DNA from: Singulisphaera sp. GP187
Lineage (GTDB): Bacteria > Chloroflexota > Chloroflexia > Chloroflexales > Roseiflexaceae
Length of the DNA stretch: 52,807 nt
Direction of reading: 5' to 3'
NCBI GenBank assembly: GCA_943328915.2
Contig: CALQBW020000006.1
Coordinates: 1-52,807 of the forward strand
In this document: positions 1-52,807 of the stretch, one piece after another
Position numbering within the stretch: the first letter of the stretch is position 1
Layout of the letters: every line of letters starts with the position of its first letter
Position numbers and translations under genes: made by a program
The notes under the pieces: generated by a model
Database searches by the model: none
Seen by the model: only the letters and a program-made list of their open reading frames with translations
Told to the model about the DNA's origin: nothing

Positions 1-810
1 GGCCCGCTTACCAGTTTTATAGATAAAGCCTTCGAATTGGTCTGGAGTCGCAGTGACCGTCCTATTGCTCGTCAGCAAGTCACGCGGAGCTGGTTGTGGG
101 GACCGACTGGGTTAATGGCACGTGCCGAAGGGTATCTGCAAATGAGCGGCGGTTTGCGCCAAGTGCAGTATTTTGACAAAGGTCGGATGGAAATAAACAA
201 CCCGAATGGGAATCGCCAAAGTCCTTGGTATGTGACGAGTGGGTTGCTCGTGCGTGAACTGATTAGCGGCAATATGCAAGTGGGGAACAATGAATTCATT
301 ACTCGTGAATCGAGTGATGTCCCGTTGGCCGGTGACCCCGGTGATACCGTTGGACCAACGTATGCGAGTTTTGTAAAAAATATCAATGTTCGTAGTAGTG
401 ATCGTACTGCAGCAACTATAGATCAACGGTTGATGCGTGACGGGAGTGTGGTGCCCTTCAATGACAATGGCATTCCCGCAGCCACCCTCGCCAAGTACAT
501 TCCGGAAACAGGCCATAACATCCCACAAGTATTTTTCTCATATTTGACCAAACATGATGTGATTTATGTAAACGGCCACACCACCCAAGGGCGGGTGATG
601 GACTGGATTTATACGATGGGGTACCCGATCAGTGAAGCGTATTGGACCCGAGCAACAATTGCCGGTGTAGAACAGTGGGTACTCGTCCAACCATTTGAAC
701 GGCGCGTCCTCACCTATGTTCCCAACAACCCCGCAGGTTGGCAAGTCGAACTAGGTAACGTTGGACGTCATTATTATCGTTGGCGCTATGGTACCGAGCC
801 TACAAATTAA
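1..810 (+). CDS. secreted hypothetical protein, C-terminal part (5' end outside window)
   Basis: The frame is open from the first base, so the gene begins upstream of the window; the TTG at 37 is an internal codon and not a convincing start. I do not recognise an enzymatic family. The last 80 or so residues contain a W-V-L-V-Q-P-F-E-R-R-V-L-T-Y-V-P segment ending in H-Y-Y-R-W-R-Y-G, which I associate with exported proteins of Chloroflexi (recollection, not a search). The sequence is rich in Y, W, N and G, in keeping with an extracellular beta-rich domain. There is no membrane segment in the visible part. It ends 28 bases before the next gene on the same strand, so the two could be cotranscribed. 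Function unknown. Confidence 0.75.
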   Translation, partial: GPLTSFIDKAFELVWSRSDRPIARQQVTRSWLWGPTGLMARAEGYLQMSGGLRQVQYFDKGRMEINNPNGNRQSPWYVTSGLLVRELISGNMQVGNNEFITRESSDVPLAGDPGDTVGPTYASFVKNINVRSSDRTAATIDQRLMRDGSVVPFNDNGIPAATLAKYIPETGHNIPQVFFSYLTKHDVIYVNGHTTQGRVMDWIYTMGYPISEAYWTRATIAGVEQWVLVQPFERRVLTYVPNNPAGWQVELGNVGRHYYRWRYGTEPTN

Positions 811-838
811 TTACCCGCAGTGAAACAGTAATAACACG

Positions 839-2023
839 ATGATGTTAGACGACCAGAATTATTCGACAAATCCCCTCAATACACTTTCATTATCATTACC
901 GGCATTCGGGCAACGTGAAGACCCATTTGACGCGGTCCGCAAAATCGCTGATGAAATTGGCCCACGACCAGTTACTTCACTTGCTGAAGCGCAAACAGCA
1001 GCGTATATTGGCAGTCGCTTACGGCGTGCCGGTATGCAAGTGTGGACTGACCCATTTAAATCAAGTCCCGCGTCGGGAAGTAGTGCATTAATCGTTGCCC
1101 TGTTGGCCTTGGTGGCAACCCTGCTATGGCCATTCAGTACTGTGTATGCATTCGCCTGCGCTGTGGTTACACTTGTGATCACCATCTTGAGTACCTCACC
1201 ACGGTTAATGCTTTGGGGGCTTCATGCCCGCGAAAGTCAAAATGTTTTTGGCATACAACATGCGCTAAATCTCCCTACACGCCGTGTCGTGATTATCGCT
1301 CCACTCGATTCACATCAGCCAAAAGATGCACTCGGGAGCAATCAAACACGCATCGGGGCGACCACAGCCCTATTCACTTTGATGAGCATTGAGTTACTTG
1401 CGCCATTCCAAATCCCAATCCTGGTGCGCTTTTTCTTTTTGTTGATACCGGCAATCTATTTGCTGATTGCTGCTATTGCTGAGCTGTGGGTACGCAGTCA
1501 ACCACATTCTCGCGGCGCGGTCAGTTATGCCGGCTCGTTAGCCGCAATGGTTACGGCGGTCGAAGATGTAGGGCGCTTGTCCCACACAGAAATTTGGGCA
1601 GTAGGGCTCGGTGGCGGCACTACCGGTGCAGGTATTGCTGAGCTCATCAAAAGGTACCCATTCGACAACAATGCCACCTTTTTTATTGGGATTGAAGGTA
1701 TTGGGCGTGGCACCCTCAGTTATATTTTGCGTGATGATGGTGAACGGTACCGCAGCGCAGATCCACTACTTATCGAATTAGTCACAGAAGCCACGCTCGG
1801 TGTCCAAGCCGCACCAAGTGTTGCTGGTTTTGCTTCATTTATACGACCATTGACCCGCGCAAAACGCCGCACGATTAGCATCGCTTGCCTAGACCAAAGC
1901 GGCCATGTGCCACTCCAAGGATCGCGCAACGATGTCATCGAATCAGTCAATCCTGCCCTTATTGAACAAACTGCCCGCTTAATTGCCAACACCATCAGGG
2001 CACTTGATCCCCTGACCTTCTAA
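839..2023 (+). CDS. M28-like membrane peptidase homologue with eroded zinc site
   Basis: A 394-residue protein. Residues about 28-65 (D-A-V-R-K-I-A-D-E-I-G-P-R-P through S-R-L-R-R-A-G) look like the N-terminal part of M28 family aminopeptidases. Two hydrophobic stretches near residues 82-125 and a third around 180-215 suggest membrane embedding. Where M28 enzymes carry the A-H-Y-D-S zinc-ligand motif this protein has A-P-L-D-S-H, and the second ligand region (usually G-A-D-D-N) reads G-S-N-Q-T. The histidine and the bridging acid of the usual site are therefore not apparent. I infer a non-catalytic or divergent homologue. Two adjacent ATG codons at 839 and 842 are possible starts; neither has a strong ribosome binding site. 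Confidence 0.6.
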   Translation: MMLDDQNYSTNPLNTLSLSLPAFGQREDPFDAVRKIADEIGPRPVTSLAEAQTAAYIGSRLRRAGMQVWTDPFKSSPASGSSALIVALLALVATLLWPFSTVYAFACAVVTLVITILSTSPRLMLWGLHARESQNVFGIQHALNLPTRRVVIIAPLDSHQPKDALGSNQTRIGATTALFTLMSIELLAPFQIPILVRFFFLLIPAIYLLIAAIAELWVRSQPHSRGAVSYAGSLAAMVTAVEDVGRLSHTEIWAVGLGGGTTGAGIAELIKRYPFDNNATFFIGIEGIGRGTLSYILRDDGERYRSADPLLIELVTEATLGVQAAPSVAGFASFIRPLTRAKRRTISIACLDQSGHVPLQGSRNDVIESVNPALIEQTARLIANTIRALDPLTF

Positions 2024-2037
2024 TTGTCCCAAACAAA

Positions 2038-2072
2038 AATCCTGCTATCTGTATATTGCAGATAGCAGGATT
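2038..2072. terminator. bidirectional hairpin terminator
   Basis: A perfect 14-base inverted repeat (2038-2051 with 2059-2072) with a seven-base loop lies between the ends of two convergent genes. It is flanked by A-rich sequence on the left and T on the right, so it can serve both strands. Confidence 0.75.
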
Positions 2073-2082
2073 GTACGTTAGT

Positions 2083-2496
2083 TCAACCACGGACATTTTG
2101 CATTACTGCCAACAACACTGCCCCGTAGGCATCTTCGACATTGACCGCCGAGGCTTCGTGGAGCCAATCGGCAACCCTTACCCGACAGCGGCTCCCCGCT
2201 GCCGTCACATCAAGAGTAATCGTACCTTGAGCCCCCAAAAACTGCATCAGGATTAGTTGCAATTGACTTGCATTGGGGAGCCACAAGGCTTCACCAGCCC
2301 ATACGGTATCGAGGGCCCATTCACTCGCACCATGGAACATCAACACCGGTGCACTATCCATTTGGCCAATTTCTATGGCACCAGGGGCGATTAACCACGC
2401 CTCACCCTCATCAAACAGACAAAACCAATCCCCGTTTGTTGGTTGCCACCGTAATCCCGCAGTCACCAACGCCCTTGCCAGTGCCACATCAATCAT
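2083..2496 (-). CDS. small hypothetical protein coupled to PPK2
   Basis: A 137-residue protein of unknown function. The start chosen is the ATG at 2496, eight bases inside the end of the polyphosphate kinase gene, with AGGAGC just upstream; a longer frame to 2589 would overlap the kinase deeply. The product is acidic, rich in A, L and W, without signal peptide or membrane segment, and no motif I recognise. The overlap (ATGATTGA) implies translational coupling, so a role connected with the kinase is an inference from position only. Confidence 0.6.
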   Translation of the reverse strand: MIDVALARALVTAGLRWQPTNGDWFCLFDEGEAWLIAPGAIEIGQMDSAPVLMFHGASEWALDTVWAGEALWLPNASQLQLILMQFLGAQGTITLDVTAAGSRCRVRVADWLHEASAVNVEDAYGAVLLAVMQNVRG

Positions 2497-3337
2497 GGCT
2501 TTGCTCCTGTGCCATTCCAGTGCGCACTTTTTGAATCGCGGCGATACGATCACGTTGGATCGACTGTAGCGCATTGCTCCATTGTTCACGATACGGACTC
2601 ATGTGTTTTTGCACCAAATCTGCAATGACCAAATTACGGTACCATTTGCGATTCGCCGGGACTACATACCAGGGAGCATGTTCATTGCTTGTTTCGCGTA
2701 TTGCATGTTCATACGCATCGATATACTCAGGAAATAACGTACGGTCCCGCCAATCTTCGGCGGAGAGCTTCCAAGCCGTATCGAGGGCTTGTTCGCGAGA
2801 TACTAATCGAGCCTCTTGCTCTGGAGCATCTATATGCAAAAAACATTTAATGATAATTGTTCCGTCGTCATGAAGTAATTCTTCAAAATGACGGATATGC
2901 GCAATACGTTGTGTACGCATAGAATCGGTTATCGTGCCACGCACATGCGCCGCTACAACATCTTCATAATGTGAACGATTAAAAATACCCATATACCCCC
3001 GCGGAGGAATTGATGTATGTACCCGCCACAAAAAGTCGTGGGCTAATTCATCGGGTGTGGGCATTTTAAAGGGATGGACGGTCACATTGAGTGGGTCGCC
3101 TTGGCTTACCACAAAACGCACCACACCATCCTTCCCACTCGCATCTATTCCTTGCAACACAAGCAACACTCGATGCGTAGCAGCCCCCATCATTAACGCT
3201 TGGAGCTCACTGATTTCTGCCATCAGTTGTGTGGCGATGAGTTTCCCATCGTCTTTGCTGACTAGACGATCCCCAATTGCCGACGTATCCGCCATTGAAG
3301 CGCTGTTTTCATCAAAACGTTCGAGCTGATACGCCAT
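2489..3337 (-). CDS. ppk2: polyphosphate kinase 2 family (polyP:nucleotide phosphotransferase)
   Basis: A 282-residue cytoplasmic protein of PPK2 length. The Walker A loop G-I-D-A-S-G-K-D-G is at residues 63-71. Further family signatures are F-K-M-P-T-P-D-E-L-A-H-D, the W-R-V-H segment with a following R-G-Y-M, I-F-N-R-S-H-Y-E-D-V, and A-P-W-Y-V-V-P-A-N-R-K-W-Y-R-N near residue 225. The family transfers phosphate between polyphosphate and nucleoside mono- or diphosphates; the general look resembles the class III enzymes that act on AMP and ADP, but class assignment by eye is uncertain. The ATG at 3337 has no strong ribosome binding site. It is divergent from accD and overlaps the small downstream gene by 8 bases. 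Confidence 0.9.
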   Translation of the reverse strand: MAYQLERFDENSASMADTSAIGDRLVSKDDGKLIATQLMAEISELQALMMGAATHRVLLVLQGIDASGKDGVVRFVVSQGDPLNVTVHPFKMPTPDELAHDFLWRVHTSIPPRGYMGIFNRSHYEDVVAAHVRGTITDSMRTQRIAHIRHFEELLHDDGTIIIKCFLHIDAPEQEARLVSREQALDTAWKLSAEDWRDRTLFPEYIDAYEHAIRETSNEHAPWYVVPANRKWYRNLVIADLVQKHMSPYREQWSNALQSIQRDRIAAIQKVRTGMAQEQSHD

Positions 3338-3724
3338 CTTTTACACCTTTTCAATCCATTTTACGTATCATAACACGTGCCGACTACGGATTCGTTGGAG
3401 AAGCAATCACCTAACCCGCAAACAGGGTTGCGTTCGAGTTCTTCGGGAACAAGTATGGTCTCATTTACACCGCACATACCGGTTACGCCACCGTATTTAC
3501 ATCATAACACCAGAGCTACAATAAATTTAATGGAATCGCGATTTTGCAAATATCATGTGTTTTTACACTTATATTTATTTGTTTTCTGCCAATTTAGAGC
3601 AATAAATACACTTTAAATGCAAGTCAGTAGTTTCTATTCCGCACATAAAAACACCACGATTATTACAATGGAATACATGTGGTATAATTGCAAAGATTAT
3701 TTGGATGATGTAAGGCAAGGAACG
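3338..3724. other. intergenic region between ppk2 and accD
   Basis: 387 bases separate the divergent genes. The right end holds the accD promoter. Short open frames here have poor codon character and no ribosome binding site. A 5-base inverted repeat (AACCC/GGGTT around 3413-3430) is too short to call. Confidence 0.5.
3680..3688 (+). promoter_or_regulatory. extended -10 promoter of accD
   Basis: TGG followed by a consensus TATAAT lies 36 bases before the accD ATG. The best -35 at 17-base spacing is only TTATTA (3660-3665). Placement of the -10 here also argues against the longer upstream start of accD. Confidence 0.6.
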
Positions 3725-4609
3725 ATGAAAGAACTCTTTCGTCGTGCTCCAAAGGCATTTACGCCTGGTGAGCAGACACCCGATCAACAAACCCCCGACA
3801 ACATGTGGGTCAAATGTCCTACGTGTGGTGAATTGACCTATGTAAAGCAGCTTCGCGATAACCTCAAAGTCTGTCGATGTGGCCATCACATGCGTCTGAG
3901 TGCCGTTGAATGGACGGGTTTGTTTGATAGCGACACATTTGTCGAACACGACGGTAATATTACCCCTCTCGACCCACTCAACTTTGTATCACCCAAAGAC
4001 AATTACGCTCAAAAGCTCCGCGAAAGCCAACTTAATACTGGTTTGTATGATGCCATGATTGGCGGCGAAGCGAGTTTAATGGGCCAGCCATTGCAAGTCA
4101 CCATCACTGAATTTGAATTCATTGGTGGTTCAATGGGCAGTGTGTTTGGTGAAAAAATCGCCCGTGCTGCCGAACGTGCCTACGAATTACACGTCCCGCT
4201 ATTGACAATCAATGCATCGGGTGGAGCTCGTATGCACGAAGGGGTGATTTCGCTGATGCAATTGCCCAAAGTTAATTTAGCCCTCGCCCGTCTCGGGAGC
4301 ATTGGCATGCCACATATTGCGGTCATGACCGATCCATGTTACGGGGGGGTGCTCGCTTCATATGCCTCTGTTGCCGACATCATCATTGCCGAGCCGGGTG
4401 CCCGCATTGGCTTTGCCGGTCGACGGGTGATTGAGCAGACGATTCGCCAAAAACTTCCTGCCAACTTCCAAAGTGCTGAGTTTTTGCTCGAACACGGCAT
4501 GATTGACATGATTGTCCCGCGCAACGAAATGCGCTTGACCCTGGCTCGCCTGCTCCGCCTTTATACCACACGTGATACCAGCACCGCACCAATTGCTGCG
4601 GATGTGTGA
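3725..4609 (+). CDS. accD: acetyl-CoA carboxylase carboxyltransferase beta subunit
   Basis: A 294-residue protein that, with AccA, transfers the carboxyl group from carboxybiotin to acetyl-CoA to give malonyl-CoA for fatty acid synthesis. It starts with the typical M-K-E-L-F-R-R-A-P-K; the open frame extends upstream to 3617, but AAGGAA before 3725 and the promoter position favour this start. The N-terminal zinc ribbon has cysteines at 31, 34, 50 and 52, so the second pair is spaced C-R-C rather than the usual C-x-x-C. The carboxyltransferase core includes G-G-S-M-G-S-V and S-G-G-A-R-M-H-E-G. It ends in TGA and the accA start follows after three bases, giving an accD-accA operon. Confidence 0.95.
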   Translation: MKELFRRAPKAFTPGEQTPDQQTPDNMWVKCPTCGELTYVKQLRDNLKVCRCGHHMRLSAVEWTGLFDSDTFVEHDGNITPLDPLNFVSPKDNYAQKLRESQLNTGLYDAMIGGEASLMGQPLQVTITEFEFIGGSMGSVFGEKIARAAERAYELHVPLLTINASGGARMHEGVISLMQLPKVNLALARLGSIGMPHIAVMTDPCYGGVLASYASVADIIIAEPGARIGFAGRRVIEQTIRQKLPANFQSAEFLLEHGMIDMIVPRNEMRLTLARLLRLYTTRDTSTAPIAADV

Positions 4610-4612
4610 GGA

Positions 4613-5470
4613 ATGACCATGAAAACTGCGTTTACCGCTTGGGATAAAGTCCAAATTTCACGCAATGTGCAACGCCCACGCACCCTCGATTATGTGCGCA
4701 TCTTGTGCGATGATTTTTTTGAATTCCATGGTGACCGTCGTTATGCCGACGATGCCGCCATCGTTGCCGGTGTGGGGCGCATTATGGGACGTTCGGTGAT
4801 GATTATCGGCCACCAAAAAGGTCGTGACACCCGCGAAAACATGAAGCGCAACTTTGGCATGCCCAAACCCGATGGGTATCGCAAAGCACTTCGGCTTTTT
4901 CATCATGCGGAAAAGTTTGCCCTGCCCGTGATTTGTCTTATTGACACCCCTGGTGCTGATCCAAGCATGGAATCTGAATCACGTGGTCAAGGCAATGCCA
5001 TTGCCGAAAACATCTTAGTGATGGCCCAATTACGCACCCCACTGGTCAGCTTCGTTATCGGCGAAGGTGGCTCAGGCGGCGCATTAGCAATTGGCGTTAC
5101 CGACCGAATTTACATGCTCGAACATTCGATTTATTCCGTGGCCGCCCCCGAAGCGAGTGCTGCGATATTGTGGCGGGATTCGTCCAAAGCCGCTGATGCC
5201 GCCAAAACAATGCGTATTACCGCCCAAGACCTCCACGAAATGGGCATTGTCGATGCGATCGTCCCCGAGCCCGATGGTGGCGCCCACCTCGACCCCGAAA
5301 ACACCGTGCGCAAAGTTGGTGATTTGCTCATGAATAGCCTCGAAGCGCTCAGCACTATCCCCACTCAGACACTCCTCGCCCAACGATACCAAAAATACCG
5401 CGTCATTGGAGCCTTCAATACACTGACTACCAATCAACATGGCAACGGCGAACCACTGGTTTTCCCCTAA
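4613..5470 (+). CDS. accA: acetyl-CoA carboxylase carboxyltransferase alpha subunit
   Basis: A 285-residue partner of AccD. Recognisable elements are R-P-R-T-L-D-Y near residue 21, F-H-G-D-R, I-G-H-Q-K-G-R-D-T, N-F-G-M-P-K-P-D-G-Y-R-K-A, I-D-T-P-G-A-D and the oxyanion region G-E-G-G-S-G-G-A-L-A-I-G. It is a little shorter than many AccA proteins, lacking much of the N-terminal helical lead. GGA is close upstream of the start; an alternative ATG at 4619 is two codons in. Stop TAA at 5468-5470 is one base before the ATG of prmC, so translation is probably coupled. Confidence 0.95.
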   Translation: MTMKTAFTAWDKVQISRNVQRPRTLDYVRILCDDFFEFHGDRRYADDAAIVAGVGRIMGRSVMIIGHQKGRDTRENMKRNFGMPKPDGYRKALRLFHHAEKFALPVICLIDTPGADPSMESESRGQGNAIAENILVMAQLRTPLVSFVIGEGGSGGALAIGVTDRIYMLEHSIYSVAAPEASAAILWRDSSKAADAAKTMRITAQDLHEMGIVDAIVPEPDGGAHLDPENTVRKVGDLLMNSLEALSTIPTQTLLAQRYQKYRVIGAFNTLTTNQHGNGEPLVFP

Positions 5471-5471
5471 C

Positions 5472-6314
5472 ATGTCTACCCCTACCGTAATCGTCGCCTT
5501 GCACCATGCCCAAACGCAGTTGCAGGCGACGAGTGCATCACCCCGCCTCGACGCCGAGCTCATCTTGGCGCACCTGCTCGGCACCTCCCGTACCAGACTC
5601 ATCCTGATCCATCATCAGCCTCTCACAGACACCGTCGCCATCGCGTTTGCGGCTGCAGTGGCACAACGTGGGTTGGGCGTTCCAATTGCGTACCTTACTC
5701 ATCACCGTGAATTTTATGGATTTGATTTTTATGTCGACCAACGAGTGTTGGTGCCCCGTCCGGAAACAGAATTACTTGTTGAAATCGCTAGGCACGCGGC
5801 GCTCCACATGGGTGCTCACACTATCGTCGATATCGGCACCGGGAGCGGTTGTATCGCATTGAGTTTGGCAATGCACGCAGCAGCACCGCACATAGTTGCG
5901 GTCGACATTTCGGCTGATGCCCTGGCTGTCGCTACCATCAACCGCAAACGCCTCAACCCACCCGTCAGCGTGGATTTGGTGCACGGTGATTTATGCACCA
6001 TGCTACGCCCAGCGCCCGTGATTATCAGTAACCCACCCTATACCCTAATCGACGACATCGACGCCAACGTGCGCCAGCATGAGCCTCATATGGCACTCAT
6101 TGGTGGCGGTGACGATGGTGCCGACTATTACCGGCGCCTGGCAGCCTTGTTGCCTAGCCATTTAGCCCGCCCGGGGGTATTTGCCTGCGAAATAGACCCA
6201 CGCCAAGCAGCGATCGTCAGCGCATTGTTGCAAGAAGCCCTGCCCGACGCCCACGTCTCCGTCAGCGACGATTTGGCCGGCTGGGCGCGGGTGGTACGCG
6301 CCGCAATTGGGTAG
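5472..6314 (+). CDS. prmC: peptide chain release factor N5-glutamine methyltransferase
   Basis: A 280-residue S-adenosylmethionine-dependent enzyme that methylates the GGQ glutamine of release factors. The SAM-binding loop D-I-G-T-G-S-G is at residues 120-126 and the glutamine-binding N-P-P-Y is at 187-190. The N-terminal helical domain contains R-L-D-A-E-L-I-L-A-H-L-L-G and the linker has R-V-L-V-P-R-P-E-T-E, both family signatures. The start at 5472 directly follows the accA stop; a frame from 5439 would overlap accA by 32 bases. The more usual partner prfA is not present, so the link to acc genes is positional only. Confidence 0.93.
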   Translation: MSTPTVIVALHHAQTQLQATSASPRLDAELILAHLLGTSRTRLILIHHQPLTDTVAIAFAAAVAQRGLGVPIAYLTHHREFYGFDFYVDQRVLVPRPETELLVEIARHAALHMGAHTIVDIGTGSGCIALSLAMHAAAPHIVAVDISADALAVATINRKRLNPPVSVDLVHGDLCTMLRPAPVIISNPPYTLIDDIDANVRQHEPHMALIGGGDDGADYYRRLAALLPSHLARPGVFACEIDPRQAAIVSALLQEALPDAHVSVSDDLAGWARVVRAAIG

Positions 6315-6326
6315 CGCCACAAGGGA

Positions 6327-7745
6327 TTACCCTGGCGGTAAAAGCCGGGCGAGGCGTAACAAGCGATATTCATACAAGCCCACTAGCGCACCATACCCAA
6401 TCACTGCGCCAATGCGTACGCTCCAATCTGCCCCCCACCACAATGCCATCAAGACCCCAGCCACAGCCAGCAATACATACCCCGTTAACGCGCGCCAATC
6501 ATAGGCCACGGCGATCATTCTACGGGCTTGCCACCAAATCATGCTGGGCATCACCATGGCAGCTATCCCGGTAGCGATGCCTGCGCCCATAGCACCCCAA
6601 TACGGGATAAGCCACAGGTTGAGGAGGGTATTGACCGCCGCCGCCGCCGCTGTACTCCACCCCAAAATTGTCAACTTGCCCTGAATTGTCGGCACAATTC
6701 CCACAATCGTCATCACCCCGCTACAGAGGGGCACGAGGAGGAGCGGCCAGAGCAACCGTGCAGCAGGTTGGGCTGCGACACCTCCAAAGAACCACATGAA
6801 TTCGGGAGCCCACAACCCCATCACCATGGCCGCCAATAGTGCCACCGCCATATAGACCCGCAACGATGTCGCATAAAAATCCCCCGCCGTCGCCTTGCCC
6901 GCATAGGCCAACGCCACTGGTTGCCAGGCATTGCGAAAGGGGTCGATAACTAGTGCAAGTAGCGACACCAACAACGCTGCTACCGCATAATGCCCTTGGG
7001 CGGCAGGAGTAATCACCCCCGCCAACAACCAACGATCTTCATAGAGCAACACCCAAACGGCGATATTACTCGGCACCAAGGGCAAGCCACGCCGCCAAAG
7101 CAATAGCATGGTCGGCCAGCCAACCTGTCCCCACCACCATTGGCGCGTCAGCCACAATGCCAAGATGCCATTGACCACATGCGTAGCGGCGGCGGCAATC
7201 ACCATCCCCGGGATGCCCCATGCCTGCCACACCACCAACGTCAGCCGCACAACCGCCGTCACCACGACTCCTACCAGCGTCAACACGATGGTCAAGCGCA
7301 CCGCTTCACGCAAGCGCAACATTGCCACCAGCGTACCATGCACCACGCCAAACGGCATCGCCAGCAATTGGATCTGCATTAGCCAAACAGTGTCGGGGCG
7401 ATGGGTGGATTGTGCCAGCCATGGCGCGATGAGGCTCAGCCCCAGCGCCACTACTCCTGCCCACGCCATCACCACCACCAAGGCACTCGCCAGCACATCA
7501 GCACGATCTGATTCGTCGCTCCGTGGCACATAAACACTCGCCAACACCATCGGCATACCGATTATCGCGGCGGTATACGCCACATGGGTCAACGTTTGTA
7601 ACAAATCAACAGTACCATAGCCGGCCATCCCCAACGCCCGTACATAGAGCGGCGTCAGCACAAACCCGACTGCGGGTCCGACCAATCCCACCAACGTATA
7701 GGCAATGGTTGCGCCAAACAAGCGCCGCATGAATTGATTTTGCAT
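6327..7745 (-). CDS. Wzx/MATE-type polysaccharide flippase
   Basis: A polytopic membrane protein, 472 residues from the ATG at 7745, with about 12 to 14 hydrophobic segments. The N-terminal G-P-A-V-G-F-V-L-T-P-L-Y-V-R and following G-Y-G-T-V-D-L segment match the oligosaccharide flippase branch of the MOP superfamily, which moves lipid-linked glycans across the cytoplasmic membrane. The reading frame extends to 7874, but the added 43 residues are basic and low in hydrophobic character, so I use the internal start; no clear ribosome binding site decides it. It converges on prmC with a 12-base gap. Substrate unknown. Confidence 0.8.
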   Translation of the reverse strand: MQNQFMRRLFGATIAYTLVGLVGPAVGFVLTPLYVRALGMAGYGTVDLLQTLTHVAYTAAIIGMPMVLASVYVPRSDESDRADVLASALVVVMAWAGVVALGLSLIAPWLAQSTHRPDTVWLMQIQLLAMPFGVVHGTLVAMLRLREAVRLTIVLTLVGVVVTAVVRLTLVVWQAWGIPGMVIAAAATHVVNGILALWLTRQWWWGQVGWPTMLLLWRRGLPLVPSNIAVWVLLYEDRWLLAGVITPAAQGHYAVAALLVSLLALVIDPFRNAWQPVALAYAGKATAGDFYATSLRVYMAVALLAAMVMGLWAPEFMWFFGGVAAQPAARLLWPLLLVPLCSGVMTIVGIVPTIQGKLTILGWSTAAAAAVNTLLNLWLIPYWGAMGAGIATGIAAMVMPSMIWWQARRMIAVAYDWRALTGYVLLAVAGVLMALWWGADWSVRIGAVIGYGALVGLYEYRLLRLARLLPPG

Positions 7746-8025
7746 AGGGGCGTATTTTAGCATATTGAGCGGTGATTCCATACCAGATAGCGATGGTCGT
7801 GCCCGTCGCCCCGCCCCAGTTGTGGGAATGCGGTCGGTCGTGCGGTACATTGGAACGGGCGTCAGGTTGCCCATTCACCAGCAACCAGCGCTTGTTTTTT
7901 CATAAAAAAGTAACAGACGGCAGTGGTGAAAACGCAAAAATACACCCGCACTCGCCGCAGATTTCGTGCAACTCGAGCGGGATTTATTGTTACAATGCGC
8001 ACAGACAATACACCAAGGAGTTTCT

Positions 8026-8844
8026 GTGCGTTATCAATTACTGGCCCTAGACCTCGACGGCACCGTCGTCAACCATGACCTCACCATTGACCCACGTGTC
8101 AACGTCGCGATAGTCGCCGCCCAAGCGGCAGGGATCATTGTCACAATCGCGACTGGGCGTATGTTTGGGGCAGCATTGCCGTTTGCGACGGCCCTCAATA
8201 TCCAGCAACCGTTGATTTGCTACCAGGGTGCCGTCATCCGCGACGCACCGAGTGGGCACATCCGCTATTCAATGACCATGCCTGGCGCTGTTACCGCCGA
8301 AGCGGTGCAGATGCTCCTCGACCGTGATATTTTTGTGGTGGCCTATATCGACGAAATCTTGCACATTGCCGAGCGTCGCCCCGAGCTCGACCTCTACCTC
8401 AGTTTCCACCCCGAAGGAGCAGAAGTACGCATGTGCGACGACCTCCCCGCCGTCGTGGCGCAACACCCCGCCACCAAATTATTGTTTGTGGCCGAGCCCG
8501 AGATCGTCGGACCAACCCTGGCCGAGCTCCGACTGGTGGTTGGCGATCGTCTCGTCACCACCCGTTCACACCAACTTTTTGGTGAATTGACGGCCCTTGG
8601 CGTCAGCAAAGGACGGGCGTTGGCTGAATTAGCCCTGCAATTAGGTATCCCGCAAGCCGCGGTGGTCGCTATTGGTGACCAAGAAAACGATCTCGAAATG
8701 ATTGCTTGGGCTGGGCTAGGGCTGGCCATGGGCAATGCCATCCCCGCCCTCAAAGCCATCGCCACGCAGACTATCCCCAGCATCGACGATGCCGGGGTGG
8801 CATGGGCAATTCATAATTTATTGCTGGGAAGTGACGCACAATAA
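8026..8844 (+). CDS. Cof-type HAD phosphatase
   Basis: A 272-residue haloacid-dehalogenase hydrolase of the Cof/YbiV type. HAD motif I is L-D-L-D-G-T-V near residue 8, motif II is T-I-A-T-G-R, and the motif III/IV region shows the K of G-V-S-K-G-R-A followed by I-G-D-Q-E-N-D. Such enzymes dephosphorylate sugar phosphates or nucleotide-like substrates in the cytoplasm; the substrate cannot be read here. The start is GTG at 8026 with AAGGAG six bases upstream, preferred over the ATG-initiated longer frame at 7966. A possible -10 (TACAAT) is at 7991-7996. A strong hairpin follows immediately. Confidence 0.88.
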   Translation: MRYQLLALDLDGTVVNHDLTIDPRVNVAIVAAQAAGIIVTIATGRMFGAALPFATALNIQQPLICYQGAVIRDAPSGHIRYSMTMPGAVTAEAVQMLLDRDIFVVAYIDEILHIAERRPELDLYLSFHPEGAEVRMCDDLPAVVAQHPATKLLFVAEPEIVGPTLAELRLVVGDRLVTTRSHQLFGELTALGVSKGRALAELALQLGIPQAAVVAIGDQENDLEMIAWAGLGLAMGNAIPALKAIATQTIPSIDDAGVAWAIHNLLLGSDAQ

Positions 8845-8888
8845 GCAATAGCAAACCCCGTGGGAATACCCACGGGGTTTGCTATTGC
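8845..8888. terminator. perfect 20-bp inverted repeat terminator
   Basis: Arms at 8845-8864 and 8869-8888 are perfectly complementary with an AATA loop. It sits between the HAD gene and the convergent rpmB and begins at the base after the HAD stop, so it probably ends both transcripts. Confidence 0.85.
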
Positions 8889-8920
8889 GATGACTCAGGC
8901 AATCTTCTATAATGAGAAGA

Positions 8921-9130
8921 CTAGCGTGAGCGGTACATGGTGCGTAAGCACTTGGTACAAACGCTGACTTGCACCTGCAAGCCGCCTTCGAGTGTCAACG
9001 TGGTGCGTTGAATGTTGGCCTTGAAAGTTCGATTGGTGCGAGGAGCGCGCCGGAACCAACCACCAGATGCTTGGTGACGGATGTTACGGCCGAACGTCAG
9101 CCCCTTATCGCAGATTTGGCATTTCGCCAT
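8921..9130 (-). CDS. rpmB: 50S ribosomal protein bL28
   Basis: A 69-residue protein of the large ribosomal subunit. The N-terminus M-A-K-C-Q-I-C-D-K-G and the N-x-N-I-Q region identify L28. Cysteine pairs at 4/7 and 58/61 make this the zinc-binding (C+) form of L28. The start at 9130 is set by a strong TAGGAGGAG upstream; the frame extends to 9196 without support. It lies divergent from the Asp23-like gene, whereas in many Firmicutes the two are close neighbours. Confidence 0.95.
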   Translation of the reverse strand: MAKCQICDKGLTFGRNIRHQASGGWFRRAPRTNRTFKANIQRTTLTLEGGLQVQVSVCTKCLRTMYRSR

Positions 9131-9179
9131 GATAACTCCTCCTAGGAGATGATCTACACAATTTACGTGTAACACACTA

Positions 9180-9572
9180 ATGCAAAATAATACCATACCT
9201 GAGACCGCTTGGCAACTTGAAACACATACTTCTGGCCAAATCCAGATAACCAGTCGTGCGATTGCGCGATATGTGCTGCGTCTCCTTGCCCAGATTCCCC
9301 TTGTTCGTGGGATTGGTCCAAATGCAATTGCCGTTTCTCACCCCGACACATGGCAATCTATTATCATCTCACGGTATGATTATATCCAAGTGGCAATTGC
9401 CGTGAATGCCGATGATTTAACCCTGCCGTTGATTGCCGAAGTCCAGACTCGCCTTCATCATGCCCTTACGGAATGGCTTGGGGTTGCGGTAACCGTCCAA
9501 ATTAGCGTGGCGACGGTCGTAACACCCACCCCAACGACAACACAAAGGAACGAACAACGTGGCGCGAATTAA
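9180..9572 (+). CDS. Asp23/Gls24-like protein
   Basis: A 130-residue protein. The core I-T-S-R-A-I-A-R-Y-V-L through P-L-V-R-G-I-G and Q-V-A-I-A-V-N-A resembles the Asp23/YloU family, in which short alpha/beta proteins act near the cell envelope by largely unknown means. The C-terminal 20 residues are a T/P-rich tail. No ribosome binding site is visible before the ATG, so this may be leaderless or the start may be wrong. The order with degV and recG resembles the yloU-yloV-recG neighbourhood of Firmicutes, which supports the family call. It overlaps degV by 14 bases. Confidence 0.7.
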   Translation: MQNNTIPETAWQLETHTSGQIQITSRAIARYVLRLLAQIPLVRGIGPNAIAVSHPDTWQSIIISRYDYIQVAIAVNADDLTLPLIAEVQTRLHHALTEWLGVAVTVQISVATVVTPTPTTTQRNEQRGAN

Positions 9573-10407
9573 AATCATCTCTGACAGCACTGCAGAAATA
9601 TCAGCAGAGCTCGCCCATGAACTCGATATCGACATCATTCCCACCCAAATTCAATTCGGTGATCAATCCTTCCGCGCCGGGAGCGAGCTGAGCAATGATC
9701 AATATTACCAATTAATCGACGACGGGCGGTTGCGTCCTCGGTTTTTACCACCACGGCAAGCAGATCTCGATGCGACCTTCCGGCGGGTCACCGAGCGCTA
9801 CGACTATATTTTTTCGATTCATATGGCGGCCCAACTCAGCCCTATTTACCGGATGGTCCAACAAACCCAAAGTCGGATTCCTGCCACTGCCTCCAAAATG
9901 CGGGTAGTTGACAGTAAATCATTTTCGGCGGGGTTGGGCACGGTTGTGATGCACGCTGCCCGAGCCGTCCAAGATGGCGCATCCCCGAGCGAAGTCGAAC
10001 GCTTGATTACCGAAGCGGTTACCCATACGCATTTCGTCTTTTTTGTGGATACCATTGACGCACTCGAGCAAGCTGGCTGCCTCGAATACACGAATAGCAA
10101 TGTCAGTTCACTGCAACGGATCAAACCATTGTTATTGCTCGATGACGGTGAGATCGTCCTCTACGAGCGCACTCGTACCCGCACCAAAGCCATCGAAGGG
10201 CTAGCAACGTTCGTCGAAGACTTCCCCAAAGTACAGGCAGTAAGCGTGCTCTATACGACGTCACCTGAAGATGTTGATAAATTCCTCGAACGCCTCGATC
10301 CCGTCTTCCCACGAGGGGAAGTAACCACCATGCAGATGAGTGCGAGTAGTGCCGTGATGTTAGGGCCAGGAGCTATGGGAGTAGCGGTCTATGAAGGGCT
10401 CTCTTGA
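9559..10407 (+). CDS. DegV family fatty-acid-binding protein
   Basis: A 282-residue cytoplasmic protein beginning at GTG (A-R-I-K-I-I-S-D-S-T-A-E-I). The S-D-S-T motif, I-P-T-Q-I-Q-F-G and the later S-A-G-L-G segment are DegV hallmarks. Members bind a fatty acid and, in Firmicutes, present it to the FakA kinase domain to make acyl phosphate. No FakA/DAK gene is present here, though its usual position would be in this cluster, so the acceptor is unknown. AAAGGAACG precedes the GTG. It overlaps the upstream Asp23-like gene and possibly the start of recG, indicating an operon. Confidence 0.9.
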   Translation: MARIKIISDSTAEISAELAHELDIDIIPTQIQFGDQSFRAGSELSNDQYYQLIDDGRLRPRFLPPRQADLDATFRRVTERYDYIFSIHMAAQLSPIYRMVQQTQSRIPATASKMRVVDSKSFSAGLGTVVMHAARAVQDGASPSEVERLITEAVTHTHFVFFVDTIDALEQAGCLEYTNSNVSSLQRIKPLLLLDDGEIVLYERTRTRTKAIEGLATFVEDFPKVQAVSVLYTTSPEDVDKFLERLDPVFPRGEVTTMQMSASSAVMLGPGAMGVAVYEGLS

Positions 10408-12958
10408 TCCGACACCGGTCCGCGAAGGGGTCAAAATGCTCGGTGTTGCCTTGCGCGCCGAGCAACTCGACGGATGCCGCAATGCAGCCCACGACGGCGG
10501 CCTCGATGCGTTTTTGTTTGAGTGGGCCAGCCAATACTCTACTGCCGCACAACACACCGAAGTCACGCGGCTCTTGAGCGGGTTGCGTGGGTATTACGGC
10601 TGGGACCACGACCGGCGCGATACCCAACTCGGTATTGCGATTACCGCATTACGCCAGCTGTATGTGGCATTGGGGCAACCGCAAGCGGCATCACCTTCCC
10701 CTCGGGCACTTGCCCCCGCAAAGAAACCTGCTCCAACCACTAAACCAACGCCCAAAGCCAAAGTGGCTGCGGTAAAAGTCAATCCCAATGCACCAATCAC
10801 CCTTGATTCCGCGCTCGAAGCCTTGTCCGGCGTAGGCAAAGTCAACGCCCAAGCCTTCCGACGACTCGGGGTACGTACCATTCGTGATCTCCTGCAACAC
10901 TACCCCTTTCGCTACGACGATTTTTCCAAACGCACTACCATATCGGCATTGCGCCCCGGCGAGCTCGAAACGGTCGTGGCTACGGTGGTCGACAGCCGTA
11001 CCTTTAGTATGCGTAGCGGCGGCAATGCGGTCGAAATCAAACTCGAAGACGAAACGGGTATCCTCAAGGCAGTGTTTTATCGCCAACCATGGTTGGCCCG
11101 CCAAGTCCACATCGGCATGCAGATGATGCTCAGTGGCAAAGTCGAATTATATGCCGGCCAACGCCAAATGAATAGCCCCGATTGGCAACCATTTAAAGAT
11201 CTCAGCCCCGACGAAATGATCCATGTGGGGCGGTTGGTGCCTGTGCACCCCTTGACCAAAGGATTGGCCGAGCGTAGCGCCCGCACTCTCATCAAACAAG
11301 TGGTCGACCGCTACGCCAGTGAAGTAGCCGACCCATTGCCAGCCGAGGTGCGTCAACGGGCTGGATTAATCGATTTGGCCAGCGCAATTGCCGCTATCCA
11401 TTTCCCCCGTGACAACGAAGAGATCGTCAAGGCCCGCACACGCTTGGGATTCGACGAATTCCTTGCGATTCAATTGGGTGTCTTACAACGCAAAATCGCC
11501 TGGCAACGGGAAGACGGCTACGCCATCCCCTACAACGATGAGGCGCATCAAGCGTTTTTGACAATCTTGCCATTTGCACTTACCAATGCCCAAAACCACG
11601 CCATAGGCGAAATTTTCGCTGATATGGGCACACCGGTGCCGATGGCGCGCTTGCTCCAAGGTGATGTCGGTAGCGGCAAAACTGCCGTGGCCGCTGCGAC
11701 TGCACTTCAAGCCGTCGCCAATGGCTTCCAAGCGGCTATTATGGCCCCCACCGAAATCCTCGCCGAGCAACATTATCGCGGCCTGCGCAATCTGCTCGGC
11801 ACCATCCAAGTGCGCCGTTCACGCGAGTGGCAAAGTGGCATCGACGAAGAACAACGGAGTCGCCTTGCTGAAATCCAGCTGCTCCTCGGCATGGATCCCC
11901 AGCAAAGCGACGGTGTGCGGGTTGCGCTCCTGACGGGCAGTCTGGGAGCCAAAGAGCGCCGGCGTGTGCTCGAAGGCATCGCCAATGGTGAGGTCGATTT
12001 AATCGTAGGTACCCATGCATTGATTACCGAATCGGTACAATACCACCGTTTGGGCATCGCCATTGTCGACGAACAGCATCGCTTTGGCGTCGAACAACGT
12101 CAAAGGCTCAAAGACAAAGGGCACAATCCCCACTTGCTGGTGATGACAGCCACCCCCATCCCGCGCACCTTAACGATGACCATTTATGGCGACCTCGATA
12201 CGTCGATTCTCAACGAATTGCCGCCGGGCCGCCAACTAATTTTGACCAAACGCATCCGCTTGCACGAACGCGACCGGGCCTACAAACATATCCGTAAAGA
12301 AGTCAGCGCCGGGCGCCAAGCGTTTGTGGTCTGTCCCTTGGTCGAAGAAAGTGATAAATCCGACCTGCCCTCGGCCGAAGAAATGCACGTAAAGTTACAA
12401 ACCGAGGTCTTCCCCGACCTGCGAGTGACCTTGATTCACGGCAAAATGAGCCCCAAAGACAAAGACGCCGTGATGTTGGCATTTCGCAACCATGAATTCG
12501 ATATTTTGGTGGCGACTGCCGTCATCGAAGTCGGTATAGACATCCCCAACGCCACCACCATGATGATCGAAGGCGCCGACCGCTTTGGACTGGCGCAGCT
12601 CCACCAATTCCGTGGCCGGGTCGGTCGTGGCCAGCACAAAAGCTACTGTATCCTGGTCAGTGACCGCGACAGCGAGGTCACGGCGAAGCGCCTGAGTGCC
12701 ATGGAAGAAACCCGCGACGGCTTTCGTTTGGCCGAAATTGACCTGGAGCTCCGTGGCCCTGGCGAATTCTTTGGCACACGCCAAAGTGGCACCCCCGACC
12801 TCAAAATCGCCCAGCTCACCGATACGCGCCTGCTCCACGCCGCCCAACTCGAAGCCAAAACGATTTTGCGCGATGACCCGGCTCTCGCGCAGCTCCAACA
12901 TGCGTTACTCAGGGAGCAGGTCGAGGCTTTTTGGGCCAAAGCCGTCGAATCGAATTAG
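10391..12958 (+). CDS. recG: ATP-dependent DNA helicase RecG
   Basis: An 855-residue superfamily 2 helicase that reverses stalled replication forks and branch-migrates recombination intermediates. The Walker A loop G-D-V-G-S-G-K-T is near residues 424-431, the D-E-Q-H box with following R-F-G-V-E-Q-R near 560, and the Q-F-R-G-R-V-G-R-G motif VI region is clear further on. The wedge/OB domain lies around residues 170-280. Before it is an extra domain of about 130 residues ending in an A/P/K-rich linker, longer than in E. coli RecG. The start is uncertain between 10391 (overlapping degV) and the ATG at 10436. Confidence 0.95.
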   Translation: MKGSLDPTPVREGVKMLGVALRAEQLDGCRNAAHDGGLDAFLFEWASQYSTAAQHTEVTRLLSGLRGYYGWDHDRRDTQLGIAITALRQLYVALGQPQAASPSPRALAPAKKPAPTTKPTPKAKVAAVKVNPNAPITLDSALEALSGVGKVNAQAFRRLGVRTIRDLLQHYPFRYDDFSKRTTISALRPGELETVVATVVDSRTFSMRSGGNAVEIKLEDETGILKAVFYRQPWLARQVHIGMQMMLSGKVELYAGQRQMNSPDWQPFKDLSPDEMIHVGRLVPVHPLTKGLAERSARTLIKQVVDRYASEVADPLPAEVRQRAGLIDLASAIAAIHFPRDNEEIVKARTRLGFDEFLAIQLGVLQRKIAWQREDGYAIPYNDEAHQAFLTILPFALTNAQNHAIGEIFADMGTPVPMARLLQGDVGSGKTAVAAATALQAVANGFQAAIMAPTEILAEQHYRGLRNLLGTIQVRRSREWQSGIDEEQRSRLAEIQLLLGMDPQQSDGVRVALLTGSLGAKERRRVLEGIANGEVDLIVGTHALITESVQYHRLGIAIVDEQHRFGVEQRQRLKDKGHNPHLLVMTATPIPRTLTMTIYGDLDTSILNELPPGRQLILTKRIRLHERDRAYKHIRKEVSAGRQAFVVCPLVEESDKSDLPSAEEMHVKLQTEVFPDLRVTLIHGKMSPKDKDAVMLAFRNHEFDILVATAVIEVGIDIPNATTMMIEGADRFGLAQLHQFRGRVGRGQHKSYCILVSDRDSEVTAKRLSAMEETRDGFRLAEIDLELRGPGEFFGTRQSGTPDLKIAQLTDTRLLHAAQLEAKTILRDDPALAQLQHALLREQVEAFWAKAVESN

Positions 12959-12976
12959 TCGAGGAATTACAAAAAC

Positions 12977-13032
12977 CCGGTAAGACGTAGGTGTTGCGTC
13001 CTTACAGGGCTGGTTGCGTTGGGTCACCCAAC
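12977..13032. terminator. weak paired hairpins between convergent recG and the kinase-like gene
   Basis: Two imperfect or short inverted repeats lie here: GTAAG/CTTAC arms with a bulge, and GTTGGG (13018-13023) with CCCAAC (13027-13032) around a three-base loop. No T-run follows on either strand, so intrinsic termination is doubtful. Confidence 0.3.
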
Positions 13033-13049
13033 AACTTCATCATTAAAAC

Positions 13050-14936
13050 TTATGTTCGGACTATTATCGTGACCACCAGGGCAAGTACTACAAACGTGAC
13101 AGCCGAATAGCGCACTATTTTCCCAATGTCATACAGCGACCAATCACCACGGACTTTATTGTGGAAGCCCACAATCGATAACGAATGATGACGGTTATTG
13201 AATTCATATTCGACCTCGGTGACCGGTGTCGCTTTGATGATTAATTCTGCCGCGAGCAAGCGTACTTGGTCATCGGTCTCACGCAACACTGCGTCGATGA
13301 GCTCACGTAACGGCCTAACTCGGCGCCAACGGGGATCACGGATGTCGACATCCTTTTGGCACACAAATTGTGCTTGGTCATTGAGTGTCCGCAACGGCAA
13401 TCCTGTCATGTCGTCTTCGTTGAAAAAGCGCTTGGTCACGCGCTCCCATTCGAAGATTTGGGCTTCGAGGATTTTGCCGACGCCATCGCATCCGTGGCAT
13501 TTGACTTGGCGCTTACCACCACACGTTCTGCACCGCTCCTCGACGTGTGTTTCTTCGCTACTGCCATCCGCATTCCGGCTCTTTTTTTTACGATCGACCA
13601 TCCCACGGCCATTGCACTGCCCGCATATCAATTTGCCCAAACCGCCACAATCTTCGCATTTGACCACTTGTTGCGAGCCGGGGATTTTGACTGTTACCAC
13701 GGGCACATCGACAAAGCGCTCCGGCTCAGAAACCGGCACATCCCAGACATCAGGAACTGCATCTTGCGGTAAAATTTTCCCCGAACGGTGAATCTGCTGA
13801 TGAATCTTGGGTTCGCTGCGTTTTTCGTATTGGACGCGTAATTCATACAAATAAAAATTTGCACTTAAAATCTGGCGTGGCTGCATCAACTGAATAAATG
13901 TCTTTCGCCGGAATATCCCTTGTTGTGACCATCGCTCCAATAAATTTTGCATCGCATCAACACGATGCAATGCATCCGCCCGCGCGTTGCTTCGTTGCAA
14001 ATACCGACTGTCTAAATCATCCGCCATCACTACTTCGAGCGGGTTTTCGAGCCATTCGGCAATCGAATTCCATGTGCCCTGCGTCGTTGCGGAGGTCTGA
14101 CGAGGCACGGTGCCTTTTTCAAAAATCGCACCCTTCACCATCACGTTTGGCAACGCCTGAGCAGCTTGACGCGCAGTGCCATAGCGTTGGTCAATATGCT
14201 CCGCCATCAAACGTTGTATGACCCGATCAATGTCGGCAAAATCATGATGAAATGTAGCAAGTGGTGACAACGGCACTTGGGGCGTTGCGCCACCCAACAA
14301 CAACTGATACAGCAACATCCCAAGGGCATAGAAGTCATCACTCGGCAGGGCGTCGCCGCTGCCAAGTCGTTGCGACGCCGGATAGTAGACCGATGATAAA
14401 TCACGATCATCAAAATCAACCAAATCGCGACTTGCGTCACACGCCGCAAATCCCAACATCGAGAATCGCGCGTTGAATTCGTGATCAATCAAAATCGTGG
14501 CTGGGTGAATGTCGCGGTGGATAATTTGTTGGAGGTGAAGTGCATCGACCACGGTCGCCAATTGCCGAAAAATCTGGAACGCATCCGCCTGCGCGAGCGC
14601 CCCTTTCGCCAGCAATTCTTCCAGCGATTGCTCAGCCCGGTACGGTGTAACCAAATAATCACCATAGGTCGTATCGCATCCCGCCGCAATCACTGGCAAA
14701 ACGCCTGGGTGACGGATGCGCGCACCTAATTGGGCTGCTAAACGAAACCGTGCCAACGAAAGTGGGTCAGCACGCCGCAAAATCGCTACCGCCACTGGGG
14801 CATCAGTGCCTACCCGAGTAGCCACATACCAGACCGCCAAATCATCAACCCGCAACGCCTGCCCAATTGCGAAATCGGTCAAGCGTGATTGTTGTGCTAT
14901 TGGGTGTCGCGCGCTTTGGTCAGAAGGTGCAGTCAT
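13050..14936 (-). CDS. pseudokinase - DnaJ-type zinc domain - membrane anchor fusion
   Basis: A 628-residue protein. Residues about 20-270 follow the eukaryotic-type Ser/Thr kinase fold: H-R-D at 140-142 in I-I-H-R-D-I-H-P-A-T, and D-D-F-Y-A-L-G-M-L-L-Y further on. Key catalytic residues are missing: the V-A-I-K lysine position reads A-V-A-I-L (L53), the metal-binding Asn after H-R-D-x-x-P is Thr147, and the D-F-G position reads L-G-F (161-163). I therefore infer a pseudokinase. A central block has four C-x-x-C modules (C-E-D-C-G-G-L-G, C-G-Q-C-N-G-R-G, C-R-T-C-G-G, C-H-G-C-D-G-V-G) as in the DnaJ cysteine-rich domain. A hydrophobic segment forms the extreme C-terminus, ending I-I-V-R-T, which suggests a tail anchor facing the cytoplasm. 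Partner unknown. Confidence 0.8.
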   Translation of the reverse strand: MTAPSDQSARHPIAQQSRLTDFAIGQALRVDDLAVWYVATRVGTDAPVAVAILRRADPLSLARFRLAAQLGARIRHPGVLPVIAAGCDTTYGDYLVTPYRAEQSLEELLAKGALAQADAFQIFRQLATVVDALHLQQIIHRDIHPATILIDHEFNARFSMLGFAACDASRDLVDFDDRDLSSVYYPASQRLGSGDALPSDDFYALGMLLYQLLLGGATPQVPLSPLATFHHDFADIDRVIQRLMAEHIDQRYGTARQAAQALPNVMVKGAIFEKGTVPRQTSATTQGTWNSIAEWLENPLEVVMADDLDSRYLQRSNARADALHRVDAMQNLLERWSQQGIFRRKTFIQLMQPRQILSANFYLYELRVQYEKRSEPKIHQQIHRSGKILPQDAVPDVWDVPVSEPERFVDVPVVTVKIPGSQQVVKCEDCGGLGKLICGQCNGRGMVDRKKKSRNADGSSEETHVEERCRTCGGKRQVKCHGCDGVGKILEAQIFEWERVTKRFFNEDDMTGLPLRTLNDQAQFVCQKDVDIRDPRWRRVRPLRELIDAVLRETDDQVRLLAAELIIKATPVTEVEYEFNNRHHSLSIVGFHNKVRGDWSLYDIGKIVRYSAVTFVVLALVVTIIVRT

Positions 14937-15114
14937 ACGCTACTATCCCTTCAGGAATGATACTCGCGTTAACATATCTAATTTGCATCATCTTTGATAG
15001 TGTAATGATGCCTGTCGGACCGGTCACCAAAGTTCATGATGATTGGCCAAACGAACACCAGCGTACCTTATTCTGTGATGCCAACGGTTTACACCATATT
15101 TCATGTGTCATCCT

Positions 15115-15122
15115 AAAGGAGG
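15115..15122 (+). promoter_or_regulatory. ribosome binding site deciding the recJ start
   Basis: AAAGGAGG lies eight bases before the ATG at 15131, which fixes this start rather than the upstream codons reaching back to 14867 inside the divergent gene. Confidence 0.8.
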
Positions 15123-15130
15123 CCGTTTTT

Positions 15131-16951
15131 ATGGTACCACAATCACCCATGGTATACTTAGCTTCAACAGCAACCTCAGTGCCTGCGAAACAATTTATGA
15201 CCGCGCGTCATTCAATCAAAAACACCCTTTGGCAATTGGCCCCTACAATACCCACACAAATTATTGAAGATTTAGCGGTGCAATCTACTGTTTCACCATT
15301 TTTGGCGCGGCTCCTCACGACCCGTGGCTATACCACCGCCACCGCCATAGCAACGTTTTTGCATCATCTCGACCCCCAACACGACCCACTCTTGATGCAC
15401 GATATGGAAAAAGCCGCCCGGCGGTTGATAATAGCCATCGACACCCACCAAGTCATCGCCGTCTATGGTGACTTTGATGCTGATGGTATCACGGCCACCA
15501 GTTTGATTTGCGATGCATTTCGCCAGCTCGGTGCCAATATTGCGCCGTATATCCCCCATCGTATCGGTGAAGGTTACGGGCTCAACATCGATGCCATCGA
15601 TCGTTTGGCTGATAGTGGCGTGCAGTTACTTTTGACTGTCGATTGTGGTATCAGCAATCGCATCGAAGTCGCACATGCCTATACTCGCGGGCTTGAAGTC
15701 ATCGTCACTGATCACCACACCCCACCCGAAGATTTACCTATTGCCACCGCAGTGGTAAATCCACGACTGCCGTTTTGCGGATATCCAGACAAAGGGTTGG
15801 TCGGTGTTGGCGTTGCCTACAAGCTTGTCCAAGCCATTGGACAGTTGGGGATGCCATTACCGCACCAAGCGATGTACGCCCTCCTAGATTTGGTAGCACT
15901 CGGCACTGTGGCCGATTTGGGACCACTCACCGGCGAAAACAGAGCCCTCGTCCACCAAGGCCTGATCTGCCTCGCCCAAAGCCAACGCCCTGGCATCCGC
16001 GCACTCATTCATGTGGCAGGGCTCGACGGGCAGCCCATTAACGCCGGCGATGTGGGCTTCAAACTGGCGCCGCGTATCAATGCGGCCGGGCGCCTCGACA
16101 ACGCCGCCCCGGCCTATGAACTACTGCTGACGAATGACCCTGAAGTCGCCCGCACCCAAGCGCAATTCCTCAACGACATCAACATCGAACGCCAACAACA
16201 AACCAAAGCACTCCAAGAGCGTATTGCCAACGATATCCAAGCCATTGAGCGCCACCAAGACGCCGTCATTGTGCATGACGATCCTGATGCCCATGCTGGC
16301 TTGGTGGGCTTAGTGGCAGCACGCATCGCCGACCAATTCAGCCGCCCCACCATCATCATCGAACGGGGGATTCCCCATTCGCGCGGCTCGGGGCGGGCCG
16401 GTGGCTTGATCGATTTGGTGAGTGCACTGCGTAATTGCGGCGTCGAATTCATCAAAATGGGTGGGCACGCCGCTGCCGCCGGATTTACCATCGCCAGTGA
16501 CCAAATCGACCATTTACGCAAGGCCCTCAACGAATACGCCGCCACCCATCACATCTCCGGCGGCATTCGCATATTGCCCATCGACGCCGAACTCGACCCC
16601 GCCGCCCTCGACATGAGCATATTGACTGATTTGGCTGCACTCGAACCCTGTGGTCAACACAACTCCGCACCACTGTTATTCACACGTAATTGCCGCGTCA
16701 TCTCGGCCCGGCCCATGGGGAGCGATAACCGCCACCTGATGCTCAAACTTGATATCGCCGGTCGGGTGGTGACTGCGGTGGCGTGGGGCGAAGGCGAAAG
16801 TGTTCGCCATTTCGATCGCATCAAAGCCATTGACATCGTCTATCAACCGCAACTGAACGAATGGCAAGGTCGCCGTGAATTACGGCTCGAGTTGCGTGAC
16901 TTCCGCTCGGCCCGTGGCGCCGATGCCCCACCTCATGCAGTGATTCTGTAA
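15131..16951 (+). CDS. recJ: single-stranded-DNA-specific exonuclease RecJ
   Basis: A 606-residue DHH-family nuclease that degrades single-stranded DNA 5' to 3' in recombination and mismatch repair. The signature Y-G-D-F-D-A-D-G-I-T-A-T is near residue 115 and V-T-D-H-H-T-P-P near residue 195 (DHH motif). The DHHA1 domain shows G-H-A-A-A-A-G-F (usual G-G-H-A-A-A-A-G), preceded by R-G-S-G-R-A-G-G. The C-terminal OB-like part ends W-Q-G-R-R-E-L-R-L-E-L-R-D. Length is typical. It is divergent from the kinase-like gene. Confidence 0.95.
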   Translation: MVPQSPMVYLASTATSVPAKQFMTARHSIKNTLWQLAPTIPTQIIEDLAVQSTVSPFLARLLTTRGYTTATAIATFLHHLDPQHDPLLMHDMEKAARRLIIAIDTHQVIAVYGDFDADGITATSLICDAFRQLGANIAPYIPHRIGEGYGLNIDAIDRLADSGVQLLLTVDCGISNRIEVAHAYTRGLEVIVTDHHTPPEDLPIATAVVNPRLPFCGYPDKGLVGVGVAYKLVQAIGQLGMPLPHQAMYALLDLVALGTVADLGPLTGENRALVHQGLICLAQSQRPGIRALIHVAGLDGQPINAGDVGFKLAPRINAAGRLDNAAPAYELLLTNDPEVARTQAQFLNDINIERQQQTKALQERIANDIQAIERHQDAVIVHDDPDAHAGLVGLVAARIADQFSRPTIIIERGIPHSRGSGRAGGLIDLVSALRNCGVEFIKMGGHAAAAGFTIASDQIDHLRKALNEYAATHHISGGIRILPIDAELDPAALDMSILTDLAALEPCGQHNSAPLLFTRNCRVISARPMGSDNRHLMLKLDIAGRVVTAVAWGEGESVRHFDRIKAIDIVYQPQLNEWQGRRELRLELRDFRSARGADAPPHAVIL

Positions 16952-17055
16952 TACATTCTGCCCAGACAGTGCGCCGACACAACAGTCGAAGCCACTGCCT
17001 GATTGCTATGGTACAGTGCACACATCCTAGTAGCTCATTGAACGAAGGTGTTAGT

Positions 17056-18111
17056 ATGAGTAAAAAAGTCCGGATTGGCTTTGTAGGGGTTGGCAACATG
17101 GGCCAAGCCGCCCATTTGCGCAACTACGTGATGGTCCCGAATTGCGAAGTCGTAGCCATTTCAGATGTCAAACCCGGCCATGCCCAGCTTGTGGCGGCCA
17201 AATGGGGTATTCCGGCCCACTATACGTCGCACACCGAGCTCCTCGCCAATGAGCAACTCGATGCGATCGTGGCTATCCAGCCATTCACCCGCCATGGCAC
17301 CCTCATCCCCGAATTATTGGCCAGTGGCAAACCGGTACTCACCGAAAAACCCATCGCCGGTTCTGTTGCGCAAGCCCAACGCATCGTCGCCGCCGTCGCC
17401 ACCCACAAAACATGGATGATGGTGGGCTATCACAAACGCTCTGACCCCGCTACCATGCTCGCCAAAGCCGAAATCGAACAACTCAAAGCGTCAGGTGAAC
17501 TCGGCAAACTCACCTACATTCGAATTTTGATGCCTGCCGGCGATTGGATTGCCAATGGCTTCAACCAAAATATCTGGAATACCCAGCCTGAACCAGAATT
17601 TACCTGGGATCCTCCCGCCGCCGACATGGACGGTGCCACCAACGAAGCCTATTGGGCCTTTGTCAACTATTACATCCATCAAGTCAATTTGATGCGCCAT
17701 CTGCTCGGTGAATCATGGCAAGTGACCTATGCAGCCCCTGCCGGCAATCTGTTGGTAGGGCAAAGTGACAGCGGTGTGACCTGCACGATAGAAATGAGCC
17801 CTTACCAAACCAGCATCGATTGGCAAGAAAGTGCCTTTGTCTGCTTTGAACGGGGCTGGATCAAACTCGAGCTCCCCGCTCCGCTGGCATTTACCCGACC
17901 AGGTCGGGTCGAAATCATGCGCGATCCCGGCAACGGCATCCAACCACGTATCGAAATTCCTCAACTGCCGTGGGTACACGCCATGTGGCAACAAGCCCAA
18001 AACTTTGTCGATGCAGTGGCGGGACTACGTCCGCCCATGAGCAATGCTGCCGATGCGTTGGCCGACATCCAACTGGCGCGCGAGTATATTCGCCTCCACC
18101 GCAACAAATAA
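17056..18111 (+). CDS. Gfo/Idh/MocA family NAD(P)-dependent oxidoreductase
   Basis: A 351-residue cytoplasmic dehydrogenase. The Rossmann loop G-F-V-G-V-G-N-M-G is at residues 9-17 and the catalytic-region E-K-P-I-A motif is near residue 98, with the Y-H-K-R segment following. The family oxidises or reduces hydroxyl groups of sugars and related polyols using NAD(P). The ATG at 17056 has GAAGG upstream; the frame extends to 16969 without support. It is followed after 10 bases by the FG-GAP gene and then by a mannonate dehydratase homologue, so oxidation of a sugar acid or its precursor is a reasonable inference; the substrate is not known. Confidence 0.88.
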   Translation: MSKKVRIGFVGVGNMGQAAHLRNYVMVPNCEVVAISDVKPGHAQLVAAKWGIPAHYTSHTELLANEQLDAIVAIQPFTRHGTLIPELLASGKPVLTEKPIAGSVAQAQRIVAAVATHKTWMMVGYHKRSDPATMLAKAEIEQLKASGELGKLTYIRILMPAGDWIANGFNQNIWNTQPEPEFTWDPPAADMDGATNEAYWAFVNYYIHQVNLMRHLLGESWQVTYAAPAGNLLVGQSDSGVTCTIEMSPYQTSIDWQESAFVCFERGWIKLELPAPLAFTRPGRVEIMRDPGNGIQPRIEIPQLPWVHAMWQQAQNFVDAVAGLRPPMSNAADALADIQLAREYIRLHRNK

Positions 18112-18121
18112 GGAGTTCGTC

Positions 18122-19219
18122 ATGCCCCTCAAATGGCGCAAAGTCTGGGTTTCTGATGAAAGCTACGAATCGGCGGGGGTCTTTGATGTCAATGGTGACG
18201 GCCACCTCGATATTGTCAGCGGGGGCTTTTGGTACCAAGGTCCAGAGTTCCGCATTCGTCACTTTATTGGGGAAATTCCGCGGTATGGCGAGTATTACGA
18301 TGATTTTTCGACCATAGCGCTCGATATCAACGGCACGGGCTCACTCGATTATGTCACCGGCGGCTGGTGGGGCAATAGCCTACGCTGGCGTGAATGCCCT
18401 GCCGACCCTACACATCGATGGCCCGAACACATCCTCGCCGCCGACACAAGCAATGTCGAAACTACCCGCGGCTGGGATATAGATGGCGACGGCATCGTCG
18501 AAATCGTCCCCAATACCCCGCCCAACCCCGAAGTCAATTACTACAAACTCATCATGGATGGTGACGGCAAGGGGACAGGGCAATTTCAAAAAATAACCAT
18601 TTACACTTTCGGTGATGGCACCCAAGGGCATGGACTCGGTTGTGGTGACATCGCAGGTAATGGTCGCATGGATATTGTGTTGTGCAATGGCTGGCTCGAA
18701 GCACCGGCTGACGCAGCGCATGGTCAATGGGTATGGCATCACGACTTCCCCACCCCACCTTGGGGAAGTACCGCCAGCATTCCGATGCTCGTCGTCGATG
18801 TCGATGGTGATGGCCAAAACGAACTCATTACCGGCCATGCCCACGGCTACGGCTTATGGTGGAGCAAACGGCAACCCGATGGGAGTTGGCATCATCACCC
18901 CATCGACCCCTACAACGCCCAATATCACGATTTGCAGTGGGCCGACATTGATGGAGATGGGATGCCCGAATTAGTCACCGGCAAACGCCACCGTGCCCAC
19001 AACGGCAATGAAGCAGGCGAATGGGATAATTTAGGAATTTATTACTTTAAATGGACTGGCGAAGGCTTTGCCAAACAAATCATCGATTACGGCGCGATGG
19101 GCACCGGCAACGGCTGTGGCATCCACTTTGCCCTCGCCGATTTACAAGGCTCCGGTCGACTTGATGTCATCGCCCCTGGCAAAGACGGCTTGTACATTTA
19201 TTACAACGAAGGCTGCTAG
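18122..19219 (+). CDS. FG-GAP/VCBS repeat beta-propeller protein without signal peptide
   Basis: A 365-residue protein made of repeated blades with Ca-binding-type loops: D-V-N-G-D-G-H-L-D, D-I-N-G-T-G-S-L-D, D-I-D-G-D-G-I-V-E, D-V-D-G-D-G-Q-N-E and D-I-D-G-D-G-M-P-E. Aromatic-rich blades (G-G-F-W-Y, G-G-W-W-G) point to a propeller able to bind carbohydrate or protein. AAGGAG before the ATG at 18122 is strong. Unlike most FG-GAP proteins it has no signal peptide at this start, beginning M-P-L-K-W-R-K, so it is probably cytoplasmic or exported by an unrecognised route. It lies between two sugar-acid metabolic genes. Enzymatic activity cannot be assigned. Confidence 0.85.
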   Translation: MPLKWRKVWVSDESYESAGVFDVNGDGHLDIVSGGFWYQGPEFRIRHFIGEIPRYGEYYDDFSTIALDINGTGSLDYVTGGWWGNSLRWRECPADPTHRWPEHILAADTSNVETTRGWDIDGDGIVEIVPNTPPNPEVNYYKLIMDGDGKGTGQFQKITIYTFGDGTQGHGLGCGDIAGNGRMDIVLCNGWLEAPADAAHGQWVWHHDFPTPPWGSTASIPMLVVDVDGDGQNELITGHAHGYGLWWSKRQPDGSWHHHPIDPYNAQYHDLQWADIDGDGMPELVTGKRHRAHNGNEAGEWDNLGIYYFKWTGEGFAKQIIDYGAMGTGNGCGIHFALADLQGSGRLDVIAPGKDGLYIYYNEGC

Positions 19220-19275
19220 GGGTTGTTTTTTCAATGGTATGATGCAGATGGATCAACACATCACTACGGAGGTCA

Positions 19276-20337
19276 ATGACGATGAGTAGTAGCGCCCAGA
19301 TTCCGATGCGGGCCGTGCCTGGCTATTTCTCCACAGCGGCAGGAATTCAACTCGCCATTCAAACCCATGCCGACGCCAGCAACGAAGATTTGCAGTATTA
19401 CCAGCAACTCGGCGTTGAATGGGCCATGGTGGGGATCAATCACCCCGAATTGCATACCCTTGATTTTTACAAACGTCTCGTCAAGCGCTTTGGGGAATAC
19501 GGCCTCAAAATCTACCGTATTACAAATATAGGCGTGCACAATTCCCCCGAAATGACCCTCAATTTGCCTGGTCGTGACGCCAAAATCGAAGAATTTAAGC
19601 ATTTCATTCGCAATCTCGGCGCCGCCGGCATCAAATACAACACCTACGCCCACATGGGTAACGGCATCTGGAGCACAGGGCATGTGCCAGGCCGCGGTGG
19701 CATGAATGCCCGCATGCTCGACATCAAAAACGCCAAAGGGTATTGGGCTGGCACCGTCTACGAAGGTGACCTCACCCATGGCCGCATCTATACCGAAGAC
19801 GAATTGTGGGACAATTACGCCTACATGATTCACCAAATCAGCCCCGTCGCCGAAGAAGCAGGCGTCTATATCGGCATCCATCCCGATGATCCACCCGTCT
19901 ATTCACTGGGCGGCATTCCCCGCTGTATGTTTGGGAATTTTGCCGGTTACAAAAAAGCCATGGAAATCGCCAACAGCCCGCATATCGGCGTCTGTTTGTG
20001 TATCGGCTGTTGGCTCGAAGGTGGTCCGATTGGCATGGGTGTGGGAGTGATTGATGCCATCAAGCACTTTGCCTCCAAAGGGCAACTCTTCAAAGTCCAC
20101 TTTCGCAATGTCACCAACCCAATGCCTGAGCCGTGGGTCGAAACACTCATCGACAATGGCTACCAAGACATGTACGACGTGATGAAAACCTTGCGCGAAG
20201 TAAAATTCGACGGTTGCATCATCCCTGATCATGTTCCCGATATGCTCGGCGGCTTTCGTGTCGGTACTGCGTATTCCATCGCCTATATGCGCGCTTTAAT
20301 TCAAGCCGCCAATAGCACTTACGGCGGACCAACCTAG
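19276..20337 (+). CDS. uxuA: mannonate dehydratase-like TIM-barrel enzyme
   Basis: A 353-residue protein of the xylose-isomerase-like TIM-barrel superfamily. I-H-P-D-D-P-P followed by L-G-G-I-P-R, the C-I-G-C-W segment, V-H-F-R-N-V and the late I-P-D-H-V-P-D match UxuA, which dehydrates D-mannonate to 2-keto-3-deoxygluconate with a divalent metal held by His, Cys and Asp. The start may be the ATG at 19276 or the one two codons later; GGAGG lies close upstream at 19269. A possible extended -10 (TGG-TATGAT, 19235-19243) precedes it. Some uxuA homologues act on other sugar acids or are isomerases, so the substrate remains inferred. Confidence 0.8.
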   Translation: MTMSSSAQIPMRAVPGYFSTAAGIQLAIQTHADASNEDLQYYQQLGVEWAMVGINHPELHTLDFYKRLVKRFGEYGLKIYRITNIGVHNSPEMTLNLPGRDAKIEEFKHFIRNLGAAGIKYNTYAHMGNGIWSTGHVPGRGGMNARMLDIKNAKGYWAGTVYEGDLTHGRIYTEDELWDNYAYMIHQISPVAEEAGVYIGIHPDDPPVYSLGGIPRCMFGNFAGYKKAMEIANSPHIGVCLCIGCWLEGGPIGMGVGVIDAIKHFASKGQLFKVHFRNVTNPMPEPWVETLIDNGYQDMYDVMKTLREVKFDGCIIPDHVPDMLGGFRVGTAYSIAYMRALIQAANSTYGGPT

Positions 20338-20362
20338 CCATTAACCAGCCCTTCATAAATTC

Positions 20363-20397
20363 ACAAGGTCACATTGCCGTAGGCAGTGTGACCTTGT
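20363..20397. terminator. hairpin terminator after the mannonate dehydratase gene
   Basis: Eleven perfect pairs (20363-20373 with 20387-20397) continue into TGCC/GGCA around a GTA tip. There is no long T-run after it, so termination strength is uncertain. Confidence 0.65.
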
Positions 20398-20423
20398 ACG
20401 TTATCAGCAAAAAAACACGTTTG

Positions 20424-20432
20424 TGCTATACT
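20424..20432 (+). promoter_or_regulatory. extended -10 promoter of ftsK
   Basis: TGC-TATACT lies 53 bases before the ftsK ATG; no good -35 is seen at the usual distance. Confidence 0.45.
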
Positions 20433-20484
20433 ACGCACTAACATACTATCATCTGTCATACTTCACCTAAGTTGAGGGCCTGAT

Positions 20485-23010
20485 ATGACCACAAACAAAA
20501 CAAGTCAGTCACGCAACACGAATCGCCGTCCCAAGCGCAAAAGCGCCATTTCACTTCGCCCAGAACACCAACGGGAGTTATTTGCGTTGGCGTTAATTGC
20601 GATAGCCGGTGTCACTATTATTTTTTATTTGACCGGCATTACCGGCCAACTCGGTGGTGGCTGGAAGCTATTTATCGAAAAACTCCTCGGTTGGGGAGCA
20701 CTCGTCGTTCCGTTGGTTGTAGGAGTACTTGGTATTGCATTGTTTCGCAGTGGCCAAAACGACAAAAACCCCCTTCATACTACCCAAATTATTGGCACCA
20801 TCGTTGTGATTTTTGCCTTGTTGATGTTGCTGGAAATTGGCATCGCTCCTCGCCAAGGGTACACAGACCAGCAAGGTCGCGGCGGCGGGATTATCGGTTA
20901 TTTACTATTGGCGGTATTTAGTAATGCCATCGGGCGTCCAGCAAGTGTAGCGATTATTAGTGTGACTGCCCTCGCTGGTATTATGCTGGCGTTTGATGTT
21001 ACCTTGGTACAAATTGTCGATGGGATACGCTATTTTTTCATTCTAATGTGGATTCGCTTACGTGGTGAACCCAACGACCCGCGCAACAAGCGCTATAGTG
21101 ACCCTTCACTTAATTACACCAGCCTCACCGAAACAATTATGACGCCCATTGCTGAGCGGAAAAGCAACGCACGCTTTCGCAAAGAAACTGAACTCGCCAC
21201 GCCACCAACAGCACCATTTGAGTCGGTCAAGCCACCAGAACCATTGAAAGCGAAACGTGCAACCAAGGCCGTTGAAGCAGAACCTCCAATGGACATCCTG
21301 GACGAAATGTTGCTCCAAACCGCACCGCGTCCGGTTATCCCCGTCAATGCCAAGCCGGTCAACAGTGGTCCTCTTATCCAGGGTTCTCTCGATGGTTTCG
21401 AAGCAGGCAATGCATATCGTGCATGGCCAATGCCCCCGATTGATTTTTTGCGTCACTCAGTCGAAGCGCTTATTAGTGAAGAAGAACACCGCACAAAATC
21501 ACAGCTCATCGAAGAAACCCTCGCGAGCTTCAAAGTTGAAGCACGGGTGGTCAATATCAATGTTGGACCGGCGGTGACTCAATATGAATTACAACCGGCA
21601 GTAGGGGTCAAAGTCAACAGGATTACGACACTAGATAAAGATTTGGCGTTAGCACTTGCTGCACCCTCTATCCGCATCGAAGCGCCGATTCCTGGCAAAT
21701 CGGTTGTAGGTATCGAAATCCCTAACTCATCGATTTCTACCGTTGCGTTGCGCGACATCGTTGAAAGCGATGAATTCATCCGATCGAAAAGCAAATTACG
21801 CTTGCCATTAGGCAAAGATGTTTCCGGTTCACCGATCATTGCCGGGATGGAGCGGATGCCACACTTGCTTGTCGCCGGGAGCACCGGTAGCGGTAAATCC
21901 GTCGCCATCAATTGTTTTGTCTGTGCCTTGTTGATGCGCCATACTCCTGACGATCTCAAGTTCATCATGGTAGACCCCAAACGCGTCGAATTAGTAGGGT
22001 ACAACGGCATTCCCCATTTGTTATCACCGGTTGTCACCGAAGTCGAACGCGTCGTCCCAACCTTGAAATGGGCCGTACGCGAAATGGAGCGGCGCTACAA
22101 ACTCTTTGCCAAAATAGGCGTTCGTAATCTCGATAGTTACCGCGCCATGGCTCGTGAGCGCACTGACCTCGAAGCAATGCCATACATCGTCATTATCATC
22201 GACGAATTGGCCGACTTGATGATGATGGCCCCCGATGATGTCGAAACTTTGATATGTCGCTTGGCCCAAATGGCCCGTGCCACCGGTATCCATCTCATCA
22301 TCGCCACCCAGCGTCCATCGGTCGATGTGGTCACCGGCCTGATCAAAGCCAACTTCCCCTCACGTATCGCCTTTGCGGTGACCTCCCAAATCGACTCACG
22401 CGTCATCCTTGACCAACCAGGTGCCGAACAATTGCTCGGACGGGGCGATATGCTCTTTACCGCTGCCGATTCGCCACGCACAATGCGGATCCAAGGCACG
22501 TATCTCACCGACGACGAAGTCGAAAAAATTGTCCGATTTTGGCGCACTGCCAAGCCTCCGAAGGATGTTTCCGAAGAGCAGCCAACGTCTACCGCTACAA
22601 CAGTCCTAATTCCCACTGATATCGACGCGCCAACTGGAGCGATCCACGACTTACAACCTGAATTAGACAAAGTCGACCGCCTCCCCGTCTACCCCCGCGA
22701 GCCAGTTCCCCATGCCGACGAAGAACCCCACGTACCCACTGCGGATAGCGACGAGCCGGTAGCCGCCATGCAACCCATCGCCGAATATTTGTCTGAAGGA
22801 GAGCAGGATTCCCTCCTCCCTGAAGCAATTCTGCTTGTACAACAACATCGCCGCGCCTCGGCGTCGTTGCTCCAGCGCCGCCTGCGCATCGGCTACAGCA
22901 AAGCCTCGCAACTTATCGACATGCTTGAGCAACAAGGCATCATCGGACCCGCCGAAGAAGGGCGATCCCGCGAAGTACTCACCCCCGATACCACCAATCC
23001 TGCGAAATAA
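20485..23010 (+). CDS. ftsK: DNA translocase FtsK/SpoIIIE
   Basis: An 841-residue septal DNA pump that moves chromosome ends at division. About four N-terminal membrane helices occupy residues 30-195. A linker rich in P, K and E reaches to about residue 300. The motor domain has Walker A A-G-S-T-G-S-G-K-S at 464-472, I-I-I-D-E-L-A-D-L as Walker B, and A-T-Q-R-P-S-V-D-V-V-T-G. The C-terminal 65 residues form a winged-helix gamma domain (R-R-A-S-A-S-L-L-Q-R-R-L-R-I-G-Y), which reads polar KOPS-type sequences in family members. A GAGGG is upstream of the ATG. Confidence 0.95.
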   Translation: MTTNKTSQSRNTNRRPKRKSAISLRPEHQRELFALALIAIAGVTIIFYLTGITGQLGGGWKLFIEKLLGWGALVVPLVVGVLGIALFRSGQNDKNPLHTTQIIGTIVVIFALLMLLEIGIAPRQGYTDQQGRGGGIIGYLLLAVFSNAIGRPASVAIISVTALAGIMLAFDVTLVQIVDGIRYFFILMWIRLRGEPNDPRNKRYSDPSLNYTSLTETIMTPIAERKSNARFRKETELATPPTAPFESVKPPEPLKAKRATKAVEAEPPMDILDEMLLQTAPRPVIPVNAKPVNSGPLIQGSLDGFEAGNAYRAWPMPPIDFLRHSVEALISEEEHRTKSQLIEETLASFKVEARVVNINVGPAVTQYELQPAVGVKVNRITTLDKDLALALAAPSIRIEAPIPGKSVVGIEIPNSSISTVALRDIVESDEFIRSKSKLRLPLGKDVSGSPIIAGMERMPHLLVAGSTGSGKSVAINCFVCALLMRHTPDDLKFIMVDPKRVELVGYNGIPHLLSPVVTEVERVVPTLKWAVREMERRYKLFAKIGVRNLDSYRAMARERTDLEAMPYIVIIIDELADLMMMAPDDVETLICRLAQMARATGIHLIIATQRPSVDVVTGLIKANFPSRIAFAVTSQIDSRVILDQPGAEQLLGRGDMLFTAADSPRTMRIQGTYLTDDEVEKIVRFWRTAKPPKDVSEEQPTSTATTVLIPTDIDAPTGAIHDLQPELDKVDRLPVYPREPVPHADEEPHVPTADSDEPVAAMQPIAEYLSEGEQDSLLPEAILLVQQHRRASASLLQRRLRIGYSKASQLIDMLEQQGIIGPAEEGRSREVLTPDTTNPAK

Positions 23011-23029
23011 TCTCAATAATCACAAAAAC

Positions 23030-23063
23030 CGCCGCACCGAGCATCAATCTGCACGGTGCGGCG
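23030..23063. terminator. bidirectional hairpin terminator
   Basis: A perfect 10-base inverted repeat (23030-23039 with 23054-23063) between convergent ftsK and the Ppx/GppA gene, with an A-run on its left side giving a T-run for the minus strand. Confidence 0.75.
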
Positions 23064-23078
23064 CTTGGTTTGATTTCG

Positions 23079-24575
23079 CTACACGATATCAACTTCACAC
23101 CCATAGGCCTTGCGAAACAATCCGGCCGCCCGATTGGCATCCCACACTTCGACCGTCGTATCACCGGCAGCGTGGGTCACAATCCGCACAATTCTACCTA
23201 TTTCGACAGTAATATCTTGGACTACTTGATTTTTACGGCGCTCAAGGAATTCTGCGAGGCGCAAGATTGCCGCCATTTTGGCCACAAGTTCACCATCACC
23301 TGGAAATAATACTTGTTGATAGTTGTCAACTGCTACTTCACCCTTGCGGTGATAACGCACCAGCAACGCCAATATAGCGACTTCACGATGACTGAACCCC
23401 TGCATCGCACTGTTCACGACCAAATACGCCCCATGCTTATGATGGTCATAATAATTCACCGCATTGCCGATATCATGCAAAATCGCCGCGTGTCCCAATA
23501 ACTCACGCGCCCACAAATCGTAACCGTGCATGGGGAGCAATTGATCAAACATGGACAATGCTAATTCACGTACTTTGGCGGAATGCACTGCTTCATAGTG
23601 ATACATGCGTGCTAGATTGGTCACACTAAAACTCCGAATATCAGAAATTATAGGGCTCGTACCCCGCATGAATTGTTCAAAAAACAGCCCTTCACGCAAG
23701 CCTTGGCCACTAATCGTGATTTGATTGAACTTGCCACGCCGCATCACTTCCGCCAAAATCGCCGTCCCTGCCAAAATCAAGTCGGCGCGGTCACGACTCA
23801 AGCCTGGTAAATCTTCGCGTTGTTTGACCGTTAGACTCCGAAATAACTCAAGCAGCTCATTGACTCTATCCGCACTCAACCGATGGCCGTGGACGCGATC
23901 AATGGGGTGATCACGAAGTTTTTGGTCGATTTCGGCCAATGCCCGAATCGTGCCGCCAATTCCCCCCAACGAACCACCCTGATGTGCAAGCCACGGCACA
24001 TCCGCAAAATATTCTGAGATTGCCCGCTCAAGTGCTTTGAAGTCCCGCGCATTCATGGGATCGCTTTTGACAAATCGGTCAGTCAAACGCACTGCCCCAA
24101 TCGGGCGACTGATACTTTGGGCGAGTTGGCGTTGCTGCACCACCGTAACTTGGGTACTCCCGCCACCAATGTCAACCACACAACCATTTTGGATATCAAG
24201 CGTGTTGATTGCACCGAGATAGCCGTAATACGCTTCTTCGGCGGCAGTTAATACCCGAAAGTCGAGTCCTGCTTCGTCACGCACTCGTGCCAAAAATTCT
24301 TCTCTGTTTGTTGCTTCTCGCACCGCGCTCGTCGCTACCGGTACTATCCGGTCAACCCCAATCCCCCGACACATTTGATGAAACAATCGCATCGTTTTGA
24401 TTGCACGATTCATCGGGAGCAATTGCAACTTACCGTCAGCACCTATGCCATGAGCTAACCGAACAGCTTCACGCACTTCGTCAAGTAATTTATAGGTTTG
24501 GTGTGGCACATAGCCCACTACTATCATTCGTGTCGTATTCGAACCAAGATCAATCACTGCAATTCGTTCTTGCAT
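23079..24575 (-). CDS. ppx: Ppx/GppA exopolyphosphatase/guanosine pentaphosphatase family
   Basis: A 498-residue member of the acetate kinase/actin-fold phosphatases. A-V-I-D-L-G-S-N-T-T-R-M lies at residues 5-16 and the second phosphate-binding region V-D-I-G-G-G-S-T-Q near residue 135. The C-terminal half is an HD-type domain with H-A-A-I-L-H-D-I-G and the downstream R-Y-H-R-K-G. Such proteins hydrolyse polyphosphate or pppGpp; sequence alone does not separate the two. The start at 24575 (M-Q-E-R-I-A) is chosen over the one at 24605 because it matches the family N-terminus. With ppk2 in the same window, both synthesis and breakdown of polyphosphate pools may be represented. Confidence 0.9.
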   Translation of the reverse strand: MQERIAVIDLGSNTTRMIVVGYVPHQTYKLLDEVREAVRLAHGIGADGKLQLLPMNRAIKTMRLFHQMCRGIGVDRIVPVATSAVREATNREEFLARVRDEAGLDFRVLTAAEEAYYGYLGAINTLDIQNGCVVDIGGGSTQVTVVQQRQLAQSISRPIGAVRLTDRFVKSDPMNARDFKALERAISEYFADVPWLAHQGGSLGGIGGTIRALAEIDQKLRDHPIDRVHGHRLSADRVNELLELFRSLTVKQREDLPGLSRDRADLILAGTAILAEVMRRGKFNQITISGQGLREGLFFEQFMRGTSPIISDIRSFSVTNLARMYHYEAVHSAKVRELALSMFDQLLPMHGYDLWARELLGHAAILHDIGNAVNYYDHHKHGAYLVVNSAMQGFSHREVAILALLVRYHRKGEVAVDNYQQVLFPGDGELVAKMAAILRLAEFLERRKNQVVQDITVEIGRIVRIVTHAAGDTTVEVWDANRAAGLFRKAYGCEVDIV

Positions 24576-24800
24576 GCCGAGACACCCTTCATGTACCCAA
24601 TTCAAATTCCATTGTACGGTATGTCAGTCAATCAACGCCAACTTCTACGCATCATGCAACCCATTTAGCCAATGTAACCGCATTAATCAATGCATCCAAA
24701 CGTCTGCATTTACAAAAACTACTCCACATAGTTGACGCTGGAGCAACCTTCGTGATAAGGTAAGTTATAACGATTTGATGCCGCAGGTTGGGAGGGAACA

Positions 24801-26204
24801 ATGATAGACGATTTCGCCCCGAGTGGGACGCCACCGATGATTGGCAAAATGCTTACGCCAGCGGAATGGCTCGACTATATTGCTTCGTATCAATTTGGGC
24901 CAGTAATGCCTAACAAAGTAGTGTTGCATCATACCTGGCGCCCGACGGTCGATCAATGGCAAGGGCTTACCACGATGCAAGGGATGCAACATTTTTTTGC
25001 CGAAAAAGGCTGGACCGCGGCACCCCACTGCTTTGCCGGCCCTGATGGAATATGGTTATTTACCCCCTTGCGTGAAATCGGCGTGCATGCTGGTGCGGGG
25101 AATGGAAGCTTCGCCAAAGGGTGGTACACCCTCGGACTCGAAATGGTCGGCGACTACGATAATGCCCGTCCTAATGGCAAAGTCTGGGAACATGCGTTAG
25201 CAATCCTTGGCGGGATGTCCATCCGCCTCGGCATCCCCCCCAAGCAACTCATCGGCTTCCATCGCGATTACAGCACCAAAACATGCCCAGGAAAAGCAGT
25301 CACGGTTGCATGGGTCGTCCCAGAAGTCGAAGCGTGGGTCAAACGTACTGTCAAACTCCCCGACATGAAAGTCGGTGCGATTGGTAGGTCGGATGACAAT
25401 ACCATCCAACTCCAAAAAAAACTTATTGCGAATGCCTGGCGTATGCGTGGTGATGAGTACGATCCTATTTCACCCATCCACCAAATGGCTGTCGAACAAA
25501 ACCTCGGTATGCCAATCGCCAAAGCCCGCCAAACGACCTTCAACAACAAAATATACACATTAGTGACTTTTGCGCGCGATACCTTGTTTATGGAAATCCC
25601 AGGTTGGAATCGCCCAGGAAGCATGTGGCAAACCATCGGCGATGCCATCCCTGCTGACAAAACATTCGAACGATTCCTCCTCGATGAAACATTACGCATC
25701 GGCGGCACAGGTTTCCGTCCCGAGAATCCCTTCCATCTCTTTTTGTTTGCCAACCATGATATTGGTCCCCCTATTGCTCCCGCTGGCATGCGCGAAATCA
25801 ATGGTCAAATGTATGTGTTCCAAGTATTTGCCGGTGACACAATTTATGTGCGTGGTGACGACCTTTCGAAAGTCGACTGGAAAAAAATGGCATTCCTTAG
25901 CGATCTCGGTGGTGTCATCGATACTGTGACGGTCACGCTGCGTGATACCCTCCTCAGCGAAACATATAAGCTTATGAAGGTGACCTACGACCCTAGCTTA
26001 CAAATGCACTACCTTGCCCGCGAATGGGCGCTGGGTGCCCCGATCGGACCATCAACACCCATCCAAATCGGCACCAGCCAATATGCCTACCAAGTGTATG
26101 GCCTCGACGTTTTGTTTAGTAAGGTTCCCAATTCAAGTGTTGTCCACCGTTTAGGAACATTGCTCGCCAGTGCTCGCCGGAAGAACCCGGTTGGCACGCT
26201 ATGA
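24801..26204 (+). CDS. N-acetylmuramoyl-L-alanine amidase (Amidase_2/PGRP) with repeat tail
   Basis: A 467-residue protein. The N-terminal 180 residues form an amidase-2 domain: V-V-L-H-H-T-W supplies the first histidine ligand, and F-H-R-D-Y with T-K-T-C-P-G supplies the second histidine and the cysteine of the zinc site. The family cleaves the bond between muramic acid and L-alanine. Residues 195-455 hold about three imperfect repeats of roughly 85 residues, each with a H-x-M/L-F-A-type lead, L-G-x-P-I/P-P-I and a Y-x-x-Q-V-type strand then D-T-L/I. No signal peptide is present, which is unusual for a wall enzyme. GGGAGGGAA precedes the ATG. The stop overlaps the haemoglobin gene start by four bases. 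Confidence 0.8.
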   Translation: MIDDFAPSGTPPMIGKMLTPAEWLDYIASYQFGPVMPNKVVLHHTWRPTVDQWQGLTTMQGMQHFFAEKGWTAAPHCFAGPDGIWLFTPLREIGVHAGAGNGSFAKGWYTLGLEMVGDYDNARPNGKVWEHALAILGGMSIRLGIPPKQLIGFHRDYSTKTCPGKAVTVAWVVPEVEAWVKRTVKLPDMKVGAIGRSDDNTIQLQKKLIANAWRMRGDEYDPISPIHQMAVEQNLGMPIAKARQTTFNNKIYTLVTFARDTLFMEIPGWNRPGSMWQTIGDAIPADKTFERFLLDETLRIGGTGFRPENPFHLFLFANHDIGPPIAPAGMREINGQMYVFQVFAGDTIYVRGDDLSKVDWKKMAFLSDLGGVIDTVTVTLRDTLLSETYKLMKVTYDPSLQMHYLAREWALGAPIGPSTPIQIGTSQYAYQVYGLDVLFSKVPNSSVVHRLGTLLASARRKNPVGTL

Positions 26205-26611
26205 CCTCCGATTACCGCACCTTGTATGATCAAGCGGGGGGTGATGAACCATTCCGCCAGTTAGTAGAAATTTTTTATCGCAACGTCGAAGCAAATCCCG
26301 TGCTGCGTCCACTCTTCCCTGCCGATTTGACCTCCGGCAAAGAATGGCAGTTTTTATTCATCACCCAATACTTTGGCGGTCCGCAACGATATCACGAGCA
26401 AAGGGGGCATCCACGCTTGCGAATGCGCCATATGCCATTTACAATAGGCCTGGTCGAACGCGATGCCTGGGTGAGTTGCATGCTCGCAGCTATCGAAGAA
26501 GTCGGATTTAGTCCAGACATTGCCGCTGCTATGCGCACGTACTTCGAAGGCACTGCCCAGTTTATGATGAATCAAGCACCACCAGATGGCGATTTACGTA
26601 TTACCACCTAA
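26201..26611 (+). CDS. truncated haemoglobin, group II (trHbO type)
   Basis: A 136-residue 2-over-2 globin. It begins with the typical L-Y-D-Q-A-G-G and F-Y-R-N-V-E helices; the proximal haem histidine is H77 in R-M-R-H-M-P-F, and Y-F-G-G-P-x-x-Y matches the distal/CD region of group II proteins, with W-V-S-C-M at the G helix. The family binds oxygen or nitric oxide and often works in oxidative or nitrosative stress. The ATG overlaps the amidase TGA (ATGA), so the two are cotranslated. Confidence 0.92.
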   Translation: MTSDYRTLYDQAGGDEPFRQLVEIFYRNVEANPVLRPLFPADLTSGKEWQFLFITQYFGGPQRYHEQRGHPRLRMRHMPFTIGLVERDAWVSCMLAAIEEVGFSPDIAAAMRTYFEGTAQFMMNQAPPDGDLRITT

Positions 26612-26612
26612 G

Positions 26613-26648
26613 AAATCCCCTCCCAGCGTATGCGCGGGGAGGGGATTT
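26613..26648. terminator. bidirectional hairpin terminator
   Basis: Arms at 26613-26624 and 26637-26648 (AAATCCCCTCCC and its complement) between convergent genes, with a T-run at the end of the right arm and an A-run on the left. Confidence 0.8.
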
Positions 26649-26656
26649 AACACCGG

Positions 26657-28351
26657 TTAATGATCCCAGCCCATTACCTGCCATTCATTTATTTTGGCCA
26701 ATAATCGGATCCGCCATGTCATCGGTAAATCCACAGCAATACGCTGGATAATCGTCAGGCCGACCATCCGGCCAGCAGCTGCCAACATCCCCTCCCACGT
26801 AAAGCGTAGGTAATCAAACAACCACTGGGTACACCCTTTGACCCGCAATACCCTGCCGGCAATCCCCATAATCGCAGGATATGCACACAACATTCCGAGT
26901 ACCATTTTGTGATAATCACTCCAACGCATCTCATCACGGAAAAACCGCGTGGCAAAATCAGTGCCTCGCCGTGTCAATAGTTGCATGAAATGGCCTTGGA
27001 GCTGGTTCACATCAATATCGGCATCACCCCACGGCTGCATGAAGCGACTAAACACCCAATTCAACGATACATTGGCTTGGTACGGCGTAACCAGCGCCAA
27101 CAAATCACTCATTTCGTTCTTTTCACGTAATAATACATCTAGTAACCCGGTGGTCCGCTGCAAATTACGCACATGCGACCCAAATCCGCAAAACGTCAGT
27201 GGTGATTGTTGGGCTGCCGCATCACCAATGGGCAGCACGCCACGCAACAGCGGTGCTTCCAATCGTCGCAACGAATGTCGCGCCGGGATATAGCCATAGA
27301 CCGGTTTGTGATGCTGTACTTCCCTGTCGCTTCGTTTGTAATCAGGCAACAACCCAAAATAATCTTCAAACAATTCGAGGAGATTTGGCGTGGGTCGGGA
27401 CAATTTTTTACCTTGCTGCAACGTATCGTAATAAAACAAATATACCGTAAGCTCGTCGCCACGCCCTGGGAATCCTTCCCACATATATTGTTGTGTTTTT
27501 TGCGCATCTGCAATCGTCACCAAAATATCGCCCAATCTTCGGTTGTGTTCGTTCCCCGCAATTCCCTCTGCAAACCCACTCGCCACCGTCCCCACTGTCG
27601 GGCAGACACCGGCGTAGGGGCGCCCTCCAAATCGTTGCAGCGACAACGGTGACACTGTCCCCATGCCGTCAATCACCAACCGTGCCTGATACCGTTCATA
27701 CGAGCCATCAGGTGTCGTCACGTGGATCAATACCCCATCTGCATGGCGGGGACTCACTGCGACATCCCCAAACACCCGATAATCACGGACCTCACCACCT
27801 GCGTGCAAAAACTTAGTGCGTGCCAACCGTAATAATGCACCGGCATCTATTGCCACATTGAGGACTTCAGGGAGGTGCAGGGTGATTGCGGCATCATCTT
27901 GTAAAAAAAACCGCACTATGCCATCGGTGTATTCGTTCATTATGACCGATTGCAATTCTTCCCAGCTCCAGCTCCCCCCCGCGACCATTGCCTGTAATTC
28001 ATACCGAGATATGTTCCATTCTCGGTGGGCACACCCTACTTCACCACGATCACACACCAGTACCCGCCAGCCATGACGTGCCATCTCGAGGGCATGGAGC
28101 AACCCCAACCCGGCACCGGCATACACCAAATCTCCTTGCCAGTCGACACGGTTTGCCAACATGGCAAACTCAGACGCTGGCAATTCACGCCAAGTATCCC
28201 GGTGGAGGGGGGCAGGCTGATTAGTCGCTACCGCTTGGCGAATGTCTCGCCAAACTGCATCGAGACGGATAATTCGCTCGAGGTGATCTTGGGCATTCAT
28301 AGCGGCAAAAGCCGCCATGGTACGTGGGTATCGTTCGGCTATTTCGTGCAT
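26657..28351 (-). CDS. cruA: CruA/CruP-type lycopene cyclase family flavoprotein
   Basis: From the ATG at 28351 the product is 564 residues. The dinucleotide-binding region reads V-Y-A-G-A-G-L-G-L-L-H-A-L, followed by R-E-W-N-I-S-R-Y-E-L-Q, D-G-M-G-T-V-S-P and C-P-T-V-G-T-V-A-S-G-F; late motifs include Y-G-Y-I-P-A-R and I-G-D-A-A-A-Q-Q-S-P-L-T-F-C-G-F-G-S. These match my memory of CruA and its paralogue CruP, FAD-containing proteins tied to cyclisation of lycopene in green bacteria and cyanobacteria. CruA and CruP cannot be separated by eye. Starts at 28420 or 28453 are also open but would overlap the upstream aminopeptidase gene. No other carotenoid gene is in the window. Confidence 0.75.
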   Translation of the reverse strand: MHEIAERYPRTMAAFAAMNAQDHLERIIRLDAVWRDIRQAVATNQPAPLHRDTWRELPASEFAMLANRVDWQGDLVYAGAGLGLLHALEMARHGWRVLVCDRGEVGCAHREWNISRYELQAMVAGGSWSWEELQSVIMNEYTDGIVRFFLQDDAAITLHLPEVLNVAIDAGALLRLARTKFLHAGGEVRDYRVFGDVAVSPRHADGVLIHVTTPDGSYERYQARLVIDGMGTVSPLSLQRFGGRPYAGVCPTVGTVASGFAEGIAGNEHNRRLGDILVTIADAQKTQQYMWEGFPGRGDELTVYLFYYDTLQQGKKLSRPTPNLLELFEDYFGLLPDYKRSDREVQHHKPVYGYIPARHSLRRLEAPLLRGVLPIGDAAAQQSPLTFCGFGSHVRNLQRTTGLLDVLLREKNEMSDLLALVTPYQANVSLNWVFSRFMQPWGDADIDVNQLQGHFMQLLTRRGTDFATRFFRDEMRWSDYHKMVLGMLCAYPAIMGIAGRVLRVKGCTQWLFDYLRFTWEGMLAAAGRMVGLTIIQRIAVDLPMTWRIRLLAKINEWQVMGWDH

Positions 28352-28382
28352 CGTTGGTTCAATTCCCGTTTCAACACTACCG

Positions 28383-29483
28383 TCAAACAAACTTACCGTC
28401 TTTGTGAATGAGTTGTCCATCAGCAAAAACTTCACCCCCACTACGCAAATCACATATCATATCCCAATGCAATGCCGATTGATTATGACAACCTGTTTCG
28501 GGATAGGCTGCACCCAGCGCCAAATGGACCGTGCCACCGATTTTTTCATCAAACAAAATATTCCGGCTAAAGCGCTGAATGCCATAATTGGTGCCAAATG
28601 CTACTTCACCCAGCCGGCGCGCCCCTTCGTCCATATCGAGCAATGAATGCAATAACTCTTCGCCTTTGTCAGCAGTTGCTTTGACTACCTTCCCTTCGGC
28701 AAACTCAAGTCGGACACCGGTGACTTCGCGCCCCATATACAATGCAGGAAAGCTGTACGTAATAACCCCGTTAGTTTTTTGTTCGTGGGGGCCCGTAAAT
28801 ACTTCACCATCAGGGAAGTTACGGTCACCGGCACAATTGACCCAGCTGCGGCCTTTGACATAGTAATTGAGATCAGTCCCTGGTCCCACAATCCGAATAT
28901 GATCAGCAGAAGTGAGCCTGGTTACAATCCCTGCCTGTTCAGCCCGTTGTGCTTGCCAGGCAGCGACGGGGTCATCCTGATCGAGTTTCCCCGCTTTGAA
29001 TACAAAGTCGGCATAATCACTCAGCGACATATCGGCTTCTTGGGCTTGCGCAGCAGTGGGGTAAAGCGTCAAGCACCAGCGAAAATCGCCGTCCGCTGAA
29101 CGTTCCATCATTCGTTTTTGGACAGGGCTCATCGCTGCACGCCGGCGAGCGACCATTTTTGGTTCGACCCCACTCAGCGCCCGCGTGTTTTCGTCAGCCA
29201 AAATCGACAAGTGCAAATCAACCGTTTCGATTTCGTCACGGGCCAACTGTGGCACAAAATCAAGTTGGTCACCGGTGGCGTTTTTATAAAAAATTTCATC
29301 GAGCCCATCTATCGTCAACCGCATCAACGGATTTGTGCCTGCTCGGATGGCTTCACGATACACTGCTTTTATCAAAGGAGAAGCGGCAGTTGGCGCCACA
29401 ATTCGAAATAACTGACCTGGTTGCGCATCCAATGAATAACGCACCAATACCTGTGCCAAACGATCAATTCGAACATCGTGCAT
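28383..29483 (-). CDS. M29 family aminopeptidase (AmpS/aminopeptidase T type)
   Basis: A 366-residue metallo-aminopeptidase. Recognisable segments are G-x-L-F-R-I near residue 27, F-P-D-G-E-V-F-T-G-P-H (metal-binding Glu and His) around residue 230, G-E-V-A-F-G-T-N, and the terminal H-W-D-M-I-C-D-L-R-S-G-G which carries the last ligands. The family removes N-terminal residues from peptides using two divalent metals in the cytoplasm. AAGGA before the ATG at 29483 supports that start over the one six codons upstream. It runs just upstream of the CruA-like gene on the same strand. Confidence 0.9.
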   Translation of the reverse strand: MHDVRIDRLAQVLVRYSLDAQPGQLFRIVAPTAASPLIKAVYREAIRAGTNPLMRLTIDGLDEIFYKNATGDQLDFVPQLARDEIETVDLHLSILADENTRALSGVEPKMVARRRAAMSPVQKRMMERSADGDFRWCLTLYPTAAQAQEADMSLSDYADFVFKAGKLDQDDPVAAWQAQRAEQAGIVTRLTSADHIRIVGPGTDLNYYVKGRSWVNCAGDRNFPDGEVFTGPHEQKTNGVITYSFPALYMGREVTGVRLEFAEGKVVKATADKGEELLHSLLDMDEGARRLGEVAFGTNYGIQRFSRNILFDEKIGGTVHLALGAAYPETGCHNQSALHWDMICDLRSGGEVFADGQLIHKDGKFV

Positions 29484-29535
29484 GGGTAAATCCTTTTTCA
29501 CTAATCATCAAAAACCACGGCGGAGGGTACATACC

Positions 29536-30513
29536 CTAGTTCAAACGCTGCGACGAAACTACACCCATGCGCAATTCTGTTTCGTCGTGGGTAGTCAATT
29601 TCGCCAACATCACGGAATTGGTTCCTTCAACATTCATCAACATATCACGCACCATTGGTCTGATATCTAGCGCAGCAAGGACATGGGCATCCTTTGCGTC
29701 ATACCGTAACGGGGCCATATTATGTTGTTTGAGTTGCCCAACGGCGGTTGCAGGATATTGATAGCTATTTAACAACGCCACATCAATTGCCCCACGGCCA
29801 AGCGTTCGGGCAATCCGGGCAATATAATCGACAGCGCGGAAGGCATCAGTCTGGCCATGCTCGGTTGTGAGGGCGCCACAACAAATCACGTTGCCTGCAA
29901 GTGAACGCAATGTCTCGCCAATACCGTTGGGCAATAATGCAGGTAAAACGGTTCGGTACAAGCTGCCTGGCGCAATCAAGACCAAATCCGCCACACGTAA
30001 TGCTTTTAAGGCGGCAGGATTAGCCACGACCGCCGGATCGAGAAGTACTGATTGCACCGGCGCAGATAACAGTTGTGTTATTTGATTGGTGCCGCGGTAC
30101 GTACGATTATCACTCGTCTGCACTACCACATCATGGGCGGTTTCACTGGCCATCAACACATCGATGTCGCAACGCAGTTGTTGTTTCAAGCCATCAATCG
30201 CATCAGGTAAAGACCCGAGGCTTTGGGCACTCGCAATCAACTGTAAAATACCAAACGAAATGCGATCATACGGCGTCCCGAGCGGCATAAACTGCTGTTG
30301 CATTAAACGTTGCATCGCCGCATCTCGACTTACATACAACAAAACATCCACGACCCCAGCCACCCCTGGGTAAGGACCTAAGCGGCGAATCAGCGCGTCA
30401 GCGCCTTCGTCACCACACGTGGGTACAATGACCGTCATGCGTTGGGCGATGGGACGGACTGCTTTGACTGCTTGGAATAAACCACTGCCGCCACCGATGA
30501 CTACGACGTGCAT
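29536..30513 (-). CDS. CofD/YvcK-family protein, short cytoplasmic paralogue
   Basis: A 325-residue protein beginning M-H-V-V-V-I-G-G-G-S-G-L-F, the nucleotide-sugar/dinucleotide-binding start of the CofD-like superfamily. V-L-I-A-P-G-S-L-Y-R-T-V-L-P in the middle matches the family signature G-P-G-S-L-F/Y-x-S. YvcK proteins bind UDP-sugars and control carbon flow into cell-wall precursors in Firmicutes. GGAGGAATCT precedes the ATG at 30513. It differs from the second copy at 31887-33071 in having no membrane segments. The two copies flank a GlmU-like gene on the same strand. Confidence 0.8.
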   Translation of the reverse strand: MHVVVIGGGSGLFQAVKAVRPIAQRMTVIVPTCGDEGADALIRRLGPYPGVAGVVDVLLYVSRDAAMQRLMQQQFMPLGTPYDRISFGILQLIASAQSLGSLPDAIDGLKQQLRCDIDVLMASETAHDVVVQTSDNRTYRGTNQITQLLSAPVQSVLLDPAVVANPAALKALRVADLVLIAPGSLYRTVLPALLPNGIGETLRSLAGNVICCGALTTEHGQTDAFRAVDYIARIARTLGRGAIDVALLNSYQYPATAVGQLKQHNMAPLRYDAKDAHVLAALDIRPMVRDMLMNVEGTNSVMLAKLTTHDETELRMGVVSSQRLN

Positions 30514-30555
30514 AGATTCCTCCAATTCCAGATCTTCCTAGAGCGAAAAGGGGGA

Positions 30556-31884
30556 TTATTCACGCCAACTGACCTCTCCGGCCAACGCATCAAACGTAGG
30601 CGTATCATCAGGATCAATCCCGCGGTCAGTACTCGTGATTGTAAAGACATGATGTAATATTGCCGCTTGTGACGCACTTAAGGTGATTTTCCGCCGCCCC
30701 ATCACCTTGCTGGCCACATCAATCATCCGGTCAATGCGATATTCGCGAAAGCGTTCACCTCCCCAGGTAAAGGCTGGAATAGTTTTTGGTGCAAAATGAA
30801 TCCCAAAAATATTTGACCCCGTGGCTACCACCGCACCGCCGTTTAAATGCACCCCGATTCCTAATTTCACATGATCTGCCAAAAAACAGCCCAGCTTGAG
30901 TCGCCCACTATCGACTTGGCCATCACCATCCAATGTCACTTTAATCGTACCATAGGTGTTTTTGAGGTCACTGGTTGTGGTCATCGCCCCTACATTGACC
31001 CACTCGCCGAGATACGAATATCCAAAAAACCCATCATGGTGCTTGTTGCTGTACCCTTGCACCACAGATGCTTCAATTTCACCACCAATGCGGCACACCG
31101 GACCAATTGTTGTCCCGGGTCGCACGCGTGCCCCCGAAATGAGTGCACCATCATGAATTGCCACCGGGCCTTGAATGACACTAAACGGCTCAATACGTGC
31201 CGCACCAATGACAATCGGTCCCTCGCGAGCATCTAAGGCTACAGGTGCTTCGAATTGCGCATTGGGATGAACCAAAATTCGTTCAATTGCTTGGGCATGA
31301 CAGGCAGTTGCTTGTGGATGTTGTGCGAGCGGCATGTAGACTGCTGGGTCAAGGAGATCCATGTCGGTTGCAATCATCGATGCATTATGTTCGACGATAT
31401 CCCAGGGGAATTGCAACATGCGTGGTCGCATAGTGAGCACATGACAATACCGCAGTAATTCGTGCATGGCCCGTTGCCCGTGTTGGTCAAGCAAATCACC
31501 AAATACTGCACTTGCCAGCGCCGGTGTAATCCGGGCAGCGACGAGTGTCCCCCCCTCTGCACCAGAATTCCCGTCGTCGCTTACCACGATCGTTCCAAGC
31601 GGTGCATCGTGTAATGCCACCAAACACGCTATGTCAACCAACCGACTATTGACAAGCAACAATGGCACATTGCGACTTAGGAGTTGTAACGGCCAGCGGC
31701 CTACGCCAAATACATCTGCCAAATAGCGCCGCGTGATTGCCGCAGGGGCACTGCCATAACGGGCATGTAGCCGCTCACGCAACGTAAAAATCCCACAGCG
31801 AATATCCGCTGCAGTACGCGAATATGTTATCGGCAATAACGTACGATATCCTTCATCCTCGAACAACAAAATCGTATCGTCCAT
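30556..31884 (-). CDS. GlmU-like sugar nucleotidyltransferase/left-handed beta-helix protein
   Basis: A 442-residue protein with an N-terminal part that starts I-L-L-F-E-D-E-G-Y-R-T-L-L-P-I-T-Y-S-R and a C-terminal hexapeptide-repeat left-handed helix (P-I-V-I-G-A, G-A-L-I-S-G-A-R-V-R-P-G-T-T-I-G-P, G-E-W-V-N-V-G-A-M-T-T-T-S-D-L). This resembles putative GlmU-type proteins rather than true GlmU: the classic N-terminal L-A-A-G-x-G-T-R-M pyrophosphorylase loop is not seen. It may acetylate or bind a sugar nucleotide. Its stop and start abut the neighbours closely (2 bases from the upstream gene), so it is part of an operon. Confidence 0.7.
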   Translation of the reverse strand: MDDTILLFEDEGYRTLLPITYSRTAADIRCGIFTLRERLHARYGSAPAAITRRYLADVFGVGRWPLQLLSRNVPLLLVNSRLVDIACLVALHDAPLGTIVVSDDGNSGAEGGTLVAARITPALASAVFGDLLDQHGQRAMHELLRYCHVLTMRPRMLQFPWDIVEHNASMIATDMDLLDPAVYMPLAQHPQATACHAQAIERILVHPNAQFEAPVALDAREGPIVIGAARIEPFSVIQGPVAIHDGALISGARVRPGTTIGPVCRIGGEIEASVVQGYSNKHHDGFFGYSYLGEWVNVGAMTTTSDLKNTYGTIKVTLDGDGQVDSGRLKLGCFLADHVKLGIGVHLNGGAVVATGSNIFGIHFAPKTIPAFTWGGERFREYRIDRMIDVASKVMGRRKITLSASQAAILHHVFTITSTDRGIDPDDTPTFDALAGEVSWRE

Positions 31885-31886
31885 GC

Positions 31887-33071
31887 TTAACGCCCTCGCC
31901 GAATAATGCTCGTTATCGCTGCCGCCACTTTGTCAGGGTCATGCCGCAATACCCGTACCGTTCGGCTTTTGCCAGGGTCTTCGAGTGAGGCCGTCAATTG
32001 GATCACCGCGGTTGCCAAATCTGCTTCGACCACAACAGCCCCTTCGACAATCACGTCACTTCCCGTGCTGCGGTCAAGTGCGTGAACGATTGTCTCTTCG
32101 TATTCTTCCGGCGCCAAAAATACGGGTGTTTGGTGGGCTGCGGCGTAGATTCGTTGTACCTCGGGGTCGACACGCTGGGCATTTACCAATACATAATCTG
32201 GGGCAAATCCCCCGTACCGGACAATTTGACGAATATGATCACCAACCGTAAATCCACTCGTCAGACCTGGCTCGGTCATAATGCTACAAATATAGATTTT
32301 TTTGGCTTTACTTGTGCTCAAGGCTTCGCGCACTGCGGGTATCAACAAATCGGGAATGATACTTTCAAACAAACTCCCTGGCCCCAGTACAATCGCATCA
32401 GCATTGGTAATCGCATCAATCGTTGCGCGTGTGACCAAAATATCGTGCAGTGGCACGTCACTTTCGAGTTGGACATCCACGACGTAGCGATCTGCATAGC
32501 GCTCATCATGCGGTACACGATCACTTGGCTTGACTCGTACCCCATTATCAAGCACAAATATGACTTGCATTGGTTGCGGCGTAGGTACCACAAAGACCAC
32601 TTTTTCGAAATTAAACAAGCTGGAAGCACGGTAATAATATTCCACTTGATCTTGAACTGGCGTAATACAGGTCATTGTCTCAACAGTCCGACCCAAACTC
32701 GCCAACACCAACATCCCTGAGCCACCTGATAACACAGCCAAACGCGGCGGTCTTTCGGTACGCCGATAATCCAACACCAATTCATTGGTCTGTGGTTGTG
32801 CGTCAAGTGGGATGACCACTTTATCGCTCAATGTCCAAATCCCTGCACTCAGGGTTGCCACTCCCACCGCCAAGAAGAATATGCCACGCCACACTTGGGG
32901 CACGAATTGTAACGTCAGATAATAAAATACTTCTGGTAATACAAGGGTGCGATACAGATGCGTCAAGACATAGCCAAGCCCTAACGCCAAAATCGCACAC
33001 CCCACAAATGCTAACGCTAATGGGCGCACCAAGTGGGACAAGGTGGCGAGACGACGACGAATGCCGAACAT
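31887..33071 (-). CDS. membrane-anchored YvcK/GlmR-like protein (CofD family)
   Basis: A 394-residue protein. Two hydrophobic helices at residues about 15-38 and 55-75 come first. The YvcK domain begins R-L-A-V-L-S-G-G-S-G near residue 110 and contains D-A-I-V-L-G-P-G-S-L-F-E-S-I-I-P-D-L-L, a hallmark of the gluconeogenesis-factor family. N-T-D-G-G-S-S replaced by weak matches means the ligand cannot be given. AGGAGAT is close before the ATG at 33071. YvcK of Firmicutes localises with cell-wall machinery and responds to UDP-GlcNAc; a membrane-attached form next to GlmU-like and phosphohexomutase genes fits wall-precursor control, by inference. Confidence 0.8.
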   Translation of the reverse strand: MFGIRRRLATLSHLVRPLALAFVGCAILALGLGYVLTHLYRTLVLPEVFYYLTLQFVPQVWRGIFFLAVGVATLSAGIWTLSDKVVIPLDAQPQTNELVLDYRRTERPPRLAVLSGGSGMLVLASLGRTVETMTCITPVQDQVEYYYRASSLFNFEKVVFVVPTPQPMQVIFVLDNGVRVKPSDRVPHDERYADRYVVDVQLESDVPLHDILVTRATIDAITNADAIVLGPGSLFESIIPDLLIPAVREALSTSKAKKIYICSIMTEPGLTSGFTVGDHIRQIVRYGGFAPDYVLVNAQRVDPEVQRIYAAAHQTPVFLAPEEYEETIVHALDRSTGSDVIVEGAVVVEADLATAVIQLTASLEDPGKSRTVRVLRHDPDKVAAAITSIIRRGR

Positions 33072-33107
33072 ATGATCTCCTTCACATACCTACAGCGCCC
33101 AAAAAGT

Positions 33108-34472
33108 CTAATGAAAGCCTCGTAACACCGCCAACATCACATCTCGGATTTCCGCTGCGCGCGCAGCAGTTACCGCTTCAAAACGCGTGGTAATCATTGG
33201 TTCAGTATTTGATGCGCGTAATAAACCCCAACCATCCCCAAAATCAATCCGCAAGCCATCAATTTCAATAATTTTGTGTGTTGTGGCAAAATGTTGACGC
33301 ACATATTCCACCGCCGCAAATTTTCGTACATCATCTATTTCAATTCGCTCTTCGGGGACTTCCGCCAAAGATGGGAATGGCGCGAGTATCTGTGATAACG
33401 ACTGACGACTTTGTCCCAGAGCCTCAATCAAACAGGCACCCGCAAAGGTACCATCATCAAAACTATGCCCTGGACGATTATTAAATACATGCCCACTTAA
33501 TTCACCCGCTACCGGTGCGCCTAATTCGCGCATTTTAGCAGATTGATTGGTATACCCCGTCTTCCACATTACGGGAGTTCCGCCAAACGCCGTAATCGCA
33601 TCTGCCAGCACCGTACTGCATTTGACATCAAACACTATCGGCGCTGGGCCTTTTTTCAATGCCGCTTGCGCTAATACAATCATATAACGGTCTGCAAATA
33701 CCATCCGACCTTGGTCGTCAACAACCCCTAATCGATCGCCATCACCATCCAAGCCAATCCCCAAGGCCGCCCCATGCGTTTTGACCGCCCGCATCAAATC
33801 CAACATGTTTTTTTCTTTGAGCGGGTCGGGGTGATGATTAGGGAACGTGCCGTCGGGCTCAATAAACAATGGGATGACTTCGCACCCCAATTGCTCAAAT
33901 ACTCGTACGCCCAATGGCCCGGCCACTCCATTCCCACCATCGAGTACGATTTTAATCGGATGTGACAAGTGGATTAACTCGGCCACATGGGCCACATAGG
34001 CATCATCAACCGATATGGCGGTGTAGCTGCCAGTCCCATGGGTAAATTCACCACTCATGGCAATCTGTCCAACTTCTTGGACTTCTTCACTCGAAAAAGG
34101 CACTCCGCCGAATTGTGGTTCGTAATGTCGCATTTTGAGACCATTAAATTCAGGCGGGTTGTGACTGGCCGTCACGACCGCGCCACCATCTGCTTTCAAA
34201 TAATCAACGGCAAAATACATCACCGGCGTCGGCACCATCCCGATGTCGAGGACGTCACATCCACTCGCCTGCAACCCTGCCATCAACGAAGCGGCGAATG
34301 CCGGTGACGTCAAACGCGCATCATGCCCTACGACGATTTTTGTGCCCCCATGCCGACCAAACAATGTCCCCGCAGCCTGTCCCAATACAAAGTAGACCGC
34401 TTCGCTCAACTCTTGCCCTACCACACCACGAATATCATATGCCCGAAATATCGTCGGATTGATTTTAGTCAT
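33108..34472 (-). CDS. phosphomannomutase/phosphoglucomutase
   Basis: A 454-residue alpha-D-phosphohexomutase. F-R-A-Y-D-I-R-G near residue 8, the active-site serine loop T-A-S-H-N-P-P near residue 97, the metal loop D-G-D-G-D-R and the C-terminal phosphate-binding R-A-S-N-T-E-P are all present. The enzyme interconverts the 1- and 6-phosphates of mannose and glucose for nucleotide-sugar synthesis. The ATG at 34472 with GGTGA upstream fits the family N-terminus better than those at 34493 or 34505. It is the first gene of the downstream CofD/GlmU-like run on the minus strand. Confidence 0.92.
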   Translation of the reverse strand: MTKINPTIFRAYDIRGVVGQELSEAVYFVLGQAAGTLFGRHGGTKIVVGHDARLTSPAFAASLMAGLQASGCDVLDIGMVPTPVMYFAVDYLKADGGAVVTASHNPPEFNGLKMRHYEPQFGGVPFSSEEVQEVGQIAMSGEFTHGTGSYTAISVDDAYVAHVAELIHLSHPIKIVLDGGNGVAGPLGVRVFEQLGCEVIPLFIEPDGTFPNHHPDPLKEKNMLDLMRAVKTHGAALGIGLDGDGDRLGVVDDQGRMVFADRYMIVLAQAALKKGPAPIVFDVKCSTVLADAITAFGGTPVMWKTGYTNQSAKMRELGAPVAGELSGHVFNNRPGHSFDDGTFAGACLIEALGQSRQSLSQILAPFPSLAEVPEERIEIDDVRKFAAVEYVRQHFATTHKIIEIDGLRIDFGDGWGLLRASNTEPMITTRFEAVTAARAAEIRDVMLAVLRGFH

Positions 34473-34567
34473 TGATATCACCACATCCGTCATATATTCA
34501 TTCATTACTACGCATTATAATACATATTCCCTGCAAATACTCTTCGGAAATATTTGGCAAAATTCTA

Positions 34568-36973
<2,406 letters not shown>

Positions 36974-38284
36974 ATGTACACCCGCCTCTATCAATTTGCC
37001 GTAGCAATGTTCATCTGTTTGCTATTGGTAATCCCCGTCGCTGCCGCGGATGTCCCCAGTATCATCAGTGATTCAGCCTATCCCAACATCACATTAGCTG
37101 AAGTCCAAGCCAAATCACTCCCCAATTTCCCTATCGCCGATGACCATGGAATTTTGTTTGGTGGTATCGGGAGCGATATTTATCGCATGCCCAATGCCCC
37201 AGCCGGCGAATTTTGGACCCTCACCGACCGTGGTCCTAACAGCGAAGTGGTCATCGACGGCCAAACCCGCTACACGTTTGTGGTTCCTGAATACACCCCA
37301 ACCATTGCCCGCGTCCAAGTGGCCAACGGCGTCGTCACCCCCATCGAGTACATCGCCATCACCACTGCCAGTGGCAAACCAGTGACTGGGTTGCCAAACA
37401 TCAGTGGCTATGATGCCGCAGCATACGATGGCATCGGCACCACAAAGCTTGAATTCAATCCCAATGGTATCGACAGCGAAGGGCTCGTACGCACCCGCAA
37501 TGGCGAATTCTGGATTGTCGACGAATACACTCCTTCACTCCTTCACCTCAGTGCCAAAGGGCGCGTAATCACCCGCTACATCCCCACCGGTGTGGCATTG
37601 GTCGGTGCCGATTACCCCGTCGTCGAAGTATTCCCCACCGTGTATTCCAAGCGCAAAGCCAATCGCGGCTTTGAAGGCTTGACCATTAGCCCCGACGAAC
37701 AAACCATCTTTATCGCATTGCAAAGCCCATTGAGCAATCCCGACAAAGACACCGGCGATCGCTCACGCACCAGCCGGATCCTCAAATTCGACGTCAAAAC
37801 CAGCAAAGTCACCGGCGAATACGCATACCGCCAAGAAATCGGCGCCCTCTTTAACCCCCGCCCCAAGATAAAACAAACCGACATGAAGTTGTCCGGGCTT
37901 GCCGCCATCGATGCCAATACCCTGCTCGTCCTCGAACGCACGGACTGGGCTTTCGAGATCTACAAAGTCGACCTCAGTCGAGCCACCAACATCCTCGGTT
38001 CGGTATGGGATGATAAGAATGCTCCTATTGCCCTGGAATTCTTTGCCGATCCTGCCGATGTCAATGTCAGCGCCCTTCCCAAAGAATTAATCTTGAGCAG
38101 TAGCAGCCTGAGTGGGCTCCCCGACAAAATCGAAGGTATCACAATCGTTGACGACACCACCTTGGCCATTGCCAACGATAATGACTTCGATGTCGGCACC
38201 ATCGATGCCACTGGCAAAAACACCGGCAAAAACACCAAAAGCCGCATTTTGACCATCCACGTGCCATCACTCGGCACAAAATAA
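36974..38284 (+). CDS. secreted phytase-like domain protein
   Basis: A 436-residue protein with a signal peptide (residues about 1-25, hydrophobic core A-V-A-M-F-I-C-L-L-L-V-I-P-V ending A-A-A). The body matches the esterase-like/phytase-like propeller family: G-G-I-G-S-D-I-Y, L-T-D-R-G-P-N, G-I-D-S-E-G-L-V-R-T, F-W-I-V-D-E-Y-T-P-S-L-L, N-R-G-F-E-G-L-T-I-S-P-D. Family members are inferred to act on phosphate esters outside the cell, but activity is rarely shown. AAAGGAGC precedes the ATG. A strong terminator follows. Confidence 0.85.
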   Translation: MYTRLYQFAVAMFICLLLVIPVAAADVPSIISDSAYPNITLAEVQAKSLPNFPIADDHGILFGGIGSDIYRMPNAPAGEFWTLTDRGPNSEVVIDGQTRYTFVVPEYTPTIARVQVANGVVTPIEYIAITTASGKPVTGLPNISGYDAAAYDGIGTTKLEFNPNGIDSEGLVRTRNGEFWIVDEYTPSLLHLSAKGRVITRYIPTGVALVGADYPVVEVFPTVYSKRKANRGFEGLTISPDEQTIFIALQSPLSNPDKDTGDRSRTSRILKFDVKTSKVTGEYAYRQEIGALFNPRPKIKQTDMKLSGLAAIDANTLLVLERTDWAFEIYKVDLSRATNILGSVWDDKNAPIALEFFADPADVNVSALPKELILSSSSLSGLPDKIEGITIVDDTTLAIANDNDFDVGTIDATGKNTGKNTKSRILTIHVPSLGTK

Positions 38285-38292
38285 CTGCCACT

Positions 38293-38340
38293 ATTTCACG
38301 CCCTTACCAATTGGTTGTCAATTTGGTAAGGGCGTGAAAT
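38293..38340. terminator. long hairpin terminator after the phytase-like gene
   Basis: An 18-base perfect inverted repeat (38293-38310 with 38323-38340) around a 12-base loop, followed by TTT. Confidence 0.85.
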
Positions 38341-38345
38341 TTCAT

Positions 38346-38374
38346 TTGACGCACGCCCTTTCACCTGCTATACT
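38346..38374 (+). promoter_or_regulatory. sigma70-type promoter of tRNA-Asn
   Basis: TTGACG (38346-38351), a 17-base spacer and TATACT (38369-38374). The predicted start is about 10 bases before the tRNA. Confidence 0.85.
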
Positions 38375-38391
38375 TGAACCCGTTGCGATGA

Positions 38392-38466
38392 TCCTCGATA
38401 GCTCAACGGTAGAGCGAATGACTGTTAATCATTAGGTTCCTGGTTCGAATCCAGGTCGGGGAGCCA
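38392..38466 (+). tRNA. tRNA-Asn (anticodon GTT)
   Basis: A 75-base cloverleaf. The acceptor arms TCCTCGA and TCGGGGA pair (one G-T), the D arm AGCTCAACGGTAGAGCG is regular, the anticodon loop CTGTTAA sits on a 5-bp stem, and the T arm has GGTTCGAATCC. The discriminator is G and CCA is encoded. Confidence 0.97.
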
Positions 38467-38469
38467 AAT

Positions 38470-38506
38470 AACCCCTCTCGTTCAGGCAACTGACGAGAGG
38501 GGTTTT
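38470..38506. terminator. terminator after tRNA-Asn
   Basis: AACCCCTCTCGT (38470-38481) pairs with its complement at 38493-38504, followed by TT. It lies between the tRNA and the convergent AhpD-like gene, so it may end both. Confidence 0.85.
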
Positions 38507-38530
38507 GTTATAACCGAAAGCCGGGATTTT

Positions 38531-39097
38531 TCAAAAGTCGACCTCTTCGTCCACCGTGCGCCAAAAATCCTCGAGGGGCACGCCGAGACCGTCGGCCAAG
38601 CGATTCACATAGGCAAAATAGCCGGTGACTTGGTTGATGTCGAGGATGGCAGTATCCGAAAATCCGGCGGCGCGCAATGCCATCACATCCGTTTTGGCCA
38701 TTGCACCAGGCGTGAGGGTCAGCTTCTCGGCATAGGTCAACATAGCGTGTTCGGCGGGGGTGATTTGGGCGCGCCGCCAATCTTTTTTGAGTTGACGCAC
38801 TAAGGCTGGGTTTTTGGTTAAACGACGGAGACCCCGTCCATGATGCGTCATTCAGTAATGGCAGTGATTGGCCGTCGACACCACCACCGCAATCATTTCA
38901 CGTTGCGCGCGACTCAAATCCGACTCGCCCCGCATCACTGTCACATACAGCAACATATGTGCCTTGAGGGTGGCCACATTGAGGCTGTGGATCTTCATAA
39001 TGTTGTCCACGCCACCCCATGGCTCCATCGCATTGGCGTATTCGTGCTTGAGGGCGCCCTCGGCTTCGTCTTCACGAATCATTTTAATCCAGGCCAT
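38531..39097 (-). CDS. AhpD/CMD-like peroxidase-related protein, probable selenoprotein (Sec at UGA)
   Basis: Read through one in-frame TGA (38852-38854), this is a 188-residue protein of the AhpD/carboxymuconolactone-decarboxylase peroxidase-related family. The first part (M-A-W-I-K-M-I-R-E-D, P-W-G-G-V-D-N-I) leads into E-M-I-A-V-V-V-S-T-A-N-H-C-H-Y, then codon 82 is UGA, then M-T-H-H-G. In the family this is the C-x-x-C redox motif with a histidine four residues after the second cysteine; here C79 is kept, codon 82 is UGA and H86 is kept. The second half (D-I-N-Q-V, Y-F-A-Y-V-N-R-L-A-D-G-L-G-V) is intact and in the same frame. AAAGGAGC before the ATG at 39097 is strong. Alternatives are a recent nonsense mutation or a sequencing error, made less likely by the hairpin just after the UGA and by the second case at 51815. 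A split into two genes is unlikely because the ATG right after the stop has no ribosome binding site of its own. Confidence 0.85.
38824..38838 (-). promoter_or_regulatory. candidate bacterial SECIS element in the AhpD-like gene
   Basis: On the minus strand, GACGG (38838-38834) and CCGUC (38828-38824) form a perfect 5-bp stem with the loop GGUCU (38833-38829). The loop starts after 18 bases from the UGA, within the range known for bacterial SECIS elements, and its sequence equals the SelB-contacting loop I recall for E. coli fdhF. It lies inside the coding sequence, as bacterial SECIS elements do. Confidence 0.75.
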
Positions 39098-39294
39098 ATT
39101 GTGCTCCTTTATGCATCCCAGAATGGATTTTACCGTGACAGCGCACTCGCAATACGCGTAGATTACACTACATAGCCGCACGTACGCAAATAGTCACACC
39201 CACTCAAATTAAACAGGACCACACCGCTGCTAGAATCATCCGTGGCAAGTGGTTGCGTTGATTCACGGCATCAAAAAAAACACATTCAATTGGG

Positions 39295-41442
39295 TTACTG
39301 TGGCACAATCCGAATTCCCTTAAATAACATATCAATAAATCGCGCATCAATTGTGATTTGATTGGCCGTACCATCAGTAGTAAATTGGATTTTTTGTGTG
39401 GACATCATTTCCTCAAATGTCACATACTGACGTTGATTTCCGACCATGATTGCAATCGGATCACGAATATTACTTCCCCGTGCAAGCGCCGTAATTTCCA
39501 GGATAAAGTGTAGCGGCAACGGATCTTGCATCGTCACTTGCACCATCTGAAAATCACTACCCCAACGTCCCACTTTCGGATTAAATCCATATAGGCCAGA
39601 ATTTTTTTTGACATTGCCTGGCAACCATGGTGCAGAAAAATCAATCAGCAGATAAGCCTCTGTATTATCACGAAGCGCATATTCTGTCTGCAAAAATTGC
39701 GCCGTCGACACAATATCATTCATATTTCGCCCCGCAATAACCTTACCCGTTGGTTTCGGCAATCGATAATATGCCAGTTGTTGATCAACACTCACGATGT
39801 CTGCATTATGGCCAAGTACATTACGAAATGTGGGTTCTATTCTGCGCACATATTCATCGGTACGATCGAGAATCATACCAGTGAAACCTAACCGCGACAG
39901 CACTTGCAACTGCGTATTTACCGGAGCTTGAGCCAACATTTGGTAAAACAAATCGCCATCACTCCCGGTCACATTGCCATGGCTACATGCCAACGAAGTA
40001 TAAAGCGTACAGCGGGTTTGGCGATAGCCTGGATCATGTTCAGGTATTGCTAATGCGGGTAATTGATACGTCGGTGCACCACTCCCTGCCTGCGCTTCAA
40101 TATTGTGAAAGAATGCCTGTTCAGATTGCCATGTCGCCAAACGTGCCGCAAGTGGAGCATATTTGGTGGGATTAGTACCAATTGGGCTATCATATACCAA
40201 ACAAAAAACCAATACCGCTGCGCTAATCACCTGTGGCAAGGGCTTGCGCCACGACAAACGCTCCAGCAGCAATTGAATACCCCAAATTGCCGCCAGCACA
40301 CCTATAAACATTGCGTATATCGCAAAACGATTGGTTGCTCGTATAATAGACCCTACCAGCAATGAAACAATAAGCCCGCCCCCACCAACCATACAACCAA
40401 ATAATATTAATCCCAACTCAAGTCCCAAAAATCGCAATATCGGTGATACGGTGCGTTTTATGAATGCCCACAAAGTCCCGAAAATCACAATTACAAGACC
40501 AAGCGACCCAAATATGCTATTCGCATGAAATTCAGAATTAACATACACACCAGATAGAGCGGTATATGCTGGGTGTGTAATATATGTGTCAGGAACAAAC
40601 GTAAACAACATTATCGGTGCTAATGCGTAACTCACACTATCTTCGATGGGACGAATCAGGGTCGTACCGAGACCATTAATCATATTCCACACTGGATTGA
40701 TTAATCCAAGTCCAGCACCCACGCCGATCACACCAGCCATCACACCTCCAGATACCAAAATCCGCCAAGAACGATCACGAAGTGCAACTATTCCAGTTAT
40801 GGATGCAACAATAATCAGGTTCAATAGTGCAAAGTATATGTTATACGCCCCCAAAAAAACACCAAGCAGAATACTCGCAACAGTATCTTCACGACGCCAA
40901 AAATGCACCTCACCCTGCCAAATCCGCCATGCGAGATAATAGACTAATGGCACACCCGCATACATAATTAAAAATAAATGTTCAAAGCGATAAAAATGAA
41001 ATGGCACCATATTGAATGCACACGCACCAATTAGTGCCAAACCACGTTGGATATCAAATGCCCGTAATACCGCATAACTCGTAATTGCCACGAATACAAA
41101 ACTCAGTACCGTATAACTAATATAAATGGCATACCATGATGGAGTCATCCATCCAATCAATTTAATGGTTAGTGGATCAAGAAAACTCATAGGGAAATTA
41201 TAGAAACTTGACACAAATGGATAGCCAGAACGCATATTTTCAAAATACCAAAACCCTTCAATTTGACGTTGGATGAACATACCAAACAACAAGCCATCAC
41301 CAGAAAACGTCAAGGGCACACGCATCTCTGGGAGTAAATATGACGTCCATCCGCTCAAATACCCGTTGATAAGCACGTAAGTTGCAATCACCATTGGCAG
41401 CCAATAGACTACTTCATCTTTAAGAATACGCCGCAACGTCAT
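39295..41442 (-). CDS. large polytopic membrane protein, GT-C/YfhO-like
   Basis: About 715 residues. A first helix is followed by a loop with F-S-G-D-G-L-L-F-G, an arrangement (aspartate in the first large external loop) seen in GT-C-fold glycosyltransferases and YfhO-like proteins. About 11 to 12 helices follow to roughly residue 430, then a large soluble domain with beta-strand character ends the protein. The ATG at 41442 is preferred to TTG at 41451; the upstream gene ends at 41457, so they are cotranscribed. The family transfers sugars from lipid carriers; substrate and exact family unknown. Confidence 0.7.
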   Translation of the reverse strand: MTLRRILKDEVVYWLPMVIATYVLINGYLSGWTSYLLPEMRVPLTFSGDGLLFGMFIQRQIEGFWYFENMRSGYPFVSSFYNFPMSFLDPLTIKLIGWMTPSWYAIYISYTVLSFVFVAITSYAVLRAFDIQRGLALIGACAFNMVPFHFYRFEHLFLIMYAGVPLVYYLAWRIWQGEVHFWRREDTVASILLGVFLGAYNIYFALLNLIIVASITGIVALRDRSWRILVSGGVMAGVIGVGAGLGLINPVWNMINGLGTTLIRPIEDSVSYALAPIMLFTFVPDTYITHPAYTALSGVYVNSEFHANSIFGSLGLVIVIFGTLWAFIKRTVSPILRFLGLELGLILFGCMVGGGGLIVSLLVGSIIRATNRFAIYAMFIGVLAAIWGIQLLLERLSWRKPLPQVISAAVLVFCLVYDSPIGTNPTKYAPLAARLATWQSEQAFFHNIEAQAGSGAPTYQLPALAIPEHDPGYRQTRCTLYTSLACSHGNVTGSDGDLFYQMLAQAPVNTQLQVLSRLGFTGMILDRTDEYVRRIEPTFRNVLGHNADIVSVDQQLAYYRLPKPTGKVIAGRNMNDIVSTAQFLQTEYALRDNTEAYLLIDFSAPWLPGNVKKNSGLYGFNPKVGRWGSDFQMVQVTMQDPLPLHFILEITALARGSNIRDPIAIMVGNQRQYVTFEEMMSTQKIQFTTDGTANQITIDARFIDMLFKGIRIVPQ

Positions 41443-41456
41443 CAGTTCCAACTTTC

Positions 41457-43163
41457 TTAGTGGAGGTCAGCTGTCCTTAACGATTGCAAAAACACAAACC
41501 CTCGACATGCACACGGATCTTCACTTATCCCGCCAGGTACAGCAATTACCAACTGATTTACGTTTGAATCCGTATTAAAATCTATTACATATTCTTGTAT
41601 AGAAGAAGACAAGGTTATGATATGTGTCTCGTTCCCAAGCTGGATTGGCACCTGTAACCCAGCATGAGTAGCATCCGTTTTGGCACGCAAATGGATCGTG
41701 ACCGGAGTATCAATCCGTGCGTTCATTTGCACCACTACCTGTGTGGTATACGGTGCTGACCACCGACCATTCCCATTATCGATATTTGCCAATCCTTGCA
41801 CCGCAATAATATCTGCGGGTAATTTTGCTTGCGAAAAAAACAACCCTTTGCGCCACGTTGGTGAATCTACAGACTGAACACTTGCTGGAAGTTGCTTCAA
41901 TACGGTGGTCTGTGGCATTTGATCGCACACAATCCCTACCACCATTAATACAATCAACGGCAATTCATAACGCTGCACGAACCATTTATTATGTGGTACT
42001 GCTAAAACTATTGTGTGGATTCCAAAAAACGCAATCCATATACCTGCATATTCCCACTGAGTAAACGGTAATAAACCTGACCATACAAATACGCGACCGA
42101 TGCTCCATTGATTCGCAATCATCATTATCATTACGACCATCGCGGTAGCACGTTGCGCAGGAATACCAGACTTACTGTCTACCAAAATGACTATGCCACG
42201 CCACAACAATACTACGACACCAGCAACAGCACACAGTCCAATATAATAGGTGTGATTATGAACAATTGCTAATGATGCTAATTTCGCACCCAATGCGGCA
42301 ATACTAGGAATAATATAGTGGGGAGGTGGCAATACCATAGCAGCCAACGCAATCCCTTGAAAATCACTAACCTGGGTTGATTGGACATGTGGCATCCCCC
42401 ATGTTTGTAGTTGCACCAAACACCAAGCACTGATTGCCATTGCAAATATCAATGCGACAGGACGCCATTGCCGCGTTTCAGCGACATACACACCTGCCAC
42501 GAGAAAACTGACCAACACCATCATATAGGATTCACTTTTGCCAAATGCAGTGGTTAATACGACGAGCAATCCCATAAAAATCCAGTCATACCACACCCAA
42601 TGGCGCCAGTCCAATAAATGAGGCCGATACCACAGCGCAAAAATACATCCACCCATAATAGGTATTACCACAAACCACTGTGCTATCAAATCAGGCCACA
42701 AAAAACGCGCCGGTAAAACCCCAAAAGCGATACTTCCCACGAACGCCCAACCAGGAGTACACGTACCAATCCGCAATGCTCCATACACAACTATGGTACT
42801 CGCCAGCGCACTTACAACATAACTAGCGAAAAACACCAAAAATGGTGAAGTTAAGATACGACTTAATATCCATAACACTCCTAATGCACCATAGGCCGAT
42901 TGGAATTGTTCGGGGAGCATAATTAGAGGGTCACTTGGCGTTAACCTGGTTGGAAGCCAACCTTGTTGTTGTTGCATATTCTGTATAACCGCTAGGGTGG
43001 GAAGCGCTCGCGGTTCAAATTCTAGCACACCATAATCAGCGCCGGTATTGCTCCGCATATTAATAATTATGACCAACACTACAGTGAAACTTGCACTGAA
43101 AATCCAATACCATTCACGACGCAATAATAAGTTAGTATTACGGAATGGAGAATTAGTATACAT
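41457..43163 (-). CDS. polytopic membrane protein, GT-C-like, partner of the downstream gene
   Basis: A 568-residue protein with an N-terminal helix, a loop with L-T-P-S-D-P-L-I-M-L, then about ten helices to residue 420 and a C-terminal beta-rich soluble domain (residues 430-565). Its plan matches the protein encoded 14 bases downstream, so both may be products of an old duplication or work in one envelope-glycan step. No signature motif is strong enough for a family name. The ribosome binding site before the ATG at 43163 is weak. Confidence 0.65.
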   Translation of the reverse strand: MYTNSPFRNTNLLLRREWYWIFSASFTVVLVIIINMRSNTGADYGVLEFEPRALPTLAVIQNMQQQQGWLPTRLTPSDPLIMLPEQFQSAYGALGVLWILSRILTSPFLVFFASYVVSALASTIVVYGALRIGTCTPGWAFVGSIAFGVLPARFLWPDLIAQWFVVIPIMGGCIFALWYRPHLLDWRHWVWYDWIFMGLLVVLTTAFGKSESYMMVLVSFLVAGVYVAETRQWRPVALIFAMAISAWCLVQLQTWGMPHVQSTQVSDFQGIALAAMVLPPPHYIIPSIAALGAKLASLAIVHNHTYYIGLCAVAGVVVLLWRGIVILVDSKSGIPAQRATAMVVMIMMIANQWSIGRVFVWSGLLPFTQWEYAGIWIAFFGIHTIVLAVPHNKWFVQRYELPLIVLMVVGIVCDQMPQTTVLKQLPASVQSVDSPTWRKGLFFSQAKLPADIIAVQGLANIDNGNGRWSAPYTTQVVVQMNARIDTPVTIHLRAKTDATHAGLQVPIQLGNETHIITLSSSIQEYVIDFNTDSNVNQLVIAVPGGISEDPCACRGFVFLQSLRTADLH

Positions 43164-43330
43164 ATTTCGTCATCTATTTCACATAATTACATACTGCTAA
43201 ACAGGACGATTATAGCATTTTTACGCTGATTGGTGGTTGCTGATGCCTGCCGGCCAATCCGAAATGCCCGGTGGCTCACGCAGAGATACGGAGACGTGGA
43301 GGCATTAATAGCACCGGGTGATTACATTCT

Positions 43331-43343
43331 GCCCCGTTGGGGC
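43331..43343. repeat. 13-base palindrome GCCCCGTTGGGGC, copy 1
   Basis: Five-base perfect arms around a GTT loop; identical to the copy 100 bases further on. Both are followed by T. Confidence 0.7.
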
Positions 43344-43430
43344 TAGGGCAATTTATGCTTCCGACTTTACTTCATACTTCCAACTTCACCCTCCCTCGTC
43401 AAAAGGCGTTTCCCGGTGCGATGAGATACC

Positions 43431-43443
43431 GCCCCGTTGGGGC
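43431..43443. repeat. 13-base palindrome GCCCCGTTGGGGC, copy 2
   Basis: Identical to copy 1. A CCCGGTGCGAT lead about 20 bases before it partly mirrors GCACCGGGTGAT before copy 1, which suggests a REP-like unit. Confidence 0.7.
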
Positions 43444-43496
43444 TCGTGATAATTGCCCCAAGAGGGCGTAATAAGATTGCCAAGGGCAACGCCTGG

Positions 43497-43717
43497 TTAA
43501 CCAGCCCAATATTCGAGTGTTGCCACCACGGTTGTCACACCCTCAGCGGCTAGTTGGGTCAGTTTAATATGCACTAATCGTAATGTACCACTCCCTACTG
43601 GTTTTTCTGCAGTATCTGCAGCAGGCAGGCTATTGCCAACGCCGCCAATAGCCCCGACACACCTAACGTCGTCACTTGGCGCAAAAAATCACGACGACTT
43701 CGATTTTGCACGGCCAT
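43497..43717 (-). pseudogene. broken gene with Tat signal peptide
   Basis: From the ATG at 43717, with GAGGAG seven bases upstream, 40 codons run to a TAG at 43595-43597. The peptide starts M-A-V-Q-N-R-S-R-R-D-F-L-R-Q-V, a clear twin-arginine signal, followed by a hydrophobic run. A shifted frame continues on past that stop as A-A-D-T-A-E-K-P-V-G-S-G to a TAA at 43497-43499. I read this as the frameshifted 5' remnant of an exported protein gene of unknown function; a genuine 40-residue peptide is less likely. The rest of the gene is absent. Confidence 0.55.
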
Positions 43718-43964
43718 TTTTTGACTCCTCTACTCAGCCTCTATTTGGCTTACGTCCGAATTAAAACCCTAACCTAACTTACTAAAAAAATAAATAAATA
43801 CTGACACGATTCTTATTACCAATACATCAATTATTTATCTTATGAAAACCACCTATCATACGTAATTAGTTGCTATTTATAATGCATGCCAGTAATGTGT
43901 CTGCCCAAAAACAGGTTCGTGCTTGCCAAAATATCACTATTTTTCTTCATCCACACACAAAAAA
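43718..43964. other. AT-rich intergenic stretch
   Basis: No gene, RNA or strong signal is seen between the broken Tat gene and the ssb terminator. It contains AAATAAATAAAT-like runs near 43788-43800. Confidence 0.5.
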
Positions 43965-43995
43965 TGCCCCGCCTGGAATAAATCCAGGCGGGGCA
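43965..43995 (-). terminator. intrinsic terminator of ssb
   Basis: A perfect 13-base inverted repeat (43965-43977 with 43983-43995) with a five-base loop. On the minus strand a run of T follows directly. Confidence 0.9.
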
Positions 43996-44011
43996 AAACT
44001 CGCACAGTAAA

Positions 44012-44638
44012 TTAAAACGGTAAATCGGTATCGTCGTCAGGCATTGGTGCGGGAGCCGGTTTGCGCGGGGCAATCGCTCCGTCGCTGGGGCGGGTCGGGC
44101 GCGGCGCCGGTGGGGAATCAAATTCCTCGTCACCACTTGCTGATATTGGGGCAGGACGATTGCGCGGGGCTGGTGCCGGCGGGCGACTCGGTAAACTCGG
44201 CGACGCGGCTCCTCGAGCTGGAGCTGATTTAGTCATCGACTCATCCCCGTAGTTACCACCACTTATTCCCTGATAACTGCCATCATCACCACCGTCTTCA
44301 CCCCGTTTGCTACTCAATATAATCATGTCAGTCGCGATGACTTCTGTCGAATAGCGCTCTTGTCCGTCTCGGTCGGTGTATTTACGTGTTTGCAATCGCC
44401 CTTCAACATAGACGCGTGTGCCTTTGGTTAAGTATTGGTTGCAGATTTCAGCCAACTTCTCCCACGCCACCACCCGGAACCACTCGGTGTCGTCGTGTTG
44501 CGTGCCGTCAGCCGACTTCCAGCTCCGTCCACTCGCCACCCGGAAGGTGGTCACCGGGCTACCCTGCGGGGTGAAGCGCATCTCGGGGTCTGCACCCAAA
44601 TACCCAGTCATCATTACTTTATTGAGATCACGTGCCAT
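44012..44638 (-). CDS. ssb: single-stranded DNA-binding protein
   Basis: A 208-residue SSB. The OB-fold domain (first 110 residues) begins L-N-K-V-M-M-T-G-Y-L-G-A-D-P-E and holds W-F-R-V-V-A-W and V-E-G-R-L-Q-T-R-K-Y. A low-complexity G/P/A/R linker leads to the acidic tip D-D-D-T-D-L-P-F used by SSB for partner binding. GAGAGGAGT sets the ATG at 44638; the frame is open to 44755 but the promoter and the next gene's end exclude it. Confidence 0.96.
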   Translation of the reverse strand: MARDLNKVMMTGYLGADPEMRFTPQGSPVTTFRVASGRSWKSADGTQHDDTEWFRVVAWEKLAEICNQYLTKGTRVYVEGRLQTRKYTDRDGQERYSTEVIATDMIILSSKRGEDGGDDGSYQGISGGNYGDESMTKSAPARGAASPSLPSRPPAPAPRNRPAPISASGDEEFDSPPAPRPTRPSDGAIAPRKPAPAPMPDDDTDLPF

Positions 44639-44703
44639 GGGGGAACTCCTCTCGTATTCGAACATATCCACTCGTATTTGGTATGCTGTCACATTACACC
44701 GAA

Positions 44704-44731
44704 ATTGTAGCATATTTGTTCGTATTGTCAA
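44704..44731 (-). promoter_or_regulatory. sigma70-type promoter of ssb
   Basis: On the minus strand a consensus TTGACA (44731-44726), a 16-base spacer and TACAAT (44709-44704) with a TGC extension. It lies about 66 bases before the ATG. Confidence 0.85.
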
Positions 44732-44754
44732 TGGTTTAATTAGCCAAAAACCCA

Positions 44755-47418
44755 TTACTTGTTTTGATAATCAGGATGAGGAATAATCTGCACCAAACTG
44801 AATGCCGGATCAATTTGGATTTCCCCGTGTATTGGAAATTCAACGCGGATAAATTCGCGTCCATTGACAATTTCACTCGCAATCACATCACCATCGCCGT
44901 ACGGCAAACAAAAAATCCTCTGCCCAACGACGAATCGCGGTATTTCATCCGTACGCGATAGGTCAATAGTCGCAAGACGACGGGCTGTACGGGTTGGTTG
45001 TCTTCTTTGTTCCATTTGCGTCAAGAAATTGGCTATTCGCTGGAGTAGCTTCGCCACCACAGAAGTCGACTCAGCCTGACTAGGCGGCTGCATTTTCGGT
45101 TGTCTATTGTCCACTGGTCTCAATTGACTTTTGGCGGCGGACGACGAAGCATTGGTAGGGAAATTGCGATTGTTTCGCGCAGTCCACCAGCGCTGTGGTG
45201 ACACACGTGTGTCGTGATCAATTTCGCTGGGTGGGTATTTTTGCGGAGCCGTTTCATCACTTGGCAGCCCAGGCATAGTGCTCGGAATTACCGCATACAT
45301 TTCGTCATGATTATTCACCGGTGGGGTGATATTTGCACGAGAATTTGGCATATTATTTCGGAGTGCGGGCACCACGGCTCGTGGGATTAAGACATTGGGT
45401 GCTGGTACCGCCAACCCGCGTGTGCCTATCAACTGGCGGAGCCACGCGATGTCCAACTGGCAAGTTTTGGCCATCAACTGGTCTGCCTGTAAAATCTGAG
45501 CGAACGCCATCGCTGTCACGAGCACTTCTTCGATATTGTGATACATCCATTCCCCGGCGCCATTACCCCCAGGTTGCGCATCAATCATAAACAACCGATG
45601 GGCGGTCGCATCACCGCAAGGCACCACTGCTGAGGTTTTTAACATACTCAACAGGGGCAATGTCAACACCACACTCCAGCCAATCTGCAATGCGGCATCG
45701 TCGCTACATAGGGACACATCAAGCCACCAACCCGGAGCACTCCAACGGCTTTCGAGAGGTGTGTCGAATAACGTATCTCGCACTCCACCATCAATCACTT
45801 CTCGCATCCCTACTACCCGCTCGGTCACCAAAACCCGGCCATACGTCACCACCACACCTTGACGTAGGACACGGGTACTTTTTTCTTCGCGAATCACGAC
45901 GTCGCATGCACGTAATGGCAACGTACGGCGGTGCGGTACATCAGGTTGGAGCACTACTGTTCCAACTTCTTCATTTCGTTGGATGACCCGCATCCCTCCA
46001 CTCCACTGTGGAACCGAAGCACCGATCCCCAGCCACCGTTCAAAACTAGTAGGGTCAAACGCAGTTTCGAGTCGCTTATTCCCAATCTGCAATGACACCG
46101 GTAGCCCGATCGCGGATAGGACATGGAAGTCATCGTAGGCGCTCTCTTCACCTGTACTTACCCACCCTTGGTCCTGTGGCAATGGGCGAATTTGTTGAAG
46201 TTCGACCAATCGCCTCGCCAATTCAATGGCACCCCACTTGGCAATTTCAGCCGCACGCAATGGCAATTCATTGGCCGCCGCACGCAAATGTTGGGTAATC
46301 ACGTAGGCATTGAATGCAGTCGGTGGCCAATCAAGTACAGGATTTTCGACCAATCGCGTTGCTTTTTGTGTATACCATCGATCGATCGGGTGGGCACCGA
46401 GCATCATGACAACTGTACGGTAATCGCTTCGCAACGCTTCTGCCAGCAACCATTGATCATCGGCGATTCCTGCCATAATCAGGACATGCGCTTTGGCAAA
46501 GTGTGGCCCGAATGTAATATTCGGTTGGGGGTGAAAAGCGGGGAGTAAATATTGTTCAACTTCACGTACAAATATATGTGCGGTCCAACCGGCAATGCTG
46601 AGCTGCACTGCTAAATCATGCGCCACGGTAAGAGAATCATCCGGCATATCCATTACTACTACTTCAACAGCATCGTGTGGATAATCATCTGCGGGAATAC
46701 AGCACCAAGTACCTACTTCAAGCTGTAGCAACACATTTTCGAGTCCGTCAACAGGCACACTCGTCGCCAACCATTGCACCACTTGCGTGCGGGCATGATG
46801 ATGCACCACGCGTTGTAATCGCATCAGCAGCGCCGCAATATGACACATACCGATTCCCGCTACCGTATGCAAATCAACCAAGCCAACGGTACGCACCGCT
46901 TCCCAACAGGGTCGCCATGTGCGGTCATGGAAGCGCAGCATCCGTCGGTGTAACGCTTCGTAGGTCGAAATCAATAGCTGTGCCTGAGGAACGTCGCCAC
47001 TGCGGTCACTGACGACGGCAATCGAGATTTCGTTTTCCGGTATTTTTTTAACAAACGCTTCCACTGCGTCAAATACCACTTGGGCAGCGATATCGTCACC
47101 CACCAACAAAATCGCCTGACTGCCGGGGAAATCAATCAGCTGGATCACGGTAAGACAAATCATGCTTAATAGTCGCCGTGGGTGCGCTGCCACGATTGCT
47201 GTCGGCTCGCCACGTCTCATTGCCATCAACGCATTGGCCTGATGCAAACGGAATGCTTCCCCCGTCAACTCGAACCACGCATTAGCAACCTCTTGTGGTA
47301 CGGGCAGTTGTGATGTGCGTCCGCCGGGATTACTCGGTATTTGCCGTTGCAGGCAGACACTATCAGCACCAAATTGTTGCCCAAAACTGGTAATGACTTC
47401 AGGGATTTGCACTGTCAT
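44755..47418 (-). CDS. degenerate Hrq1/MrfA-like helicase homologue with C-terminal Tudor-like domain
   Basis: An 887-residue protein. F-R-L-H-Q-A-N-A-L (57-65) and E-P-T-A-I-V-A-A (71-78) align in my reading with the Q/Walker A region of MrfA/YprA and Hrq1 helicases, but the G-x-G-K-S/T loop is replaced by A-A-H-P-R-R-L. The D-E-V-H box with its H-T-Y-R-G-x-x-G-S-H extension reads V-D-L-H-T-V-A-G-I-G-M-C-H (181-193). A later V-T-Y-G-R-V-L-V-T-E-R-V-V-G-M-R and D-A-Q-P-G-G-N-G-A-G-E-W-M-Y match the C-terminal accessory region of that family. Residues 820-887 form a small beta-barrel (G-Q-R-I-F-C-L-P-Y-G-D-G-D-V-I). ATP hydrolysis is therefore unlikely; a DNA-binding or scaffolding role near SSB is inference. 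The gene lies just upstream of ssb on the same strand. Confidence 0.65.
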   Translation of the reverse strand: MTVQIPEVITSFGQQFGADSVCLQRQIPSNPGGRTSQLPVPQEVANAWFELTGEAFRLHQANALMAMRRGEPTAIVAAHPRRLLSMICLTVIQLIDFPGSQAILLVGDDIAAQVVFDAVEAFVKKIPENEISIAVVSDRSGDVPQAQLLISTYEALHRRMLRFHDRTWRPCWEAVRTVGLVDLHTVAGIGMCHIAALLMRLQRVVHHHARTQVVQWLATSVPVDGLENVLLQLEVGTWCCIPADDYPHDAVEVVVMDMPDDSLTVAHDLAVQLSIAGWTAHIFVREVEQYLLPAFHPQPNITFGPHFAKAHVLIMAGIADDQWLLAEALRSDYRTVVMMLGAHPIDRWYTQKATRLVENPVLDWPPTAFNAYVITQHLRAAANELPLRAAEIAKWGAIELARRLVELQQIRPLPQDQGWVSTGEESAYDDFHVLSAIGLPVSLQIGNKRLETAFDPTSFERWLGIGASVPQWSGGMRVIQRNEEVGTVVLQPDVPHRRTLPLRACDVVIREEKSTRVLRQGVVVTYGRVLVTERVVGMREVIDGGVRDTLFDTPLESRWSAPGWWLDVSLCSDDAALQIGWSVVLTLPLLSMLKTSAVVPCGDATAHRLFMIDAQPGGNGAGEWMYHNIEEVLVTAMAFAQILQADQLMAKTCQLDIAWLRQLIGTRGLAVPAPNVLIPRAVVPALRNNMPNSRANITPPVNNHDEMYAVIPSTMPGLPSDETAPQKYPPSEIDHDTRVSPQRWWTARNNRNFPTNASSSAAKSQLRPVDNRQPKMQPPSQAESTSVVAKLLQRIANFLTQMEQRRQPTRTARRLATIDLSRTDEIPRFVVGQRIFCLPYGDGDVIASEIVNGREFIRVEFPIHGEIQIDPAFSLVQIIPHPDYQNK

Positions 47419-47533
47419 ACCATGCCTTTTTCAAAATGAACCAAAATTTCGATTGTTACGTAGTTTAGCATACTCATTTCGAGGAATAATCATTCAATCA
47501 ATTACACAATTCAAATATTCGTCCCGTTTTTCC

Positions 47534-47562
47534 TTGCATATTGATTTCGACTGTGATATTAT
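47534..47562 (+). promoter_or_regulatory. promoter of the tRNA-Glu/tRNA-Asp unit
   Basis: TTGCAT (47534-47539), 17 bases, TATTAT (47557-47562). Confidence 0.65.
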
Positions 47563-47610
47563 AAACCTCGTTGTTGTGACGCACAGCGGGAGCAGCAAGC
47601 GGTAAGCGGC

Positions 47611-47687
47611 GGCCCCATCGTCTAGCGGCCTTGGACGTCACCCTCTCAAGGTGAAGATCGTGGGTTCGAATCCCACTGGGGTCACCA
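47611..47687 (+). tRNA. tRNA-Glu (anticodon CTC)
   Basis: 77 bases. Acceptor arms GGCCCCA and TGGGGTC pair with one G-T; the anticodon loop CTCTCAA on a TCACC/GGTGA stem gives CTC; the T arm has GGTTCGAATCC; CCA is encoded. Confidence 0.95.
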
Positions 47688-47709
47688 AAATATTCCGCAC
47701 AATCCACAT

Positions 47710-47787
47710 GGGGATGTGGTGTAGTTGGCCTAACATGCGACCCTGTCAAGGTCGAGACCGCGGGTTCGAATCCCGTCATCCCCGCCA
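47710..47787 (+). tRNA. tRNA-Asp (anticodon GTC)
   Basis: 78 bases. Acceptor arms GGGGATG and CATCCCC pair perfectly; the anticodon loop CTGTCAA on a CGACC/GGTCG stem gives GTC; the T arm has GGTTCGAATCC; the discriminator is G and CCA is encoded. It lies 22 bases after tRNA-Glu and probably shares its transcript. Confidence 0.97.
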
Positions 47788-47793
47788 CAAACG

Positions 47794-47817
47794 CCGCCAA
47801 GTGTAACAACTTGGCGG
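47794..47817 (+). terminator. terminator after tRNA-Asp
   Basis: CCGCCAAGT (47794-47802) pairs with ACTTGGCGG (47809-47817) around a six-base loop; TTGTGTTATTT follows. Confidence 0.8.
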
Positions 47818-48194
47818 TTGTGTTATTTCATACGGCCAAAATTTATTCATGTCACTTCATATTTCGGAGACACCATGCGCTCATTCGTCACCAACCCCTC
47901 ATTCGCTGGAGCGCTCCTCGATCACACTGCTGCCGTCTAAACAAATCGCCGAACACGCGACCAACCTCGCTCATGCGCTAACAAATAAAGCTGATTTGGA
48001 AGAAATAATTAGTTGAATTCCACGTTAAATTTCCGACTTCACCTTGGGCAGTAAATTGTGTAGTGCCAATCAGTGTTCACGATAACTGTTGAATGCACTG
48101 ACTTTGAAACTTTGATTTGACGCTAGCCCCCGTACACGCTACAATACTAAGACGGATTCAGGCTGTGGCAGTGTGCCTACAGCGGGGAGCAGTG
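47818..48194. other. intergenic region before ffh
   Basis: 377 bases with no supported gene. A 21-codon frame at 47875-47940 has no homology I recognise. The right end holds the ffh promoter. Degenerate TTCCGACTTCA-type phrases occur near 48029. Confidence 0.5.
48117..48145 (+). promoter_or_regulatory. sigma70-type promoter of the ffh operon
   Basis: TTGACG (48117-48122), 17 bases, TACAAT (48140-48145); about 50 bases before the ffh ATG. Its position rules out the longer ffh frame from 48117. Confidence 0.85.
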
Positions 48195-49541
48195 ATGTTC
48201 GAAAGCCTAGCGGATCGCTTACAGGCGGTATTCAAAAAGCTCAGCGGCAAAGGTCGCTTGGGCGAAGAAGATGTGCGCGAAGCGATGAAGCAGGTCCGAT
48301 TGGCCTTGCTCGAAGCAGATGTGAATCTCCAAGTAGTGCGTGACTTTGTCACCAAGGTCTCTGAACGAGCCGTGGGTGAAGAAGTATCACGGAGCTTGAC
48401 ACCTTCTCAACAAGTCATCAAAATCGTCCGTAACGAATTAGTTTCGTTGCTCGGCGATGCCGAAGTGCCATTGGCTGAAGCGACGTTGCCACCGACCGTC
48501 ATCATGTTGGTCGGGTTACAAGGCGCTGGTAAGACCACGCACGCCGCCAAACTTGCCTTGTTTCTTCGCAAAAAAGGCAAGCGTCCGTTGTTGGTCGCTG
48601 CAGACGTTTATCGCCCCGCAGCGGTGACCCAGCTCGAATCATTGGGCCGGCAGATTAACATCCCGGTATACAGCGAAGGTACATCTGCTAAACCAACCGA
48701 AATCGTGGCTCGGGCGATCGCACATGCACGTCAAGAGCATTGCAATTATGTACTGATTGATACCGCCGGTCGGCTCCAAATCGACGACACTTTGATGACT
48801 GAGCTCAGCGACATTGTCGCAATTGCCCAGCCTCAAGAACGGTTGTTGGTCGTAGACGCCATGATTGGGCAAGAAGCAGTTCGGGTTGCAGAGGAGTTCA
48901 ACAAGCGCGTCGCATTGAGCGGGATCATTTTCACCAAGGTGGATGGTGATGCCCGTGGTGGTGCAGCCTTGTCGGTGCGTGCGGTAACGGGTGTTCCTAT
49001 TAAGTTTTTGGGGAGTGGGGAAAAAATCGAAGCGGGCACGCTCGAAGTTTTCCACCCTGATCGTTTGGCCTCGCGGATCCTCGGTATGGGGGACGTATTG
49101 TCTCTTATCGAGCGTGCCGAGCAGACCATCGACCAAGGCGAAGCCGACCGCATGCAAAAGCGGCTCGCCAAAGGCTCATTTGACCTCGCAGACTTTTTGT
49201 CTTCGATGAAACAAATGCGCCAACTCGGTCCTATCAACCAAATTCTCGGGATGTTACCGGGGATGGGGCAGCTCGCCAAGGGCGGCGATCTGGTAAATGA
49301 GAAGGAATTACGTCGTGTCGAGGCTATCATTCAAGCAATGACCCCCGGTGAGCGACGAAATCCGGATATAATCAAAGGCAGTCGAAAAGAGCGGATTGCC
49401 AAAGGAAGTGGCACGTCGACCCAACAGGTTTCGGCGTTGCTCAAAAACTTCCAGCAGATGCAACGGGTAATGAAGCAGTTTGGCGGCAAAACCAAAGGCC
49501 GCATGCCAGACCCGCGTGAATTAATGCGCCGGCTCCGCTAA
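48195..49541 (+). CDS. ffh: signal recognition particle protein Ffh
   Basis: A 448-residue SRP GTPase that binds signal sequences and 4.5S RNA for cotranslational targeting. The N domain starts M-F-E-S-L-A-D-R-L; G1 is G-L-Q-G-A-G-K-T-T near residue 115, D-T-A-G-R follows near 196, T-K-V-D-G-D-A-R-G-G near 250. The M domain has the methionine-rich L-G-M-L-P-G-M-G segment and R-R-V-E-A-I-I / S-R-K-E-R-I-A RNA-binding region. GGGGAGC precedes the ATG. It leads a ffh-rpsP-khpA-rimM run. Confidence 0.97.
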   Translation: MFESLADRLQAVFKKLSGKGRLGEEDVREAMKQVRLALLEADVNLQVVRDFVTKVSERAVGEEVSRSLTPSQQVIKIVRNELVSLLGDAEVPLAEATLPPTVIMLVGLQGAGKTTHAAKLALFLRKKGKRPLLVAADVYRPAAVTQLESLGRQINIPVYSEGTSAKPTEIVARAIAHARQEHCNYVLIDTAGRLQIDDTLMTELSDIVAIAQPQERLLVVDAMIGQEAVRVAEEFNKRVALSGIIFTKVDGDARGGAALSVRAVTGVPIKFLGSGEKIEAGTLEVFHPDRLASRILGMGDVLSLIERAEQTIDQGEADRMQKRLAKGSFDLADFLSSMKQMRQLGPINQILGMLPGMGQLAKGGDLVNEKELRRVEAIIQAMTPGERRNPDIIKGSRKERIAKGSGTSTQQVSALLKNFQQMQRVMKQFGGKTKGRMPDPRELMRRLR

Positions 49542-49582
49542 AGCAACACAAAGCACGTTTCGTGTAGGAGGCAGATCGTACT

Positions 49583-49855
49583 ATGGTCACTATTCGTTTA
49601 CGCCGCGCAGGCAAAAAGAAACAACCCAGCTACCGTTTGGTGGTGGCCGATTCACGGGCACCCCGCGATGGCAAATTCATCGAAATTGTAGGACACTACA
49701 ATCCCGTACGCCAACCCCAAGAACTCGAAGTCAAGGCCGATCGCATCCGTCATTGGATGAGCGTCGGTGCGCAACCATCCGAGACAGTGGTACGGCTGCT
49801 CAAACGTGTCGATGTCCTCGACGCCAATGGCAAACCTATCCCGGTCGTCAGCTAG
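49583..49855 (+). CDS. rpsP: 30S ribosomal protein bS16
   Basis: A 90-residue ribosomal protein. [27 protein letters not shown] and E-I-V-G-H-Y-N-P are S16 signatures. GTAGGAGGC lies upstream of the ATG. It is followed after 11 bases by the KH protein gene, the usual order in many bacteria. Confidence 0.97.
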
Positions 49856-49866
49856 AAATCAACGAG

Positions 49867-50094
49867 ATGCGTACGTTACTCGAGTACATGGTGCGGAACC
49901 TCGTAGACCAGCCTGAAGCGGTGCAAATCCGCGAACGGGCCACACCGTATGCCGTCAATTACCGTTTGAGCGTCAGCTCTCAGGAAGCCGGCAAAATTAT
50001 CGGTCGCAATGGTCGTGTGGCCAAAGCCATTCGTGATTTGGTAGCAGTAGCAGCGGCACGCCAAGGAAAGCGTGTCCATATTGATATCGAATAA
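49867..50094 (+). CDS. khpA: KH-domain RNA-binding protein KhpA
   Basis: A 75-residue protein with one KH domain: the RNA-contact loop I-I-G-R-N-G-R is at residues about 43-49, and M-V-R-N-L-V-D precedes. A longer frame to 49753 lies inside rpsP and is rejected. Family members work with KhpB in RNA control and cell elongation; no KhpB gene is in the window. Three bases separate it from rimM. Confidence 0.93.
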   Translation: MRTLLEYMVRNLVDQPEAVQIRERATPYAVNYRLSVSSQEAGKIIGRNGRVAKAIRDLVAVAAARQGKRVHIDIE

Positions 50095-50097
50095 TCC

Positions 50098-50637
50098 ATG
50101 AGCGACGCATATATGCCAAATGCCGATGAGTTATTGCTCATCGGCACATTAACCAATGTCGTCGGCCTACGTGGTATGGTACGACTTAATCTCGTATCAA
50201 CGCAACCCGAACATTTGGCCAAATCCCAACCAATGTTGTACAGCCACGATGGCAAACGTTCATTCCGGCTTCGGAGTTTATCACACTACAAAGGGTCACT
50301 CTACACAGCCACCCTAGGTGGTGTAGCAACTCGTGATCATGCCGAAGCGTTGCGGAATACCGATTTATACATCATTGCCAGTGCCGCTGCCCCGCTCGAC
50401 GCCGATGAATACTTCATCCATGATCTGCCGGGAATGACCGTAATAGACGAATCCGGACGAGTTATCGGTGTCGTAAACGACGTAATCACAACTGGGGCAA
50501 GTGATATCATCGTTATCGAGCGCCCAGGGTTGTCCGAAGCCCTCGTGCCGATGGTAAAAGCCTTTGTCCGCCACCTCGATGGCGCCAATCGACGCATCAC
50601 TATTGCGCCTATCCCAGGTCTCCTCGACGAAAGCTAA
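50098..50637 (+). CDS. rimM: 16S rRNA maturation factor RimM
   Basis: A 179-residue protein. I-G-T-L-T-N-V-V-G-L-R-G-M-V-R opens the first beta-barrel, and the PRC-barrel part has Y-F-I-H-D-L-P-G-M-T-V, G-V-V-N-D-V and L-V-P-M-V-K-A-F-V. RimM binds ribosomal protein S19 and helps 30S head assembly. The usual next gene trmD is absent; instead a convergent glycosyltransferase overlaps the rimM stop. Confidence 0.93.
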   Translation: MSDAYMPNADELLLIGTLTNVVGLRGMVRLNLVSTQPEHLAKSQPMLYSHDGKRSFRLRSLSHYKGSLYTATLGGVATRDHAEALRNTDLYIIASAAAPLDADEYFIHDLPGMTVIDESGRVIGVVNDVITTGASDIIVIERPGLSEALVPMVKAFVRHLDGANRRITIAPIPGLLDES

Positions 50638-51656
50638 TCGCCAGTGGCGCTGGAGTGACTTGGCGCCACTGCCAAATGGGCTTTCATCCAATCTTCACGC
50701 TCCCTGCGGATGATTGGATTTTGGGCAAGTCGCACCCACCCTGCAACATACCCTACCATTTTTGCCAAATCCCCTACCACCCGCAACCATGGGACAAGCC
50801 CCATTGCAGCAACTGTTTGCCACCCATTGACCCCCTCGCCAAAGCGCCTCCACAAACGCACACAGGGCATGAGACAATAGCCACCTATACAAATTGCAAG
50901 CAAAAGCCAAGCCAAGCCCCCCAAACTCGCCAAAACCAATGCCCCACCATACACTGCATACCGGATAGCATGTCTCCGTGGCCAAAGGCCTGCGACAGCG
51001 TCTCCACGTGCATATAAATAATATTGCCGTGCAAATTGGCGCAGGTTCGCACGGGGTTGAAAATGGACTATTGCATTTTCCACAAACACAAACCGCATCC
51101 CAGCATTTTGTAACGCTAAATCATAGAGCACATCTTCGCAGTGTGTGGCCCATTCTGGATACCCAGACACCCGTTCCCAAGCAAACTTGGTAAATGCCAC
51201 AGACTTGCCAAATGGCAGAAATTTCGCCCCATCTATTTCATCAGCATCACGATAATTGGTATTCCCCAATGCCAACTCAAAGACGCTGCGCGGTAACGGT
51301 CGAAAAAATCCGCCTGCCACATCTGATTCATCTTTAATCAGCGGGGCAATTATTCGTCTGAGCCAATGACGATCTAACAATAATCCAGCATCGGTACAGG
51401 CAATAATATCCCCAGATGCATGAAAAATCGCATTGTTTCGTCCAGAAGGAATGTTGTATCCTCCTTTTACGAGGCGAATCGGATACCCCACATCGATATA
51501 ACTTTGGACAATTAACGCAGTATCATCGTGACTGTTACAGTCATTGATTACAATTTCATCAGCAGGCCGACTTTGCCCAATCATTGATTCGAGCAATTGG
51601 GTGATATTGTCCGCTTCATCACGTACCGTGCATACTAACGATATTTTTAGGGCCAT
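50634..51656 (-). CDS. family 2 glycosyltransferase with C-terminal membrane helix
   Basis: A 340-residue protein. The GT-A fold begins I-S-L-V-C-T-V-R-D-E-A-D; I-N-D-C-N-S-H-D-D-T is the first nucleotide-sugar region, and I-A-C-T-D-A-G-L-L-L is the D-x-D-like site. A hydrophobic segment around residues 235-260, with a weaker one later, suggests membrane attachment. It probably adds a sugar to a lipid or polysaccharide acceptor. The ATG at 51656 is chosen over that at 51671. Its stop overlaps the rimM stop on the opposite strand. Confidence 0.85.
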   Translation of the reverse strand: MALKISLVCTVRDEADNITQLLESMIGQSRPADEIVINDCNSHDDTALIVQSYIDVGYPIRLVKGGYNIPSGRNNAIFHASGDIIACTDAGLLLDRHWLRRIIAPLIKDESDVAGGFFRPLPRSVFELALGNTNYRDADEIDGAKFLPFGKSVAFTKFAWERVSGYPEWATHCEDVLYDLALQNAGMRFVFVENAIVHFQPRANLRQFARQYYLYARGDAVAGLWPRRHAIRYAVYGGALVLASLGGLAWLLLAICIGGYCLMPCVRLWRRFGEGVNGWQTVAAMGLVPWLRVVGDLAKMVGYVAGWVRLAQNPIIRREREDWMKAHLAVAPSHSSATGD

Positions 51657-51711
51657 GTTCGTTCCATTCATGGTGAAACCGCAAACAGGGAATTCACCGA
51701 GTCAAATAGGT

Positions 51712-51738
51712 TTTACAAACCACTGTCTGTAGTATACT
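51712..51738 (+). promoter_or_regulatory. candidate promoter of the UGA-containing lipoprotein gene
   Basis: TTTACA (51712-51717), 15 bases, TATACT (51733-51738), about 77 bases before the ATG. Confidence 0.55.
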
Positions 51739-51814
51739 TATAAATGAGGAACTTAGGCAAGATTTCACCCGTCTTAGTAGCACTCTTTGATTAGTATTCA
51801 TAGGACGTCCACTC

Positions 51815-52552
51815 ATGTCGATCTTGCGCATCATTGTTTTCGGTTTTTTCATCACAATACTGATTAGTTGTGGGAGTATGGCAGCTGGCACACCACAGGC
51901 AACACGCCTTCCGAGTGCCACGGTTGAGCCGAATGCTTCTCCCACAACAAACGTACCTCCAACCATAATCGACGTCCCGACAGCGACGACGGGAGTGGTA
52001 AATACGGATGATTCCTTGGCGTCGGTATTAACTCCCGAGGGATATCATGTTCTTGGGAATATGAATGCGTCAATCACTTTCGTTGATTATTCAGATTTCT
52101 TCTGAACGAGTTGTGCCTTCCACGTGCTGGAAGTAGAACCACAATTAATTGATGCGTATGTTCGTACCGGCAAAATGCGGATTATCGTCCGGCCATTATT
52201 CCAAACTGGTGAAGATAGCGTGTTAGCCGCACATGCTGCTGAATGCGCCGGGGAACAGCAGCACTATTTTGCGATGCGCGCCGCAATTTATGCAGATCAG
52301 GCTGGCCTCTATTCTGCCGAAACAATGACCGCTGGCTTAGCCCAGCGCACACGGAACATCGGAGTAAATGGAGATGAATTTGACCGTTGCATGCAAAGCG
52401 ATAAATACCGCCTCCCACTGCTCACCGAATACACCCGCGCCAAAAATGCCGGTATTGTGTCGCGTCCGGTATTTGAGATTAATGGGCAACGAATTATCGG
52501 AGCGCGCGCATTCAGCGAATTTGCTGACATTATTGAACATTTAACCCATTAA
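51815..52552 (+). CDS. DsbA-like thioredoxin-fold lipoprotein, probable selenoprotein (Sec at UGA)
   Basis: Read through one in-frame TGA (52103-52105) the product is 245 residues. A lipoprotein signal ends L-I-S-C (C19), followed by a T/P-rich linker to about residue 65. The thioredoxin fold begins I-T-F-V-D-Y-S-D-F-F, exactly where DsbA-like proteins have F-x-D-F-x-C-x-x-C; here codon 97 is UGA and T-S-C100 follows. The remainder (V-L-A-A-H-A-A-E-C-A, V-S-R-P-V-F-E-I-N-G-Q with the cis-proline, I-I-G-A-R-A-F) is intact and in the same frame. UGA thus replaces the nucleophilic first cysteine of C-x-x-C. It is likely an extracytoplasmic thiol/selenol oxidoreductase. AGGACG precedes the ATG. 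A TGC/TGT to TGA mutation or read error is the alternative; a hairpin directly downstream and the similar case at 38531 argue against it. Confidence 0.83.
52109..52146 (+). promoter_or_regulatory. candidate bacterial SECIS element in the DsbA-like gene
   Basis: CUUCCA (52117-52122) and UGGAAG (52128-52133) form a perfect 6-bp stem with loop CGUGC (52123-52127), starting after 17 bases from the UGA. A lower stem of AGUUGUG (52109-52115) with CACAAUU (52140-52146), one G-U included, closes the structure. The loop has GU at positions 2-3, as in the AhpD-like gene. Confidence 0.7.
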
Positions 52553-52609
52553 TTGCCATTCCCCTGTCAGTAGATTTTGATCTTTTTACCAGTGCTTTAT
52601 TCCTATCAT

Positions 52610-52618
52610 TGCTACAAT
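52610..52618 (+). promoter_or_regulatory. extended -10 promoter of the last gene
   Basis: TGC-TACAAT 31 bases before the ATG at 52650; no good -35. Confidence 0.5.
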
Positions 52619-52649
52619 AAACGTAGAAGACCCATCCTGGGAGAATGCC

Positions 52650-52807
52650 ATGATGCATCGTAATTTAATGCCTATAGGGCTTATGAGTATCATCGGTGTC
52701 ATTGCGTTCATCAGTATGCTGCAATTGCTGCACGCACCTTCCGCTGTTGCCTTGGCTGAGTATCCCTACCCAACCCCGACAGTTGATATCATCACTCCAA
52801 CGCCCAC
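52650..52807 (+). CDS. secreted protein, N-terminal fragment (runs off the window)
   Basis: Only 52 codons are visible. The ATG at 52650 (or the next codon) has GGGAG upstream. Residues about 8-35 form a signal peptide (I-G-V-I-A-F-I-S-M-L ending A-V-A-L-A), followed by a P/T-rich stretch like the linkers of other exported proteins here. Function cannot be given. Confidence 0.7.
   Translation, partial: MMHRNLMPIGLMSIIGVIAFISMLQLLHAPSAVALAEYPYPTPTVDIITPTP

Follow-up and report, generated by a model that had tools for sequence, protein, structure and literature searches.

Gene structure and genomic context

The window analysed here (the whole stretch of 52,807 nucleotides) is contig C6 of a fragmented draft genome of 2.9 Mb in 253 contigs. 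One frame of 245 codons runs on the plus strand from the ATG at 51815 to the TAA at 52550-52552, and its sole internal stop is a TGA at 52103-52105, which is codon 97. Re-reading of the frame thus confirmed the description in the earlier note, which had reported a single TGA within 51815-52552 and a DsbA-like motif around it. Translated with a residue at the TGA, the active site reads U-T-S-C within the motif D-Y-S-D-F-F-U-T-S-C, the TGA occupies the first position of C-x-x-C, and the second cysteine (C100) and the proline of S-R-P-V (P218) are both present. The features of the gene are as follows.

51815..52552, plus strand: predicted DsbA-like (Thioredoxin_4) selenolipoprotein gene, 245 aa with Sec97, NF041057 family
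51815..51871, plus strand: lipoprotein-type signal peptide ending in the lipobox L-I-S-C (Cys19), by sequence inspection
51872..52018, plus strand: Thr/Pro/Ser linker of low complexity, largely disordered in the structure model and less conserved than any other part
52103..52105, plus strand: TGA codon, very probably decoded as Sec97 at the start of the U-x-x-C active site
52109..52146, plus strand: putative SECIS hairpin, lower stem 52109-52115/52140-52146, upper stem 52117-52122/52128-52133
52112..52114, plus strand: Cys100 codon (TGT), resolving cysteine, which does not vary in the family alignment
52466..52468, plus strand: Pro218 codon (S-R-P-V); the residue does not vary in the alignment and is expected to be the cis-proline opposite the active site

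As had been anticipated, a standard gene caller is predicted from the frames to split the gene into two fragments, 51815-52105 (96 aa) and 52124-52552 (142 aa, GTG start). Apart from the TGA, no lesions are present in 51815-52552. A frame spanning a TGA was not considered noteworthy by itself, as simple enumeration gave 55 such open frames in the window (at least 20 codons before the TGA and at least 60 after it). A chance frame is ruled out at this locus by conservation across genomes, which extends to the TGA, to the frame and to the hairpin.

Upstream of the gene, the plus strand carries ffh, rpsP, a short frame that is KH-like in our reading and rimM, and the minus strand carries a family-2 glycosyltransferase. 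The next gene downstream starts at about 52650. The same gene order was found at a congener locus (L039), followed there by a Pro/Thr-rich protein without Pfam match and a NUDIX protein. No adjacent redox partner was found at the locus of the gene.

Several other frames in the window were recorded. A 103-aa ORF (47498-47809, minus strand) overlaps the genes for tRNA-Glu and tRNA-Asp in antisense, and its typical 'GIRTHDLHLER' text suggests that it is spurious. An 887-aa ORF beside ssb (44755-47418, minus strand) has no Pfam match at 0.001, and two neighbouring large membrane-protein-like ORFs (39295-43163, minus strand) each end in a DUF7024 domain.

Domain, fold and family assignment

Residues 1-19 (MSILRIIVFGFFITILISC) were judged by eye to be a lipoprotein signal with a lipobox cysteine. 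In the AlphaFold model, pLDDT is below 50 for residues 18-63 and about 95 for the domain. Sec97 comes after strand 87-93 and is directly followed by helix 98-116, a position that the nucleophilic cysteine takes in DsbA; Pro218 precedes strand 219-222, as a DsbA-type cis-proline does, and is predicted to be cis. The model has the DsbA-type fold, with a thioredoxin fold, a helical insertion and an active site that starts the first domain helix. The closest PDB structures are also DsbA-type (7unn and Wolbachia DsbA1, E about 1e-12), and the nearest solved structures are Corynebacterium diphtheriae DsbA/TsdA, Wolbachia DsbA1 and Bacillus subtilis BdbD. The C. diphtheriae (4pwo, 4pwp, 7unn) and B. 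subtilis (3eu3) proteins share the fold, the location of C-x-x-C and the extracytoplasmic site with the window protein, but they have cysteine where it has Sec, and identity is about 28% and 17%, respectively.

The protein matches the equivalog model NF041057 over nearly its full length (226.6 bits against a cut-off of 190, E 3.4e-67, model positions 4-246 of 247). This family, "Rcas_1661 family thioredoxin-like (seleno)lipoprotein", is characterized by the same full-length match, lipoprotein signal and Thioredoxin_4 domain, and it is known to include Sec and Cys forms. No defining difference separates the window protein from it, and the protein is another species' Sec member with U-T-S-C. A 2026 review places NF041057 among UxxC selenoproteins (PMC13188914), and the DsbG-like UxxC selenoprotein given there under NF041057 shares the UxxC, the single Sec and the same NCBIfam model. 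Reports of DsbA-like and DsbG-like selenoproteins go back to 2005 or earlier (PMC1088965). Form 1 of the DsbA-like UxxC selenoproteins (PF01323/COG2761, Sargasso Sea, PMC1088965) has the DsbA-type fold, UxxC with Sec first in the active site and a bacterial SECIS directly downstream, as here; however, the window protein falls below the gathering score of PF01323 (18.2 against 25.6 bits) and is instead a member of PF13462 (Thioredoxin_4, 91.6 bits, 8e-26). The total for all Chloroflexi was three selenoproteins in a survey of 2006 (PMC1794560), and in the literature on selenoproteins in Roseiflexus or Chloroflexota we found nothing on this gene. The gene is a further member of an already catalogued selenoprotein family and opens no new class of system.

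Selenocysteine machinery in the genome

The earlier note had proposed a search for the Sec machinery and regarded its absence as an argument against Sec insertion. All four components, selA, selB, tRNA-Sec (selC) and selD, were found in the genome. The tRNA-Sec lies at C17:24508-24600 (59.3 bits, cut-off 47) and was reported by ARAGORN as tRNA-SeC with anticodon TCA (UCA), and the matches of selA (511 bits), selB (321 bits) and selD (359 bits) in the same genome are all above the curated cut-offs. The selD gene (L108, G000 C179:2086-3012) has its own in-frame TGA in the context C-A-G-U-A, so that the NF041057 gene is not the only sign of UGA recoding in this genome. SelD is Sec-containing in nearly all of the relatives' SelD genes above the cut-off, as in this genome.

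Distribution of TGA and cysteine among relatives

Homologues from 40 relatives were compared at the alignment column of codon 97, using matching frames read through TGA. All nine congeners that have the gene (9/9; the congeners are MAGs labelled Roseiflexaceae) carry U at the same column, and U was also found there in members of g6, g7, g8, g9, g13 and g14. The first active-site position is U or C in every aligned row and never Trp, and C100 is invariant. Cysteine occupies the column in four Roseiflexus-like genomes of g4 (G013, G019, G021 and G023), in which selA gave no match, neither selB nor selD matched above the cut-off, and tRNA-Sec was absent. A weak tRNA-Sec match in G019, which would have broken the correlation with the machinery, proved to be a tRNA-Ser and was rejected. 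The codon-97 comparison that had been suggested thus gave UGA kept in congeners and Cys in genomes without Sec machinery. Two g16 relatives with Sec machinery (G032 and G038) also have Cys at the column, which shows that the fold can do without Sec. In some TGA-bearing congener MAGs (for example G009 and G004), selB, tRNA-Sec or selD is not detectable; incompleteness of the assemblies is the simplest explanation.

On the tree, the Cys clade of g4 is sister to the Sec-containing sequence of G015 (100/99), and the most parsimonious count gave at least six U/C changes, the tree being rooted by midpoint only. Downstream of the TGA, dN/dS is 0.056, 0.101 and 0.106 against the three closest orthologues, and such strong purifying selection on the translated C-terminal part is incompatible with gene decay or with a read error. 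Further disabling mutations in sister strains, another ground on which the Sec reading might have been abandoned, were not encountered for the gene at 51815-52552.

Among 301 genomes of the phylum, the NF041057 matches above the cut-off include both TGA and non-TGA forms. Tandem pairs of NF041057 genes with one in-frame TGA in each member were seen in other families of the same phylum (G278:C13:1424-2981 and G320:C300:5885-7425). Three NF041057-like stretches lie in a single 657-aa open frame at G172:C161:16985-18901, apparently a triple fusion.

A hairpin downstream of the TGA

The two-part hairpin that had been noticed immediately 3' of the TGA was located with both of its stems and with its apical loop of 5 nt, CGUGC (CGTGC in DNA), at 52123-52127. 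The upper stem has 6 bp, the spacing from the TGA is 17 nt and the MFE is -10.1 kcal/mol. The bacterial SECIS model has a loop of 3-9 nt, an upper stem of 4-16 bp and a spacing of 16-37 nt, and further a G in the first two loop positions and an MFE of -7.5 kcal/mol or below (PMC13188914); the hairpin at 52109-52146 agrees with all four published constraints. Its stability as a single sequence is unexceptional (z -1.6, and 48% of synonymous randomisations fold equally well), and the single-sequence energy was set aside as uninformative.

Comparison among genes gave a clear signal. Across 18 Sec genes, 103 of the 108 upper-stem pairs can form, against 85.1 +/- 2.8 under synonymous randomisation. 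Changes on both sides were found in five of the six upper-stem pairs, with compensatory stem changes carried by only a few of the 16 distinct sequences; none of 500 shuffles was as high, and sliding the partner destroys the signal. The related Cys genes form just 3-4 of the 6 upper-stem pairs. A bacterial-type hairpin that fits the model and is conserved with covariation therefore lies where a SECIS had been suspected, and we read it as the probable SECIS of this gene.

A second, more distant DsbA-like line has the active site U-P-[YF]-C, with the TGA at the same column. This U-P-x-C line (L112-L120, L036, L038 and L125) has a SECIS-like hairpin of its own, with 21-nt spacing and a loop that is mostly CGUGA, unlike the line of the window gene, in which 17-nt spacing and a CGUGY loop are typical. 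In the U-P-Y-C gene of the present genome (L107, G000 C20:14500-21000), there is an extra in-frame TAA at about 3070-3090, a few codons before the TGA. The site is a Glu codon in congeners and the rest of the gene is intact; the TAA is an assembly error or a recent knockout.

Interpretation and alternative explanations

Sequence comparison makes it very probable that the UGA at 52103-52105 specifies selenocysteine, placed in the active site of a disulfide enzyme anchored to the membrane. Sec insertion, as supposed in the earlier note, is strongly supported computationally by the machinery, the conserved TGA, the dN/dS values and the covarying hairpin, and the comparative support covers the intact recoded frame, the conserved UGA, the Sec machinery, the conserved covarying hairpin and the DsbA-like fold. 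Almost certainly, the gene would encode a lipid-anchored extracytoplasmic DsbA/Thioredoxin_4 thiol-disulfide oxidoreductase whose nucleophile is Sec, inserted by means of SelB and the hairpin; we infer actual Sec incorporation and lipidation. In the proposed mechanism, SelB carrying Sec-tRNA(Sec) would bind the hairpin just 3' of the UGA, and Sec would be inserted at codon 97 in place of termination. The exported protein would then exchange its Sec97-Cys100 selenenylsulfide with substrate thiols or disulfides.

Three other readings of the TGA were weighed. The TGA is one substitution away from TGC or TGT, the assembly is a fragmented draft of 253 contigs and the UPYC paralogue in the same genome has an additional TAA, so that a cysteine codon changed to TGA by mutation or sequencing error, leaving a dead gene, could be imagined. 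However, the identical TGA recurs in independent assemblies, purifying selection after it is strong (dN/dS 0.056-0.106) and the gene is free of other lesions; by the shared codon and dN/dS this explanation is refuted for practical purposes, and its chance is minimal. It is just as improbable that the UGA is a functional stop separating a 96-residue lipoprotein from a separately started 142-residue C-terminal protein. A GTG start for the second fragment exists at 52124, but such a stop would cut the thioredoxin fold between beta-strand 87-93 and active-site helix 98-116, would give a C-terminal piece without signal peptide, and would leave unexplained the U/C exchange at the exact column that tracks the Sec machinery in g4. 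A lone in-frame TGA does not tell which residue is inserted, and a code change or a suppressor might introduce Trp or another ordinary amino acid; nevertheless, the genome has a tRNA-Sec with anticodon TCA together with the remaining Sec machinery, and homologues align Cys at the position and never Trp, which makes this reading extremely unlikely.

A different question is what the selenoprotein does. Peroxidase reactivity is raised by Sec in many selenoproteins, and to our knowledge no substrate is known for the NF041057 family, so the protein might be mainly a peroxidase or a small-molecule reductant and not a protein disulfide exchanger. We consider this unlikely, as the U-x-x-C, the conserved proline and the DsbA-type helical insertion make up the architecture of a thiol-disulfide oxidoreductase. 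With respect to the redox direction and the redox partner, which we likewise infer, homologues of DsbB and of DsbD_TM/CcdA are both encoded in the genome, so an oxidase role and a reductase/isomerase role are both possible; the genome was searched for a partner of the VKOR type as well, with no match, and the DsbB homologue was found instead. We favour an extracytoplasmic thiol-disulfide oxidoreductase, oxidising or reducing, as the probable function.

More tentatively, and with considerable doubt, the extracytoplasmic disulfide system of this freshwater Roseiflexaceae lineage might be largely selenium-based: at least two separate DsbA-like lines that contain Sec (U-x-S-C and U-P-Y-C), both conserving a SECIS geometry of their own, would work with a partner of the DsbB type. 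When the Roseiflexus-like branch lost the Sec machinery, Sec would have given way to Cys in the same gene.

The selenoproteins of these organisms have been little described so far, and gene callers without selenoprotein logic will divide this NF041057 gene. The close relatives form a clean natural series, with Sec where the machinery is present and Cys where it is absent, which is useful for studying why an extracytoplasmic disulfide enzyme keeps Sec.
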